Below, in pieces: positions 1 through 45,159 of a stretch of DNA of 45,159 bases (the first letter of the stretch is position 1; the number at the start of each line of letters is the position of its first letter). The translations under genes were made by a program, and so were the position numbers. The stretch is from an uncultured Elusimicrobium sp. (GTDB taxonomy: Bacteria > Elusimicrobiota > Elusimicrobia > Elusimicrobiales > Elusimicrobiaceae), in the NCBI GenBank assembly GCA_947305555.1, contig CAMZDW010000006.1, positions 1 through 45,159 on the forward strand, given 5' to 3'. Below the pieces are notes generated by a model, which was not told the DNA's origin, made no database searches, and saw only the letters and a list, made by a program, of their open reading frames with translations.

Positions 1-2
1 AA

Positions 3-491
3 GCAGTGGAACGCTCCCGCATGACGGAAGCTGTTACCTTGCTCGGTAATATTGCTCAGTCTCAACAACGCAAATATATGCAAATCAACCACTACACGGA
101 AAACTTTTCCGCGTTGGACGTTGCTCCGGCAGGTGCTACCGGTGCAGACTATTGTACTAAAGGGACATTAGGTACGGCGAAAAAAGAAGTTGCCACTTCA
201 AATACTTCTTGTGGTAACGGAAATGGATTTATGATAGACATTTCCGGACAAGCTTTGAACAATGGCGTAGCTGTTGCCTATCGTGTGGGACCGAACGTCT
301 TGCAATATGCGTATTCTTTGACTCGTCACTACGGTAATACGGGAACTTTCTGTACGCCTGCTGATGATACAGACTCAATCGCCTTGTGTGCTGACTTCTG
401 TGGTATAGATAGCACCACCTCGGCTGGTTGCTGCAGTGATGGTACGCCGGCTGCTGACAGAGATAAAAGCACTTGTGCAGTACCTTCCTGA
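3..491 (+). CDS. Type IV pilin-like protein, 5' truncated by window edge
   Basis: The reading frame is already open at the left edge, so the start and the prepilin signal/hydrophobic helix lie outside the window. The visible part begins AVERSRMTEAVTLLGNIAQSQ, which matches the stretch that follows the N-terminal helix in major type IV pilins and type II pseudopilins (usual pattern KAVEKSRxTEAxTLLxxIAxAQ). The C-terminal half is Gly/Thr/Ser-rich with about ten cysteines, including an adjacent CC, consistent with disulfide-stabilised pilin head loops. It would be exported, processed by prepilin peptidase and assembled into a pilus or pseudopilus. No assembly gene is visible. A strong terminator follows at 526-556. 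The apparent GTG at position 6 is an internal valine codon, not a start. Confidence 0.8.
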   Translation, partial: AVERSRMTEAVTLLGNIAQSQQRKYMQINHYTENFSALDVAPAGATGADYCTKGTLGTAKKEVATSNTSCGNGNGFMIDISGQALNNGVAVAYRVGPNVLQYAYSLTRHYGNTGTFCTPADDTDSIALCADFCGIDSTTSAGCCSDGTPAADRDKSTCAVPS

Positions 492-525
492 TCTAGCTTA
501 GTCTAGCGTTCTTAGTTTGAGAACA

Positions 526-556
526 CCCGGCGGTTTTTAACCGCCGGGATTTTTTA
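526..556 (+). terminator. Intrinsic terminator of the pilin gene
   Basis: A perfect 10-bp stem (526-535 with 539-548, CCCGGCGGTT) with a 3-nt loop is followed by ATTTTTT. It sits 35 bp after the pilin stop. Confidence 0.9.
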
Positions 557-560
557 CTAA

Positions 561-653
561 GTCATTCCAAACTTGATTTGGAATCTTCCACGCCTGGTGT
601 TTACGTAACGTCAACGGCCCACGTGGAAGATGATGAGTCCCGCTCAGCATGAC
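561..653. repeat. REP-like palindromic element
   Basis: The element is bounded by the short inverted termini GTCAT (561-565) and ATGAC (649-653). Inside are two nested hairpins: ATTCCAAA (564-571) with TTTGGAAT (577-584), and CTTCCACG (585-592) with CGTGGAAG (622-629), the second enclosing a TTACGTAA palindrome. The opening GTCATTCC...GGAATC is the form of dispersed extragenic palindromes seen in many bacterial genomes. No protein gene is present here. Confidence 0.55.
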
Positions 654-669
654 ACCTTTATTTAATTAA

Positions 670-709
670 GTCATTCCCAATTTATCCGTGCGGCGAGTGC
701 TCGGGAATC
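670..709. repeat. Second, shorter GTCATTCC palindrome
   Basis: GTCATTCCC (670-678) pairs with GGGAATC (703-709) across a GC-rich loop. It shares its opening bases with the 561-653 element, so the gap between the pilin and the next gene holds two members of one repeat type, apparently diverged or partly deleted. Confidence 0.45.
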
Positions 710-806
710 CTCTTTTTTGTTTTTTGGTCAAATATAACCTAAAAAAATGATAATGCGTGGAGCTGCCAACCGTTATAATAAATATAAAAAGGAGAAAATT
801 ATTTTT

Positions 807-1313
807 ATGCAACGGGTACCATTTTTATTTAACGCAGAAAAAAATTTGAGCATTTTATCTACAGCTTCTTTTCTAACTACGCATTATAAAGGCAAAACAA
901 ACGTAATGGTTACCGCATGGGGAAGTATTGGGTATATGTGGAAGTTGCCGGTTCTGGTTGCGATGGTGCGTAAAAGCCGTTACACTTATAGTTTAATGAC
1001 TAAGTCGCACGAGTTTACTGCTTCAGTGCCATATGCCGATTTTAGCCGGGAAATTGAAATTTGCGGACAGCAATCCGGCTCTAAAATAGATAAAATTGCG
1101 GCCTGTCATTTTACGCTACGACCGGGTGAAAAAATCGCTACGCCGGTGTTGGATATCCCCGGGATGCATTTTGAGTGTAAAGTGATTTATAACCGATTGA
1201 TGAGTGCGGAACGGTTGGATTCGACCATTAATGAGTTGTGGTACGACCGAGTTCATGGAGATTATCACGCGTTTTTTATTGCGCAAGTGGTGGACAGTTA
1301 TTTATTGCCTTAA
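807..1313 (+). CDS. Flavin reductase-like (FMN-binding split barrel) protein
   Basis: 168 residues from the ATG at 807, chosen because AAAAGGAG lies at 787-794; an in-frame ATG at 747 has no ribosome site. The sequence has the flavin reductase-like arrangement: an N-terminal strand with a small-residue segment (TNVMVTAWGS), then LPVLVAMVRKSRYTYSL, the usual segment for flavin phosphate contact, then a region in which such proteins avoid collisions with substrate (FTASVP). Members bind FMN and either reduce flavin with NAD(P)H or act as small flavoproteins in anaerobes. Substrate is not predictable. A second, distant relative lies at 33483-34034. The downstream era gene appears to have its own promoter. 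Confidence 0.75.
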   Translation: MQRVPFLFNAEKNLSILSTASFLTTHYKGKTNVMVTAWGSIGYMWKLPVLVAMVRKSRYTYSLMTKSHEFTASVPYADFSREIEICGQQSGSKIDKIAACHFTLRPGEKIATPVLDIPGMHFECKVIYNRLMSAERLDSTINELWYDRVHGDYHAFFIAQVVDSYLLP

Positions 1314-1341
1314 TTTGTGATCGTTTGCTTCAAAAATTAAG

Positions 1342-1353
1342 TACAATAAATAC
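1342..1353 (+). promoter_or_regulatory. -10 box of era, leaderless arrangement
   Basis: TACAAT (1342-1347) ends 6 nt before the era ATG at 1354. No Shine-Dalgarno is present in the preceding 25 bp. A start about 7 nt after the -10 box would fall on the ATG itself. No clear -35 box is seen. Confidence 0.45.
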
Positions 1354-2268
1354 ATGGACGAACAAAACTTCAAAAGCGGATTTGCTGTACTGGCCGGGCT
1401 CCCAAATGCAGGGAAATCTACCCTGCTGAACCGGCTTGCCGGGGGGCTTCTGTCTGCGGTGACTCCCAAGCCGCAAACAACGCGCCAAAATATTTTGGCT
1501 ATTTGCGAAGGTGAGAATTTTCAAATCGTGTTTGTAGATACGCCCGGTTTCTTAAAGGCGCAATACAAATTGCAGCAGACGATGGCCGCTTGTGTAGACC
1601 GCGCGGTAGATGAAGATGCGGATGTCGTGCTGTTTTTGGTGGATGCCACAGCCGATTATGCAGCCAACGCGGCTTTGGTAGAAAAATTAAAAACGGTATA
1701 TTGCCCCATTTTCCTCGTGATAAATAAGACCGATTTGGTAAAAGATGTGGAAACGCTGGAAGCATTAGAAGCGCGTGTCAAAACAGATTTGAAAATTGCA
1801 AAAACTTTCCGCATCAGTGCTTCTAAGGGTGTGGGAACGGAAAAATTAAAACAAGCGGTAGCAGAAATTTTACCGCCCAGTCCACCGTATTTCCCGTCCG
1901 GGCAATGGACGGACCGTTGGGAACGATTTTATGCGGCAGAATTTATCCGCGAACAAATTTTTCTGTTATATCAAAAGGAAATTCCGTATAGCACATACGT
2001 GGAAATTGAAAAATTTACGGAAAATTTAGGTCCGAAAAATTTTGTACGCGCCAATATTCATGTGGAACGCGAAAGCCAAAAGCCGATTCTTATCGGTAAA
2101 AAGGGCGCGGCGATTGCCGAACTTCGCAAACGTGCCCAAAAACGGGTGGAAGAATTTTTAGGCCGTCCGTGCCGGGTGGAACTGAATGTTGTAGTATCCC
2201 CTGATTGGCGCAACAATTCGCAACTTTTGGAAAAATTCGGCTATATCGTACGCGACGAACAACCCTAA
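1354..2268 (+). CDS. era: GTPase Era
   Basis: 304 residues, normal length for Era. N-terminal GTPase domain: G1 GLPNAGKST (residues 15-23), switch region with PQTTRQN, G3 DTPG, G4 NKTD, G5 SASKG. The C-terminal KH domain carries ILIGKKGAAIAELRKRAQ, the RNA-binding helix-turn-helix that recognises the 3' end of 16S rRNA. Era binds the 30S subunit and acts in its late assembly, in the cytoplasm and at the membrane. The gene stands alone after the flavin reductase-like gene and is convergent with serC, with 5 bp between the two stop codons. The start has no ribosome site, see the -10 box at 1342. Confidence 0.97.
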   Translation: MDEQNFKSGFAVLAGLPNAGKSTLLNRLAGGLLSAVTPKPQTTRQNILAICEGENFQIVFVDTPGFLKAQYKLQQTMAACVDRAVDEDADVVLFLVDATADYAANAALVEKLKTVYCPIFLVINKTDLVKDVETLEALEARVKTDLKIAKTFRISASKGVGTEKLKQAVAEILPPSPPYFPSGQWTDRWERFYAAEFIREQIFLLYQKEIPYSTYVEIEKFTENLGPKNFVRANIHVERESQKPILIGKKGAAIAELRKRAQKRVEEFLGRPCRVELNVVVSPDWRNNSQLLEKFGYIVRDEQP

Positions 2269-2273
2269 TGAAT

Positions 2274-3434
2274 TTACCGCGAATTACGCAACTGCCGCAC
2301 GATTTCATCTACTGCGGCAGTTAGTTTTTTATATTCTTCTATTCCATTTATATCAATGAACGGGAAACACGCAATGCGCAAGGTGTTTTCCGGCGCTGTG
2401 GAAAAGCGTTTAAGGCCGTCTTGTAAATTGGTTTTTCCGGTGGCGGCTAAAGCGTCGTTAATGGCTGCGTCTGTTAAACGAGGATCCGTCAGTTTAAAGG
2501 TAGGCGTTATATAAGAACGAAATTTTTCATCCGGTACCCAGGGAGTAATATAATCGGTTTGTGCTGCCCAATCAAATAAATAGTTCGCGTGTTTGCGGCA
2601 CAGTGCATCCATGGCCGGCAAGCCGCCGTTTTCGTTCATCCATTTACAGGCTTGATAAAATACCCAAATAGCGGTTGTATCCGGTGTGTTGACTGTCTGA
2701 AAAATACGCGCTTTTTCTACTGCGTGGGCTACGTCCAGTGAATAAGGGACTGAACGGTATTTTTGTACTTCGTCTAACCGTCTTATTGCACGAGGACTGA
2801 GTACCATCGCACAGGTGCCTCCGGGAGCGCCAAAGCATTTTTGTAAGGCAAATAGTAAAATATCAAATTTATTTTTAGGCAGATCTCGTCCACCCGCACA
2901 GGAAGTGGCATCCCAGGCAATCAAGGTATCCGGGCCGCGTTGTTGCCAGGCTTCTTCTAAATACTCATCCGGAATTTGTACCCCGGAGGAAGTTTCATTA
3001 GGCGTCAGAATAACTAGGCTGGCCTTGTAATCCGGTTTTTCACTCGGGAAAAATTCATTAGGTTTTGCAAAACGGACGTTATTTGAAACGGTTTTTCCCA
3101 TTCGGGCGGCCAACGTTTGACCCCACCGTTGGGAGAACGCTCCGAAGGCTAACCCGGAAAGTGATGTGGTGGTAAAATTCCACAGTACGGCATCCATCGC
3201 GGGGGTTGCTCCTCCCGGGAAAAAAATCACCGTGTAGTCTTGCGGAAATGAAAACAATTTTTTGCATGCTAGGGTAGCTTCTTTAAAAAGCCCTTCCGTG
3301 GTGACATCCCAGGCACGATGGCTACGTTCACACCAGGTTTGATAGAGGGGTGTTTGACGCAATTGCGGATGCCCTTGACCGGGTCCGCAAGCAAACGTAC
3401 TGGAGGGGAGTTCCTCCGGATTGAGATAAATCAT
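2274..3434 (-). CDS. serC: Phosphoserine aminotransferase
   Basis: 386 residues, class V aminotransferase fold. It opens with a CGPGQGHPQL segment, has SHR (38-40), PGGAT (73-77), NETSSGVQIP (146-155), the AWDATSCAGG segment that holds the PLP-binding Asp, and the Schiff-base lysine in LQKCFGAPGG (K199). The pattern is closer to the archaeal/actinobacterial SerC branch than to E. coli SerC. The enzyme converts 3-phosphohydroxypyruvate and glutamate to phosphoserine in serine synthesis; some relatives act on other substrates. It starts at the ATG at 3434, 7 nt after a TGCTAAAAT box, and is divergent from the NifU-like gene. Its last codons contain the era terminator on the other strand. Confidence 0.85.
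   Translation of the reverse strand: MIYLNPEELPSSTFACGPGQGHPQLRQTPLYQTWCERSHRAWDVTTEGLFKEATLACKKLFSFPQDYTVIFFPGGATPAMDAVLWNFTTTSLSGLAFGAFSQRWGQTLAARMGKTVSNNVRFAKPNEFFPSEKPDYKASLVILTPNETSSGVQIPDEYLEEAWQQRGPDTLIAWDATSCAGGRDLPKNKFDILLFALQKCFGAPGGTCAMVLSPRAIRRLDEVQKYRSVPYSLDVAHAVEKARIFQTVNTPDTTAIWVFYQACKWMNENGGLPAMDALCRKHANYLFDWAAQTDYITPWVPDEKFRSYITPTFKLTDPRLTDAAINDALAATGKTNLQDGLKRFSTAPENTLRIACFPFIDINGIEEYKKLTAAVDEIVRQLRNSR
2290..2328 (+). terminator. era terminator inside the 3' end of serC
   Basis: A perfect 10-bp stem AACTGCCGCA (2290-2299) with TGCGGCAGTT (2313-2322), 13-nt loop, then AGTTTTTT. It lies 22 bp past the era stop, within the last codons of the convergent serC. Confidence 0.8.
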
Positions 3435-3441
3435 AGTATTT

Positions 3442-3450
3442 ATTTTAGCA
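3442..3450 (-). promoter_or_regulatory. Extended -10 of serC
   Basis: On the minus strand TGC plus TAAAAT ends 7 nt before the serC ATG. There is no Shine-Dalgarno, so the transcript is probably leaderless. Confidence 0.5.
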
Positions 3451-3485
3451 AAAACGAGTTCTTGTGAGCGACTGTTGTTAAATTT

Positions 3486-3494
3486 TGCTAAAAT
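3486..3494 (+). promoter_or_regulatory. Extended -10 of the NifU-like/GGGtGRT operon
   Basis: TGC followed by TAAAAT (3489-3494), about 36 bp before the ATG. The leader holds a good AGGAGA ribosome site. It sits back to back with the serC promoter. Confidence 0.5.
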
Positions 3495-3530
3495 ATATAA
3501 GAAGATTTATTTTTTGTATTAGGAGAATTC

Positions 3531-4232
3531 ATGAGCTGCGAAAAATGTACCCCTGAAGTACAAGCTATGTGCTGTGTCTGCAAAGGCGCCAAGCACGAAC
3601 CGGCCCCGATTCCCGAAGAAGGAAAATGGGTCAAAGCCAAACAAATTACCGATATTAGCGGTTTAACACACGGTGTAGGTTGGTGTGCCCCTCAACAAGG
3701 TGCTTGCAAACTAACACTCAACGTAAAAAAAGGTGTAATTAAAGAAGCCTTAGTAGAAACTTTGGGCTGCTCCGGCATGACGCACTCGGCTGCTATGGCC
3801 GCTGAAATCTTGCCCGGAAAAACGATTTTGGAAGCGTTAAATTCCGACCTCGTCTGCGATGCGATTAACACCGCCATGCGCGAACTTTTCTTGCAAATTG
3901 TATACGGCCGCACGCAAAGTGCTTTTTCTGATGACGGTTTACCGATCGGTGCCGGCATGGAAGACCTTGGAAAAGGACACCGCAGTCAAATCGGCACCAT
4001 GTACGGTACCGAAGCCAAAGGTGCGCGCTATTTGGAAATGGCCGAAGGCTATGTGCTCAAAATCGGTTTAGATAAAAACAACGAAATCATTGGTTACCAA
4101 TTTGTCAACTTGGGTAAAATGATGGATGCCATCAAGAAAGGCGAAGACCCGAAAACCGCGTTTGAAAAGAACGTCAACAAATACGGTCGCTTTGACGAAG
4201 CTGTTAAAGTAATTGACCCGCGCAAAGAGTAA
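3531..4232 (+). CDS. NifU-like iron-sulfur cluster scaffold protein
   Basis: 233 residues, start set by AGGAGA 5 nt upstream. The central part looks like the NifU/IscU scaffold fold: CAPQQGACKLTLNVKKGVI (C52, C59), then TLGCSGMTHSAA (C80), corresponding to the GCGxAxAS segment of NifU, and C109 further on. The N-terminus adds a Cys-rich knot (C3, C6, C14, C15, C17) that could bind a further metal or cluster. Scaffolds of this kind build or carry Fe-S clusters in the cytoplasm. It is followed after 18 bp by the GGGtGRT gene with its own AAGGAG, so the pair is one operon. No cysteine desulfurase is in the window. The role of this variant is unknown. Confidence 0.8.
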   Translation: MSCEKCTPEVQAMCCVCKGAKHEPAPIPEEGKWVKAKQITDISGLTHGVGWCAPQQGACKLTLNVKKGVIKEALVETLGCSGMTHSAAMAAEILPGKTILEALNSDLVCDAINTAMRELFLQIVYGRTQSAFSDDGLPIGAGMEDLGKGHRSQIGTMYGTEAKGARYLEMAEGYVLKIGLDKNNEIIGYQFVNLGKMMDAIKKGEDPKTAFEKNVNKYGRFDEAVKVIDPRKE

Positions 4233-4250
4233 TTCCAAGGAGAGAATTTT

Positions 4251-5246
4251 ATGGTAACGTTTGAAGGATACGAAAGAAGAATTGAAAAAATTAACTCCGT
4301 TTTGAAAGAAAACGGGATTGCCTCTTTGGAAGAAGCCAAAGATATCTGCACCAAAAAAGGCATTGACGTGGAAGCTATTGTAAAAGGCATTCAACCCATC
4401 GCCTTTGAAAACGCCGTCTGGGCCTATACGGTCGGTGCAGCGATTGCGATTAAATCAGGCGTGAAAAGTGCAGCTGAAGCAGCCGAAAAAATCGGTGTAG
4501 GTTTGCAGAGCTTCTGCATTCCCGGCTCTGTAGCGGATCAACGTGCCGTCGGTTTGGGACATGGTAATTTAGGCGCAATGTTACTTCGCGAAGAAACCAA
4601 ATGCTTCTGCTTTTTAGCAGGTCATGAAAGTTTCGCCGCCGCGGAAGGGGCCATCGGTATTGCCCGTACCGCTAACAAGGTGCGCAAAGAACCGTTGCGC
4701 GTTATTTTGAACGGGCTCGGTAAAGATGCGGCGTATATCATCTCCCGCATTAACGGTTTTACTTCCGTAGAAACCGAGTATGATTATAAAACCGGAAACC
4801 TCAAAATTGTAAGCGAAAAAGCTTTCTCCGAAGGGGACCGTGCCAAAGTAAAATGCTACGGCGCTGATGATGTCAACGAAGGCGTTGCGATTATGCGTCA
4901 CGAAGGAGTGGACGTGTCCATCACCGGAAACTCCACCAACCCGACCCGCTTCCAACACCCGGTAGCCGGTACCTATAAAAAGTGGGCGACCGAGAACGGT
5001 AAGAAATATTTCTCCGTTGCGTCCGGTGGCGGTACAGGCCGTACTTTACATCCGGATAATATGGCTGCCGGTCCTGCCTCTTATGGTATGACCGATACCA
5101 TGGGCCGCATGCACAGCGATGCTCAATTTGCCGGTTCTTCTTCCGTGCCTGCCCACGTAGAAATGATGGGGCTGATCGGCATGGGGAACAACCCAATGGT
5201 AGGCGCAACAGTAGCCGTTGCCGTAGCTGTAGCCGAAGCCAAATAA
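4251..5246 (+). CDS. GGGtGRT family protein, function unknown
   Basis: 331 residues, start set by AAGGAGAG. The signature GGGTGRT lies at residues 259-265 and is followed by a conserved-looking Gly/Met-rich end (DNMAAGPASYGMTDTMGRMHSD, GLIGMGNNPMVGAT). The family (Pfam GGGtGRT) is named only for this motif and occurs in anaerobic bacteria and archaea, typically beside a NifU-like scaffold as here. The protein is soluble with no signal or membrane segment. Cysteines at SFCIPG, KCFCFLAGH and VKCYG could serve a metal site. The glycine-rich motif may bind a phosphate or nucleotide, but this is inference. A strong terminator follows. Confidence 0.85.
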   Translation: MVTFEGYERRIEKINSVLKENGIASLEEAKDICTKKGIDVEAIVKGIQPIAFENAVWAYTVGAAIAIKSGVKSAAEAAEKIGVGLQSFCIPGSVADQRAVGLGHGNLGAMLLREETKCFCFLAGHESFAAAEGAIGIARTANKVRKEPLRVILNGLGKDAAYIISRINGFTSVETEYDYKTGNLKIVSEKAFSEGDRAKVKCYGADDVNEGVAIMRHEGVDVSITGNSTNPTRFQHPVAGTYKKWATENGKKYFSVASGGGTGRTLHPDNMAAGPASYGMTDTMGRMHSDAQFAGSSSVPAHVEMMGLIGMGNNPMVGATVAVAVAVAEAK

Positions 5247-5264
5247 AATAGGTTAACCTAATTT

Positions 5265-5306
5265 AAATAACCATCCTCTCGTGAAAAAGAGGATGGTTAT
5301 TTGTTT
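5265..5306 (+). terminator. Terminator of the NifU-like/GGGtGRT operon
   Basis: A perfect 15-bp stem, 5265-5279 with 5288-5302 (core CCATCCTCT/AGAGGATGG), with an 8-nt loop and a following TTGTTTT. Confidence 0.9.
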
Positions 5307-5344
5307 TAGAAGTTGGCTTGAATTTTTCGCTAGGCAGTTTTGAG

Positions 5345-5369
5345 GGCCTACGCCTATACTAGGCCTTTT
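5345..5369 (+). terminator. Small hairpin with T-run, possible second terminator
   Basis: GGCCTA (5345-5350) pairs with TAGGCC (5360-5365) and TTTT follows. It lies upstream of the TACAAT box (5399-5404) that probably starts the next gene, so it would act as a backup terminator for the preceding operon. Confidence 0.4.
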
Positions 5370-5445
5370 GCCCTATGGACTGATTTGATAGTTTTAATTA
5401 CAATATAACAAAAGGGTATTTCAACTGGAGAGACATACTTAGGTC

Positions 5446-6195
5446 ATGAATCTATATCTTAAAATAGGGGCAGTTGTAAGCATGGGGATAGTTACGTGTG
5501 CATCTTTTCTTCCTGCACAAAATCTATCTTCCGTTGCTCGTGTGGGTAAGGCTGTTCAAACCGCCAATCGCGCTACGTTAGCTGGAAGCCGTTCTTTTGA
5601 AAGTGCATTGCGGCGGGGCGGACGTACTTATATTGGAACTTCCGTCGTTTTGGGTAGGGAAGCACGGACTCCGTTAGGAGCTTCTTCCATTGGAAATGTA
5701 GCCCAGCATAGATGTTTGGAGATTCAACGGCAAACGGGTTTTTTAGGGAATAAAATTAGTCGGTTGATTGCACAACAAATTATGCAAATTCCGTTTCCGG
5801 ATGTTTTCCCCGGATTTGTGATGTCATTTCCAACTCGCTGGAAAGCATTTGTTGCGGAAACAAAAACATCCAAAGGACGTATAGGGGTAATATTGGAAGC
5901 AGCTTTTGGTGAAGGAGAAATAGCGGAAGGAACGTTTGTAAGAAGTTTTGAGGAGTTGCGTCATTTGGCTTTAACTCCGGTAGAAAATCCTGTTACGTGT
6001 GAGCAAGCTGTAAAAGATGCTTTTAAACAGGCAGAACAAGTTAAAGACGGTTTTTTTGTAGTGCGTATTAAGGGAAATGATCACCGCCCAAAGGATACGC
6101 TTGTATTGGATATAGAGAACCCTTCGGAAGGCAAAGCGTTTCGTTGGATTTCATTTAATCAAAGTAAAGCAATTGCTTGGGAAGAAGATAAGTAA
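5446..6195 (+). CDS. Exported protein of unknown function, paralogue of the next gene
   Basis: 249 residues with an N-terminal signal peptide (hydrophobic run to about residue 24, ending FLPAQ). A GGAGAG lies 13 nt before the ATG and a TACAAT box at 5399-5404. I do not recognise a named domain. The C-terminal 60 residues align with those of the 6283-7536 protein: TPVENPVTCEQAVKDAF, DGFFVVRIKGN, WISFNQSKA against RPVENGVSAQEALKQAL, YGFLVVAVEGN, WIAFNLSKG. The mature part starts with a basic, Arg-rich segment. The two genes lie 87 bp apart in the same direction and look like a duplication. The likely location is periplasm or outer surface. Confidence 0.75.
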   Translation: MNLYLKIGAVVSMGIVTCASFLPAQNLSSVARVGKAVQTANRATLAGSRSFESALRRGGRTYIGTSVVLGREARTPLGASSIGNVAQHRCLEIQRQTGFLGNKISRLIAQQIMQIPFPDVFPGFVMSFPTRWKAFVAETKTSKGRIGVILEAAFGEGEIAEGTFVRSFEELRHLALTPVENPVTCEQAVKDAFKQAEQVKDGFFVVRIKGNDHRPKDTLVLDIENPSEGKAFRWISFNQSKAIAWEEDK

Positions 6196-6282
6196 AGCAT
6201 TGCTCAATGCGTTTTCAGTTTCATAAAAGGCGGGTTGTTGCATTGGTGCTATAAAATACTATCTAGAGGAAAATATAATTTT

Positions 6283-7536
6283 ATGAACAGAATTGTTTCT
6301 TTAATTGTTATAATAGAGATGATTTTTGGGGCCTCTACGGTTGCGTTTTGTCAAAAAGTGCCTTTACTTGGAATTCAAACTATGAGAAGAAACGTAAATG
6401 CGGTTAAGAATACAGCTTTTGGCCTGCGTGCTTTACAAGCAAGGGTTTCGCCAGCTTCGCTCGAATTGGAACGCTTGATTTCCCAACAACAAGCTTCCAA
6501 TATGAAGATGATTCCGCTTCCGTATGTAACCTCATTACCTGCGAAAGAAAAAGGTACTTTGGGTATTCAGCTAAGGACCCCGGGTTTTTTTATAACGCCT
6601 TTTTCGCAAAGTTGGTCAGCATATCAGGAAGAGAATCCGTTGGCTGAGAAGCTATGGAGCAACTGGTTGGAAAGAGCTTTCGTCCCAAATAAGAAATTTC
6701 GGGGCTATTTTGTGGCTTCTTTACAGCGGATAGAAGAAATTGCGAATCGTCCGGTGGAAAATGGAGTTTCCGCACAAGAAGCTTTGAAACAAGCCCTTGG
6801 ACAAGCGAATCAATCTCAGTATGGCTTTTTAGTGGTTGCGGTGGAAGGAAATGCTAAACGGGCAAAAGAAGTAATGGTCATGGATTTGCAGAATAACCAG
6901 TGGATTGCCTTTAATCTGAGTAAAGGCCGAGCTTTGGCCGCTAATTTTGGTCCGCTAGTGCGATTGTTTCATGGACAAAATCTCTATCTATCTACCGTAT
7001 TAGGGCAACAGGGTATTTTAGTACGCCAGATAGAGGGGGAAGAGACTGCAATAGAAGTTTCTTTAAACGGTTTACTTTGGAAAAGATATGACGTAGCGTC
7101 ACCGGAAGGAAAAAATTTACTACAGGCTTGGGAAAACGAATTCTCAGTCAAATGGGATGAATCGGCTAAGCGTGTATTATTTGCGGCGGAGGAAGAGGCC
7201 CCTTATTTTTCTTCGGTTGAAGAAGTGCAGGTGTGGCAGAAAGCCCAGGAACAACAAATTCCCGTACAAGTGCAGGATGCACATCTAAAATTATTTTTCC
7301 CTTCAAAGAACCTGGATCGTGTCTATTACCTAAACAGCCAAAATCAGTTGGTTCCCGTGGCCGGAACGCCCGTTACGAACGATGCTTTCGATGGAGTGGA
7401 TGCTTGGGCGGCTGTTACAGAGGTGATTGCAAGACGGATGGAAGAACCGGAAAGTCAGTTTCTCTATCACCGTTTTTCCGGGAGGCAACCGGATGTGCTG
7501 ATAGAATATTTGCCCGATGAACTAAAGCGAAAATAG
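6283..7536 (+). CDS. Exported protein of unknown function, longer paralogue
   Basis: 417 residues from the ATG at 6283, preceded by AGAGGA; earlier in-frame codons at 6235 lack a ribosome site. Signal peptide with probable cleavage near VAFCQ-K. It shares the PVEN...QA..GF.VV..GN..WI.FN.SK segment (about residues 150-225) with the preceding gene and then continues 190 residues more, acidic and Gln/Glu-rich. No known enzyme motif is seen. The N-terminus (CQKVPLLG...RRNVNAVKN) resembles in style the starts of the 5446 and 11610 proteins, which hints at one secreted family. A bidirectional terminator follows at 7555. Confidence 0.75.
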   Translation: MNRIVSLIVIIEMIFGASTVAFCQKVPLLGIQTMRRNVNAVKNTAFGLRALQARVSPASLELERLISQQQASNMKMIPLPYVTSLPAKEKGTLGIQLRTPGFFITPFSQSWSAYQEENPLAEKLWSNWLERAFVPNKKFRGYFVASLQRIEEIANRPVENGVSAQEALKQALGQANQSQYGFLVVAVEGNAKRAKEVMVMDLQNNQWIAFNLSKGRALAANFGPLVRLFHGQNLYLSTVLGQQGILVRQIEGEETAIEVSLNGLLWKRYDVASPEGKNLLQAWENEFSVKWDESAKRVLFAAEEEAPYFSSVEEVQVWQKAQEQQIPVQVQDAHLKLFFPSKNLDRVYYLNSQNQLVPVAGTPVTNDAFDGVDAWAAVTEVIARRMEEPESQFLYHRFSGRQPDVLIEYLPDELKRK

Positions 7537-7554
7537 CGAATTAAATAAATATTT

Positions 7555-7594
7555 AAAGCGAAGACATTATACATTGCCTTCGCTTTTTATTTTT
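7555..7594. terminator. Bidirectional terminator between convergent genes
   Basis: AAAGCGAAG (7555-7563) pairs with CTTCGCTTT (7578-7586), flanked by T-rich sequence on both strands. It serves the exported protein on the plus strand and the membrane protein on the minus strand. Confidence 0.75.
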
Positions 7595-8216
7595 GTATTA
7601 AATGGGCTATTGTAAATAGGCCCGATAACAAGACTAATCCAAAGGCTGTTGCAATTATTTCTTTGGGTTTGGGCCATAAGGACAAACGCGTTTTTGGTAA
7701 AGCATTTAAGCGATGCTGTAGAGCGGCCGGAGCTAGGCAGAACATTGTAAATCCAAAGATCCTTCCCGTTAAAGAAATAGGTAGAAATATCGCAACAAAG
7801 CCTCCCAACCACCAGGAACCCCACCATATGGCGGGCCAGGCTGGTTTTTTATGCATATATTCGCACGTGCGATTGATGATATTGATTAATGTGAAAAAGG
7901 TAAAAAATCCACCTATAGTGCGGACCAAAGGGCCATAGCGAAGCGAAGTCCCATCCAGTCGTTTAAATCCATGCAAAACGGCTTTCCATTGGTGGTAAAT
8001 CCAGTAAAATACAAAAGTTCCACCGCTCAATATATTCAAAAAGAAAAGAGTTCTGGCTCGGATAAAATAAAAGGTGTTGGATAAACCCGCTTGTTTAAGG
8101 GCTGTTCGGCGTCTTTCCAATTCTGCTTGCGAGGCATAATTCCATCGCTTGATACTTAGTGCGTAGCCTGCGTACAGCAAAGCCAAGACCACTAACATTT
8201 CAATGAGTCGTTCCAT
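7587..8216 (-). CDS. Multi-pass membrane protein of unknown function
   Basis: 209 residues with about five hydrophobic segments: the N-terminus, FFLNILSGGTFVFYWIYHQW, GGFFTFFTLINII, WWLGGFVAIFLPISL and the C-terminal AFGLVLLSGLFTIAHL. The segment FFLNILSGGTFVFYWIYHQWKAV resembles the first helix of small DUF4234-type membrane proteins, but the match is only by eye. The start has AAGGA directly upstream and a TATAAT box 8 nt before the ATG. It stands alone, divergent from typA. No function can be assigned. Confidence 0.7.
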   Translation of the reverse strand: MERLIEMLVVLALLYAGYALSIKRWNYASQAELERRRTALKQAGLSNTFYFIRARTLFFLNILSGGTFVFYWIYHQWKAVLHGFKRLDGTSLRYGPLVRTIGGFFTFFTLINIINRTCEYMHKKPAWPAIWWGSWWLGGFVAIFLPISLTGRIFGFTMFCLAPAALQHRLNALPKTRLSLWPKPKEIIATAFGLVLLSGLFTIAHLIQK

Positions 8217-8285
8217 ATATCCTTATTATAAAAATTTTTCAGGCATTTGCGCAGTAGTTTTTAAGCAAGACTGCTCAAAAAATAC

Positions 8286-8291
8286 TAAAAT
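8286..8291 (+). promoter_or_regulatory. -10 of typA
   Basis: TAAAAT within TACTAAAATATAAA, the same 14 bases that precede the SWIB gene at 17321-17334. Transcription from here gives a leader of about 85 nt. Confidence 0.45.
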
Positions 8292-8330
8292 ATAAATAAT
8301 CTGAAAAACAGAAATTTTGATATATCCTGC

Positions 8331-8355
8331 AAACCCGTGCAAGAACGGGTTTTTT
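8331..8355 (+). terminator. Terminator-like hairpin in the typA leader (attenuator candidate)
   Basis: AAACCCGT (8331-8338) pairs with ACGGGTTT (8345-8352), loop of 6 nt, with the T-run continuing to 8355. It lies between the typA -10 and its ribosome site (AGGAAG), not after any plus-strand gene, so it would act on typA itself. Confidence 0.5.
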
Positions 8356-8383
8356 GTGGGAATGATTTAGGAAGAAATAAAAT

Positions 8384-10225
8384 ATGAACCAGACGCGCCA
8401 AGATGTACGCAACGTGGCTATTATTGCCCACGTAGACCACGGAAAGACCACGGTGGTTGATTCCCTATTAAAATTTGCCGGTGAATTTAAAGTAAAAGAA
8501 GACCAAGCTCAAGATACTGTGTTAGACTCCAATCCCTTGGAGCGCGAACGCGGTATTACAATTCTTGCGAAATGTACTTCTATTGGTTATAAAGGCCACA
8601 CGATTAATATTGTAGACACGCCCGGCCACGCTGATTTTGGCAGCGAAGTAGAACGCGTGCTACGCATGGTGGATGGGGCTATTTTGATGGTGGATGCAGT
8701 GGAGGGCCCGATGCCGCAAACCCGTTTTGTACTGCGCAAAGCGTTGGCACTCGGTCTTCGGCCGATCGTGGTTATTAACAAAATGGACCGTGACCATATC
8801 CGCCCCAGCGAGGTGGTGGATGAGGTCTTTAACCTCTTTATGGAACTGGGAGCTACGGATGAACAACTGGATTTCCCGATTATTTATGCTTCCGGTCGTG
8901 CCGGATGGGCTAGCTTAAAAATGGAAGAAAAAGGCAAAGATATTGCACCCATTTTAGATACGATTTTAGCACACGTTCCGGCGCCACAAGCGTTGCCGGA
9001 TGCTCCGCTTCAGATGCAAGTTACGATGCTGGATTACAATAACTTTTTAGGACACGTTGGTATCGGGCGTATTTTGGCCGGGAATATTAAAAAAGGTCAG
9101 CAGGTAGCTCTTATACATCATGATGGTACGGTTACACAAGCCAAAGCCGCTAAAATTGAACGGTTTTTGGGGCTTGGCAAAGTGGAAGTGGAAAGTGCAC
9201 AGGCAGGCGATATTGTTTCTATCGCCGGGTTGGAAGGCGTAGACGTGGGCGACACAATTTGCCGCCCGGATGCGCTCAATGCGTTGCCGCCGTTAGCCAT
9301 TGATGAGCCGACGATGTCTATGGACTTTATGGTAAACGACAGCCCCTTCTCCGGCAAGGAAGGGAAATTTGTTACCAGCCGCCACTTGAAAAACCGCTTG
9401 GAAAAAGAAGCCCAAACCAACGTGGGACTTAAAGTGGAACAATTGGAAGGCGAGGGAAAATTTAAGGTATACGGCCGCGGTGAATTGCATTTAACGATTC
9501 TGATTGAAAATATGCGCCGCGAAGGATTTGAGTTGGCCGTGTCCTCCCCGGAAGTGTTGTACAAGGAAGAAAACGGGCAAGTATTAGAACCGATGGAATA
9601 TCTTATTTTGGATATCCGCAGTGAATTTCAAGGCGCCGTGTTTACGCTAATCGGTACCCGGTGTGCTAAACTGGAAAATATGGTGGCCGAAGGGGAAGAT
9701 CGGTTACGGTTGGAATATCTCATTCCATCCCGTGCCCTGCTTGGGTTTAAAAACGACTTTTTAACCAACACGCGCGGTACTGGAATCATGCACCATAGTT
9801 TCCACGGTTATTATCCCAAAGTCAATCTGCCCGATTTACGCCACAACGGCGTGTTGATTGCCAAAGAGGATGGCGAAACAACGCCGTACGCACTCTATGC
9901 GCTAGAATCCAACGGCGAGCTGTTTTTAGGGCCGGGCGTGAAAGTGTATGCTGGACAAATTGTGGGGCAAAATTCGCGTGCCAATGATTTAGTTGTTAAT
10001 CCCTGCAAAGCCAAACATTTAAGCAATATGCGCAGCAAGGCCAGTGATGAATCATACGTGCTCACCCCGCCGCGACAAATGAGTTTGGAACAAGCGGTGG
10101 AGTATATCGCGCCGGATGAACTGGCAGAAATTACACCCTCTTCGATTCGTTTGCGCAAAAAAATTCTGTCGCACCTCGTGCGTAAGCGCACCGAACGCGC
10201 CAATGAGGCCGAAGAAGAAGCCTAA
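8384..10225 (+). CDS. typA: Ribosome-associated GTPase TypA/BipA
   Basis: 613 residues, normal for the family. The GTPase domain has G1 AHVDHGKTT (15-23), the ERERGITI switch, G3 DTPGHADF and G4 NKMD. It is followed by EF-Tu-like domain 2, EF-G-like domains III and V, and the TypA-specific C-terminal domain ([30 protein letters not shown]). TypA binds the 70S ribosome at the EF-G site and is needed for 50S assembly and growth under stress and cold. It is monocistronic, with a hairpin in its leader and a strong terminator after it. Confidence 0.97.
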
Positions 10226-10241
10226 TTAAATTAATTGTAAA

Positions 10242-10276
10242 AATGCCCCAAGTAAATACTTGGGGCATTCTTTTTG
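10242..10276. terminator. Bidirectional terminator between typA and the FtsA-like gene
   Basis: A perfect 12-bp stem AATGCCCCAAGT (10242-10253) with ACTTGGGGCATT (10258-10269) and a 4-nt loop. CTTTTT follows on the plus strand and ATTTTTAC on the minus strand. Confidence 0.9.
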
Positions 10277-10293
10277 TCTACATCTATTTGGAA

Positions 10294-11451
10294 TTATTGA
10301 AATAATTGACCAAGACCTATCTTATTTAAGAAACCATCCAGTAGCCCGGCTTCTTGGGGTTGAGAAACTCCCAACTGGTTTTCTTCCCGTTCCAGCGCGT
10401 GGTGTAGCAGTGCAATGGCACCAACGGCAGCAGGAGTTTCGTCCACGCAATCAGTAATTAAATGATCTAAAACCCCTATACGCACTTTTCGTACGCCCAT
10501 CACTTTCTTTACTAATTTGGAAAATGGTTTATCGGTTCGTTCTCCACATAATACTAGATTAACGGGGGGATATTTAAGATACAGGACGGATTGCAATAAT
10601 TCTTTCTTTAAGCGTTGTAAAAGCATACTTTGGGCATCTTCAAGTACCTCATCCATAATTTCATCGCTGCCGGGTTCATACGTAGCCAGCAGCTCGCGCA
10701 CCGTGGGTAAATCATTTTGCAATAAATCGGCCACAGCATTAATCAGGTATTCTTGCCCGATAGAAAGTTCCCAAGCTTCCATCAAAGCATCTTTGTGGTA
10801 CAGCGAAGCCGAGGTATGGGTGGAACCGATGTCCAATAGAAGGGTCCCGGCTGCTTTTTCTTCCGGTTTTAATAAAGTTTCGCTTAAAGCAATGATGGAA
10901 GGAAGTAACTGGTATTCCTGACATTCACACGAGGCAAGTACGTTGTTTAACGTATTGAGATGTGAGCTAAGCGCGCAAGAAATAAAAGTTTCCACCTCTA
11001 ACGTAAAGCCGGACATTCCTTTGGGATTTACAATCCCTATGTTTCCATCAATAGTATAAGCCTGGGGTAAAATATCAATAACTTCTAAGGTCTCACTTAG
11101 ACTGGTAGGAACGGAGTTATGAATCGCTGCTTCGATTTCCCGGTTTCCAATAATTCGGTTACGTGAATCAATAGATTTAAAACCGCTGGCCCGTTTGAAC
11201 GACAAAAATGGCCCACGCAAGCCTACAATTACGGTGGGAGGATAGGGCGTATAATGAGATAATTCGTTTAATAAGGAAGTGAGTTCGCGGTTGGCTCCTT
11301 CCATATCCCGCACCAAGGCCCCTGCAAAAGCCCGACAGGGTTGACGAAATATGTGCCGCAAACGCAGCGTATCCGTTTCTTTGTCGACGGAAGCCAGGGC
11401 CGCAATAATCTCATTTCCGTAAAAATCGAGTGATAAAACAGGTCGGTTCAT
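10294..11451 (-). CDS. FtsA-like actin-family protein with degenerate nucleotide motifs
   Basis: 385 residues. The middle aligns well with FtsA: EVIDILPQAYTIDG (123-136), NPKGMSGFTLEVE (142-154), then the ASC/ALSETLL region and LLLDIGSTHTSA (205-215). The last 18 residues (AGLLDGFLNKIGLGQLFQ) have the form of the FtsA amphipathic membrane-targeting helix. FtsA polymerises at the membrane and tethers FtsZ. Two nucleotide-contact motifs are altered: the usual LDIGTSK near the N-terminus reads LDFYGNE (8-14), and DIGGGTTD reads DIGSTHTS. The protein may therefore not bind ATP normally. It stands alone, away from any ftsZ or mur genes visible here. AAGGA precedes the start. Confidence 0.75.
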   Translation of the reverse strand: MNRPVLSLDFYGNEIIAALASVDKETDTLRLRHIFRQPCRAFAGALVRDMEGANRELTSLLNELSHYTPYPPTVIVGLRGPFLSFKRASGFKSIDSRNRIIGNREIEAAIHNSVPTSLSETLEVIDILPQAYTIDGNIGIVNPKGMSGFTLEVETFISCALSSHLNTLNNVLASCECQEYQLLPSIIALSETLLKPEEKAAGTLLLDIGSTHTSASLYHKDALMEAWELSIGQEYLINAVADLLQNDLPTVRELLATYEPGSDEIMDEVLEDAQSMLLQRLKKELLQSVLYLKYPPVNLVLCGERTDKPFSKLVKKVMGVRKVRIGVLDHLITDCVDETPAAVGAIALLHHALEREENQLGVSQPQEAGLLDGFLNKIGLGQLFQ

Positions 11452-11515
11452 AAATATCCTTGTTTTCTATTTTATCAAATTTGATTGTTTGTAAATGGCG
11501 AACTCTTTGCAAAAA

Positions 11516-11537
11516 AGACCTATCTGTAATTAGGTCT
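11516..11537. other. Small inverted repeat upstream of the 912-residue exported protein gene
   Basis: AGACCTA (11516-11522) pairs with TAGGTCT (11531-11537), followed by a second short pair around CCCTTGCGAGGG. It lies in the 158-bp divergent region before TATAAT-like boxes near 11570. It could be an operator or a stem in the leader. Confidence 0.3.
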
Positions 11538-11609
11538 AAAGGCCCTTGCGAGGGTGATTATAAAATTTCATATAATTTAGAATAAAATTTTGATAAAAAG
11601 AATGGAACT

Positions 11610-14348
11610 ATGAAGAAATCATTTTTCATTATTATCATTTTGGGTACTACAATCCCTGTTTTAGGTCAAAAACTGCCGACCCGCATTGGAGAGTATGCCG
11701 AACAGAGCAGTCGGGCTGCTTCTCAAGTGGGGCGGCAAAGCATGCGCCATGTGCCAGGAATGGTAGGAGGCGTGTCTACTGCAAATTTGGCATCACAGTT
11801 AGAACGGAAAATTGCCACGTCTGTACCCGTTTATTCAGCAGCACAAATAGCTGCTTTAACCAAACGAGGGCAAGTTTCCACCCAGCTCTTGCAAGCTTCT
11901 TTGGTGTTGCCCGGGCTGAAACGTTTACAGGTACTACGTAACGAATTTTTGACTATTTCGGCAGAAAATAAAGTGCCAGTTACCCCTGCACAATTTCAGC
12001 AAGCCTTGCAGTTACTACGTACGGATTTAGATTTGCATTTAAAGGGACTTGATAGCCTTAAATCTTACCAGACGGGAACAGAAATGATACAAGCTTTTTC
12101 AAAAAACCCGGCTGTACGGCAGGCCTTGGAGGCAGTGGGAGATGCCAGCGGTCTGGGATTGTATGGGAGTTTGGAGGATGAGAAACTTCTACATCAATTT
12201 TATAACGCACTACAGCAGACTCCTTTGGAACCGTTGGCGTTAACGGTAGCGGTTCGTGCTTGTGTCAATATCAAAGCGATGAACACGCTGGAAAAGATTT
12301 TACAGCAGGCACCCCGGACAGAAACGTACGAGGCGTTGTCGGCTTGGCTTGAGGAAGACAAAATTCTTGTCAACAAAGTAGAAAAGACAGGAGAAATTCA
12401 GCCGGTCAATTTGCTAGATATAACTTTCCCGCTGTTGCATATTAGCCGTTTATCTCGCCTGCATTTAGATTCTTCTGCCCGCGCATCCAGATCTTATTGC
12501 TCACTGCGAGTGCTCCCCCAGGAAAATTCTGCGGCGGTGGCGGAAGCTGTACAGCCCCATCCGATTGTGGACTTAGCTGTTATGGATGCAGAACTGCAAC
12601 AGCAGGGAACTTTACGTTTGGAGGTCCCCGAATTAGTAAAAAAGGTAGAAAGAACAGAGGATGCTTCTAGCCTTCCTGGTAAAAAACGAGCCGATTTGTT
12701 ACCGGTTTCCTCACAAAGTGGGGTATATGAGCCGGTAATTCCAGAACAACTTCCTTCCGTAAATTTAATTACCAAACAATATCCCTCCGGTTTACAGGAC
12801 GCGGCCGGATTGGTTCGCTATTGGCAAACTTCGTATGAATTGGGGCGATTCCATCCCCGGGATCAGATTGAGGGTATTGTGGGAATGAGTCCGGAAAAGG
12901 CAAATAACGTGATGGAGTACTTATACTACATGACGATGGAAGAAGCAGAACGGACTATTTTGCAACCGATGTTGTTGTCTGGACGGTTACCTGATTTTAT
13001 GTATGATGCACGTTTGATTCCAGGAACGAAACGATTGCCGGCCGGCTATTATAAAAATAAATTTAATGATAACGTAAAACGCTTTTTAGAACTGGCAGCG
13101 GAAGATGGTTCTGTGGTGGCACACAATGTGGAATTAACTGATTTAATTATGTCCATGGCGGACTATACCTTTGAACAAGGCTTTGCCTTTACCAACGATG
13201 CACGTATGTCGGCGGAGCTCCGGGCTAATTGGAAAGTAATTGTCAACGAGGTGCAACGGCGTGGCTTGCAGGCCGACCGTCATTTGATGAATCGGATGTG
13301 GACAAAACCGATTGAATTGAAGGACGGCAAAATTATTTCCTTAAGAATGTATTTCTCCCAGACAAGTCCTTCCGCCTTTTTTGAAGAAGGACGTATGCCC
13401 CAGTTTTATTTAAATAGTCCTAAATGGGTTTCTTGGGAAAACGAACGACGCAATTTGGCTGCGCAAGCCTACATTGACCAAATGGAATCTACTCCTTCAA
13501 ATCGTCCATGGTGGCAGCGGGGCTGGGAAAAAGTGCAAGATTTCTTTGTGTTAGGGAAACGTTCCAACTACCTAACGTTGGATCAGTTTGGTCAGTTAAT
13601 GACAGACCAATATCTAAATACGTATGGGAGAGCCTGGCAGGAGAACCGCTTTGAATTGGGCGAAGATCCCACCGGAGGGCCTTCTACCTGTACGATGCAA
13701 GTCAATAACTTTGATAAATTAGGAGGCGTTTGTCAGTCTTCCTTTGGCGATGGCGGTTATATGGGTAGATTGCCTCAGGGATATGATGGAACTTCTACTG
13801 TTAGCCGTTTTACGCCAATTGAGTTTAAAGATGTCCCGGTAGTGGGATTTGATTTAGGGACGCTGGCTCCTCAAGTGATGACATTGGAAAGTGTGCCTTA
13901 CTTAAAAGATTTAAAAGTACCCAATATCAATAAAACACGGGCCAGTATCATGGTGCGGGATGGATTGGACGTAACCCGGGATTTATTGAGCGTCCAACAA
14001 GCGGAAGCTGCTTTATTTAAAATTCCACATCTTAAGGCAACGATTTATCCAAAATCGCGCTTGGCTGCGTACGAAGGAACGATTCCACCCTTTATGGATG
14101 GCGGGGGATTGGCAGGCTATTTAGCGCTGTTTACTCCGGACTTTTATCCACTTAAAAAGATTATGCGCTTGCGTTGGCAGAATGGCCGCCCCCACTGGGT
14201 GCCGGAATATTTTGTACGTAAGGAAATTCCAGCCTTATCCGGCCCGATACATCGGGATCATCTTACCTTCTCCTATATGCTCTTTGGGCGTATTAAAAAA
14301 ATGGATACCCCCGAACAGCCGGCGGCTCCTACCGAGCCGGAGGAATAG
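11610..14348 (+). CDS. Large exported protein of unknown function
   Basis: 912 residues with a signal peptide (KKSFFIIIILGTTIPVLGQ). The mature start KLPTRIGEYAEQSSRAASQVGRQSMR resembles that of the exported paralogues at 5446 and 6283. Residues about 80-300 look helical and contain Gln/Leu-rich repeats of TPR-like character, 300-400 look like a linker, and the C-terminal half is more globular (Trp/Tyr-rich, a CTMQVNNFDKLGGVCQ cysteine pair that could form a disulfide, GDGGYMGRLPQGYDG). I recognise no enzyme motif. The end (TPEQPAAPTEPEE) is a low-complexity acidic tail. It probably sits in the periplasm or on the outer surface. No terminator is obvious before the next gene, which has its own promoter. 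Confidence 0.75.
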   Translation: MKKSFFIIIILGTTIPVLGQKLPTRIGEYAEQSSRAASQVGRQSMRHVPGMVGGVSTANLASQLERKIATSVPVYSAAQIAALTKRGQVSTQLLQASLVLPGLKRLQVLRNEFLTISAENKVPVTPAQFQQALQLLRTDLDLHLKGLDSLKSYQTGTEMIQAFSKNPAVRQALEAVGDASGLGLYGSLEDEKLLHQFYNALQQTPLEPLALTVAVRACVNIKAMNTLEKILQQAPRTETYEALSAWLEEDKILVNKVEKTGEIQPVNLLDITFPLLHISRLSRLHLDSSARASRSYCSLRVLPQENSAAVAEAVQPHPIVDLAVMDAELQQQGTLRLEVPELVKKVERTEDASSLPGKKRADLLPVSSQSGVYEPVIPEQLPSVNLITKQYPSGLQDAAGLVRYWQTSYELGRFHPRDQIEGIVGMSPEKANNVMEYLYYMTMEEAERTILQPMLLSGRLPDFMYDARLIPGTKRLPAGYYKNKFNDNVKRFLELAAEDGSVVAHNVELTDLIMSMADYTFEQGFAFTNDARMSAELRANWKVIVNEVQRRGLQADRHLMNRMWTKPIELKDGKIISLRMYFSQTSPSAFFEEGRMPQFYLNSPKWVSWENERRNLAAQAYIDQMESTPSNRPWWQRGWEKVQDFFVLGKRSNYLTLDQFGQLMTDQYLNTYGRAWQENRFELGEDPTGGPSTCTMQVNNFDKLGGVCQSSFGDGGYMGRLPQGYDGTSTVSRFTPIEFKDVPVVGFDLGTLAPQVMTLESVPYLKDLKVPNINKTRASIMVRDGLDVTRDLLSVQQAEAALFKIPHLKATIYPKSRLAAYEGTIPPFMDGGGLAGYLALFTPDFYPLKKIMRLRWQNGRPHWVPEYFVRKEIPALSGPIHRDHLTFSYMLFGRIKKMDTPEQPAAPTEPEE

Positions 14349-14408
14349 TCGCTTTTTGCTGTATATAAAGAAACAAAAAGAGAGCCTTTCCTTTTTTCTC
14401 ATGAAAAA

Positions 14409-14417
14409 TGATAAAAT
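14409..14417 (+). promoter_or_regulatory. Extended -10 of the aminotransferase-pckA operon
   Basis: TGA followed by TAAAAT (14412-14417), then AGGAGAGG and the ATG at 14434. The leader would be about 10 nt. Confidence 0.4.
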
Positions 14418-14433
14418 ATAGGAGAGGTTTTTT

Positions 14434-15609
14434 ATGTCTGTTTCATTGAGTAAATTAGCAGGTTCTGTTGGGGATTCTCCTACTTTAAAATTAAACGCTA
14501 CTGCCCGCGCATTGAAAGCAGCCGGACAGCCGGTTATTCATTTGGGTGGGGGAGAACCTACGTTCCCGGCTCCGCAAGCAGCTGTAGAGGCAATTATTAA
14601 AAAGGCACAGAGCCGTCAAATTAAATACGTGCCTTCCAGCGGAACCCCTACTCTGAAACAGGCTATTTTATCTTACACCGAAAAAAACTATGGCCGTCGT
14701 TATGAGCTTAACCAAGTGATTGTGTCTGCGGGGGCCAAGCAAGCTCTTTTTAATTTTTTGCTGGCAGCTATAGATGCGGGAGATGAAGTTGTTTTTCCGT
14801 CACCGTATTGGGTAAGTTACCCGGAAATGATTAAACTGGTGGGGGGAACTCCGGTGCCGGTGAAGGGTGCCCAAGGCCTTGGTGTAACGGCAGAGGAACT
14901 TATTGCGGCTGTGACTCCTAAAACAAAAGCTATTTTACTCAATAGTCCCTGTAACCCATCCGGTCAAATTTATAACGCGGATTTTATTAAACAAGTGGTG
15001 GAATTTGCCGAAGAAAAAAATATTTTCTTAGTGATGGATGATATTTATCACCAACTTGTTTTTGACGGGCAGAAAACACCCAATCCATGCAGCTATGCCA
15101 AAGAGGCCAAGAACTTAGTTCTTATTAACGGGGTTTCAAAGTTATACGGAATGACTGGAATAAGAATCGGCTGGGCCGTTTCTGCTCATACAGATTTAAT
15201 TGCCGCTATGGGCCGTATGCAGGCGCAGAGCACGTCCTGCAATAGCGATTTGTCCGAAACAGCCGCCGCGGCCGCTTTACAGGGCGACCAAACTTGCGTT
15301 TCGGAGCTTTGCAAACAATTAGAAGAAAATCGCAATGTTTTACTTAGCGAACTGCTGCAAATTCCGCATGTCAAAGTGGAAAAGCCGCAAGGAACTTTCT
15401 ATTCGTTTGCCGATTTTAGCTACTATAATCCTTCTTCGCAAGAACTTTCCAAGTTTTTGCTAGAGAAAGCGTTAGTAGCCGTAGTGCCTGGGAAAGCCTT
15501 TGGGCTGGAAGGGTACTTGCGTATCAGCTTTTGCGCGGATAAAGCTTCTATTATAGAGGGAGTCCGCCGCATACGCCGTGCGCTGGAAAATTATTGCCCC
15601 CATAAATAG
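14434..15609 (+). CDS. Aspartate-type aminotransferase (class I/II, PLP)
   Basis: 391 residues. Fold-type I aminotransferase: HLGGGEPTFPAP, AGAKQALFNFL, PSPYWVSYPEM, NSPCNPSG (the conserved Asn that contacts PLP), MDDIYHQLVF, and the Schiff-base lysine in NGVSKLYGMTGIRIGW (K236), plus the C-terminal LRISF arginine. This is the Ib aspartate aminotransferase pattern. It would interconvert aspartate and oxaloacetate with glutamate; other acceptors such as aromatic amino acids are possible. It lies 29 bp before pckA, which uses oxaloacetate, so the pair would join amino-acid nitrogen and C4 metabolism. Confidence 0.88.
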   Translation: MSVSLSKLAGSVGDSPTLKLNATARALKAAGQPVIHLGGGEPTFPAPQAAVEAIIKKAQSRQIKYVPSSGTPTLKQAILSYTEKNYGRRYELNQVIVSAGAKQALFNFLLAAIDAGDEVVFPSPYWVSYPEMIKLVGGTPVPVKGAQGLGVTAEELIAAVTPKTKAILLNSPCNPSGQIYNADFIKQVVEFAEEKNIFLVMDDIYHQLVFDGQKTPNPCSYAKEAKNLVLINGVSKLYGMTGIRIGWAVSAHTDLIAAMGRMQAQSTSCNSDLSETAAAAALQGDQTCVSELCKQLEENRNVLLSELLQIPHVKVEKPQGTFYSFADFSYYNPSSQELSKFLLEKALVAVVPGKAFGLEGYLRISFCADKASIIEGVRRIRRALENYCPHK

Positions 15610-15638
15610 GGGATAAATTAGTAACACGAGGAATTAAC

Positions 15639-17264
15639 ATGAAAACTGTCAATGCAACACCGGATTATTTTAAACCGGAGTACGGATTAGAAAATGCCGG
15701 AATCAAAACGGAGAAAACTGTCTATTGGAACTATTCTACACCTGCTTTGTATGAAGAAGCTTTGAAACGCGAAGAAGGGAATGTGGTATATGGTGGACCG
15801 TTGTGCGTTAGCACTGGGAAACACACGGGCCGCAGCCCCAACGATCGCTACTTTGTAGAAACGCCCGAAATCGAAGGTAAACTTTTCTATTGCAAAAGCA
15901 ACAAAGGGATTAAAGCGGAATACTTTGATAAAATTTTTGCCAAAGTACAAAAATATGTAGCTGATAAAGATTTGTTCGTACGTGATGCTTACGTGGGTTC
16001 CAGCGAAGCTTCCCGCTTAAAAGTACGTGCCATTACGGAATGTGCTTGGAGCAATATGTTTGTAAAAAACATGTTCATTGAACCTAAACAAGAAGAACTT
16101 AAATCGTTTGTGCCGGAATTTACTTTAATCTGCTTGCCGAAAATGAAAGTGGACCCGGCCACCGACGGTACAGTAAGCGAAACGGCTATTTTAATTAACT
16201 TCGCCAAAAAGATGGTACTCGTGATTGGCAGTGAATACGGCGGTGAAAATAAAAAAGCCTTGTTTACGATCATGAACTTCCTCTTGCCGCAAAAAGGCAT
16301 TATGACCATGCACTGCTCCGCCAACGTGGGCAGCAAGAACGACAGTGCCATTTTCTTCGGTCTGTCCGGTACTGGTAAGACCACTTTGTCTGCCGATATT
16401 ACCCGCGGACTTATCGGTGATGATGAACACGGTTGGGACGCTGACGGTGTGTTTAACTTTGAAGGCGGCTGCTATGCAAAAGTGATTCGCTTAAGCCAAG
16501 AAGCCGAACCTCAGATCTATTCCACCACTCAACGCTTCGGCACCGTGTTGGAAAACGTCGTTTTTGACCCTCAAACGGGCAAACTCAATTTGGATGATGA
16601 TACTCTAACGGAAAATACCCGCGCTTGCTATCCGCTTAATTTCATTGATAACGCTGTGGAATCTAAACGCGCTACGCACCCGAAAAATATCATTTTCCTC
16701 ACTTGTGATGCTTTCGGTGTAATGCCGCCTATCTCTAAACTCAGCCCCGATCAAGCCTTGTACCACTTTATTAGTGGATACACGGCTAAAGTGGCCGGTA
16801 CGGAAAAAGGCGTTAAAGAACCGACCAGCACTTTCTCTACCTGCTTTGGCGGACCATTTATGCCTTTGCATCCGTCTGTGTATGCGGAACTCTTGAAAAA
16901 GAAAATTAAAGAGCACAACGTGGACTGCTGGCTTGTGAACACGGGCTGGATTGGCGGCCCCTACGGGATTGGCAAACGCATCAGCATCAAATATACGCGC
17001 GCTCTCTTAAATGCGGCTTTAGACGGGAAATTGGCCAAAGTAGAATTTACAACTGACCCGGTTTTTGGCTTCCAAATCCCGACTTCGTGTGAAGGTGTAC
17101 CTTCCGAAATCTTGAACCCGATGAACTTGTGGACAGATAAGAAAGAATATATGGCCAAATATGAAGCGTTGGCTCAATCTTTCATTGAAAACTTCAAGAA
17201 ATACGAAGCTGGCTGCACCAAAGAAGTGTTGGCTGCTGCTCCGAAAGTGAAAGTAGCTGCATAA
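15639..17264 (+). CDS. pckA: Phosphoenolpyruvate carboxykinase (ATP)
   Basis: 541 residues, usual length. It has the substrate segment CVSTGKHTGRSPNDRY, the P-loop GLSGTGKTT (241-249), the second metal-binding GDDEHGW, and FEGGCYAKVI, all typical of the ATP-dependent enzyme. It interconverts oxaloacetate + ATP and PEP + CO2 + ADP; in fermenting gut bacteria it often runs towards oxaloacetate, making ATP. It starts at an ATG behind GAGGA and is the second gene of an operon with the aminotransferase. A GC-rich hairpin follows at 17289. Confidence 0.97.
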   Translation: MKTVNATPDYFKPEYGLENAGIKTEKTVYWNYSTPALYEEALKREEGNVVYGGPLCVSTGKHTGRSPNDRYFVETPEIEGKLFYCKSNKGIKAEYFDKIFAKVQKYVADKDLFVRDAYVGSSEASRLKVRAITECAWSNMFVKNMFIEPKQEELKSFVPEFTLICLPKMKVDPATDGTVSETAILINFAKKMVLVIGSEYGGENKKALFTIMNFLLPQKGIMTMHCSANVGSKNDSAIFFGLSGTGKTTLSADITRGLIGDDEHGWDADGVFNFEGGCYAKVIRLSQEAEPQIYSTTQRFGTVLENVVFDPQTGKLNLDDDTLTENTRACYPLNFIDNAVESKRATHPKNIIFLTCDAFGVMPPISKLSPDQALYHFISGYTAKVAGTEKGVKEPTSTFSTCFGGPFMPLHPSVYAELLKKKIKEHNVDCWLVNTGWIGGPYGIGKRISIKYTRALLNAALDGKLAKVEFTTDPVFGFQIPTSCEGVPSEILNPMNLWTDKKEYMAKYEALAQSFIENFKKYEAGCTKEVLAAAPKVKVAA

Positions 17265-17288
17265 GTTTTAAGTATAGAGACAGAAAAC

Positions 17289-17315
17289 GGGGCCTGTGTA
17301 TTGTAGCCAGGCCCC
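17289..17315. terminator. Hairpin after pckA without a plus-strand T-run
   Basis: GGGGCCTG (17289-17296) pairs with CAGGCCCC (17308-17315). On the plus strand AAATA follows rather than T, so it may protect the 3' end of the mRNA or act only weakly. The SWIB gene -10 (TAAAAT, 17324-17329) follows at once. Confidence 0.5.
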
Positions 17316-17371
17316 AAATATACTAAAATATAAACAACAAAAATAATTTTAATTTACAGGAGATGTAACCT

Positions 17372-17629
17372 ATGGCAAAAGCAAATGCAAAATTTATGGC
17401 CCCTTTAACTCCCAGTGCCCAATTATCTACGATCGTTGGTAGCTCGGCTTTACCGCGCACTGAAGTAGTGAAAAAAATGTGGGATTATATTAAAAAGAAT
17501 GGTCTTCAAGATAAAACCAATAAACGCATGATTAATTCTGATGCTAAATTGGCCCCTATTTTTGAAGGCAAAAAACAAATCAGCATGTTTGATATGAGCA
17601 AATATATTTCCAAACATTTGTCTAAATAG
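17372..17629 (+). CDS. Stand-alone SWIB/MDM2-domain protein
   Basis: 85 residues, nearly all one SWIB domain: PLTPSAQLSTIVGSSALPRTEVVKKMWDYIKKNGLQD, then the NKRMINSDAKLAPIF and FDMSKYISKHL segments. SWIB domains occur in eukaryotic chromatin remodellers and in small proteins of chlamydiae and some other bacteria, where they are suspected to bind DNA or protein. It is basic, which fits a nucleoid role, but the function in bacteria is not settled. It has its own TAAAAT promoter, an AGGAGA ribosome site and a strong terminator, as expected for a monocistronic and perhaps abundant protein. Confidence 0.88.
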   Translation: MAKANAKFMAPLTPSAQLSTIVGSSALPRTEVVKKMWDYIKKNGLQDKTNKRMINSDAKLAPIFEGKKQISMFDMSKYISKHLSK

Positions 17630-17646
17630 TTTGTTAAATATAGTCT

Positions 17647-17683
17647 GACTGCCTAAAATTTATTTTTAGGCAGTCTTTTTTTT
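17647..17683 (+). terminator. Terminator of the SWIB gene
   Basis: A perfect 12-bp stem GACTGCCTAAAA (17647-17658) with TTTTAGGCAGTC (17664-17675) and eight following T. Confidence 0.93.
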
Positions 17684-17710
17684 ACTCATTTAGTTAATAA
17701 TTGCTACAAT
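17681..17710 (+). promoter_or_regulatory. Promoter of the PTS gene
   Basis: TTTACT (17681-17686), 18-bp spacer, TACAAT (17705-17710) with an extended TGC. Confidence 0.55.
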
Positions 17711-17738
17711 AAGGGAAAGTTTATTTAAGGAGAGTTTT

Positions 17739-19136
17739 ATGCCTGCCGATTTGGAAAAAATGTACCAAAAGATTGTAAAGGCAGCGGGAGGAGTAGAGAA
17801 TATTTCCGCTGTAGGCTGTTGCATGACGCGGTTACGTTTTACAGTGAAAGATGAAGCCCTGGTGGATGTTGGGGCACTTCGGCGAATACAGGATGTAGCT
17901 GGCTATTTCTATTCCGGGGTACAACATCAGTTAATTGTGGGCCCTTCTACCGCGGGCAAATTGGACGCTTACTTCAACCAACGTCATAATTTTAGTGCTT
18001 TAGAGGAGCCTTTATCTTCTCGGGGAGTGAAAGTGCGTCCGGAAGATTTGGCCGAAGAAACGAAAGCAAGTGTCCGGCGAAAATATTCCGGAAAAGTAAG
18101 CGCAATTTGCAGACGAATTGGCAATATCTTTCTGCCGTTGATTCCAGCTTATATCGGATGTGGCCTTATTATAGGTATTACCAATATTTTATCCAAAACT
18201 TTATTGATTATGCATCCGGATACTGTTTCCTTGCTCACTGTACTGGGACAAAGCGTTTTCTTCTATCTGATGGCTATTGTAGGATATAACGCCAATAAAG
18301 AGTTTGGTGGGTCCCCTGCTCTGGGGCTTGCTTTTGCCGGAATTTTAAATACGACTAGTTTATCTAGTGTGCATTTTTTGGGACAGGCTTTAACTCCAGG
18401 TAAAGGTGGTGTTATCGCAATCCTGTTAGTATGTTGGTTCGGTAGTTGGGTGGAACGGCAGTTGCGCGATTGGATTAAAGGTAGTGCCGAAATGTTTTTA
18501 ACGCCGTTTTTTACTATTCTAATAGTGGGGCCTATCTCTCTAGCTGCCATTCAACCGTTAGCCGGATGGGTCGCTACAGAATTAGCTCATGTGACTCAGG
18601 TCATGTTACAACATGGTGGATTGGCCGTTGGAGCTGTTTTGGGGGGAACTTTCCTACCTTTGGTGATGTTGGGAGTTCATCAAAGTTTAATTCCAATACA
18701 TCAACAGTTGATGGATACTATAGGAGGTAACCCGCTGTTCCCTATCTTGTGTATGGCCGGAGCTGGACAGGTGGGTGCGGCCTTGGCTGTATTACTCAAA
18801 ACGCACAATAAGCAGTTTAAGGTACTGATTAAGAATGCGTTGCCGGTAGGCCTTTTAGGCATTGGCGAACCTTTGATTTATGGGGTAACGTTACCGCTTT
18901 TTAAACCTTTTATTGCCGCTTGTATCGGTGGAGCTGCTGGCGGAGCTGTGGTGGCTTTTTTCCATGTTCTTTCCAGTATTCCGTTTGGCGTTTCAGGATT
19001 AGTACTGTTACTTGCTTTAGCTAACGTACACAGTATTGTGTTTTATGCGATAGGGTATGTAACTGCCGTTGTTGTAGGGTTCCTATGTGCCTGGTGGATG
19101 GGATTTGAAGAACCGGCTCTTAAAAAAGAAAATTAA
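17739..19136 (+). CDS. PTS EIIBC, glucose/sucrose/MurNAc type
   Basis: 465 residues: an N-terminal EIIB domain of about 85 residues with the phosphorylated cysteine in CCMTRLRF (C28), a linker, then an EIIC domain with about ten hydrophobic segments and the GIGEPLIYG motif. The CMTRLR form with following QHQLIVGP is closest in my memory to MurP (N-acetylmuramic acid) and trehalose/sucrose porters. It would phosphorylate the sugar during uptake across the inner membrane. No EIIA domain, HPr, EI, regulator or MurQ-type etherase is nearby, so EIIA must come from elsewhere. Substrate remains open. AAGGAGAG precedes the ATG. Confidence 0.85.
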   Translation: MPADLEKMYQKIVKAAGGVENISAVGCCMTRLRFTVKDEALVDVGALRRIQDVAGYFYSGVQHQLIVGPSTAGKLDAYFNQRHNFSALEEPLSSRGVKVRPEDLAEETKASVRRKYSGKVSAICRRIGNIFLPLIPAYIGCGLIIGITNILSKTLLIMHPDTVSLLTVLGQSVFFYLMAIVGYNANKEFGGSPALGLAFAGILNTTSLSSVHFLGQALTPGKGGVIAILLVCWFGSWVERQLRDWIKGSAEMFLTPFFTILIVGPISLAAIQPLAGWVATELAHVTQVMLQHGGLAVGAVLGGTFLPLVMLGVHQSLIPIHQQLMDTIGGNPLFPILCMAGAGQVGAALAVLLKTHNKQFKVLIKNALPVGLLGIGEPLIYGVTLPLFKPFIAACIGGAAGGAVVAFFHVLSSIPFGVSGLVLLLALANVHSIVFYAIGYVTAVVVGFLCAWWMGFEEPALKKEN

Positions 19137-19151
19137 TAAGTGTTATTAAAC

Positions 19152-19183
19152 ACCCTTTCCGTGAAAACGGAAAGGGTTTTTTT
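19152..19183 (+). terminator. Terminator of the PTS gene
   Basis: A perfect 11-bp stem ACCCTTTCCGT (19152-19162) with ACGGAAAGGGT (19167-19177), GAAA loop, then T-run to 19183. Confidence 0.92.
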
Positions 19184-19192
19184 ATGGGAATT

Positions 19193-19999
19193 TTACCTTG
19201 TAACAGAAGAAAAAAAGATTTCTACAGGAATTTTGTGTGCCTGGCAATGCGTCAAAATATCACATCGCAAACGATCCCAGTAAGAAAAATCGTTTTTAAG
19301 ATAGATTTGGCTATACAAAGGCAGTGTAGCAGGGTAATATTTGGCGATAAATGAAATTACTTTCTTTTGAAAGCCCGGCCGCAAATTTAAACCGTCAAAG
19401 CGGTAGAAATTTGTATATGGCCGGGTTTTTTCCACAATAGATTTCCAATCGCTTATTCCGGGGAATAAAGGCGCCGCCATTACAACGGTATTAATCTTAG
19501 CTTCGCTCAAGATACGTAAAGCTCGGATACGCTGCTCAATAGAGGCGGCCCCCGGCTCTACTCGCTGCCGAAAAGATTCATCCACAGAAGAAAATGAAAA
19601 CCCTACTTCACATTGATAAAGTTGTTTGAGCAAATCTATATCGCGCAAAACGAGGTCAGATTTAGTCAGAATACTTACCCGGGCCTGGCAATAAATTAAT
19701 TGCTTAAGCAAACTGCGTGTACATTGATAAGTTTCTTCATAGGGGTTGTAAGGGTCTGTGGCGGAACACAACAGTACGTGCGTGTGAAACAACTGGGCCG
19801 GTTTTAAGGGAACAGTGCATTGCTTAACATCTAAAAATTGCCCCCAGTCTTCGCTGTGTCCGGTAAATTTGCGCATATATTCTGCATAACAATATATGCA
19901 ATTGTGGGGACATCCGATATAGGGATTAATCGCATAATCAATTCCTGGAATTTTTGATTTTGAAAGAAATGTTTTTACGGGAACTAGTTGAACTTGCAT
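19193..19999 (-). CDS. Radical SAM protein of the SPL/Rv2578c type
   Basis: 268 residues from the ATG at 19999. A longer frame back to a TTG at 20086 overlaps the divergent gene and its promoter and is less likely. Early in the protein is the 4Fe-4S motif GCPHNCIYCYA (C30, C34, C37 with this start), then a TIM-barrel-like region with CSATDPYNPYE, TKSDLVLRDIDLL and FSFSSVDESFRQRVEPGA, all typical of spore photoproduct lyase-like radical SAM proteins of the Rv2578c group. It cleaves SAM to a 5'-deoxyadenosyl radical; the substrate of this group is not known. It is not tied to sporulation here. It is divergent from the Sel1-repeat gene. Confidence 0.85.
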   Translation of the reverse strand: MQVQLVPVKTFLSKSKIPGIDYAINPYIGCPHNCIYCYAEYMRKFTGHSEDWGQFLDVKQCTVPLKPAQLFHTHVLLCSATDPYNPYEETYQCTRSLLKQLIYCQARVSILTKSDLVLRDIDLLKQLYQCEVGFSFSSVDESFRQRVEPGAASIEQRIRALRILSEAKINTVVMAAPLFPGISDWKSIVEKTRPYTNFYRFDGLNLRPGFQKKVISFIAKYYPATLPLYSQIYLKNDFSYWDRLRCDILTHCQAHKIPVEIFFSSVTR

Positions 20000-20069
20000 G
20001 GGAATATATTCTTGTTTTGCAATTTGGGATGATGTACAATAATGATAATATATTTGGGGAACAAATGGT

Positions 20070-20483
20070 ATGGGATTTTCACTCAAGCAACTCGGTGCTA
20101 CTTGTAAAAATTGGTTAGATTGGTCCGCTCGACGGAAGGCTTATTACTGCGCGTTGGAGGAAAAGGCCAAACAAGGAGATAAGCAGGCAATCTATAAATT
20201 AATTTCGCTATACCCGGCTTTTCCGAAATACTATCCGCTTGCTTTACAATGGACCAAATACCAAGCCCATCAAGGAAAGGATTGCTTAATTCTAGTACAA
20301 TTGGCCCAGATGTTAGAGGGAGGATATGGGGCTGTCGCAGATGAAAAGCAGGCCTTAACATGGTACGAACGAGCCCTTTCCCTCCATATTTTACAAGGAA
20401 AACATTCTTCCCTTTCCGTGGAACAAGCTAATTTGGTCCAAAATCGCATTCAGGCCTTGCGTCAAAAAATGGGTTGGAATTAG
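20070..20483 (+). CDS. Small Sel1/TPR-repeat protein
   Basis: 137 residues, soluble. Contains one to two Sel1-like repeats: AIYKLISLYPAFPKYYPLALQWTK and, more clearly, LAQMLEGGYGAVADEKQALTWYERAL, with the spaced Ala/Gly/Trp-Tyr pattern of the family. Such proteins are helical adaptors. GGGGA lies 9 nt before the ATG and a TACAAT box further upstream. The role and partner are unknown. Confidence 0.7.
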   Translation: MGFSLKQLGATCKNWLDWSARRKAYYCALEEKAKQGDKQAIYKLISLYPAFPKYYPLALQWTKYQAHQGKDCLILVQLAQMLEGGYGAVADEKQALTWYERALSLHILQGKHSSLSVEQANLVQNRIQALRQKMGWN

Positions 20484-20503
20484 AAATTAGTCTATTTTTT
20501 TGT

Positions 20504-20532
20504 GTGACAACGGGTGCCCTCCTTACTATAAT
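20504..20532 (+). promoter_or_regulatory. Promoter of the outer-membrane protein gene
   Basis: GTGACA (20504-20509), 17-bp spacer, TATAAT (20527-20532): close to the sigma-70 consensus, followed by AAGGAGG and the ATG at 20559. The best-formed promoter in the window. Confidence 0.75.
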
Positions 20533-20558
20533 GAACTTGATTGAGTAAGGAGGTTTTT

Positions 20559-21314
20559 ATGTATAAAAAATGGTGGGTCGTCGGGATCGTGTGTTTGGTT
20601 AGTTTGCCGGGATTTAGCCAAATTCAACGTTTATGTCAGTATGGTGTATTGCCAACAGATAATGTAACCATGATGGAGATTAATCCGTCCGTTACGGCTA
20701 TTGAGGATAGCCGAGGCCTCTCTTCTTCGCAACTGCTTATTAAAACGTATCACACCATCAACGCACATTACAATTGGGGGGTGGAAGCCCCACTTGTGCG
20801 GTATGAATCGCCGGATAAATCGGTCAACGGATTGGGGGATATTTTAGCCAATATTTCTTGGATAGAGCCTCAAAATGAAAATGGATTTGGCTACGGAGCT
20901 AAAATGGAATTTGTTCTTCCTACCGCTACGGATAAACGGTTAGGTGCCGGGCAGTTACAGGCCAGTCCATCTTTTTTCCTGTTATGGGTGCTAGATTCCG
21001 GTATTTATATTGCCAGTGGGTATAAGCATTATGTTTCTGTGATCGGTGATCATGCCCGGGAAGATATCAATTACGGCCGTTTTCGGCTGAATATCAGCTA
21101 TTTAAATCCAAATAACTGGTGGATACAAACTAACGGGTATTATTATCAAGACTATCGGCATCACGGCAGAGCGGAATTTATACCGGAGTTAGAGCTGGGC
21201 ACGTTAGTAAGTCAGGGTACGGGAATTTATTTGAATGGTAGCACCCACGCCGGTGGCAATTGGCATAGTAAGGATTGGACCTTAGGAGTTGGATTTAAGA
21301 TATTGTATCTGTGA
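20559..21314 (+). CDS. Outer-membrane beta-barrel protein candidate
   Basis: 251 residues from the ATG at 20559, set by AAGGAGG 5 nt upstream; the frame is open back to a TTG at 20541 but that is before the ribosome site. Signal peptide (YKKWWVVGIVCLVSLPGFSQ). The body alternates hydrophobic and polar residues in many short strands rich in Tyr/Trp/Gly (GFGYGAKMEFVLPT, SGIYIASGYKHYVSV, RFRLNISYLNPNNWWIQTNGYYYQ) and ends in a barrel-like strand GVGFKILYL. The pattern is like the phenol-degradation/MetA-type transporter barrels, but the match is by eye. A strong promoter suggests it is abundant. Confidence 0.7.
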   Translation: MYKKWWVVGIVCLVSLPGFSQIQRLCQYGVLPTDNVTMMEINPSVTAIEDSRGLSSSQLLIKTYHTINAHYNWGVEAPLVRYESPDKSVNGLGDILANISWIEPQNENGFGYGAKMEFVLPTATDKRLGAGQLQASPSFFLLWVLDSGIYIASGYKHYVSVIGDHAREDINYGRFRLNISYLNPNNWWIQTNGYYYQDYRHHGRAEFIPELELGTLVSQGTGIYLNGSTHAGGNWHSKDWTLGVGFKILYL

Positions 21315-21359
21315 AGACACTAAAATTTTTTCTTCAGTTTATACTTTAGAGAATATCCC

Positions 21360-22235
21360 TTATATAGGGGCCTTCGAATTTTGATAAAGCTCCATGCCTT
21401 CGCGGATTTTTCGTGCGGCTTCTACTCGCCGCTTGTAGATTGTGTCATTTTTTACTACCGATGGAACAAAACCTTGTGGTTGTATCACAGAAGTTTTGAA
21501 GAAAAGATATTGCGGTAATAAATGGCGGTTCCCAGGTAGAACCCGATTGGCTCCAATATCCGGTGCTCTGAATGCATCACTATAAGCTAACAGGGAGAAA
21601 GCAAAAGAATTACAGTTGTTGGCTAGTGAATTCCCGACGCTCACTGCATCAATAGTAGAACGGACCGCATGATAATCCACGGGAGAAAATTTGGTAACGT
21701 ATTGATAAGCAAGCGCGCGTTCCAGCAGGTTATTGATAAATTTCGTTTCATTTATATTTATTTCAACGAGTCCTGATACAAAATCCCATCGTTTCTTTTG
21801 TGCAGAAGTGCCGCATAAAAAGTGAGCTGTTGGAATCCGTTCTCGTTCAGCGTTGATTTGGGCCTCTAAATATCCATCTAAATCACCAATTTGTGTTGTA
21901 CCCTTTGAGGGATACGCCCCAATCACTATTCCGCGTTTGTTGCACCCTAGAGCGGTTTCGTATTTTTTATACAATGCAGAACCTTGCCTTACTTGAGCCG
22001 GATTATTGGGAATGATAATGAGGTAAGAATGTCCCATAATAGTCAGCATTGCTTTATTTTTTGGATTATCCGGGGACAAAGCAATATTACGGCCCACCAA
22101 TATACTTTTGAGTGCGCAGTTGTAAAACCTATCAAAATACAACAAAGGAAAGATAAAATAGCTCGGTACATAAACGAGTCCCCTAGGTAAAGTATAGCGT
22201 TTATTTTTAAAAAATCCAAGGTTCTTAAGTTCCAT
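21360..22235 (-). CDS. Protein of unknown function, possible permuted papain-fold hydrolase
   Basis: 291 residues from the ATG at 22235. The frame continues upstream into the terminator and the tandem repeat up to 22406, but that part is repeat sequence and not a credible N-terminus. No clear signal peptide, but a hydrophobic stretch lies at LVYVPSYFIFPLLYF. Two segments recall the catalytic His and Cys of permuted papain-like (NlpC/P60-related, DUF4105/PPPDE-like) proteins: MGHSYLIII (H69) and NNCNSFAF (C208). This is a motif guess, not a family match. The gene lies directly downstream of the tRNA-Arg repeat array on the same strand, after its last terminator. Confidence 0.6.
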   Translation of the reverse strand: MELKNLGFFKNKRYTLPRGLVYVPSYFIFPLLYFDRFYNCALKSILVGRNIALSPDNPKNKAMLTIMGHSYLIIIPNNPAQVRQGSALYKKYETALGCNKRGIVIGAYPSKGTTQIGDLDGYLEAQINAERERIPTAHFLCGTSAQKKRWDFVSGLVEININETKFINNLLERALAYQYVTKFSPVDYHAVRSTIDAVSVGNSLANNCNSFAFSLLAYSDAFRAPDIGANRVLPGNRHLLPQYLFFKTSVIQPQGFVPSVVKNDTIYKRRVEAARKIREGMELYQNSKAPI

Positions 22236-22269
22236 GTCTTCCCAGACCTTTAGACCTATCAAGTAAATC

Positions 22270-22297
22270 AAAAAACCACGCTTCCACGTGGCTTTTT
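22270..22297 (-). terminator. Distal terminator of the tRNA-Arg/repeat array
   Basis: On the minus strand a CCACG/CGTGG core extended by A/T pairs is followed by TTTTTT. It differs in sequence from the terminators inside the repeats and may be the original terminator of the tRNA gene. T6 on the other strand makes it bidirectional. Confidence 0.75.
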
Positions 22298-22480
22298 TAT
22301 AATTTGCGCTCGGCGGGAGTCCCCTGCGGTCGTTTTGCTGACACAAAACGCCTCCGGGCCGGGCCTCGTGGTTTTTGCCTTTCGTGCTTCGCGGGTGCGC
22401 TCGCACTCAAACAAAAACATCACTCCGGCCTTCGACTTCCGACGTGGGCCAAGCAGTTGGCCCACTCCAAGCATAAATCT

Positions 22481-22507
22481 AAAAACCGCCCCAAAAGGGC
22501 GGTTTTT
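22481..22507 (-). terminator. Terminator hairpin in repeat copy 1
   Basis: Same as at 22689-22715, offset by 208 bp: AAAAACCGCCC with GGGCGGTTTTT, 5-nt loop. It reads as a terminator in both directions. Confidence 0.8.
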
Positions 22508-22688
22508 AAATTTGCGCTCGGCGGGAGTCCCCTACGGTCGTTTTGCTGACACAAAACGCCTCCGGGCCGGGCCTCGTGGTTTTTGCCTTTCGTGCTTCGC
22601 GGGTGCGCTCGCACTCAAACAAAAACATCACTCCGGCCTTCGACTTCCGACGTGGGCCAAGCAGTTGGCCCACTCCAAGCATAAATCT

Positions 22689-22715
22689 AAAAACCGCCCC
22701 AAAAGGGCGGTTTTT
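22689..22715 (-). terminator. Terminator directly after tRNA-Arg (repeat copy 2)
   Basis: A perfect 11-bp stem, AAAAACCGCCC (22689-22699) with GGGCGGTTTTT (22705-22715). It begins 5 nt after the tRNA 3' end on the minus strand, a normal place for a tRNA terminator. Confidence 0.85.
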
Positions 22716-22720
22716 AAATT

Positions 22721-22792
22721 TGCGCTCGGCGGGAGTCGAACCCACATTTCCAGCTTCGGAGGCTGACGCTCTATCCATTGAACTACGAGCGC
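22721..22792 (-). tRNA. tRNA-Arg (anticodon CCG)
   Basis: On the minus strand the gene folds fully: acceptor GCGCTCG/CGAGCGC, D-stem GTTC/GAGC, anticodon stem TCAGC/GCTGG with loop CTCCGAA (anticodon CCG, codon CGG), variable loop AAAT, T-stem GTGGG/CCCGC with loop TTCGACT, discriminator A. CCA is not encoded. Its last 17 bases are copied twice in the tandem repeats downstream. Confidence 0.95.
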
Positions 22793-22819
22793 GTAAATCG
22801 TCGGAAATCTGTTACTTCT

Positions 22820-22849
22820 ATTATACTAAACTACTTGCCCAGTGTCCAA
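22820..22849 (-). promoter_or_regulatory. Promoter of tRNA-Arg
   Basis: On the minus strand TTGGAC, 18-bp spacer, TATAAT, about 27 bp before the tRNA 5' end. Confidence 0.65.
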
Positions 22850-23043
22850 ATAACCGTTTGGGTTTTCAATGCGGATGCATGGGAATAATTTATTGGGATA
22901 TCGGTGTTTCAAAGGTTTAAAACGGATATGCTCCCCAAAGCTACAATTCTTTCACTTTGCTTAAGGGAGAATAGTATACTCCTTTTACTTGCTACGACGA
23001 TATAAAATTGAGATAATGTAAGTGTATGTTTAAAGAAATATGT

Positions 23044-23178
23044 ATGAATCAGAAAATTGCGGTTGTAGCAGCCATACTATTTCTTTTTACCTCTTTTTCT
23101 TGGGCTGAGCCGGTAAAGAGGACTGTGCAAAATATAAGGAACAAAGAATTCTTGGATTTATCCATTACAACCCTTTGA
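23044..23178 (+). CDS. Short signal-peptide ORF, possible gene remnant
   Basis: 44 residues from the ATG at 23044 (50 from an in-frame ATG at 23026). The first 22 residues are a good signal peptide (MNQKIAVVAAILFLFTSFSWA), then only 22 more residues to the stop. No strong ribosome site. It may be a small secreted peptide or the 5' remnant of a longer exported protein. The rest of the 420-bp gap between the tRNA and 23213 shows the tRNA promoter and nothing else I can name. Confidence 0.35.
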   Translation: MNQKIAVVAAILFLFTSFSWAEPVKRTVQNIRNKEFLDLSITTL

Positions 23179-23212
23179 ATTTTATCCGGAAAATAAAAAA
23201 TAAATTGATTGT

Positions 23213-23773
23213 ATGTCGAAGAATATACTTTTATTTGTGGAATTTTTTAAAATAGCGCTTTTTACCATTGGCGGCGGACTTGCTATGATTCCGTTAATTG
23301 AAGATATTTTTGTGCGTAAACACAACATGCTGACAAAAGAAGATATGCTGGATATGATTTCATTAACACAAACTATCCCAGGATTGATTGCTGTTAACTC
23401 GGCAGTGTTTGTCGGCAATAAATTGGCCGGTTGGAAAGGAAGTCTTTCGGCTGCCGTTGGCGTAGTTTTTCCTTCTATACTGATTATTATTTTGATTGCT
23501 AAATTTTTTCCGTTGCAAGATATTACTAATCCGCATATTTTAGCGGCTTTTAATTGTGTACGCGCTGCAGTGCTGGGAATGTTTATCGTGTTAGCGGTAC
23601 GGTTGGGAAAAAACATTTTAAAAAGGTGGATTGATTTTGTTTTATTTGTGCTGCTATTCTGTTTGTTATTGACGGGGGTTAGTCCGGTATGGATCGTTAT
23701 TGTTGCATGCGTGGCTGGTGGCGTGTATGAAACTTGGCTAAAACGTAAATATTTTGAGGGACCTAAGACATGA
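23213..23773 (+). CDS. Chromate transporter, N-half-type subunit
   Basis: 186 residues, a single CHR domain: FFKIALFTIGGGLAMIPLIE at the start and the central TQTIPGLIAVNSAVFVGNKLAGWKGSLSAAVGVVFPSI, the CHR-family signature. Four to six hydrophobic segments. Short CHR proteins work as pairs of opposite topology, and the next gene is the partner, overlapping by 4 bp (ATGA). The pair would export chromate or, more likely in this setting, another oxyanion. There is no Shine-Dalgarno before the ATG. Confidence 0.88.
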   Translation: MSKNILLFVEFFKIALFTIGGGLAMIPLIEDIFVRKHNMLTKEDMLDMISLTQTIPGLIAVNSAVFVGNKLAGWKGSLSAAVGVVFPSILIIILIAKFFPLQDITNPHILAAFNCVRAAVLGMFIVLAVRLGKNILKRWIDFVLFVLLFCLLLTGVSPVWIVIVACVAGGVYETWLKRKYFEGPKT

Positions 23774-24357
23774 GTTATTTCATCTTGTTTTTGCAGTTTG
23801 CCAAGTATGGACTATTGTGTTTTGGTGGCGGATATATGATTATCCCGCTGCTGTTTGCCGACCTCGTGCAGAAAACAGCCTTTTTATCACCGGAAAGTTT
23901 TGGGAACTTATTGTCGGTTTCACAAGTTACACCTGGGGCCGTCAGCATCAATACCGCTACGTATGTGGGTTTCATGCAAAGCGGAGTAGTTGGCTCGTTG
24001 GTAGCCACATTAGGATTATGTTTCCCAACGTTTATATTGTCTTCTTGTGCGGTGCATTTTCTATTTAAATACAGAGAGCATCCATTGACGATTGCTTTTT
24101 TTAAAGGAGCTAAATGGGCAGCATTTTTGATGATTCTGTATGCCGTGGGGGTATTTGCCAATATTTCTGTTTTTCAGGAGCCGGTGCATTTGTCTAGCTT
24201 ATTCAATGTGCTATCTTCGGGAACGGTTGCGCATATTGAATTAAAATGGCTGGAAGTGGGATTTTTAATGGCAAGTATCCTGTTAGCAAGGCGAATTTCA
24301 TTTACCTATATTATTTTATTATCGGCTGTTGTTGGAGGGGGAATTAGTTTTCTATGA
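23770..24357 (+). CDS. Chromate transporter, C-half-type subunit
   Basis: 195 residues, second CHR domain: FAKYGLLCFGGGYMIIPLLF and VSQVTPGAVSINTATYVGFMQSGVVGSLVATLGLCFPTFI. It overlaps the preceding and following frames by 4 bp each, so all three are translationally coupled. With the previous gene it forms a split ChrA. Confidence 0.88.
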   Translation: MSYFILFLQFAKYGLLCFGGGYMIIPLLFADLVQKTAFLSPESFGNLLSVSQVTPGAVSINTATYVGFMQSGVVGSLVATLGLCFPTFILSSCAVHFLFKYREHPLTIAFFKGAKWAAFLMILYAVGVFANISVFQEPVHLSSLFNVLSSGTVAHIELKWLEVGFLMASILLARRISFTYIILLSAVVGGGISFL

Positions 24358-24545
24358 TGTTATTTATTGCCCTTGGGTTTTGTGCGCAGCTTATTGATGG
24401 TTGCTTGGGAATGGCGTACGGAGTTTTTCTAACGACATTTTTGACCATGGTGTTTCGGCAACAGGCAATTTTGAATTTGGTACAAAATAAATTGAGAATT
24501 TTTAAAACACCCCGGTTAAGCCGGGGTGTTTTTGTGCCTTTTTAA
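24354..24545 (+). pseudogene. Truncated TSUP/TauE-SafE permease
   Basis: 63 codons. The first 27 residues (MMLFIALGFCAQLIDGCLGMAYGVFLT) match the first helix of TSUP (sulfite exporter TauE/SafE) proteins, which normally run to about 250-300 residues. After that the match is lost and the frame ends in the shared terminator. The start overlaps the chromate transporter stop (ATGA). It looks like the 5' stump of a deleted gene; a functional short peptide is less likely. Confidence 0.65.
24504..24536. terminator. Bidirectional terminator, chromate operon / nhaC
   Basis: A perfect 12-bp stem AAAACACCCCGG (24504-24515) with CCGGGGTGTTTT (24521-24532) and T-runs on both strands. Confidence 0.92.
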
Positions 24546-24552
24546 AGATTTT

Positions 24553-25863
24553 TTATTCAGCGCTTTCTATGCCACGTGCGTATTTGCGTGGGAACCCTAT
24601 TGCAATAGCCAATAAGGCACCCATCCCTAATAGGTAGGGGTAGTACAAATATCGCATAATGTGGATGGGTGAAACGCCGGATAAGCTGGCGGCCATGAGC
24701 AGTTGAGCCCCGTAGGGAATCATCCCTTGTACAAAACAAGAGAAAATATCTAACAGGCTTGCCGCGCGATTGGGAGCTATGTTAAATTTTTGTGCAATTT
24801 CTTTGGCAATGGGCCCGGCCATGATAAGTGCAATCGTGTTATTTGCGGTACATAAATTGGCAAAGCTGACAATACACGCTAAGCTGTACTCCGCCCCTTT
24901 TCGCGTATTGATACGGGCGGTTGCTTTTTGAATAATCCAGGCCAGTCCGCCATTGTAACGAATCATTTCCAACATGCCGCCGGCCAGGATGGTAACAATC
25001 ACTAGTTCGCCCATACCGTTAATACCGTTTCCCATGGCGGTTGTCCAACCCCACACATCAAAGGAGCCTAACATAAGGCCAATCAAGCCGCACAATAGGG
25101 TACCTCCTAAAAGTACCAGCATCACATTAACCCCCAAAATGGCAGCGGCCAAGACTGCCAGGTAAGGGAGTACTTTTAACCAAGCAACTTCATTTTGGAT
25201 GAAGGGGCTATGGGCAGAACTTCCTGAAAAAATGTAAAGAATTGTTGTCAAAATAGCAAAGGGCATCACAATTTGAAAGTTCGTTTTGAATTTGTCGGCC
25301 ATTTTGCAACCCTGGGTGCGTGTGGCGACGATAGTCGTATCAGAAATAAACGATAAATTGTCCCCAAACATGGCTCCGCTAACGACCACCGCGGCCATGA
25401 GCGCCAGGGGTAGCCCGGTTTGTTGGGCCAGGCCCGCGGCAACGGGGGTTAATGCTACAATCGTTCCAACCGAAGTCCCCACAGATACTGAAATTACACA
25501 AGCAGCTAAGAATACTCCGCCAGCTAAAATATTACCTGGCAAAATAGCTAAAGTTAAATTGACAGTGGCATCTACTGCTCCCATGGCTTTAGCCGTTTGT
25601 GCAAAGGCGCCGGCCAATATGAAGATCAGTACCATCAGCATAATGTTGCTGTTGGCAGCTCCTTTGCAGAAAAGTTCAATACGGTTATGCAACGAGCCGC
25701 CCTTACTCATCCATACAGCCACGACGGAGGATAAAACGAACGCTACCGTAATCGGCATTTTATAAAAATCACCGGCCACAATAGAAACGATTAAATACGA
25801 TAATAAAAATACGGCTAAAGGTATTAGTGCCCATGGATTGGGGGTAATTTCTTCTTTGTTCAT
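24553..25863 (-). CDS. Na+/H+ antiporter, NhaC family
   Basis: 436 residues, about eleven hydrophobic segments. The conserved core VGTSVGTIVALTPVAAGLAQQTG ... GAMFGDNLSFISDTTIVATRTQGC is the NhaC-family signature, with the acidic residues of GDNLSFISDT likely in ion binding; a second half ends in GMIPYGAQLLMAASLSGVSP. It would exchange Na+ for H+ at the inner membrane; some relatives exchange malate/lactate. TGGAGC precedes the ATG. It is convergent with the chromate operon. Confidence 0.9.
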   Translation of the reverse strand: MNKEEITPNPWALIPLAVFLLSYLIVSIVAGDFYKMPITVAFVLSSVVAVWMSKGGSLHNRIELFCKGAANSNIMLMVLIFILAGAFAQTAKAMGAVDATVNLTLAILPGNILAGGVFLAACVISVSVGTSVGTIVALTPVAAGLAQQTGLPLALMAAVVVSGAMFGDNLSFISDTTIVATRTQGCKMADKFKTNFQIVMPFAILTTILYIFSGSSAHSPFIQNEVAWLKVLPYLAVLAAAILGVNVMLVLLGGTLLCGLIGLMLGSFDVWGWTTAMGNGINGMGELVIVTILAGGMLEMIRYNGGLAWIIQKATARINTRKGAEYSLACIVSFANLCTANNTIALIMAGPIAKEIAQKFNIAPNRAASLLDIFSCFVQGMIPYGAQLLMAASLSGVSPIHIMRYLYYPYLLGMGALLAIAIGFPRKYARGIESAE

Positions 25864-26005
25864 GAAGTTGCTCCATCGTTCCGCCTTTACAAAAATAAAC
25901 CGCCGACAATCCGGGCGGAAATAAGGAACTCAGTAGGAAGTGCGGAAAAATAAATATATAATAATTATATAATTTTTGAGGTAGTGATGCAGAGGAAACC
26001 GCGAT

Positions 26006-27250
26006 ATGAAAGCGTACATTGTAACCATTGGAGATGAAATCTTACTGGGACAAATTTTGGATACCAATTCCCGTTTTATTGCACAGGCGCTTACCCAATT
26101 GGGGGCAGATACGGTAGAAATGCGCTCCGTAGGGGATACAAAAGCCGTTATTTTACAAGCGTTAGCAGATGGATTTGATAGAGCTGACGTTGTTTTTGTT
26201 ACGGGAGGTCTCGGCCCAACCAAGGATGATATTACCAAACAAGCCTTGGCAGAATTTTTCAACGTCCCCTTGGTGGAATATCCGCAAGTGTATCAGTGGC
26301 TGAGCGAATTATTTGCCTCAAACCCACAACGGCTTAACACGCTCAACCGAACGCAGGCTGTTTTGCCACAAGGGTGTATTGCGTTGCGTAATGCAAAGGG
26401 GACAGCCCCCGGCATGTGGTTTGAAAAAGAAGGCAAAATTTTAGTGTCGTTGCCGGGAGTTCCGTTTGAAACAGAATATTTGATGCCGGCAGAAGTATTA
26501 CCCCGGTTGCGAAACCGGTTTGCCGATTTATATGTGCAATATGAAATGGTGACCGTATATGATATCCCGGAGGCGGAGTTAGCCTTGAAATTGGCTCCGT
26601 TTGAGGAGCAACTTCCCACAGAGTTGACCTTGGCTTATTTACCTTCTCCAGGATATGTGCGTTTGAGACTAACAGCTAAGACGAAAGAGGCTCCGCTGTC
26701 CTCGCACTGGGAGAAACTTCTTTGCTCTTTACGTCCATTACCGTTTACGGTAGGGGAAATGCAACAGGCCGCTGAAAAATGGGCCACCATTTTCAGACAG
26801 TCGGGCCAAAAGATTGCTTGTGCCGAAAGCTGTAGCGGAGGAAATATTGCACATGAGATTACCGCAATTGCCGGGGCTTCGGCTTATTTTGTGGGCGGAG
26901 TAGTTGCTTACGCTAACGAAGTAAAAAAGGAAGTTCTGGGAGTAAGTGCGGACGATTTAACAAAGTATGGGGCTGTAAGTGAACCGGTGGCTTGCCAAAT
27001 GGCTCAAGGCGTACGACGAATCACCGGGGCGGATTGGGCTGTTTCGACCACAGGGATTGCCGGCCCGGATGGAGGCAGTGCCGAGAAACCGGTTGGAACG
27101 GTATGGATTGCCGTTTCCGGTCCCAAGGGGACCCAAGCACGTCGATTTTTATTTTCGCGCACACGCGAGCGAAATATTGGCCGGGCTACGCAAACAGCTT
27201 TAGCGTGGCTAGCGGAAGAAATAAGCCAAAAAAGAGGGGGAAATCAGTAA
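26006..27250 (+). CDS. cinA: CinA-family protein with NMN deamidase domain
   Basis: 414 residues, two domains as in full-length CinA. N-terminal COG1058/MoCF-like domain: IVTIGDEILLGQILDTNSRFIAQAL and FVTGGLGPTKDDITK. C-terminal PncC domain: ESCSGGNIAHEITAIAGASAYFVGGVVAYANEVK and TTGIAGPDGGSAEKPVGTVWIA, which hydrolyses nicotinamide mononucleotide to nicotinate mononucleotide; the N-terminal part is an ADP-ribose pyrophosphatase in characterised members. Thus a role in pyridine nucleotide recycling. AGAGGA precedes the start. The TAA is followed directly by the next ATG, so the two genes form an operon. Confidence 0.95.
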   Translation: MKAYIVTIGDEILLGQILDTNSRFIAQALTQLGADTVEMRSVGDTKAVILQALADGFDRADVVFVTGGLGPTKDDITKQALAEFFNVPLVEYPQVYQWLSELFASNPQRLNTLNRTQAVLPQGCIALRNAKGTAPGMWFEKEGKILVSLPGVPFETEYLMPAEVLPRLRNRFADLYVQYEMVTVYDIPEAELALKLAPFEEQLPTELTLAYLPSPGYVRLRLTAKTKEAPLSSHWEKLLCSLRPLPFTVGEMQQAAEKWATIFRQSGQKIACAESCSGGNIAHEITAIAGASAYFVGGVVAYANEVKKEVLGVSADDLTKYGAVSEPVACQMAQGVRRITGADWAVSTTGIAGPDGGSAEKPVGTVWIAVSGPKGTQARRFLFSRTRERNIGRATQTALAWLAEEISQKRGGNQ

Positions 27251-27868
27251 ATGAAGGTATTATTACTAAATGGAAGTCCACATGAACAAGGGAATACTTC
27301 GCGGGCTTTAGCAGAAATGGAGAAGATTTTTCACGCAGAAAATGTGCAAACCGAAATAGTCCGCGTAGGAAGTTTAGCTGTACGCGGTTGCATTGCGTGC
27401 GGTTCATGCAAGGAAAAAGGCAAATGTGTTTTTAATGATATCGTAAACGAGTTGGCGCCCAAATTTGAGGAGGCTGACGGGTTGGTAGTAGCTTCCCCGG
27501 TGTATTATGCTTCGGCTAATGCTACGTTGGTAGCAGTACTGGACCGTTTATTTTTCAGTGCTCCTTTTGATAAGAGTATGAAAGTAGGGGCCAGCGTGGC
27601 AGTAGCTCGGCGCGGAGGATGTTCCGCGACGTTTGATGAATTAAACAAATATTTTACGATTTGCGGTATGCCGGTTGCTTCCAGCCAGTATTGGAATAGT
27701 GTCCATGGCCGAAATCCTGGAGAGGCCGCCCAAGATGAAGAAGGCTTGCAAACGATGCGCACACTGGCACGGAATATGACGTTTCTGATGAAAAGTATTG
27801 CCCTAGGGAAAGAAGCCTTCGGCCTTCCGGAAAAAGAACCCTGGAAACCCACTCATTTTATACGTTAG
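27251..27868 (+). CDS. Iron-sulfur flavoprotein-like NAD(P)H-dependent reductase
   Basis: 205 residues, flavodoxin-like fold: LLNGSPHEQGNTSRAL binds the FMN phosphate, ASPVYYASANATL the ring. A compact cysteine motif C47-x2-C50-x2-C53-x5-C59 matches the Fe-S motif of the archaeal iron-sulfur flavoprotein Isf, so it may hold a 4Fe-4S cluster beside FMN. Such proteins pass electrons to O2, H2O2 or other acceptors in anaerobes. It abuts the cinA stop. Confidence 0.82.
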   Translation: MKVLLLNGSPHEQGNTSRALAEMEKIFHAENVQTEIVRVGSLAVRGCIACGSCKEKGKCVFNDIVNELAPKFEEADGLVVASPVYYASANATLVAVLDRLFFSAPFDKSMKVGASVAVARRGGCSATFDELNKYFTICGMPVASSQYWNSVHGRNPGEAAQDEEGLQTMRTLARNMTFLMKSIALGKEAFGLPEKEPWKPTHFIR

Positions 27869-27934
27869 AGTTTAATTGTTTTGAGTTTTCCTACGGAATA
27901 GGCACGATAAAAAATCCAAAATATGGTTTGAAAA

Positions 27935-27943
27935 TGCTACACT
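27935..27943 (+). promoter_or_regulatory. Extended -10 of the kinase gene
   Basis: TGC followed by TACACT, about 53 bp before the ATG; GGAG lies before the start. Confidence 0.4.
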
Positions 27944-27996
27944 AAGTAGAGTAGGTTCCGTCATAAAATATCATTTTAATCATTTTGGAGTAAAAA

Positions 27997-28773
27997 ATGT
28001 CGGAGCGGGTTGTCCGTCAAATTTCAGAGGGGAGTCGTGTTTCTTTGCCGCCCCTGGTATTGGAGAAGTTACCACACGTTTTTCAAGAACAAGGCAAGGT
28101 GATTTACAAGGGGCGTAATGAAGTACGCACCTTAGAATATGCCGGGGAAACACTTGTAATCAAAAAATACGGGATACCTCCCATTTTTAACCGAATATTT
28201 TACTCGCTTGGGTTGCGTACGCCAAAAGCTAAGCGCAGTTATCAAAATGCCCAGCAAATTTTAGCGCGCGGTTTTGAAACCCCAAAACCCCTTATGTATG
28301 AGATGCATTATCAACGTAGTTTATTGCAGGATTCCTATTTTGTTAGCACATGGACAATCGGCGCAGCGGTCAGTGCATCTTATAAAAATTTAGAGTTAAT
28401 CAAAGCTTTCGCCCAGTATACGGCAAAATTACATGAAAGCGGCCTCATGCATCGCGATTATATGTTGAGCAATGTGTTATACACGTTTAGTGACGGAAGT
28501 TATCATTTTGAACTAATTGATATTAACCGCTTTATTTTGAAAAAGAAGCCCATTAACTGGTTTTTGGTTTGTGTCAATTTAATGCAACCGTTTAGGGAAG
28601 AGGAATTTTTAAAACTGTTTGTGACGGAATATGCTCGTTGCAGACATATCAAAGAGAGCACCTTAGTATGGTGGGTATTGCGTTTTCGGCGTGTGAGAAA
28701 CGGGTACAGCCTTCTAAAGGAAGTTTTACGTAAATTGCCGGGAGCTCGCTACTTCTCTCGCAAAGCCAAATGA
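27997..28773 (+). CDS. LPS-core kinase-like protein (WaaP/KdkA type)
   Basis: 258 residues, a small protein-kinase-like fold: ATP lysine in ETLVIKKYG (K56), catalytic loop MHRDYMLSNVL (D154, N159) and metal Asp in ELIDINR (D175). This matches the Kdo/heptose kinase group that phosphorylates lipopolysaccharide inner core on the cytoplasmic face. It points to a Gram-negative envelope with LPS. No glycosyltransferase is adjacent; an acyltransferase follows. Confidence 0.8.
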   Translation: MSERVVRQISEGSRVSLPPLVLEKLPHVFQEQGKVIYKGRNEVRTLEYAGETLVIKKYGIPPIFNRIFYSLGLRTPKAKRSYQNAQQILARGFETPKPLMYEMHYQRSLLQDSYFVSTWTIGAAVSASYKNLELIKAFAQYTAKLHESGLMHRDYMLSNVLYTFSDGSYHFELIDINRFILKKKPINWFLVCVNLMQPFREEEFLKLFVTEYARCRHIKESTLVWWVLRFRRVRNGYSLLKEVLRKLPGARYFSRKAK

Positions 28774-28798
28774 AAAAGATAAAAGTGATTTAACCATT

Positions 28799-28807
28799 TG
28801 CTATAAT
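28799..28807 (+). promoter_or_regulatory. Extended -10 of the acyltransferase gene, leaderless
   Basis: TGC followed by TATAAT (28802-28807), 6 nt before the ATG at 28814 and no Shine-Dalgarno. Confidence 0.55.
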
Positions 28808-28813
28808 TCCTGT

Positions 28814-29935
28814 ATGAAAAAATCCAATATGAATACAACTAAAATTGCCGGCGTAGATTTATTTCGTTTTTTGTTGACATTAGTCATTATTTGGCATCAT
28901 GGGGAAATGATGTTCTTCCCGTTTTATAAAATGTCTTCCGGAATTTTTTCTACTTCTTATCTGGTAGTAGAAGGATTTTTCTTGCTATCGGGGTATTTAT
29001 TGGCCCGTTCTATCGCGCAACGGATGGAAAAGTCGCTACCCTCGGAGCAGGCTTTTGGGTATTATATATGGCACCGTTTCAAACGGATTTATAAACCTTT
29101 TTTCTTTGCTTTGATTGCAGGAAGTGCTATTTTTATTGGAGAAGCTATCTTCCGTCATAAAATATTTCCTTGGATGGTGTTGCCGTCCCACCTGCTGATG
29201 CTGGATCATTTAATTGTTTTTCGTAGTTTGGTAGGGACTTGGTACGTTCCAGTTTTGTTTTGGGGAGGATGTTTACTAAGTGCCTTGGTGTTTTTTAAAC
29301 CAAAAACCGCATATTGTGTGTGGTTGCCTTTTATTGCTTTAGCCGGATATAGTTGGATTTTCCATCAATACGGAAAATTTGCCGACGTCCATTCGCAAAT
29401 AACGAGTTTGCCTTTTGCATCAGCCGGATTAGTGCGAGGCTTGGCGAGTATGGCAACGGGGATGTGTTTATTCCATCTCATGGAAAACGAAAAAGTGAAA
29501 GCTTTTTTCCAACATTTGCGCGGATGCTGGTTGATGGAATTGGCCTGTTGGGCGGGTCTTGTTTATTTGATGTTCATGCGCAAGCCCTCCGAAGCAGATT
29601 TTAATGCTGTTTTTTATTGGTTGGTAATTTTGGCGCTTTTAGGAAGCGGACGGTGTTTGTTAGGAAGAGTAGAAACGGGCATCTTACGCCGTTTTTGGAG
29701 TTGGGTAACCCCAGCTTCTTACTATATTTTTCTGATGCATATTTGTATTATTTCGTTGTTTCCTTTCTCTTATTGGAGTCGCCAAAGCGAAATGTATGCA
29801 TTGGGGATGGCTACAATAGCTTGTGTGGCGGCTGGTATTATTATGAAAATATTGGAGCCTTATTTTTACAAAGGACTACTCTGGGGAGCCAAAAAATGTT
29901 TTTGGCGTTCAGAGTTAGAAAATAACGAAAAATGA
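28814..29935 (+). CDS. Membrane acyltransferase, family 3
   Basis: 373 residues, about ten membrane segments. It starts with [22 protein letters not shown], the conserved opening of acyltransferase-3 proteins with the catalytic His, then [13 protein letters not shown] and the FKRIYKPFF arginine region. Such proteins O-acylate LPS O-antigen, peptidoglycan or exported glycans. The substrate is not given by the sequence. It overlaps cysK by 4 bp (ATGA). The LPS-kinase-like gene just upstream supports an envelope role. Confidence 0.88.
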
Positions 29936-30858
29936 AAATATACAAACAAATGACGGATTTGATTGGGCGCACACCCTTATTGCAACTGGTTAACTTAGGG
30001 CAGGAGGTTGACGTCCAAGCTAACTTATATGCCAAGTTAGAATATTTTAACCCGGCCGGGAGCGTAAAAGACAGAGTGGCTAAGGCCATGATTGACGACG
30101 CGGAACAAAAAGGAGTATTAAAACCCGGTTCCGTGATTATTGAGCCCACCAGTGGTAACACAGGCATTGGGTTGGCAGCAATCGCGGCGGCTAGGAAATA
30201 CAAGATTATTTTAACTATGCCTGAAACCATGAGTGTAGAGCGTCGCAACTTGCTAAAAGCTTATGGAGCGCAAATTGTGCTGACCCCCGGAGCAGAAGGT
30301 ATGAAAGGGGCCATTGCAAAAGCGCAGGAGCTGGCTGCCCAAACGCCGGGCAGTTTTATCCCCGGACAATTTACCAATCCGGCTAATCCGGCGGCTCACT
30401 TTGCCACCACCGGGCCGGAAATTTGGGAAGATTTGGATGGAAAAGTAGATATTTTTGTGGCCGGAGTGGGAACAGGGGGGACTATTTCCGGTGTTGGGAA
30501 ATTTTTAAAAAGCAAAAATCCAGCAGTTCGGGTAGTAGCGGTTGAACCGGAAACTTCGCCAGTTCTCTCCAAAGGTACCGCCGGACCACATAAGATACAG
30601 GGTATTGGGGCGGGATTTGTTCCGCAAACGTTAGATACGCATATTTACGATGAAATTATTGATGTTCCAAATGAAGCGGCCCTGGATATGGGGAGACAGT
30701 TTGCGCATGCCGAAGGAATCCTGGTAGGAATTTCTTCCGGGGCTGCGTTGTGGGCGTCGATACAGCTTGCCAAACGACCTGAAAATAAAGGGAAAAATAT
30801 CGTAGTATTACTTCCGGATACAGGAGAGCGATATTTATCCACTGCGCTATTTGAATAA
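29932..30858 (+). CDS. cysK: Cysteine synthase (O-acetylserine sulfhydrylase)
   Basis: 308 residues, usual length. PLP lysine in NPAGSVKDR (K46), TSGNTG phosphate loop (73-78), substrate loop [19 protein letters not shown], and [11 protein letters not shown]...[12 protein letters not shown]. It makes cysteine from O-acetylserine and sulfide. Its start overlaps the acyltransferase stop, an odd pairing by function and likely only transcriptional. No serine acetyltransferase is near. The end is trimmed compared with E. coli CysK. Confidence 0.95.
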
Positions 30859-30862
30859 AAAG

Positions 30863-30888
30863 AAAGCCCTGCTGAAAAGCAGGGCTTT
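30863..30888. terminator. Terminator between convergent cysK and flavodoxin genes
   Basis: A perfect 11-bp stem AAAGCCCTGCT (30863-30873) with AGCAGGGCTTT (30878-30888), GAAA loop. The flanking T-run is short. Confidence 0.85.
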
Positions 30889-30905
30889 TACAAATCAATT
30901 TTTTA

Positions 30906-31382
30906 TTACAGCATTTCTTTTGCCCAGGCAATGAGTTCATTTTCTGTTGCATTGGCCGTAAAGCGTTTGCCGGGTTTTAACGTAGCCTTGGGAGCTAACT
31001 TTTGCATGTTGTTGCTGGCATCGCCTAGACCGCTCCCGCCGGAAGTGGCAAACGGAATAACAGTTTGTCCGTTCCAATTACCGCTTTCCATAAAAGTATC
31101 AATAATGCTAGGTTCACGATACCACCACACGGGAAATCCGATAAAAATGGTTCCATAAGCGGATAAATCCGGCATAGGAGTAGCCAATGGCGGACGGCAG
31201 GCCGGGTCACGCATTTCTACGGAACTGCGGCTGTTACGGTCCGTCCAATTCAAATCATCTTTCGTATAAGGTGTTTGTGGTTTAATTTCAAAGATATCCG
31301 CATGAATACTTTGGGCTAATCGTTTGGCTAACGAAGCCGTAACCCCACTGGCACTAAAATAAGCAACTAAAATTTTTTTCAT
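30906..31382 (-). CDS. Flavodoxin
   Basis: 158 residues. FMN phosphate loop AYFSASGVTASLAKRLA, IFIGFPVWWYREPSIIDTFM with an aromatic flavin stack, and PFATSGGSGLG, typical of short flavodoxins of Bacteroidetes/Firmicutes type. It carries low-potential electrons or acts as an NAD(P)H:quinone-type reductase. GGAGG is placed well before the ATG. The 88 bp upstream, to the tail-anchored gene, hold no terminator that I see, so the two may be co-transcribed. Confidence 0.88.
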   Translation of the reverse strand: MKKILVAYFSASGVTASLAKRLAQSIHADIFEIKPQTPYTKDDLNWTDRNSRSSVEMRDPACRPPLATPMPDLSAYGTIFIGFPVWWYREPSIIDTFMESGNWNGQTVIPFATSGGSGLGDASNNMQKLAPKATLKPGKRFTANATENELIAWAKEML

Positions 31383-31470
31383 GATGTTCCTCCAAGAGAG
31401 ATTACCCTTATTTTAGCAGTTTCGTTGTATTTTTGTTAACTAATTTTTATTTACAAAATAGAGAATTTCC

Positions 31471-32103
31471 CTATTTGATAAGCCATACGGCCAGCAAAAC
31501 AATCGCTACAACGCCTACAGCTCCTACCACCCACCAGATTGCCTTGGAGCGAGCCGGTTGGACCGGAGCATTTATGGAAGGTTTATTCGTTTCTGGAGCC
31601 GGGATAGAGACTGCCGGCGCAGGTTTGGGCTTAATTTCTTCCAGCACCTTATCCAAGTCAGCCGCTATTTTTTTAGCATAGGCCAAACGGGCTGGATCTC
31701 CCGGTTTGTCGTTTTCAATTCGGTAGGAAATATGTTTGAAGGCAGGTGCTTCTTTTAGCATATCTAGCAATAAATCGAACAAACCATCCATGGGAATAAC
31801 ATACGTTTGTTGTGGAGTTTCCAGCGAAAGAATAATAGTGGCCAAACACACGGAATCGGGATTTTGTTGGATATTGCGAAACGTATGGAAAGATTCTGAG
31901 GCGGACGTTTCATTAAAAGTATTTTGCAAAATAGAGAGCGTATCTTGTTCTTCATTCCCTAGTTGAAGTTTGATGCGCAGGGTAACTTGAGCATAGTCCA
32001 ACGAAATTTCTTGCGTTGGGGCAAAAAGCACGATGTTGCTTTTGTTGAAATCTATTTTAGAGATGAAATATTTATTTTGCTGTTCGTCTATATTTATTTT
32101 CAT
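31471..32103 (-). CDS. Tail-anchored protein of unknown function
   Basis: 210 residues from the ATG at 32103 (an ATG at 32112 in the same frame is possible; the frame is open to a TTG at 32154). An N-terminal soluble part of alternating strands (about 1-160), a proline/alanine linker (PKPAPAVSIPAPETNKPSINAPVQP) and one C-terminal membrane segment (AIWWVVGAVGVVAIVLLAVWLI) followed by a lysine. So the main domain should face the cytoplasm. I do not recognise the domain. A long inverted repeat lies just upstream. Confidence 0.65.
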   Translation of the reverse strand: MKINIDEQQNKYFISKIDFNKSNIVLFAPTQEISLDYAQVTLRIKLQLGNEEQDTLSILQNTFNETSASESFHTFRNIQQNPDSVCLATIILSLETPQQTYVIPMDGLFDLLLDMLKEAPAFKHISYRIENDKPGDPARLAYAKKIAADLDKVLEEIKPKPAPAVSIPAPETNKPSINAPVQPARSKAIWWVVGAVGVVAIVLLAVWLIK

Positions 32104-32121
32104 AGGAACCATCTGTTTGAT

Positions 32122-32170
32122 ACAAGAATATGTAAGATGAGGCCTAATGGTCAAAAAAGAATATTCTTGT
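32122..32170. promoter_or_regulatory. Inverted repeat upstream of the tail-anchored gene, operator candidate
   Basis: ACAAGAATAT (32122-32131) and ATATTCTTGT (32161-32170) are exact inverted copies 29 nt apart; the right copy overlaps a 12-bp palindrome AAGAATATTCTT (32157-32168). The same ten bases also precede the radical SAM gene (20006-20015, minus strand). Confidence 0.35.
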
Positions 32171-32220
32171 GCAAGGTGGCAAGTAGGTTTTTGAAAGGAT
32201 TTCCCACAAAAGGCGAACGA

Positions 32221-33177
32221 TTATTTATTGCGTTTATTAGAAGCCCGAGGCGGACAACTATATTTTAATACCAGCGGATACAGCGTAATTGCGTAAAATA
32301 CCAAAACAGAGGACCAGACAAACCGGCCCCAACACTTCCCCATCCAGGAAATAAATGGCTTTTTCAACAGGGCAAATAGCAGGCAAAACAGCACTAACCC
32401 GATAATTCCAAGTAGAATACCTTTGCCGTGTAAGCCGGTTTGCTTAAAGTGAATCCAGGTCTTTTCAATATATCTCGCTATACAGAACGAAAATAAGGCC
32501 CCCATACTTTCAAAGGCACTCCGGGTCAGTTTATGTGGATTGACTAATAGTTTTCCATCCACATAATCCATTGGATAAGATTTAAAGCAAACATAAGCCA
32601 GGGCCGCAATAGAGGCAATTGCTGTGAAAAGCAAAATCCAATTTTCTTTTTCGGGGTTTTTTTGCAAGTAATCGCCCAGCTTCCAAATCGTATATAAACA
32701 GGATAAGCTTAACAGCAAGCCCACCAGTACATCTTGTGGGGTATGTACACCCAAATAATTTCGTGAAAATCCTGTTAGTAGGGCTGCCAGTATACATAAA
32801 ATAGCGAGGAATTTAGTTGGTTTACGTTGCCAAAAAGTAGTAGCCGAACCTAAATAGAGGGTGGCCGCCATGGAGGTATGTTTACTGGGAAAGGAGTAAC
32901 TGGTGGGCAATTTACCAGCCGGGATGATACGCGGATCTTTTATCCATGGGCGGTACACGCAAGCGGTTAGTTTAATGAGGGTTGTTAAGGTAAGACACAA
33001 ATAGAGCGATGCCAAAGTTAGTAGCCCTCGGCGCTTATCCAAACACCAGTAAATAAATAGAGGTAAAAGAAGAAGATAGGATTCCCCAAACGATGAAATA
33101 CCCCCTATAAATGGAGTCCAAACATCGTGAGTTAGGTAACGAAAATCCTGCAACCAAAGTAAATAGTTGATATCCAT
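32221..33177 (-). CDS. PAP2-family membrane phosphatase
   Basis: 318 residues with about eight membrane segments. The three phosphatase motifs are present: KLTACVYRP (K69, R76, P77), PSKH (97-100, His the acid/base) and SRNYLGVHTPQD (S138, R139, H145, D149). Members dephosphorylate lipid phosphates such as undecaprenyl pyrophosphate or phosphatidate on the outer face of the inner membrane. The C-terminal third adds further helices. The start follows a TATAAT box by 8 nt with a weak AAGG. Confidence 0.9.
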   Translation of the reverse strand: MDINYLLWLQDFRYLTHDVWTPFIGGISSFGESYLLLLPLFIYWCLDKRRGLLTLASLYLCLTLTTLIKLTACVYRPWIKDPRIIPAGKLPTSYSFPSKHTSMAATLYLGSATTFWQRKPTKFLAILCILAALLTGFSRNYLGVHTPQDVLVGLLLSLSCLYTIWKLGDYLQKNPEKENWILLFTAIASIAALAYVCFKSYPMDYVDGKLLVNPHKLTRSAFESMGALFSFCIARYIEKTWIHFKQTGLHGKGILLGIIGLVLFCLLFALLKKPFISWMGKCWGRFVWSSVLVFYAITLYPLVLKYSCPPRASNKRNK

Positions 33178-33185
33178 ACCTTGCT

Positions 33186-33191
33186 ATTATA
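33186..33191 (-). promoter_or_regulatory. -10 of the PAP2 gene, near-leaderless
   Basis: TATAAT on the minus strand, 8 nt before the ATG at 33177. Confidence 0.45.
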
Positions 33192-33239
33192 CATTTATTT
33201 GTGCGAAAAACCTGGGAAGATATGCTGTTTGTTTATTTG

Positions 33240-33482
33240 CTCGCGATTACGTATATAGTACAATAACAACTAATCGGCCATGTGGTGGGGGAGTGTTCTC
33301 TTTTGGCGTTAGTTAGGGGATAAGTGTTTGGATAACTCTTTGAAACGATTTGTCTCTGTTTTCCCTGCTGGAGGAAGAGTAATAGCGCCATGGTACTTTC
33401 CATTGCCGAATTGGAAAAATATTCGGACTTTGTTATTTGGGTAGATGTATGTAAAATAAAATCAACGGATAAAGGGGATTGT
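33240..33482 (+). promoter_or_regulatory. Leader region with two promoter candidates
   Basis: This gap of about 300 bp has one box pair TTGCTC-16-TACAAT ending at 33266 and another TTGTTA (33430-33435)-16-TAAAAT (33452-33457) next to the flavin reductase start. A ten-codon ORF (33280-33312, three Trp) lies between but lacks a ribosome site. An ATG at 33390 is in frame with the reductase and would add 31 residues. Confidence 0.4.
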
Positions 33483-34034
33483 ATGCGAAAAGGAAAATTA
33501 GAGAAAGCTTTTACTTATTTAGAATCAGGTCCTGTGTTGCTTGTTACTACTCATGATGGCAAGAAGGACAACGTAATGACGATTTCCTGGCAGATGGTGC
33601 TCGATTTCACGCCGCGTATGGCTATTTGCAGCGGTAGTTGGAATGAGTCTTTTGAAGCTATTCTCCGTACCAAGCAATGTACGCTATGTGTACCATCCGT
33701 GGATATGATAGAGAAGGTAGTCGGTATAGGTACGGTGCATGCGTCCGAGTGTGACAAATTTAAGCATTTTTATCTGAAAAAGCAAAAACCTGCCAAAGTA
33801 AAAGCTCCTTTGATTGCAGATTGTCTGGCTGCTATAGAGTGTAAGTTGGTGGATTATGTGAAAGAGCATGATATACTTGTTTTAAAGGGCGTGCAACTAT
33901 GGGAAAATCCGCTTAAAAAAGAGCGTCGCGTGATTCACGCTAATGGTGACGGTACCTTCTTTGCCGATGGGGAAATTTATAACTTTAGAAAAGAAATGCA
34001 CGACCGTCTGCCCGAAGGCGTAGAACGGCTGTAG
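33483..34034 (+). CDS. Flavin reductase family protein
   Basis: 183 residues from the ATG at 33483, chosen for AAAGGGG upstream and the TAAAAT box 26 bp before. Split-barrel FMN-binding fold: GPVLLVTTHDGKKDNVMTISWQMVLDFTPRMAICSG, then FTLCVP-like TLCVPSVDM and the VGIGTVHASECDKF segment. Typical of small flavin reductases in anaerobes. It is followed by the SDR gene after 10 bp, so both are in one operon. Confidence 0.85.
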   Translation: MRKGKLEKAFTYLESGPVLLVTTHDGKKDNVMTISWQMVLDFTPRMAICSGSWNESFEAILRTKQCTLCVPSVDMIEKVVGIGTVHASECDKFKHFYLKKQKPAKVKAPLIADCLAAIECKLVDYVKEHDILVLKGVQLWENPLKKERRVIHANGDGTFFADGEIYNFRKEMHDRLPEGVERL

Positions 34035-34044
34035 GGGGAGAAAT

Positions 34045-34857
34045 ATGGTGGACTACGCATTAAAAGACAAAGTGGCTTTAATTACGGGGGCGAATAATCC
34101 GCAGGGAATCGGTGCGGCGACGGCGTTTGCGTTTGCGCGGGAAGGCGCGAAAGTGGCTTTGGTGTATAAGAAAGTATTTCGACCGTTTGATAAGAATAAA
34201 ACAGATAAAAACGGGGTAGATCGGTATTACCAGGCAAATGCGGAAAGCGCAGTCGCTGTAGAAAGCAAACTCAAAGAAATGAAAGCCGATTATATGATTT
34301 TGGAAAACGATATTTCTGAAGAGAAAAATGTAAAGGAAATCTACCGTGCGGTTTTGGAGCGTTTCGGCCGAGTGGATATTTTGGTCAATAATGCGGCCGT
34401 AGATGATGAAAACGGTTTGGATACGATTGAAAAAATAACCCAGCAGGTAATTGACGATACCTTTGCGGTCAATGTACGCGGAAGTATTTTGATGAGCCGC
34501 GAATTTGTAAAAAACCGCGGGGATTACGGCCGGATTATCAATATTTCCACCGATGCCGCACAAATTTTTGCAGGCCAAATTACTTACGGCGCGAGTAAAG
34601 CCACGCTGGAAGCTCTTACTCGCAGTATCGCGCTGGAAGTGGGACAATATGGTATTACGGTCAATTGTGTGGCACCCGGCCCGACGCAAACCGGCTGGAT
34701 TGATGCTAATTTGGAGAAAGCAGTCCTACCGCTTATTCCCATGGGCAAGCTGATTGAACCGCAAGATATTGCCGAGACAATTTTATTTTTGGCAAGCAAA
34801 CAGGCCGGTATGCTCACGGGACAAGTGATAAAGGTCTCCGGTGGCCATGCGCTTTAA
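34045..34857 (+). CDS. Short-chain dehydrogenase/reductase
   Basis: 270 residues. NAD(P)-binding TGANNPQGIGAATA, NNAA motif, catalytic Ser/Tyr/Lys region INISTDAAQ..QITYGASKATLEAL (YxxxK), and CVAPGPTQTGWI. The form resembles 3-oxoacyl-ACP reductase-like and sugar/steroid SDRs; the substrate is not predictable. AGGGGGAG precedes the ATG. Its stop lies 8 bp from that of the convergent sulfatase-fold gene. Confidence 0.88.
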   Translation: MVDYALKDKVALITGANNPQGIGAATAFAFAREGAKVALVYKKVFRPFDKNKTDKNGVDRYYQANAESAVAVESKLKEMKADYMILENDISEEKNVKEIYRAVLERFGRVDILVNNAAVDDENGLDTIEKITQQVIDDTFAVNVRGSILMSREFVKNRGDYGRIINISTDAAQIFAGQITYGASKATLEALTRSIALEVGQYGITVNCVAPGPTQTGWIDANLEKAVLPLIPMGKLIEPQDIAETILFLASKQAGMLTGQVIKVSGGHAL

Positions 34858-34865
34858 TAGATCTT

Positions 34866-36770
34866 CTATTTCTTTTTCCATGTATTATCGCGTAGACTTT
34901 TGTAGATAGCCTCATTAAATTGCAAGGCCTCTTTGGCCGGAGCAGATAAATCGGCGATCTGTTGCAAAGTAGCCTCGCTAACGACTTCTTTAGTCGTTGG
35001 CCCAACCACATGGATCCTGTTTTCATTTTCTTCAAAGATAAATTTATTGGGCATGCGGTATGGATCTAACAAACTTTGCCCGCTAGCTGCATAACTTTCA
35101 GAACTATTTAATAAGTCTAACAAGGTGGGTAAAATGTCTTCTTGGTTGCCAAAAGAGGCCTCCGTTTTCGCAGGAATATCCGCTCCATACATAAGTAGGA
35201 AGGATTGAAACTTGTCCTTTGTAATATCAGCGCTGGATTTGCGATTGCCGAGGGGCGCCCGGTGATCCGGCAGGAATAAGAAAATGGTATCTTTAAACCA
35301 AGGCTCTTTGCGCGCTTGCTCAAAGAAATTGCCCAGTGCTGCATCGGTGTAAGCGGCGCGGTTTAAAAATTGGTGCAGTTCCGTATCCATGGGATAAGGT
35401 TGATACTCTTTGCTGACTAAAATGTTATAGGGATTGTGTAACGTAGAAGTATAAAAGTAGGCAAAAAAGGGCTGCTGGATGTGACTAATTTTATTTAATA
35501 AAAATTCTAATCCTTCATAGTCAAAGCCTTTGTGAAATGCCGGATAAGGATGGTTTAACGGGATATCCAGCTTAGAGAAAAATTGGTCAAATCCCATATA
35601 AGATGCCATGAGGTTGGCACTGTCCGATGAAGGAATATCCGTAATAATGTTGAGAGTGCTATACCCCTTCTTTTGGAAATAAGTAGCTAAGCGGCTAAAT
35701 TCTTTAGCGCCAAGGCCGTTTTTCATGGTGGGAATTCCCCAGACATACGGTATCGAGAAGAGCGTGGTCGTTACACCAATTAGCGAACGTCCCCCTGAAG
35801 AGAAAAAGTTTGAATAATAGGTGCCGCTGTTTTTGAGCTGCATAAAATGCGGTATTACTTCCGGATAATTATCAATCAATAGCGGATCAAAGCTTTCTAA
35901 AATAAACAACACAAAATTGTAATTTTTGTTCGGTTTATTAAAAATGATTCGTTGTCGTTCGAAGGCAAAAGCCGGGTCTGTTTGTTTCTCTTGGGGCGTA
36001 ATAACGGATAAACCTTCGAAGGGGTCCTCAAAGTAAGTTTTTCGTTTTTGGCGCTTGCGTACCGCCGTCATTGTGGTATACAAACCGTTTAAAATTAAAT
36101 CTTTTGCCCGCGCATTGGCTAGTGCTTGCGCATCCATCATGCCGATATTGCGTCCGTGCACTTGAAACTTACCTTTTACTGTAAGAAAGAAAAACGGTAC
36201 CATACACACCAATAAGATAACGGATTTCTTTACAAAGTGAGGGTCCGGTTCGGTAACTTGGTAATGGTTGATATATCTGTGTGTTAAATAAATGGCCAAA
36301 GCAAAAAGGATCAAGAGCGGAAGTGTAAGGTAATAGTACGTTTGAAAAGCCAATTGTACAAAGAAGCCGATGTGCGTAAAACTGGTAAAAATTTCGGCCC
36401 CAAGATGATTGTTAAAAATACGGAAAAAAATGGTATCTCCTGCCAAAAAAAATGCAAAAGAAACAAATAGGCAGAGAAAAATCGTGGCGAAAATCTTAAT
36501 TACGGTTTTACTTTTATAAGGCAGCATAAATAGCATTAGCAGTGGAACTAATAATACGGCTAATACGTGGAAATCAAAACGTGCACCGTGCAAGAAGGAA
36601 AGATAAATCTGGGATTGGGTTAATCCTTCAAAATAAGTTGAAGTTGCTTTCCATACTGCTATACGTGTAAGCAACAATAGTATTGCAAAGGATACATAAG
36701 TAATAAGCAAAATTTTTAGTTTTAGATTAAATATCGTTTGTTTGGTTAGGAAACTTTTAAAAAAGGACAT
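34866..36770 (-). CDS. LTA synthase/phosphoglycerol transferase-like sulfatase-fold protein
   Basis: 634 residues from the ATG at 36770, set by GGGAG upstream; an ATG six codons earlier (36788) has none. Five N-terminal membrane helices, then a large extracytoplasmic sulfatase-type domain: FILESFD (metal Glu), SSGGRSLIG with the likely nucleophile (S329 in GRS), and FLPDHRAPLG (metal Asp-His). It is a LtaS/MdoB/OpgB-type enzyme that would move a phosphoglycerol or phosphoethanolamine group from phospholipid to an envelope glycan. In a Gram-negative cell an OpgB/EptA-like role is more likely than teichoic acid. Confidence 0.87.
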   Translation of the reverse strand: MSFFKSFLTKQTIFNLKLKILLITYVSFAILLLLTRIAVWKATSTYFEGLTQSQIYLSFLHGARFDFHVLAVLLVPLLMLFMLPYKSKTVIKIFATIFLCLFVSFAFFLAGDTIFFRIFNNHLGAEIFTSFTHIGFFVQLAFQTYYYLTLPLLILFALAIYLTHRYINHYQVTEPDPHFVKKSVILLVCMVPFFFLTVKGKFQVHGRNIGMMDAQALANARAKDLILNGLYTTMTAVRKRQKRKTYFEDPFEGLSVITPQEKQTDPAFAFERQRIIFNKPNKNYNFVLFILESFDPLLIDNYPEVIPHFMQLKNSGTYYSNFFSSGGRSLIGVTTTLFSIPYVWGIPTMKNGLGAKEFSRLATYFQKKGYSTLNIITDIPSSDSANLMASYMGFDQFFSKLDIPLNHPYPAFHKGFDYEGLEFLLNKISHIQQPFFAYFYTSTLHNPYNILVSKEYQPYPMDTELHQFLNRAAYTDAALGNFFEQARKEPWFKDTIFLFLPDHRAPLGNRKSSADITKDKFQSFLLMYGADIPAKTEASFGNQEDILPTLLDLLNSSESYAASGQSLLDPYRMPNKFIFEENENRIHVVGPTTKEVVSEATLQQIADLSAPAKEALQFNEAIYKSLRDNTWKKK

Positions 36771-36931
36771 GGGGAGAACTCCCTTCATTTTAGGTTATAT
36801 GAAATCTCCAATATTCTACCTTAATCGTAACATATTTTGGCGCTTGTTTGCGTAGATTTCTTCGGGGTGTATAATATTGTAAAATACTCTCAGGATGTAT
36901 CTCAAATTTATCAAACTTTTTAGGAAAACGT

Positions 36932-38068
36932 ATGGAAGAAACACAAAATATGCGCGCTTTAGCCGCTAACAGAGAACAAATTATTGTAAAAACCAGTATC
37001 GTGGGCATTGTAACCAATATCCTGCTTGCCGCATTTAAGGCGGCTGTGGGCCTACTCTCCAACTCTATTGCCATTATTTTGGATGCGGTAAATAATCTCT
37101 CAGATGCGCTTTCTTCCGTTATTACGATTATTGGCGCCAAGTTGGCAGGCAAACGGCCCGATAAAAAACATCCTTTGGGGCATGGGCGTATAGAATATTT
37201 AAGTTCCATGCTCGTGTCTGCCTTGGTGTTGTACGCGGGTATCACGGCTTTAATGGAATCGGTTAAAAAGATTATCCACCCCGAAGTAGCCCACTATTCC
37301 GTTCTTACGCTGATTATTTTGGTAGTGGCTATTATCGTCAAACTCGTGCTTGGTAAATATGTAAAAACCAAAGGCGAACAAGTCCGTTCCGGGGCGCTGA
37401 TTGCGTCAGGTTCGGATGCCTCTTTTGATGCCATCTTGTCTGCTTCCGTTCTTGCTTGTGCGCTACTCTATTTGTGGTGGGGCGTATCTTTGGAAGCATA
37501 TGTGGGCGTGGCCATTTCGCTTGTGATTATGAAAGCCGGTATCGGCATGCTGCAAGAAACGCTCCATGACATTTTGGGCCAACGTCCTTCGCCGGAACTC
37601 GTCAAACAGATAAAAGAAATTATCCAGGCAGAGCCGCTGGTGCATGGTGTGTATGATTTGCTGATTAACAACTATGGGCCCAATAAAAATTATGCATCTT
37701 TGCACGTGGAATTAGACGATACCCTTACGGTTGCCCAGGTGGACGAATTAACGCGTAAAATAGAAATGGAAGTATTCCATAAAACAGGGATCATTTTAAC
37801 CGGGGTAGGGGTATACGCCTATAATACCGGCAACGAAGAAATCGCCCATATCCGTAATACCATACAGGGAATAATACTCTCGCACGATTGGGCGTTGCAA
37901 ATGCATGGATTCTATGCGGACCCTGCCAAGAAAAAACTGCAGTTTGATGTGGTGCTCAGTTTTGATGTGGAGCGTGGCGAAGCACTAAAAACCTTAACCC
38001 AAGAAGTGCAAGATAAATTCCCGGGCTACACCATCCAAATCACGCCGGATGTAGACTTGGCGGATTAG
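36932..38068 (+). CDS. Cation diffusion facilitator (CDF) transporter
   Basis: 378 residues. Six membrane helices with metal-site residues in LDAVNNLSDALSS and, later, GSDASFDAILS, the HPLGHGRIEYLSS motif between helices II and III, and a C-terminal cytoplasmic ferredoxin-like domain. The Asn-Asn-Asp form (DxxNxxD rather than HxxxD) points to the Mn/Fe group of CDF proteins rather than Zn, with some doubt. It exports divalent metal using the proton gradient. The domain after residue 290 is longer than in minimal CDFs. Confidence 0.92.
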   Translation: MEETQNMRALAANREQIIVKTSIVGIVTNILLAAFKAAVGLLSNSIAIILDAVNNLSDALSSVITIIGAKLAGKRPDKKHPLGHGRIEYLSSMLVSALVLYAGITALMESVKKIIHPEVAHYSVLTLIILVVAIIVKLVLGKYVKTKGEQVRSGALIASGSDASFDAILSASVLACALLYLWWGVSLEAYVGVAISLVIMKAGIGMLQETLHDILGQRPSPELVKQIKEIIQAEPLVHGVYDLLINNYGPNKNYASLHVELDDTLTVAQVDELTRKIEMEVFHKTGIILTGVGVYAYNTGNEEIAHIRNTIQGIILSHDWALQMHGFYADPAKKKLQFDVVLSFDVERGEALKTLTQEVQDKFPGYTIQITPDVDLAD

Positions 38069-38228
38069 TCAATCCCTACGCAGATTGGAAAATATTTAAA
38101 CTACAATCTCTGCTTTTTAGATTGGATTTCATTGGCAATTTATATAAAACGACTACAATAAAATTGCCTGTGCCGTCTAATTATGCTAAATTTTATAAAT
38201 AATCCTATTTTGAGAAGAAAAATTTAAC

Positions 38229-39629
38229 ATGATTGCAGTCATTGAAAGCACCTTATATCCCTTCGTTGTTAGATTCAATGAATATTTGTCCAATTATATT
38301 TTGGTATCCCTACTCGTTGGAGTAGGCCTGTGGTACACGATAAAAACCCGGTTTGTCCAAATCCGTTGTTTTAAAGAAGGATTATGCAATTCGTTCGGTA
38401 GCTTTAGCTTATTTGGTGAAAAGAATGAAAACAGCATAAGTCCTTTCCAAGCCTTAACTACCGCTATCGCCACACAAGTCGGCACGGGAAACATCGTCGG
38501 GGCGTCCGCCGCTATTTTGGTGGGGGGACCGGGAGCCGTATTTTGGATGTGGATGATCGCTTTCTTTGGCATGGCCACCATCTATGCGGAAGCCGTGCTT
38601 GCCGTCAAAACAAGAATCGTGGAAGAAAACGGGAATATAAAAGGCGGCCCGGTGTACTATATTCCAACCGCATTCCGAGGAAAACTGGGGCAATGTTTAG
38701 CCGCATTCTTTGCTGTAGCCATTATCCTGGCGCTTGGTTTTATGGGATGTATGGTCCAATCAAATTCCATCAGCTACACTATGCAAACGGCTTTTGCAGT
38801 TCAACCTTGGATCGTTGGAGTGGTGTTAGTCATTTTATCCGGAATAATTTTGATAGGCGGGGTTAGCCGGCTTGCCTCCGTAACCGAAAAACTGGTCCCG
38901 GTTATGGCGGTCACCTTTCTAGTTGGCGCATTTTTCGTTTTAATCGTACGGTATAACTACCTCTTTGAAACATTTAAAATGATTTTTAGATATGCTTTTG
39001 AGCCGCAAGCGATCATAGGCGGCGGGTTTTGGTATGCTATCAAAACGGCCATCAGCCAAGGGACTAAAAGAGGACTATTCTCAAACGAAGCCGGTATGGG
39101 CTCAACCCCGCATATTCATGCCCTGGCTCGTGTTAAAACCCCGCATGAAGAAGGCACTATCGCCATGATGGGTGTTTTTGTGGATACTTTTGTGATTTTA
39201 ACCTTGAATGCACTCGTGATTATTTCAACGTTATACACCCCGGACGGGGTTTTAGCTAACGGCTATACAGGGGCCATTACGGAGGCATTAAATAAAACCA
39301 ATCTGGTCCAAGCCGCTTTCGGAAGTATTATGGGGGCGAATGTAGGGGCGATTTTTGTGGCTGTCTGTCTTTGCTTTTTTGCGTTTTCTTCCATCCTTTG
39401 CTGGAATTTCTTCGGTAAAATAAACGCAATTTATTTATTTAGAAAGAAAAACACGAAAAAAGCAGTTCTTGTTTACACCTTGGTTTCCCTTTGTTTTATC
39501 ATGCTGGGCTCGTTGGTATCAAGTGATTTTGTTTGGGAACTGACGGATATGTTTAATAATCTGCTGGTTATCCCGAACGTGCTCGCCTTATTCGCGCTGA
39601 CAAATATTGTAATTAATAAAGCTAAATAA
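38229..39629 (+). CDS. Sodium:alanine symporter, AGCS family
   Basis: 466 residues, about eleven membrane segments, with the family signatures TAIATQVGTGNIVGASAAILVGGPGAVFWMW and SNEAGMGSTPHIHA. It takes up alanine or glycine with Na+ at the inner membrane. The 160-bp gap upstream has AT-rich boxes but no glycine riboswitch that I can see. A weak GAGAAG ribosome site precedes the ATG. Confidence 0.94.
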   Translation: MIAVIESTLYPFVVRFNEYLSNYILVSLLVGVGLWYTIKTRFVQIRCFKEGLCNSFGSFSLFGEKNENSISPFQALTTAIATQVGTGNIVGASAAILVGGPGAVFWMWMIAFFGMATIYAEAVLAVKTRIVEENGNIKGGPVYYIPTAFRGKLGQCLAAFFAVAIILALGFMGCMVQSNSISYTMQTAFAVQPWIVGVVLVILSGIILIGGVSRLASVTEKLVPVMAVTFLVGAFFVLIVRYNYLFETFKMIFRYAFEPQAIIGGGFWYAIKTAISQGTKRGLFSNEAGMGSTPHIHALARVKTPHEEGTIAMMGVFVDTFVILTLNALVIISTLYTPDGVLANGYTGAITEALNKTNLVQAAFGSIMGANVGAIFVAVCLCFFAFSSILCWNFFGKINAIYLFRKKNTKKAVLVYTLVSLCFIMLGSLVSSDFVWELTDMFNNLLVIPNVLALFALTNIVINKAK

Positions 39630-39635
39630 AAACTA

Positions 39636-39667
39636 AACCGGGTTTTAGTTTTACCTAATACCCGGTT
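39636..39667. terminator. Weak hairpin between convergent genes
   Basis: AACCGGGT (39636-39643) pairs with ACCCGGTT (39660-39667), 16-nt loop, no strong T-run. Confidence 0.45.
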
Positions 39668-39719
39668 GATTATATAGTTTTAGCCCTTATTGTAGAACTT
39701 CTTTTTTATACAACTTGAG

Positions 39720-40058
39720 TTATTGCCGAAATTTATAGTTGGTAACAGGGGTGGGGGCACAATACACTGTAAACGTTCTTGTGTAATAAATGCCCATGGT
39801 TAAGGCTACTAAAGTTTCATCAATCCAATCATTGTTTGTTGTCATCTTAACAATTTTTCCGTTCGGGCAAATTTTGGAAAAATCATGCACATGTTTGCGG
39901 CCCATCCCCCAGAAGAAAAAATGGTCTCTTTCTGAATATTCCTGCACATTTGAATATTTGTCTGCATTTTTATCTATAATAAACTTTGAATTTGTACAAC
40001 CGCATAAAACACCAATACATAAAATAGCACATAAAATAAATAATTTTTGTTTTTTCAT
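39720..40058 (-). CDS. Bor-family lipoprotein
   Basis: 112 residues. Lipoprotein signal with lipobox VLCGC (C21). The rest matches the Bor/Iss pattern by eye: HFFFWGMGRKHVHDFSKICPNGKIVKMTT, then DETLVALTMGIYYTRTFTVYCA, where Bor of phage lambda has HFFVSGIGQKKTVDAAKICG and FITLGIYTPLEARVYC. Bor is an outer-membrane lipoprotein tied to serum resistance. Here it overlaps the upstream membrane protein gene by 4 bp, and GAGGAA precedes its ATG. No phage gene is nearby. Confidence 0.8.
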   Translation of the reverse strand: MKKQKLFILCAILCIGVLCGCTNSKFIIDKNADKYSNVQEYSERDHFFFWGMGRKHVHDFSKICPNGKIVKMTTNNDWIDETLVALTMGIYYTRTFTVYCAPTPVTNYKFRQ

Positions 40059-40690
40059 GGGTTAGTTCCTCGCTTGAGTGAAGCCTCAGTTGTTTTTTGT
40101 TGTTTAAGTTCCTTCCTGATTTCAATTATACACAATATTAAGAAAACGACAAAGCAAATCCACACGATGTAATAGATGTATAAATCGATATTCATGAGCG
40201 TATTTGTTAAATTTGGAAAGGCGGATAAAGCAATCGGAATAAGTAACATCATAAAAAAGATGTCTGCAAAAGCAATTCCTTTACGTATTAGTTGGGCAAT
40301 CCTTTTTGCTTTTACCAAAGTAGATTTTTCTATGATTTTGCTGTATTCTACCACGATATAATATCCGGACATAAATGAAAAAAGTCCCGCGATATTATAA
40401 AGCATGTCTTTTTGATTTTCTTTTTCCGGAATCATGCTCCATATTGCCAAAATCATAGCCGTGACGATGAGCCAACCGGCCATACGTAAGATTTTTGACT
40501 TTTTTTCCAGAGAAAAGATCGCCAAGGTAACAAAATGCATCATGAGTACGTACAAAGCGATATAAGAGGCTTTAAAATAATTTAACAGGCCAGGATATAG
40601 CGGTTGAATTAAATCCTCAACAAGCCAGCCAATTCCACAAAAAATGTAACCTATAAGCAGATAACGAATACTTAAATAAAGATTTTGCAT
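40055..40690 (-). CDS. Six-helix membrane protein of unknown function
   Basis: 211 residues, about six membrane segments and a charged cytoplasmic tail (IRKELKQQKTTEASLKRG). I know no family for it. The fold is reminiscent of small membrane sensor modules (7TM/5TM type), but without an output domain. Its stop overlaps the start of the Bor-like lipoprotein, so they are made together. No Shine-Dalgarno; an AT-rich palindrome with TACAAT (40725-40730, minus strand) lies upstream. Confidence 0.7.
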   Translation of the reverse strand: MQNLYLSIRYLLIGYIFCGIGWLVEDLIQPLYPGLLNYFKASYIALYVLMMHFVTLAIFSLEKKSKILRMAGWLIVTAMILAIWSMIPEKENQKDMLYNIAGLFSFMSGYYIVVEYSKIIEKSTLVKAKRIAQLIRKGIAFADIFFMMLLIPIALSAFPNLTNTLMNIDLYIYYIVWICFVVFLILCIIEIRKELKQQKTTEASLKRGTNP

Positions 40691-40719
40691 AGTTCAACTT
40701 TTAATCAGGTTATACGACG

Positions 40720-40737
40720 ATTTTATTGTAATAAAAT
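40720..40737. promoter_or_regulatory. AT-rich perfect palindrome at the promoter of the membrane-protein/Bor operon
   Basis: ATTTTATT (40720-40727) and AATAAAAT (40730-40737) with 2 nt between; it overlaps the minus-strand TACAAT. A repressor site or simply an AT-rich promoter. The remaining bases to 40960 show no gene. Confidence 0.35.
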
Positions 40738-40960
40738 ATAGGGTATGAGTCAATGTAAAGCAGGATCGACTTTTCGAGTGTTATAGCCAACAAGCTGCCA
40801 ATAAAAACCCGGCTTTTTGCTAGAAATTATTATATGTTTCAAGAAGGGTTTAAGTTCCTTATGAGAATTTCCAGCACGCGATCCGTACTTAGGGTACTTA
40901 TTTGGATCATTTATGGTTCAAAAAACACGGATGCACAGAGCATATATTTCGGTAATGTAG

Positions 40961-40966
40961 TACAAT
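40961..40966 (+). promoter_or_regulatory. -10 of the vanX-like operon
   Basis: TACAAT, followed by an AGAGGTG ribosome site and the ATG at 40985; a leader of about 12 nt. Confidence 0.45.
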
Positions 40967-40984
40967 AAAAACAAGAGGTGAATT

Positions 40985-41662
40985 ATGAAAAAATTTATTT
41001 GTGCGCTTATGTTGTTTGTTATCGGTATCTTACCTGGTTGGGCGGATACTATATCTACCGATAAAAGTGGCTTTGACAAAATCTATAACGTCATTGATGA
41101 TGCCGTGTTTGATTTGCGGTATTATTCCCCGTATAATTTTACAGGGCATAAAATACGCGGCTATAATGCACCTGTTGCTTATATGACTAAAGAGGCGCTC
41201 CAAGCATTAGCCGTGGCTGCTGCCGATTTGCGGTCTCAAGGATACCGCATTTTAGTGTGGGATTCCTATCGCCCGCAAAAAGCGGTAGATAATTTTGTAG
41301 AGTGGATTAATAATCCCAACGACCCCGGAAATAAGAGTTTCTATCCTACGCTCCAAAAATCGGATTTGATTGCCGGAGATTATATTATGCCCAAGTCCGG
41401 TCATACGCGTGGTAGCACCATCGATTTAACGATCATCAAGCAGGACGGTTCTTTTGTGGATATGGGGGGAACGTTTGATTTGTTTAGCGAAATATCTCAC
41501 CCAGATTACAAGAAACTGACTAAGAAACAAAAGAAAAACCGCAAAATCTTGCGTGATGCGATGGTGAAAGCGGGGTTTAAGCCTCTTGACTCGGAGTGGT
41601 GGCATTTTACGCTCAAAAATGAGCCCTATCCGGATACTTACTTTAATTTTGACGTGGAGTAA
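40985..41662 (+). CDS. D-Ala-D-Ala dipeptidase, VanX/DdpX type
   Basis: 225 residues with a signal peptide (about 20 residues, ending GWA), so periplasmic. M15D zinc peptidase motifs: SYRPQKAVD (R96), SGHTRGSTIDLT (H140 and D147 bind zinc) and EWWHF (E204 catalytic, H207 zinc). It splits D-Ala-D-Ala. VanX of resistance operons is cytoplasmic, but exported forms such as in E. coli-type DdpX operons serve to use released dipeptide. No vanH or vanA is near, so vancomycin resistance is not suggested. It lies 2 bp before the HAD lipoprotein gene. Confidence 0.92.
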   Translation: MKKFICALMLFVIGILPGWADTISTDKSGFDKIYNVIDDAVFDLRYYSPYNFTGHKIRGYNAPVAYMTKEALQALAVAAADLRSQGYRILVWDSYRPQKAVDNFVEWINNPNDPGNKSFYPTLQKSDLIAGDYIMPKSGHTRGSTIDLTIIKQDGSFVDMGGTFDLFSEISHPDYKKLTKKQKKNRKILRDAMVKAGFKPLDSEWWHFTLKNEPYPDTYFNFDVE

Positions 41663-41664
41663 AA

Positions 41665-42678
41665 ATGAGAAAACTAACTTTAATTTCGTTTGCAGTTCTT
41701 CTATTGACGGGTTGTACGCACCAACTAAAAAAAGATAATCTTTCCCTTTGGAACAACACCGCACCCGCCAAACAGGCATTAGTCAGTTACATGCAGACCA
41801 TAACCAACCCAAAATCGCCCGATTTTATTCCGGTAGAAAACCGCATTGCTGTGTTTGACTTGGACGGGACACTCATATTGGAAACGGATCCAACGTATTT
41901 TGACTGGGCATTATTTGAACACCGTGTATTGGATGATCCCAATTACAAACCTACCGAAGAACAATTGGCTGCGGCTAAAAATTCGCGCGAGAAAGGCATT
42001 TTCCCGTCGTTAAACAATAACCGCGAGAAAATGGTTTCCGAAGCGTACCAAGGGCTTACCGTACAGGAATTCTATGATTTTGTCCGCGCATTTATGCAAG
42101 AGGACCAACCCGGATTTGAGGGAATGAAACGGGGAGATATTTTCTATAAACCCATGTTGGAAGTGGTGGAGTATCTGGTCAACAATAAATTTACGGTCTA
42201 CATTTGCAGCGGTACCGACCGTTTGACCGTCCGTCCGCTTATTGAAGCAAATATGCCTTATATTCCCAATCATCAAATCCTTGGCTCCGACAGTACGATT
42301 GTGGCAAGCGGGCAAGGGAATGAAGACGGACTGGAGTATATATTTGAAAAAGAGGACGAACTTGTCTTGGGTGGAAAAAATCTTGTGAAAAACCTGCAAA
42401 TGAACAAGGTGTCGCTTATTGAGCGGGAAATTGGCGTGCAGCCGGTACTCGCCTTTGGCAACACGTTTAGTGATGCCAGTATGGTAAACTATACCATTTA
42501 CAATAATAAATACAAAGCCCTTGGCTTCATGCTTGAATGTGATGACTTGGAGCGCGAGTACGGTAACCTGAAAAAAGCCCAAAAGATGCATGAGGGTTGC
42601 GAAAAATACGGTTGGATTTGTGTTTCCATGCGCAACGATTGGAAAACTATTTACGGAAACTCTATTAAACGGCGTTAA
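41665..42678 (+). CDS. HAD-family phosphatase lipoprotein
   Basis: 337 residues. Lipobox LLTGC (C17), then the HAD motifs: I AVFDLDGTL (D65, D67), II YICSGTDR, III/IV with GNTFSDASM. The insertion between motifs I and II is helical. As a lipoprotein it acts in the periplasm or at the outer membrane, releasing phosphate from an unknown ester. It is coupled to the dipeptidase gene, so both may scavenge nutrients outside the cell. A good terminator follows. Confidence 0.85.
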   Translation: MRKLTLISFAVLLLTGCTHQLKKDNLSLWNNTAPAKQALVSYMQTITNPKSPDFIPVENRIAVFDLDGTLILETDPTYFDWALFEHRVLDDPNYKPTEEQLAAAKNSREKGIFPSLNNNREKMVSEAYQGLTVQEFYDFVRAFMQEDQPGFEGMKRGDIFYKPMLEVVEYLVNNKFTVYICSGTDRLTVRPLIEANMPYIPNHQILGSDSTIVASGQGNEDGLEYIFEKEDELVLGGKNLVKNLQMNKVSLIEREIGVQPVLAFGNTFSDASMVNYTIYNNKYKALGFMLECDDLEREYGNLKKAQKMHEGCEKYGWICVSMRNDWKTIYGNSIKRR

Positions 42679-42682
42679 AAAA

Positions 42683-42722
42683 GATAGGACCTAAAACATT
42701 ATTTTAGGCCCTATCCATTTTT
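42683..42722. terminator. Bidirectional terminator after the HAD gene
   Basis: GATAGG (42683-42688) with CCTATC (42710-42715) and CCTAAAA (42690-42696) with TTTTAGG (42702-42708), one mismatch between; T-runs on both strands. Confidence 0.85.
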
Positions 42723-42739
42723 GATCACGTTGATTATAT

Positions 42740-43012
42740 TTACTTATCTATATAATATTCCATTACAAACTGAGCCATTAGTTCGGCATCTTGGGCGGAT
42801 AAGCCATACATTGTTTGCAATTTTTGCGAAGAATAAAAGTACAAGCCATCCCCGCCGGATTCGACTTCTGTCCCTAGTTGGCTGCGGATTTCGGACACAG
42901 TAGTCGTTCGGCCCCAACCCGTCAAAATGGGTTGATTGAAAAGCGAATTTTTAGCCAGGGTCATTACTTCCGGGAAAGAGAGTTCAACTTCATTGCAACT
43001 TTTTACCAACAT
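42740..43012 (-). CDS. Small protein of unknown function
   Basis: 90 residues, acidic, no signal or membrane segment. The end LSAQDAELMAQFVMEYYIDK looks like an ordinary helix, and the frame is supported by a terminator with a T-run directly downstream on its strand. The start is uncertain, as no ribosome site is visible before the ATG. No family recognised. Confidence 0.45.
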   Translation of the reverse strand: MLVKSCNEVELSFPEVMTLAKNSLFNQPILTGWGRTTTVSEIRSQLGTEVESGGDGLYFYSSQKLQTMYGLSAQDAELMAQFVMEYYIDK

Positions 43013-43138
43013 TACAAGGGCCCAAAGACCTGTTTTCTATTTAGGTATTTTTGCTGTAAGTATTGACTCTATAATAATTTGTTTATTGTTTCAGGGGATT
43101 GCAGGTAAAATTAATCGTAGAATTTTTACTCAAATTGT

Positions 43139-43166
43139 CTAAGTTCTTAGCTAAATGTAGTACAAT
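43139..43166 (+). promoter_or_regulatory. Promoter of the alpha/beta hydrolase with a small inverted repeat
   Basis: TACAAT (43161-43166); upstream CTAAG (43139-43143) and CTTAG (43146-43150) form a 12-bp inverted repeat near the -35 position. Confidence 0.35.
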
Positions 43167-43183
43167 AGCAAAAAGGAAAGAAT

Positions 43184-44002
43184 ATGAAAAAAATTCTATG
43201 TGTGATGTGTGTTTTTGCAGTACTTGCCGCTTGTGCCAGCCAGCCGCTACGCAAAGAGTTTATCATTAACGGTGACCATGGCAAGTTGTCTGCCGTTTTG
43301 CAAATGCCGAAAGATAAAAAAACTTATCCGCTTGTGATTATTGCACATGGTTTTAACGCAAACAAAGAGATGTATTTGCTTACCGACCTCGCTACCCAAC
43401 TTAATGAGCGCGGAATAGCTACCTTGCTTTTTGATTTTAACGGGCATGGGACTAGCGAAGGTTCGTTTTTAGATATGACTATTCCTAACGAACTGGAAGA
43501 TGCACGCCGTGTGTATGCTTATGCTGAACAACTGCCGCATGTTGAATCAATTTCCATGGCGGGCCATTCTATGGGGGCGGTAGTAGTGGCCATGTTGGCC
43601 GGAGAATTAGGAGCCGATAAAATAAAAACTATTGTACTAATGTCCCCGGCGCCGGAGCTAACTGAAGATACTGCCAAGGGAGATTTATTCGGGATAAAGT
43701 ATGACCCGAAAAATGTGCCGGAGTATATTACCCTATCCAATGGACTTAAAGTAGGCCGCGCGTTTTTGGAAACTACCCCAACTGTGCCGATTTATGAAAC
43801 GTCAAAACGCTACGAAGGATCTGTGTTGGTGGTGCATAGCCAAGAAGACCAACTGGTCCCTTATCATTACGGCGTGGAATTTAGCCAGATTTACCAAGAC
43901 GCTAAATTAGAAACCCTTCACGGTTTTGACCACAATTTCACCCAGGATACGCCTGGTGTCAATCAGAAAATAGTCGATCATTTAGTTGAGCGGCTTTTCT
44001 AG
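43184..44002 (+). CDS. Alpha/beta hydrolase lipoprotein
   Basis: 272 residues. Lipobox VLAAC (C17). Alpha/beta hydrolase: oxyanion AHGFNANKEM, nucleophile elbow GHSMGA (S129), acid D222 in SQEDQLVP, His in HGFDHNF (H250). It is of the serine aminopeptidase S33/feruloyl-esterase-like kind. Anchored in the envelope, it would cleave an ester or amide of unknown type. AAAAGGA precedes the ATG. Confidence 0.87.
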   Translation: MKKILCVMCVFAVLAACASQPLRKEFIINGDHGKLSAVLQMPKDKKTYPLVIIAHGFNANKEMYLLTDLATQLNERGIATLLFDFNGHGTSEGSFLDMTIPNELEDARRVYAYAEQLPHVESISMAGHSMGAVVVAMLAGELGADKIKTIVLMSPAPELTEDTAKGDLFGIKYDPKNVPEYITLSNGLKVGRAFLETTPTVPIYETSKRYEGSVLVVHSQEDQLVPYHYGVEFSQIYQDAKLETLHGFDHNFTQDTPGVNQKIVDHLVERLF

Positions 44003-44180
44003 CCACTACCTAGTTATTCCGCCAACAATCGGAGATTGCTTTTCACAATTTGCATCCGTCGCACTTGTCCATTTGGCCGCTTATGTTTGTGACGGTGGCC
44101 TGTGGGGCTGGCGCTGACAGGTCTACTTGTGACGTGCTTTTTAGATCATGAAAGAAGAGAAATAGATCTGTTTGCCGATA
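44003..44180. other. Structured, gene-free region
   Basis: There is no convincing ORF in these 178 bp. It is richer in GC than its AT-rich surroundings and has several pairings: CAATC/GATTG near 44029-44038, CCGTC-CAC with GTGACGG (about 44068-44097) and CCTGT/ACAGG (about 44100-44122). It could hold a small RNA or an old gene remnant. Confidence 0.3.
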
Positions 44181-44181
44181 A

Positions 44182-44205
44182 AAAGCCCCGCAAAAGCGGG
44201 GCTTT
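44182..44205 (-). terminator. Terminator of the GIN-domain gene
   Basis: A perfect 10-bp stem AAAGCCCCGC (44182-44191) with GCGGGGCTTT (44196-44205), AAAA loop, T-run on the minus strand. Confidence 0.88.
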
Positions 44206-44234
44206 GGATTACCGATTTAAGTTAATATGAAGTG

Positions 44235-44921
44235 TTAAAAGTTAAACTCTACACTTCCGTCTGCTTGGGTAACTTGTCCGGCGACGCCGTTGTTGCCCAC
44301 ACCTGTCTGGGTGGCAATGAGTTTTTCAGTATCAATTTCGGCAAGCATACCTTTTTTGACGACCTCAAACAGGCCAGTAGTACCGGATAGTTCCACTTCC
44401 GCGCGGTCCAATGAAGAAACGCTAATTTTGTTTGCCTGAACATAGTCTATGTCCACGGAAGAACTTCCTTTGGCATCAATGTTTATTTGCGTAACGGCAA
44501 CATTTTTCATAGAAACTTCCCCGTTTTGATGTGTCTTAATAGTCAATTCTTGCCCTTGGAAAGGAGTTTTAGATTCAAAATCCGCTTCCCCGGCAACGCG
44601 CACCCGAACCAATTGCGGGGCAGTTACACGTATGGTTACATCATCATCGTCTCCCGTAAAAAAGGGTTCATTGTATTCAATAAAAAGAGTATCATCTTTT
44701 ACTTTTATTTTTGTGGCTTTGACCAGTTTGGCCGGGCCGCTGATAGCAAAAGCATGACTTGCTCCTTGTGAAAAATACACATTTACATCTCCTCCGCTCA
44801 CATCAATTGCGGAAAAAGCGGGCGCGTTTGGTACTTCGCGCGTTTTATATTCTTGTGCCCAGATGAAAGTCACACTCCCCAAAAGCACAGCTAATGCTAC
44901 TATTTTTGTCATTGGTTTCAT
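44235..44921 (-). CDS. Exported GIN-domain (DUF2807) protein
   Basis: 228 residues with a signal peptide (to about AQ, residue 23). The body is a repetitive right-handed beta-helix typical of the DUF2807/GIN domain: FSAIDVSGGDVNVYFSQG at the start (the family's common opening), then short strands with regular valine and glycine spacing, and IDAKGSSSVDIDYV. Such proteins are exported and probably bind at the cell surface; no activity is known. AGGAGA precedes the ATG. Confidence 0.85.
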   Translation of the reverse strand: MKPMTKIVALAVLLGSVTFIWAQEYKTREVPNAPAFSAIDVSGGDVNVYFSQGASHAFAISGPAKLVKATKIKVKDDTLFIEYNEPFFTGDDDDVTIRVTAPQLVRVRVAGEADFESKTPFQGQELTIKTHQNGEVSMKNVAVTQINIDAKGSSSVDIDYVQANKISVSSLDRAEVELSGTTGLFEVVKKGMLAEIDTEKLIATQTGVGNNGVAGQVTQADGSVEFNF

Positions 44922-45074
44922 AATTCGTCTCCTGATGGTGTTATAACAGTAAGATTATAACAAAAAAACGGATTGTGTTTGATGCGAAATTGTTACTAAT
45001 ATAAAAGGAAAATCTAATAAGTTACAAATCATAATTTTGGATCACTATAAAGAACCAATATATCACGTGAGTAG

Positions 45075-45159
45075 GGCAGTTATCCGCATATATTTGAGGA
45101 TAAAGAAAAAGCCCGCGAAACGTTGACCCGTGTACGTGAATTCTGCAAACAGAACCCCA
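45075..45159 (+). other. Open fragment at the right edge
   Basis: After a stop at 45072-45074 the frame stays open for 28 codons to the edge, with plausible coding character (EDKEKARETLTRVREFCKQNP). No ATG, GTG or TTG and no ribosome site is visible in the frame. It may be the internal part of a broken gene or a chance frame. The rest of 44922-45074 is AT-rich with no gene seen. Confidence 0.25.

What the first reader, a model, noticed from the sequence alone, without database searches (positions are those of the whole stretch)
22301..22792. tRNA-Arg(CCG) followed by two 208-bp tandem repeats that each copy the tRNA 3' end
The two copies differ at one base in 208. Each carries the 17-base 3' end of the tRNA (T-loop end, T-stem, acceptor, discriminator), and a 21-bp direct repeat occurs three times at 208-bp spacing. 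Two readings fit. (1) A structured RNA array like rtT behind tyrT in E. coli, where repeats also carry the last bases of the tRNA. (2) Two nested insertions of a 187-bp mini-element at a tRNA 3' attachment site, each restoring the tRNA end and bringing its own terminator. The distal terminator at 22270-22297 differs and would be the original one. The near identity shows recent duplication or concerted upkeep, and the insert is GC-richer than the neighbourhood.
Basis: partly seen in the sequence, partly recalled or inferred. Interest (0 to 1): 0.78.

Follow-up and report, generated by a model that had tools for sequence, protein, structure and literature searches.

The report
tRNA-guided mini-elements behind tRNA genes
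The two repeats are copies of a protein-less, probably mobile DNA element of about 190 bp that sits just behind tRNA genes in at least two distant bacterial phyla and carries a short sequence complementary to the very tRNA it sits behind, an architecture shared with the long-unexplained rtT repeats of E. coli.

Summary
Confirmed: tRNA-Arg(CCG) is followed by two 208-bp units differing at one base. They are not local. The same element occurs 11 times in this genome, up to 32 times in a relative, in 102 of 248 genomes of the phylum sample (Elusimicrobiota) and in Patescibacteria, nearly always just behind a tRNA gene (27 isoacceptor types). Each insertion is bounded by a direct repeat of the tRNA 3' end, typically from T-loop position 56/57 to a few bases past the gene. 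The decisive new feature: every copy carries, split by a perfect hairpin, the reverse complement of its own host tRNA (about 65-70 and 57-64). Over 119 elements and 30 targets the guide matches its own tRNA at 4.85 of 5 positions; shuffled pairings never exceed 3.77. Near-identical cores sit behind different tRNAs with different guides, so the elements or their cores move. Hairpins covary almost without G-T pairs (0.7%, against 7% in tRNA T stems), pointing to DNA rather than RNA. E. coli rtT (Rfam RF00391) has the same architecture: behind tRNA-Tyr, -Pro and -Lys its guide changes with the tRNA. Best reading: tRNA-targeted, sequence-guided mini-elements, mobilised in trans. The enzyme is unknown.

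The parts
22721..22792 (-). tRNA-Arg(CCG), intact host gene; its positions 57-73 are the target
   Evidence: ARAGORN and Rfam RF00005
22717..22737 (-). direct repeat 1: T-loop position 57 to 4 nt past the tRNA end (overlaps the tRNA)
22689..22715 (-). terminator hairpin carried by the proximal unit
   Evidence: sequence
22675..22680 (-). outer half of the guide, GCTTGG (rc of tRNA 65-70 is GCTCGG; one mismatch)
22652..22673 (-). perfect hairpin GTGGGCC-AACTGCTT-GGCCCAC that splits the guide
22642..22648 (-). inner half of the guide, GGAAGTC (rc of tRNA 57-63 is GGGAGTC; one mismatch)
22530..22641 (-). core of the proximal unit, GAA...GTCA-loop hairpin...AGGG, with covarying helices
22509..22529 (-). 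direct repeat 2 (right end of the proximal element)
22481..22507 (-). terminator hairpin of the distal unit
   Evidence: 208-bp period
22467..22472 (-). outer half of the guide, distal unit
   Evidence: 208-bp period
22444..22465 (-). hairpin that splits the guide, distal unit
22434..22440 (-). inner half of the guide, distal unit
   Evidence: 208-bp period
22322..22433 (-). core of the distal unit (differs from the proximal core at 22326)
22301..22321 (-). direct repeat 3 (right end of the array)
22268..22298 (-). different terminator, probably the original one of the tRNA
   Evidence: inference from the array order

Best explanation
Each unit is a copy of a protein-less, mobile or hitchhiking mini-element of about 190 bp, specialised for the 3' end of tRNA genes. 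SHOWN: (1) it recurs behind at least 27 tRNA isoacceptor types in Elusimicrobiota and Patescibacteria; (2) each insertion is followed by a copy of the tRNA 3' end that typically starts at T-loop position 56/57 and runs a few bases past the gene, so the tRNA stays intact and can be hit again, giving tandem arrays; (3) each copy carries a guide complementary to the 3' strand of its own host tRNA, in two halves around a perfect hairpin: 5'-[rc 65-70]-hairpin-[rc 57-64]-GAA-core; (4) cores almost identical in sequence carry different guides behind different tRNAs; (5) the hairpins are kept almost by Watson-Crick pairs only. INFERRED: the guide aims insertion by pairing with the exposed top strand of the tRNA gene; the element acts as folded single-stranded DNA; the enzyme is supplied in trans (host-encoded or an unidentified one); new guides are acquired or selected when a core reaches a new tRNA.
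For: Relatives behind Ser, Pro and other tRNAs in the own genome, 11 CM matches in G000, 19 in G046, 32 in G011. 25 of 41 nearest genomes by BLAST; 102 of 248 in the phylum by CM; Patescibacteria: Parcubacteria, Niyogibacteria, Colwellbacteria, Moraniibacteriota, Campbellbacteria. Guide versus own tRNA: 119 elements, 30 targets, 4.85/5 at positions 59-63, 2000 shuffles mean 3.54 and maximum 3.77; outer half also above shuffles, 4.98 against 3.62, maximum 3.90. The guide follows the true tRNA more closely than the right-hand copy does. Direct repeat starts at 56/57 in 28 of 54, median 23 bp. Core mobility: L013 Ser(GGA) and L037 Asp 97%, L042 Leu and L039 Thr 96%, L053 Thr and L170 Val 96%. Orthologous tRNA-Arg loci with and without the element. 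Hairpins 12 G-T and 12 A-C in about 1,780 pairs against 61 and 13 in 895 T-stem pairs, p = 5e-19. E. coli rtT shows the same architecture with guides that change with the tRNA.
Against: No movement was observed and no enzyme found: Y1_Tnp, RVT_1, IS110 and Cas1 are absent from many element-rich genomes, and several have only two tyrosine recombinases, presumably XerC/D. How both guide halves change when a core changes tRNA is unexplained; exchange of cores between resident elements by recombination would also give the pattern. Some guides mismatch at 57/58, and the window's own has one mismatch in each half. A few copies are not behind a recognisable tRNA. The lack of G-T pairs could come from hairpin copying and not from function as DNA. 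A core motif invariant as T-G, T-G would suit RNA.
Confidence: 0.7

Rival explanations
1. Passive palindromes: the element spreads by ordinary homologous recombination or natural transformation at tRNA loci, and the tRNA complement is not a guide but a by-product of fold-back DNA synthesis (quasi-palindrome correction) from the terminator hairpin, which keeps rewriting the left arm to match the tRNA.
For: In the own genus the whole left arm is a palindrome centred in the terminator. Hairpin stems differ between elements with identical cores and are still perfect (L037 and L014). No mobilising enzyme found. Fewer elements where Cas1 is present, which would fit spread by DNA uptake.
Against: Two guide halves of fixed register (64|65) around a hairpin are hard to make by simple fold-back. 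In other classes there is often no terminator between tRNA and guide, yet the guide matches. rtT guides are exact 6-10 nt blocks placed directly before GAGAA.
Confidence: 0.17
2. A functional RNA: the units are transcribed with the tRNA, processed, and act by pairing with the tRNA (processing, decoy or regulation), spreading by tandem duplication and occasional transfer, as has been assumed for rtT.
For: Strong covariation, fold z-score -6.3; a motif invariant as T-G, T-G; rtT is annotated as an RNA processed from the tyrT transcript; complementarity to the tRNA itself.
Against: G-T pairs 0.7% against 7% in tRNA T stems. In the genus a terminator separates tRNA and unit. Presence differs between close relatives and phyla, with many truncated copies. 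Cores change host tRNA freely.
Confidence: 0.1
3. A retroelement (SINE-like): an RNA copy is reverse-transcribed at a nick in the T loop, giving the target-site duplication of variable length.
For: One fixed and one variable boundary of the duplication; nick position 56|57 next to the pairing region.
Against: No RVT_1 in G000, G046, G044, G015, G011 or G107, all rich in elements. Truncated copies keep the left and lose the right end (about 40 to 6), the opposite of what reverse transcription from the right end would give, although selection for an intact tRNA may explain that bias.
Confidence: 0.03

Closest known systems
rtT / RtT repeats of Enterobacterales (Rfam RF00391, rttR)
   Same: Unit follows a tRNA and ends with a copy of the tRNA 3' end from about position 58; carries the reverse complement of the T arm directly before GAGAA(G/C)C; that block changes with the host tRNA (Tyr GGGGAAGGAT, Lys GTACAGGAT, Pro GAGGAT); hairpin with GTCA loop; tandem arrays with right-truncated last copies.
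   Different: Guide not split by a hairpin; the rest of the core is not alignable (no R1 match; RtT not among Rfam matches of our units). Known as an RNA of unclear function, not as a guided element.
IS110/IS1111 insertion sequences with bridge RNA or seekRNA
   Same: A short two-part guide around a hairpin specifies the insertion target.
   Different: Both halves pair with the same target strand here (with opposite strands in IS110, from general knowledge); no DEDD transposase within the element, and IS110 absent from most carriers; no sign that the guide works as RNA.
IS200/IS605 family (Y1 transposase, DNA guide next to a subterminal hairpin)
   Same: Single-strand hairpins, and a DNA guide beside the hairpin that pairs with the flanking target sequence; non-autonomous copies known (general knowledge).
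   Different: Target complement of about 14 nt instead of 4-5; a direct repeat of about 23 bp instead of none; Y1_Tnp in 7 of 41 genus genomes only, absent from G000.
tRNA-targeted genomic islands with tyrosine integrase (T-loop attachment sites)
   Same: Insertion at the T loop, tRNA restored, displaced tRNA 3' end at the far side, tandem insertions.
   Different: No gene, about 190 bp, many different tRNAs, complement of the target inside the element; carriers with only two PF00589 genes.
Casposons and CRISPR spacer integration by Cas1
   Same: Long target-site duplication at tRNA 3' ends (casposons) and polarised arrays of repeat and insert (CRISPR), from general knowledge.
   Different: No Cas1 in most carriers, no casposon terminal repeats; the insert is one family, not variable spacers.

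Membership tests
RtT (RF00391) | match to the Rfam covariance model | tested here: not met
   Not among matches up to E = 10 for the window units or L177; conversely R1 has no match on L369
RtT (RF00391) | unit ends with copy of the tRNA 3' end from about position 58 | tested here: met
RtT (RF00391) | complement of the host T arm just before GA(G)AA, changing with the tRNA (feature found here) | tested here: met
RtT (RF00391) | stable RNA processed from the tRNA transcript | not testable with these tools
   no transcript data
IS110/IS1111 | DEDD/serine transposase in the element or genome | tested here: not met
   No ORF of that kind in units; PF01548 at E<=0.001 in 4 of 30 genomes, over cut-off in 2
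IS110/IS1111 | guide halves complementary to opposite target strands | tested here: not met
   both halves are rc of the tRNA sense strand
IS200/IS605 | Y1 transposase available | tested here: not met
   7 of 41 genus genomes, not G000
IS200/IS605 | insertion without target duplication | tested here: not met
   direct repeat median 23 bp
Group II intron or other retroelement | reverse transcriptase available | tested here: not met
   RVT_1 in 7 of 32 genomes, none in G000, G046, G044, G015, G011, G107
Casposon | Cas1 integrase available | tested here: not met
   Cas1 absent from most carriers
tRNA island with tyrosine integrase | dedicated integrase in or near the element | tested here: not met
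   none in the unit; only two PF00589 genes in G000, G021, G237, G175, G117
Integron cassette array (attC) | attC-type core sites and IntI | not tested
   no RYYYAAC/GTTRRRY core seen by eye; IntI not searched apart from PF00589
MITE | short, no ORF, dispersed, flanked by direct repeat of target | tested here: met
MITE | terminal inverted repeats of a known autonomous parent | tested here: not met
   only target-derived inverted arms; no autonomous version found in fetched loci

The most novel reading that the evidence does not exclude
A widespread class of protein-less selfish DNA, including E. coli rtT, that finds its insertion site by base pairing of a short DNA guide with the single-stranded tRNA gene, is mobilised by host machinery, and rewrites its guide when it moves to another tRNA: a guided mobile element distinct from RNA-guided transposition.
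Probability: 0.35. Interest if true: 0.95.

Novelty: new variant of a known kind. Interest (0 to 1): 0.85.

Why it matters
It offers a new explanation for the rtT repeats of E. coli, whose function has remained unclear, and shows that the same architecture occurs in at least three phyla. A short complement of the host tRNA that changes with the host tRNA points to sequence-guided insertion by an element that encodes nothing, and makes testable how such an element moves and how its guide is renewed. It would also change how annotation pipelines treat 'RtT sRNA' features.

Tried and rejected
Assembly artefact or one-off duplication: rejected (independent copies in many genomes and phyla). Known RNA family: Rfam at gathering and at E up to 10 gives only tRNA and weak chance matches. 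Open reading frames in the unit: only spurious ones. Autonomous longer versions: left-end and right-end HMMs were run apart on all fetched loci; solo left ends are plain truncations, with no ORF-bearing version. Y1 transposase, RT, Cas1, IS110 and a dedicated tyrosine integrase as general mobiliser: rejected by absence. Viral contigs: no exact pattern match. Neighbouring genes of the window are ordinary (chromate transporter, radical SAM). Simple clustering by genome or by tRNA: both only slightly better than shuffled labels. A dif-like reading of the hairpin (GCATAA/TTATGC in some copies) was dropped because most stems do not fit. TIGR-Tas (PMC12045711) considered because its tandem guides occur in Patescibacteria; there the two spacers address both DNA strands, here both halves address one. 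Literature searches for tRNA-linked repeats in Elusimicrobia or CPR, and for rtT, found nothing relevant; the library lacks most subscription journals, so earlier descriptions may exist.

Full report
OBSERVATION. tRNA-Arg(CCG) lies at 22721-22792 on the minus strand. Behind it stand two 208-bp units, 22509-22716 and 22301-22508, that differ at one base, with the 21-bp repeat GACTCCCGCCGAGCGCAAATT at 22717-22737, 22509-22529 and 22301-22321. The two proximal terminators are identical and the distal one differs.

NOT A LOCAL DUPLICATION. BLAST of the unit in the same genome finds relatives behind tRNA-Ser(GCT), tRNA-Pro(CGG) and tRNA-Ser(GGA) and at a contig end; a covariance model built from 59 copies finds 11 in this genome, 19 in G046 and 32 in G011. 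In the 40 nearest genomes plus this one, 25 of 41 match by BLAST; in 248 genomes spread over the phylum 102 match, in 23 of 76 genera and also in other classes. Of 127 HMM hits in the first fetched loci, 101 lie behind a tRNA gene in the same orientation, most often 25-50 bp away; many of the others are at contig ends. A scan of viral contigs found none.

ANATOMY. Read from the tRNA outward: a spacer (in this genus with a strong terminator, in other classes often with none), an outer guide half complementary to tRNA positions 65-70 or more, a perfect hairpin (loop usually AACTGCTT), an inner guide half complementary to positions 57-64, the constant GAA, a core of about 110 nt with two covarying hairpin domains of which the second has a GTCA loop, and then a copy of the tRNA 3' end that typically starts at position 56/57 and runs a few bases past the gene (28 of 54 start at 56 or 57; in the rest the T-arm part of the copy is more or less scrambled and the acceptor part intact; median length 23 bp). 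The tRNA itself is left whole, so it can be hit again; arrays result, and the last unit is often truncated on the right (about 40 solo left ends against 6 solo right ends). That bias may simply reflect selection for an intact tRNA.

THE GUIDE. For 119 elements with a host tRNA (30 distinct targets) the inner half matches its own tRNA at 4.85 of 5 positions (59-63), 101 perfectly; shuffling hosts 2000 times gives a mean of 3.54 and never more than 3.77. The outer half also exceeds its shuffles (mean longest match 4.98 against 3.62, maximum 3.90). The guide fits the real tRNA better than the right-hand copy of the tRNA end does, so the pairing partner under constraint is the tRNA or its gene, not only the element's own right end. 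The window's own guide has one mismatch in each half.

MOBILITY. Cores 96-97% identical stand behind different tRNAs with different guides: Ser(GGA) and Asp in one genome, Leu(CAA) and Thr(CGT), Thr(CGT) and Val(GAC) across genomes. On a tree of 120 cores, tRNA type changes 81 times (shuffled mean 95, minimum 89) and genome 93 times (102, 97): both only slightly conserved. Orthologous tRNA-Arg loci are found with two, one, a truncated or no element; in G047 and others (L118, L113, L125) a terminator and then the convergent gene follow directly. Nothing here shows movement happening; transfer by recombination between tRNA loci, or core exchange between resident elements, remains possible.

DNA OR RNA. 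The two best hairpins vary at nearly every pair, yet hold 1,732 Watson-Crick, 12 G-T and 12 A-C pairs; T stems of the tRNAs in the same loci hold 800, 61 and 13. The difference in G-T share has p = 5e-19 and the G-T to A-C ratio differs with p = 0.003. Structures kept in RNA tolerate G-U, so selection or copying appears to act here on DNA. Against this, one pair of invariant T-G columns in the core would suit an RNA motif.

NO ENZYME FOUND. Y1 transposase is in 7 of 41 genus genomes and not in G000. RVT_1 is absent from the most element-rich genomes, as is IS110. Several carriers have just two PF00589 proteins, presumably XerC and XerD. So the mobiliser is host-encoded, unrecognised, or not resident.

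RELATION TO rtT. E. coli tyrT-tyrV is followed by rtT units (Rfam RF00391). They end with the tRNA-Tyr end from position 58 and carry GGGGAAGGAT, the exact complement of positions 59-68, directly before GAGAAGC. RtT also sits behind tRNA-Pro in E. coli and Salmonella, where the block is GAGGAT before GAGAACC, and behind tRNA-Lys in Arsenophonus (GTACAGGAT before GAGAAGC) and Providencia. In each case it complements its own host tRNA. Some Elusimicrobiota and Patescibacteria copies have the same GGGATGAGAA form, and both families have a hairpin with a GTCA loop. Sequence homology of the cores is not shown. What it works like: rtT. Whether it is rtT by Rfam's definition: no.

HOW IT MOST LIKELY WORKS. 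Best supported is a tRNA-targeted mini-element whose guide pairs with the 3' strand of the T arm and acceptor stem in a single-stranded state of the gene, leading to insertion with duplication of position 57 to just past the gene. The guide, the duplication, the arrays and the spread are shown; single-stranded DNA as the active form, the role of the guide in insertion and the enzyme in trans are inferred. The largest gap is how a core gains a guide for a new tRNA: mis-targeting followed by selection is possible between tRNAs with similar T arms (Ser(GGA) and Asp share the inner guide except one base), as is core exchange between elements.

SUMMARY JUDGEMENT. The family is new as far as the tools and the held library can tell, its architecture links it to rtT, and the guide gives a direct experimental handle.

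Noticed in passing
L045, L046, L058 (about 300 bp, TGGGTTGGCAAGGTG...CACCTTGCCAACCC): A second mini-element with terminal inverted repeats sits inside several of these elements at the same point (the T-loop part of the guide), behind different tRNAs: either a strong site preference or the composite moved as a whole.
   Followed up: no
L079, L105, L070, L119, L123 directly behind the tRNA: Another GC-rich repeat of roughly 130 bp (TTTTTCTTCTTAAAA...GGGTACCTCGG/GCATACCTCCG...) also sits directly behind tRNA genes and is not visibly related to the element.
   Followed up: no
family f1 genomes: Genomes with Cas1 carry fewer elements (median 4 against 7, p = 0.003); within genus g11 the three sampled genomes without elements all have Cas1. 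Not corrected for phylogeny.
   Followed up: partly
L028, L038 (second copy), L362 = G000:C21: A few copies are not behind a tRNA but behind another repeat ending AAATCAGCA..TGCT..AAACTA..CACCG, where CCG equals the tRNA tail: possibly the ends of islands integrated at the last bases of the tRNA.
   Followed up: partly
L068 minus strand, about 1587-3960: Two tRNA-Met 3' ends, the second in a degenerate tRNA, flank about 2 kb with a small secreted protein and an MFS-like transporter (read by eye), with a partial element on one side and a full one on the other: looks like cargo carried between elements.
   Followed up: no
L044 (G011:C34): Host tRNA-Val(CAC) has lost its T arm (CACACGCG|ACTGCCC) while the element behind it is intact: a possible scar of imprecise excision.
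   Followed up: no
L375, L377, L382 (E. coli and Klebsiella valT-lysW arrays): Shortened RtT units without a long guide lie between tRNA-Lys and the next tRNA and end with the tRNA-Lys 3' end; no feature is listed there in the PLSDB gene table.
   Followed up: partly
L037 and L014 (tRNA-Asp): Cores are identical and guides equal, but the hairpin that splits the guide has a different, again perfect stem: the hairpin stem is hypervariable.
   Followed up: partly
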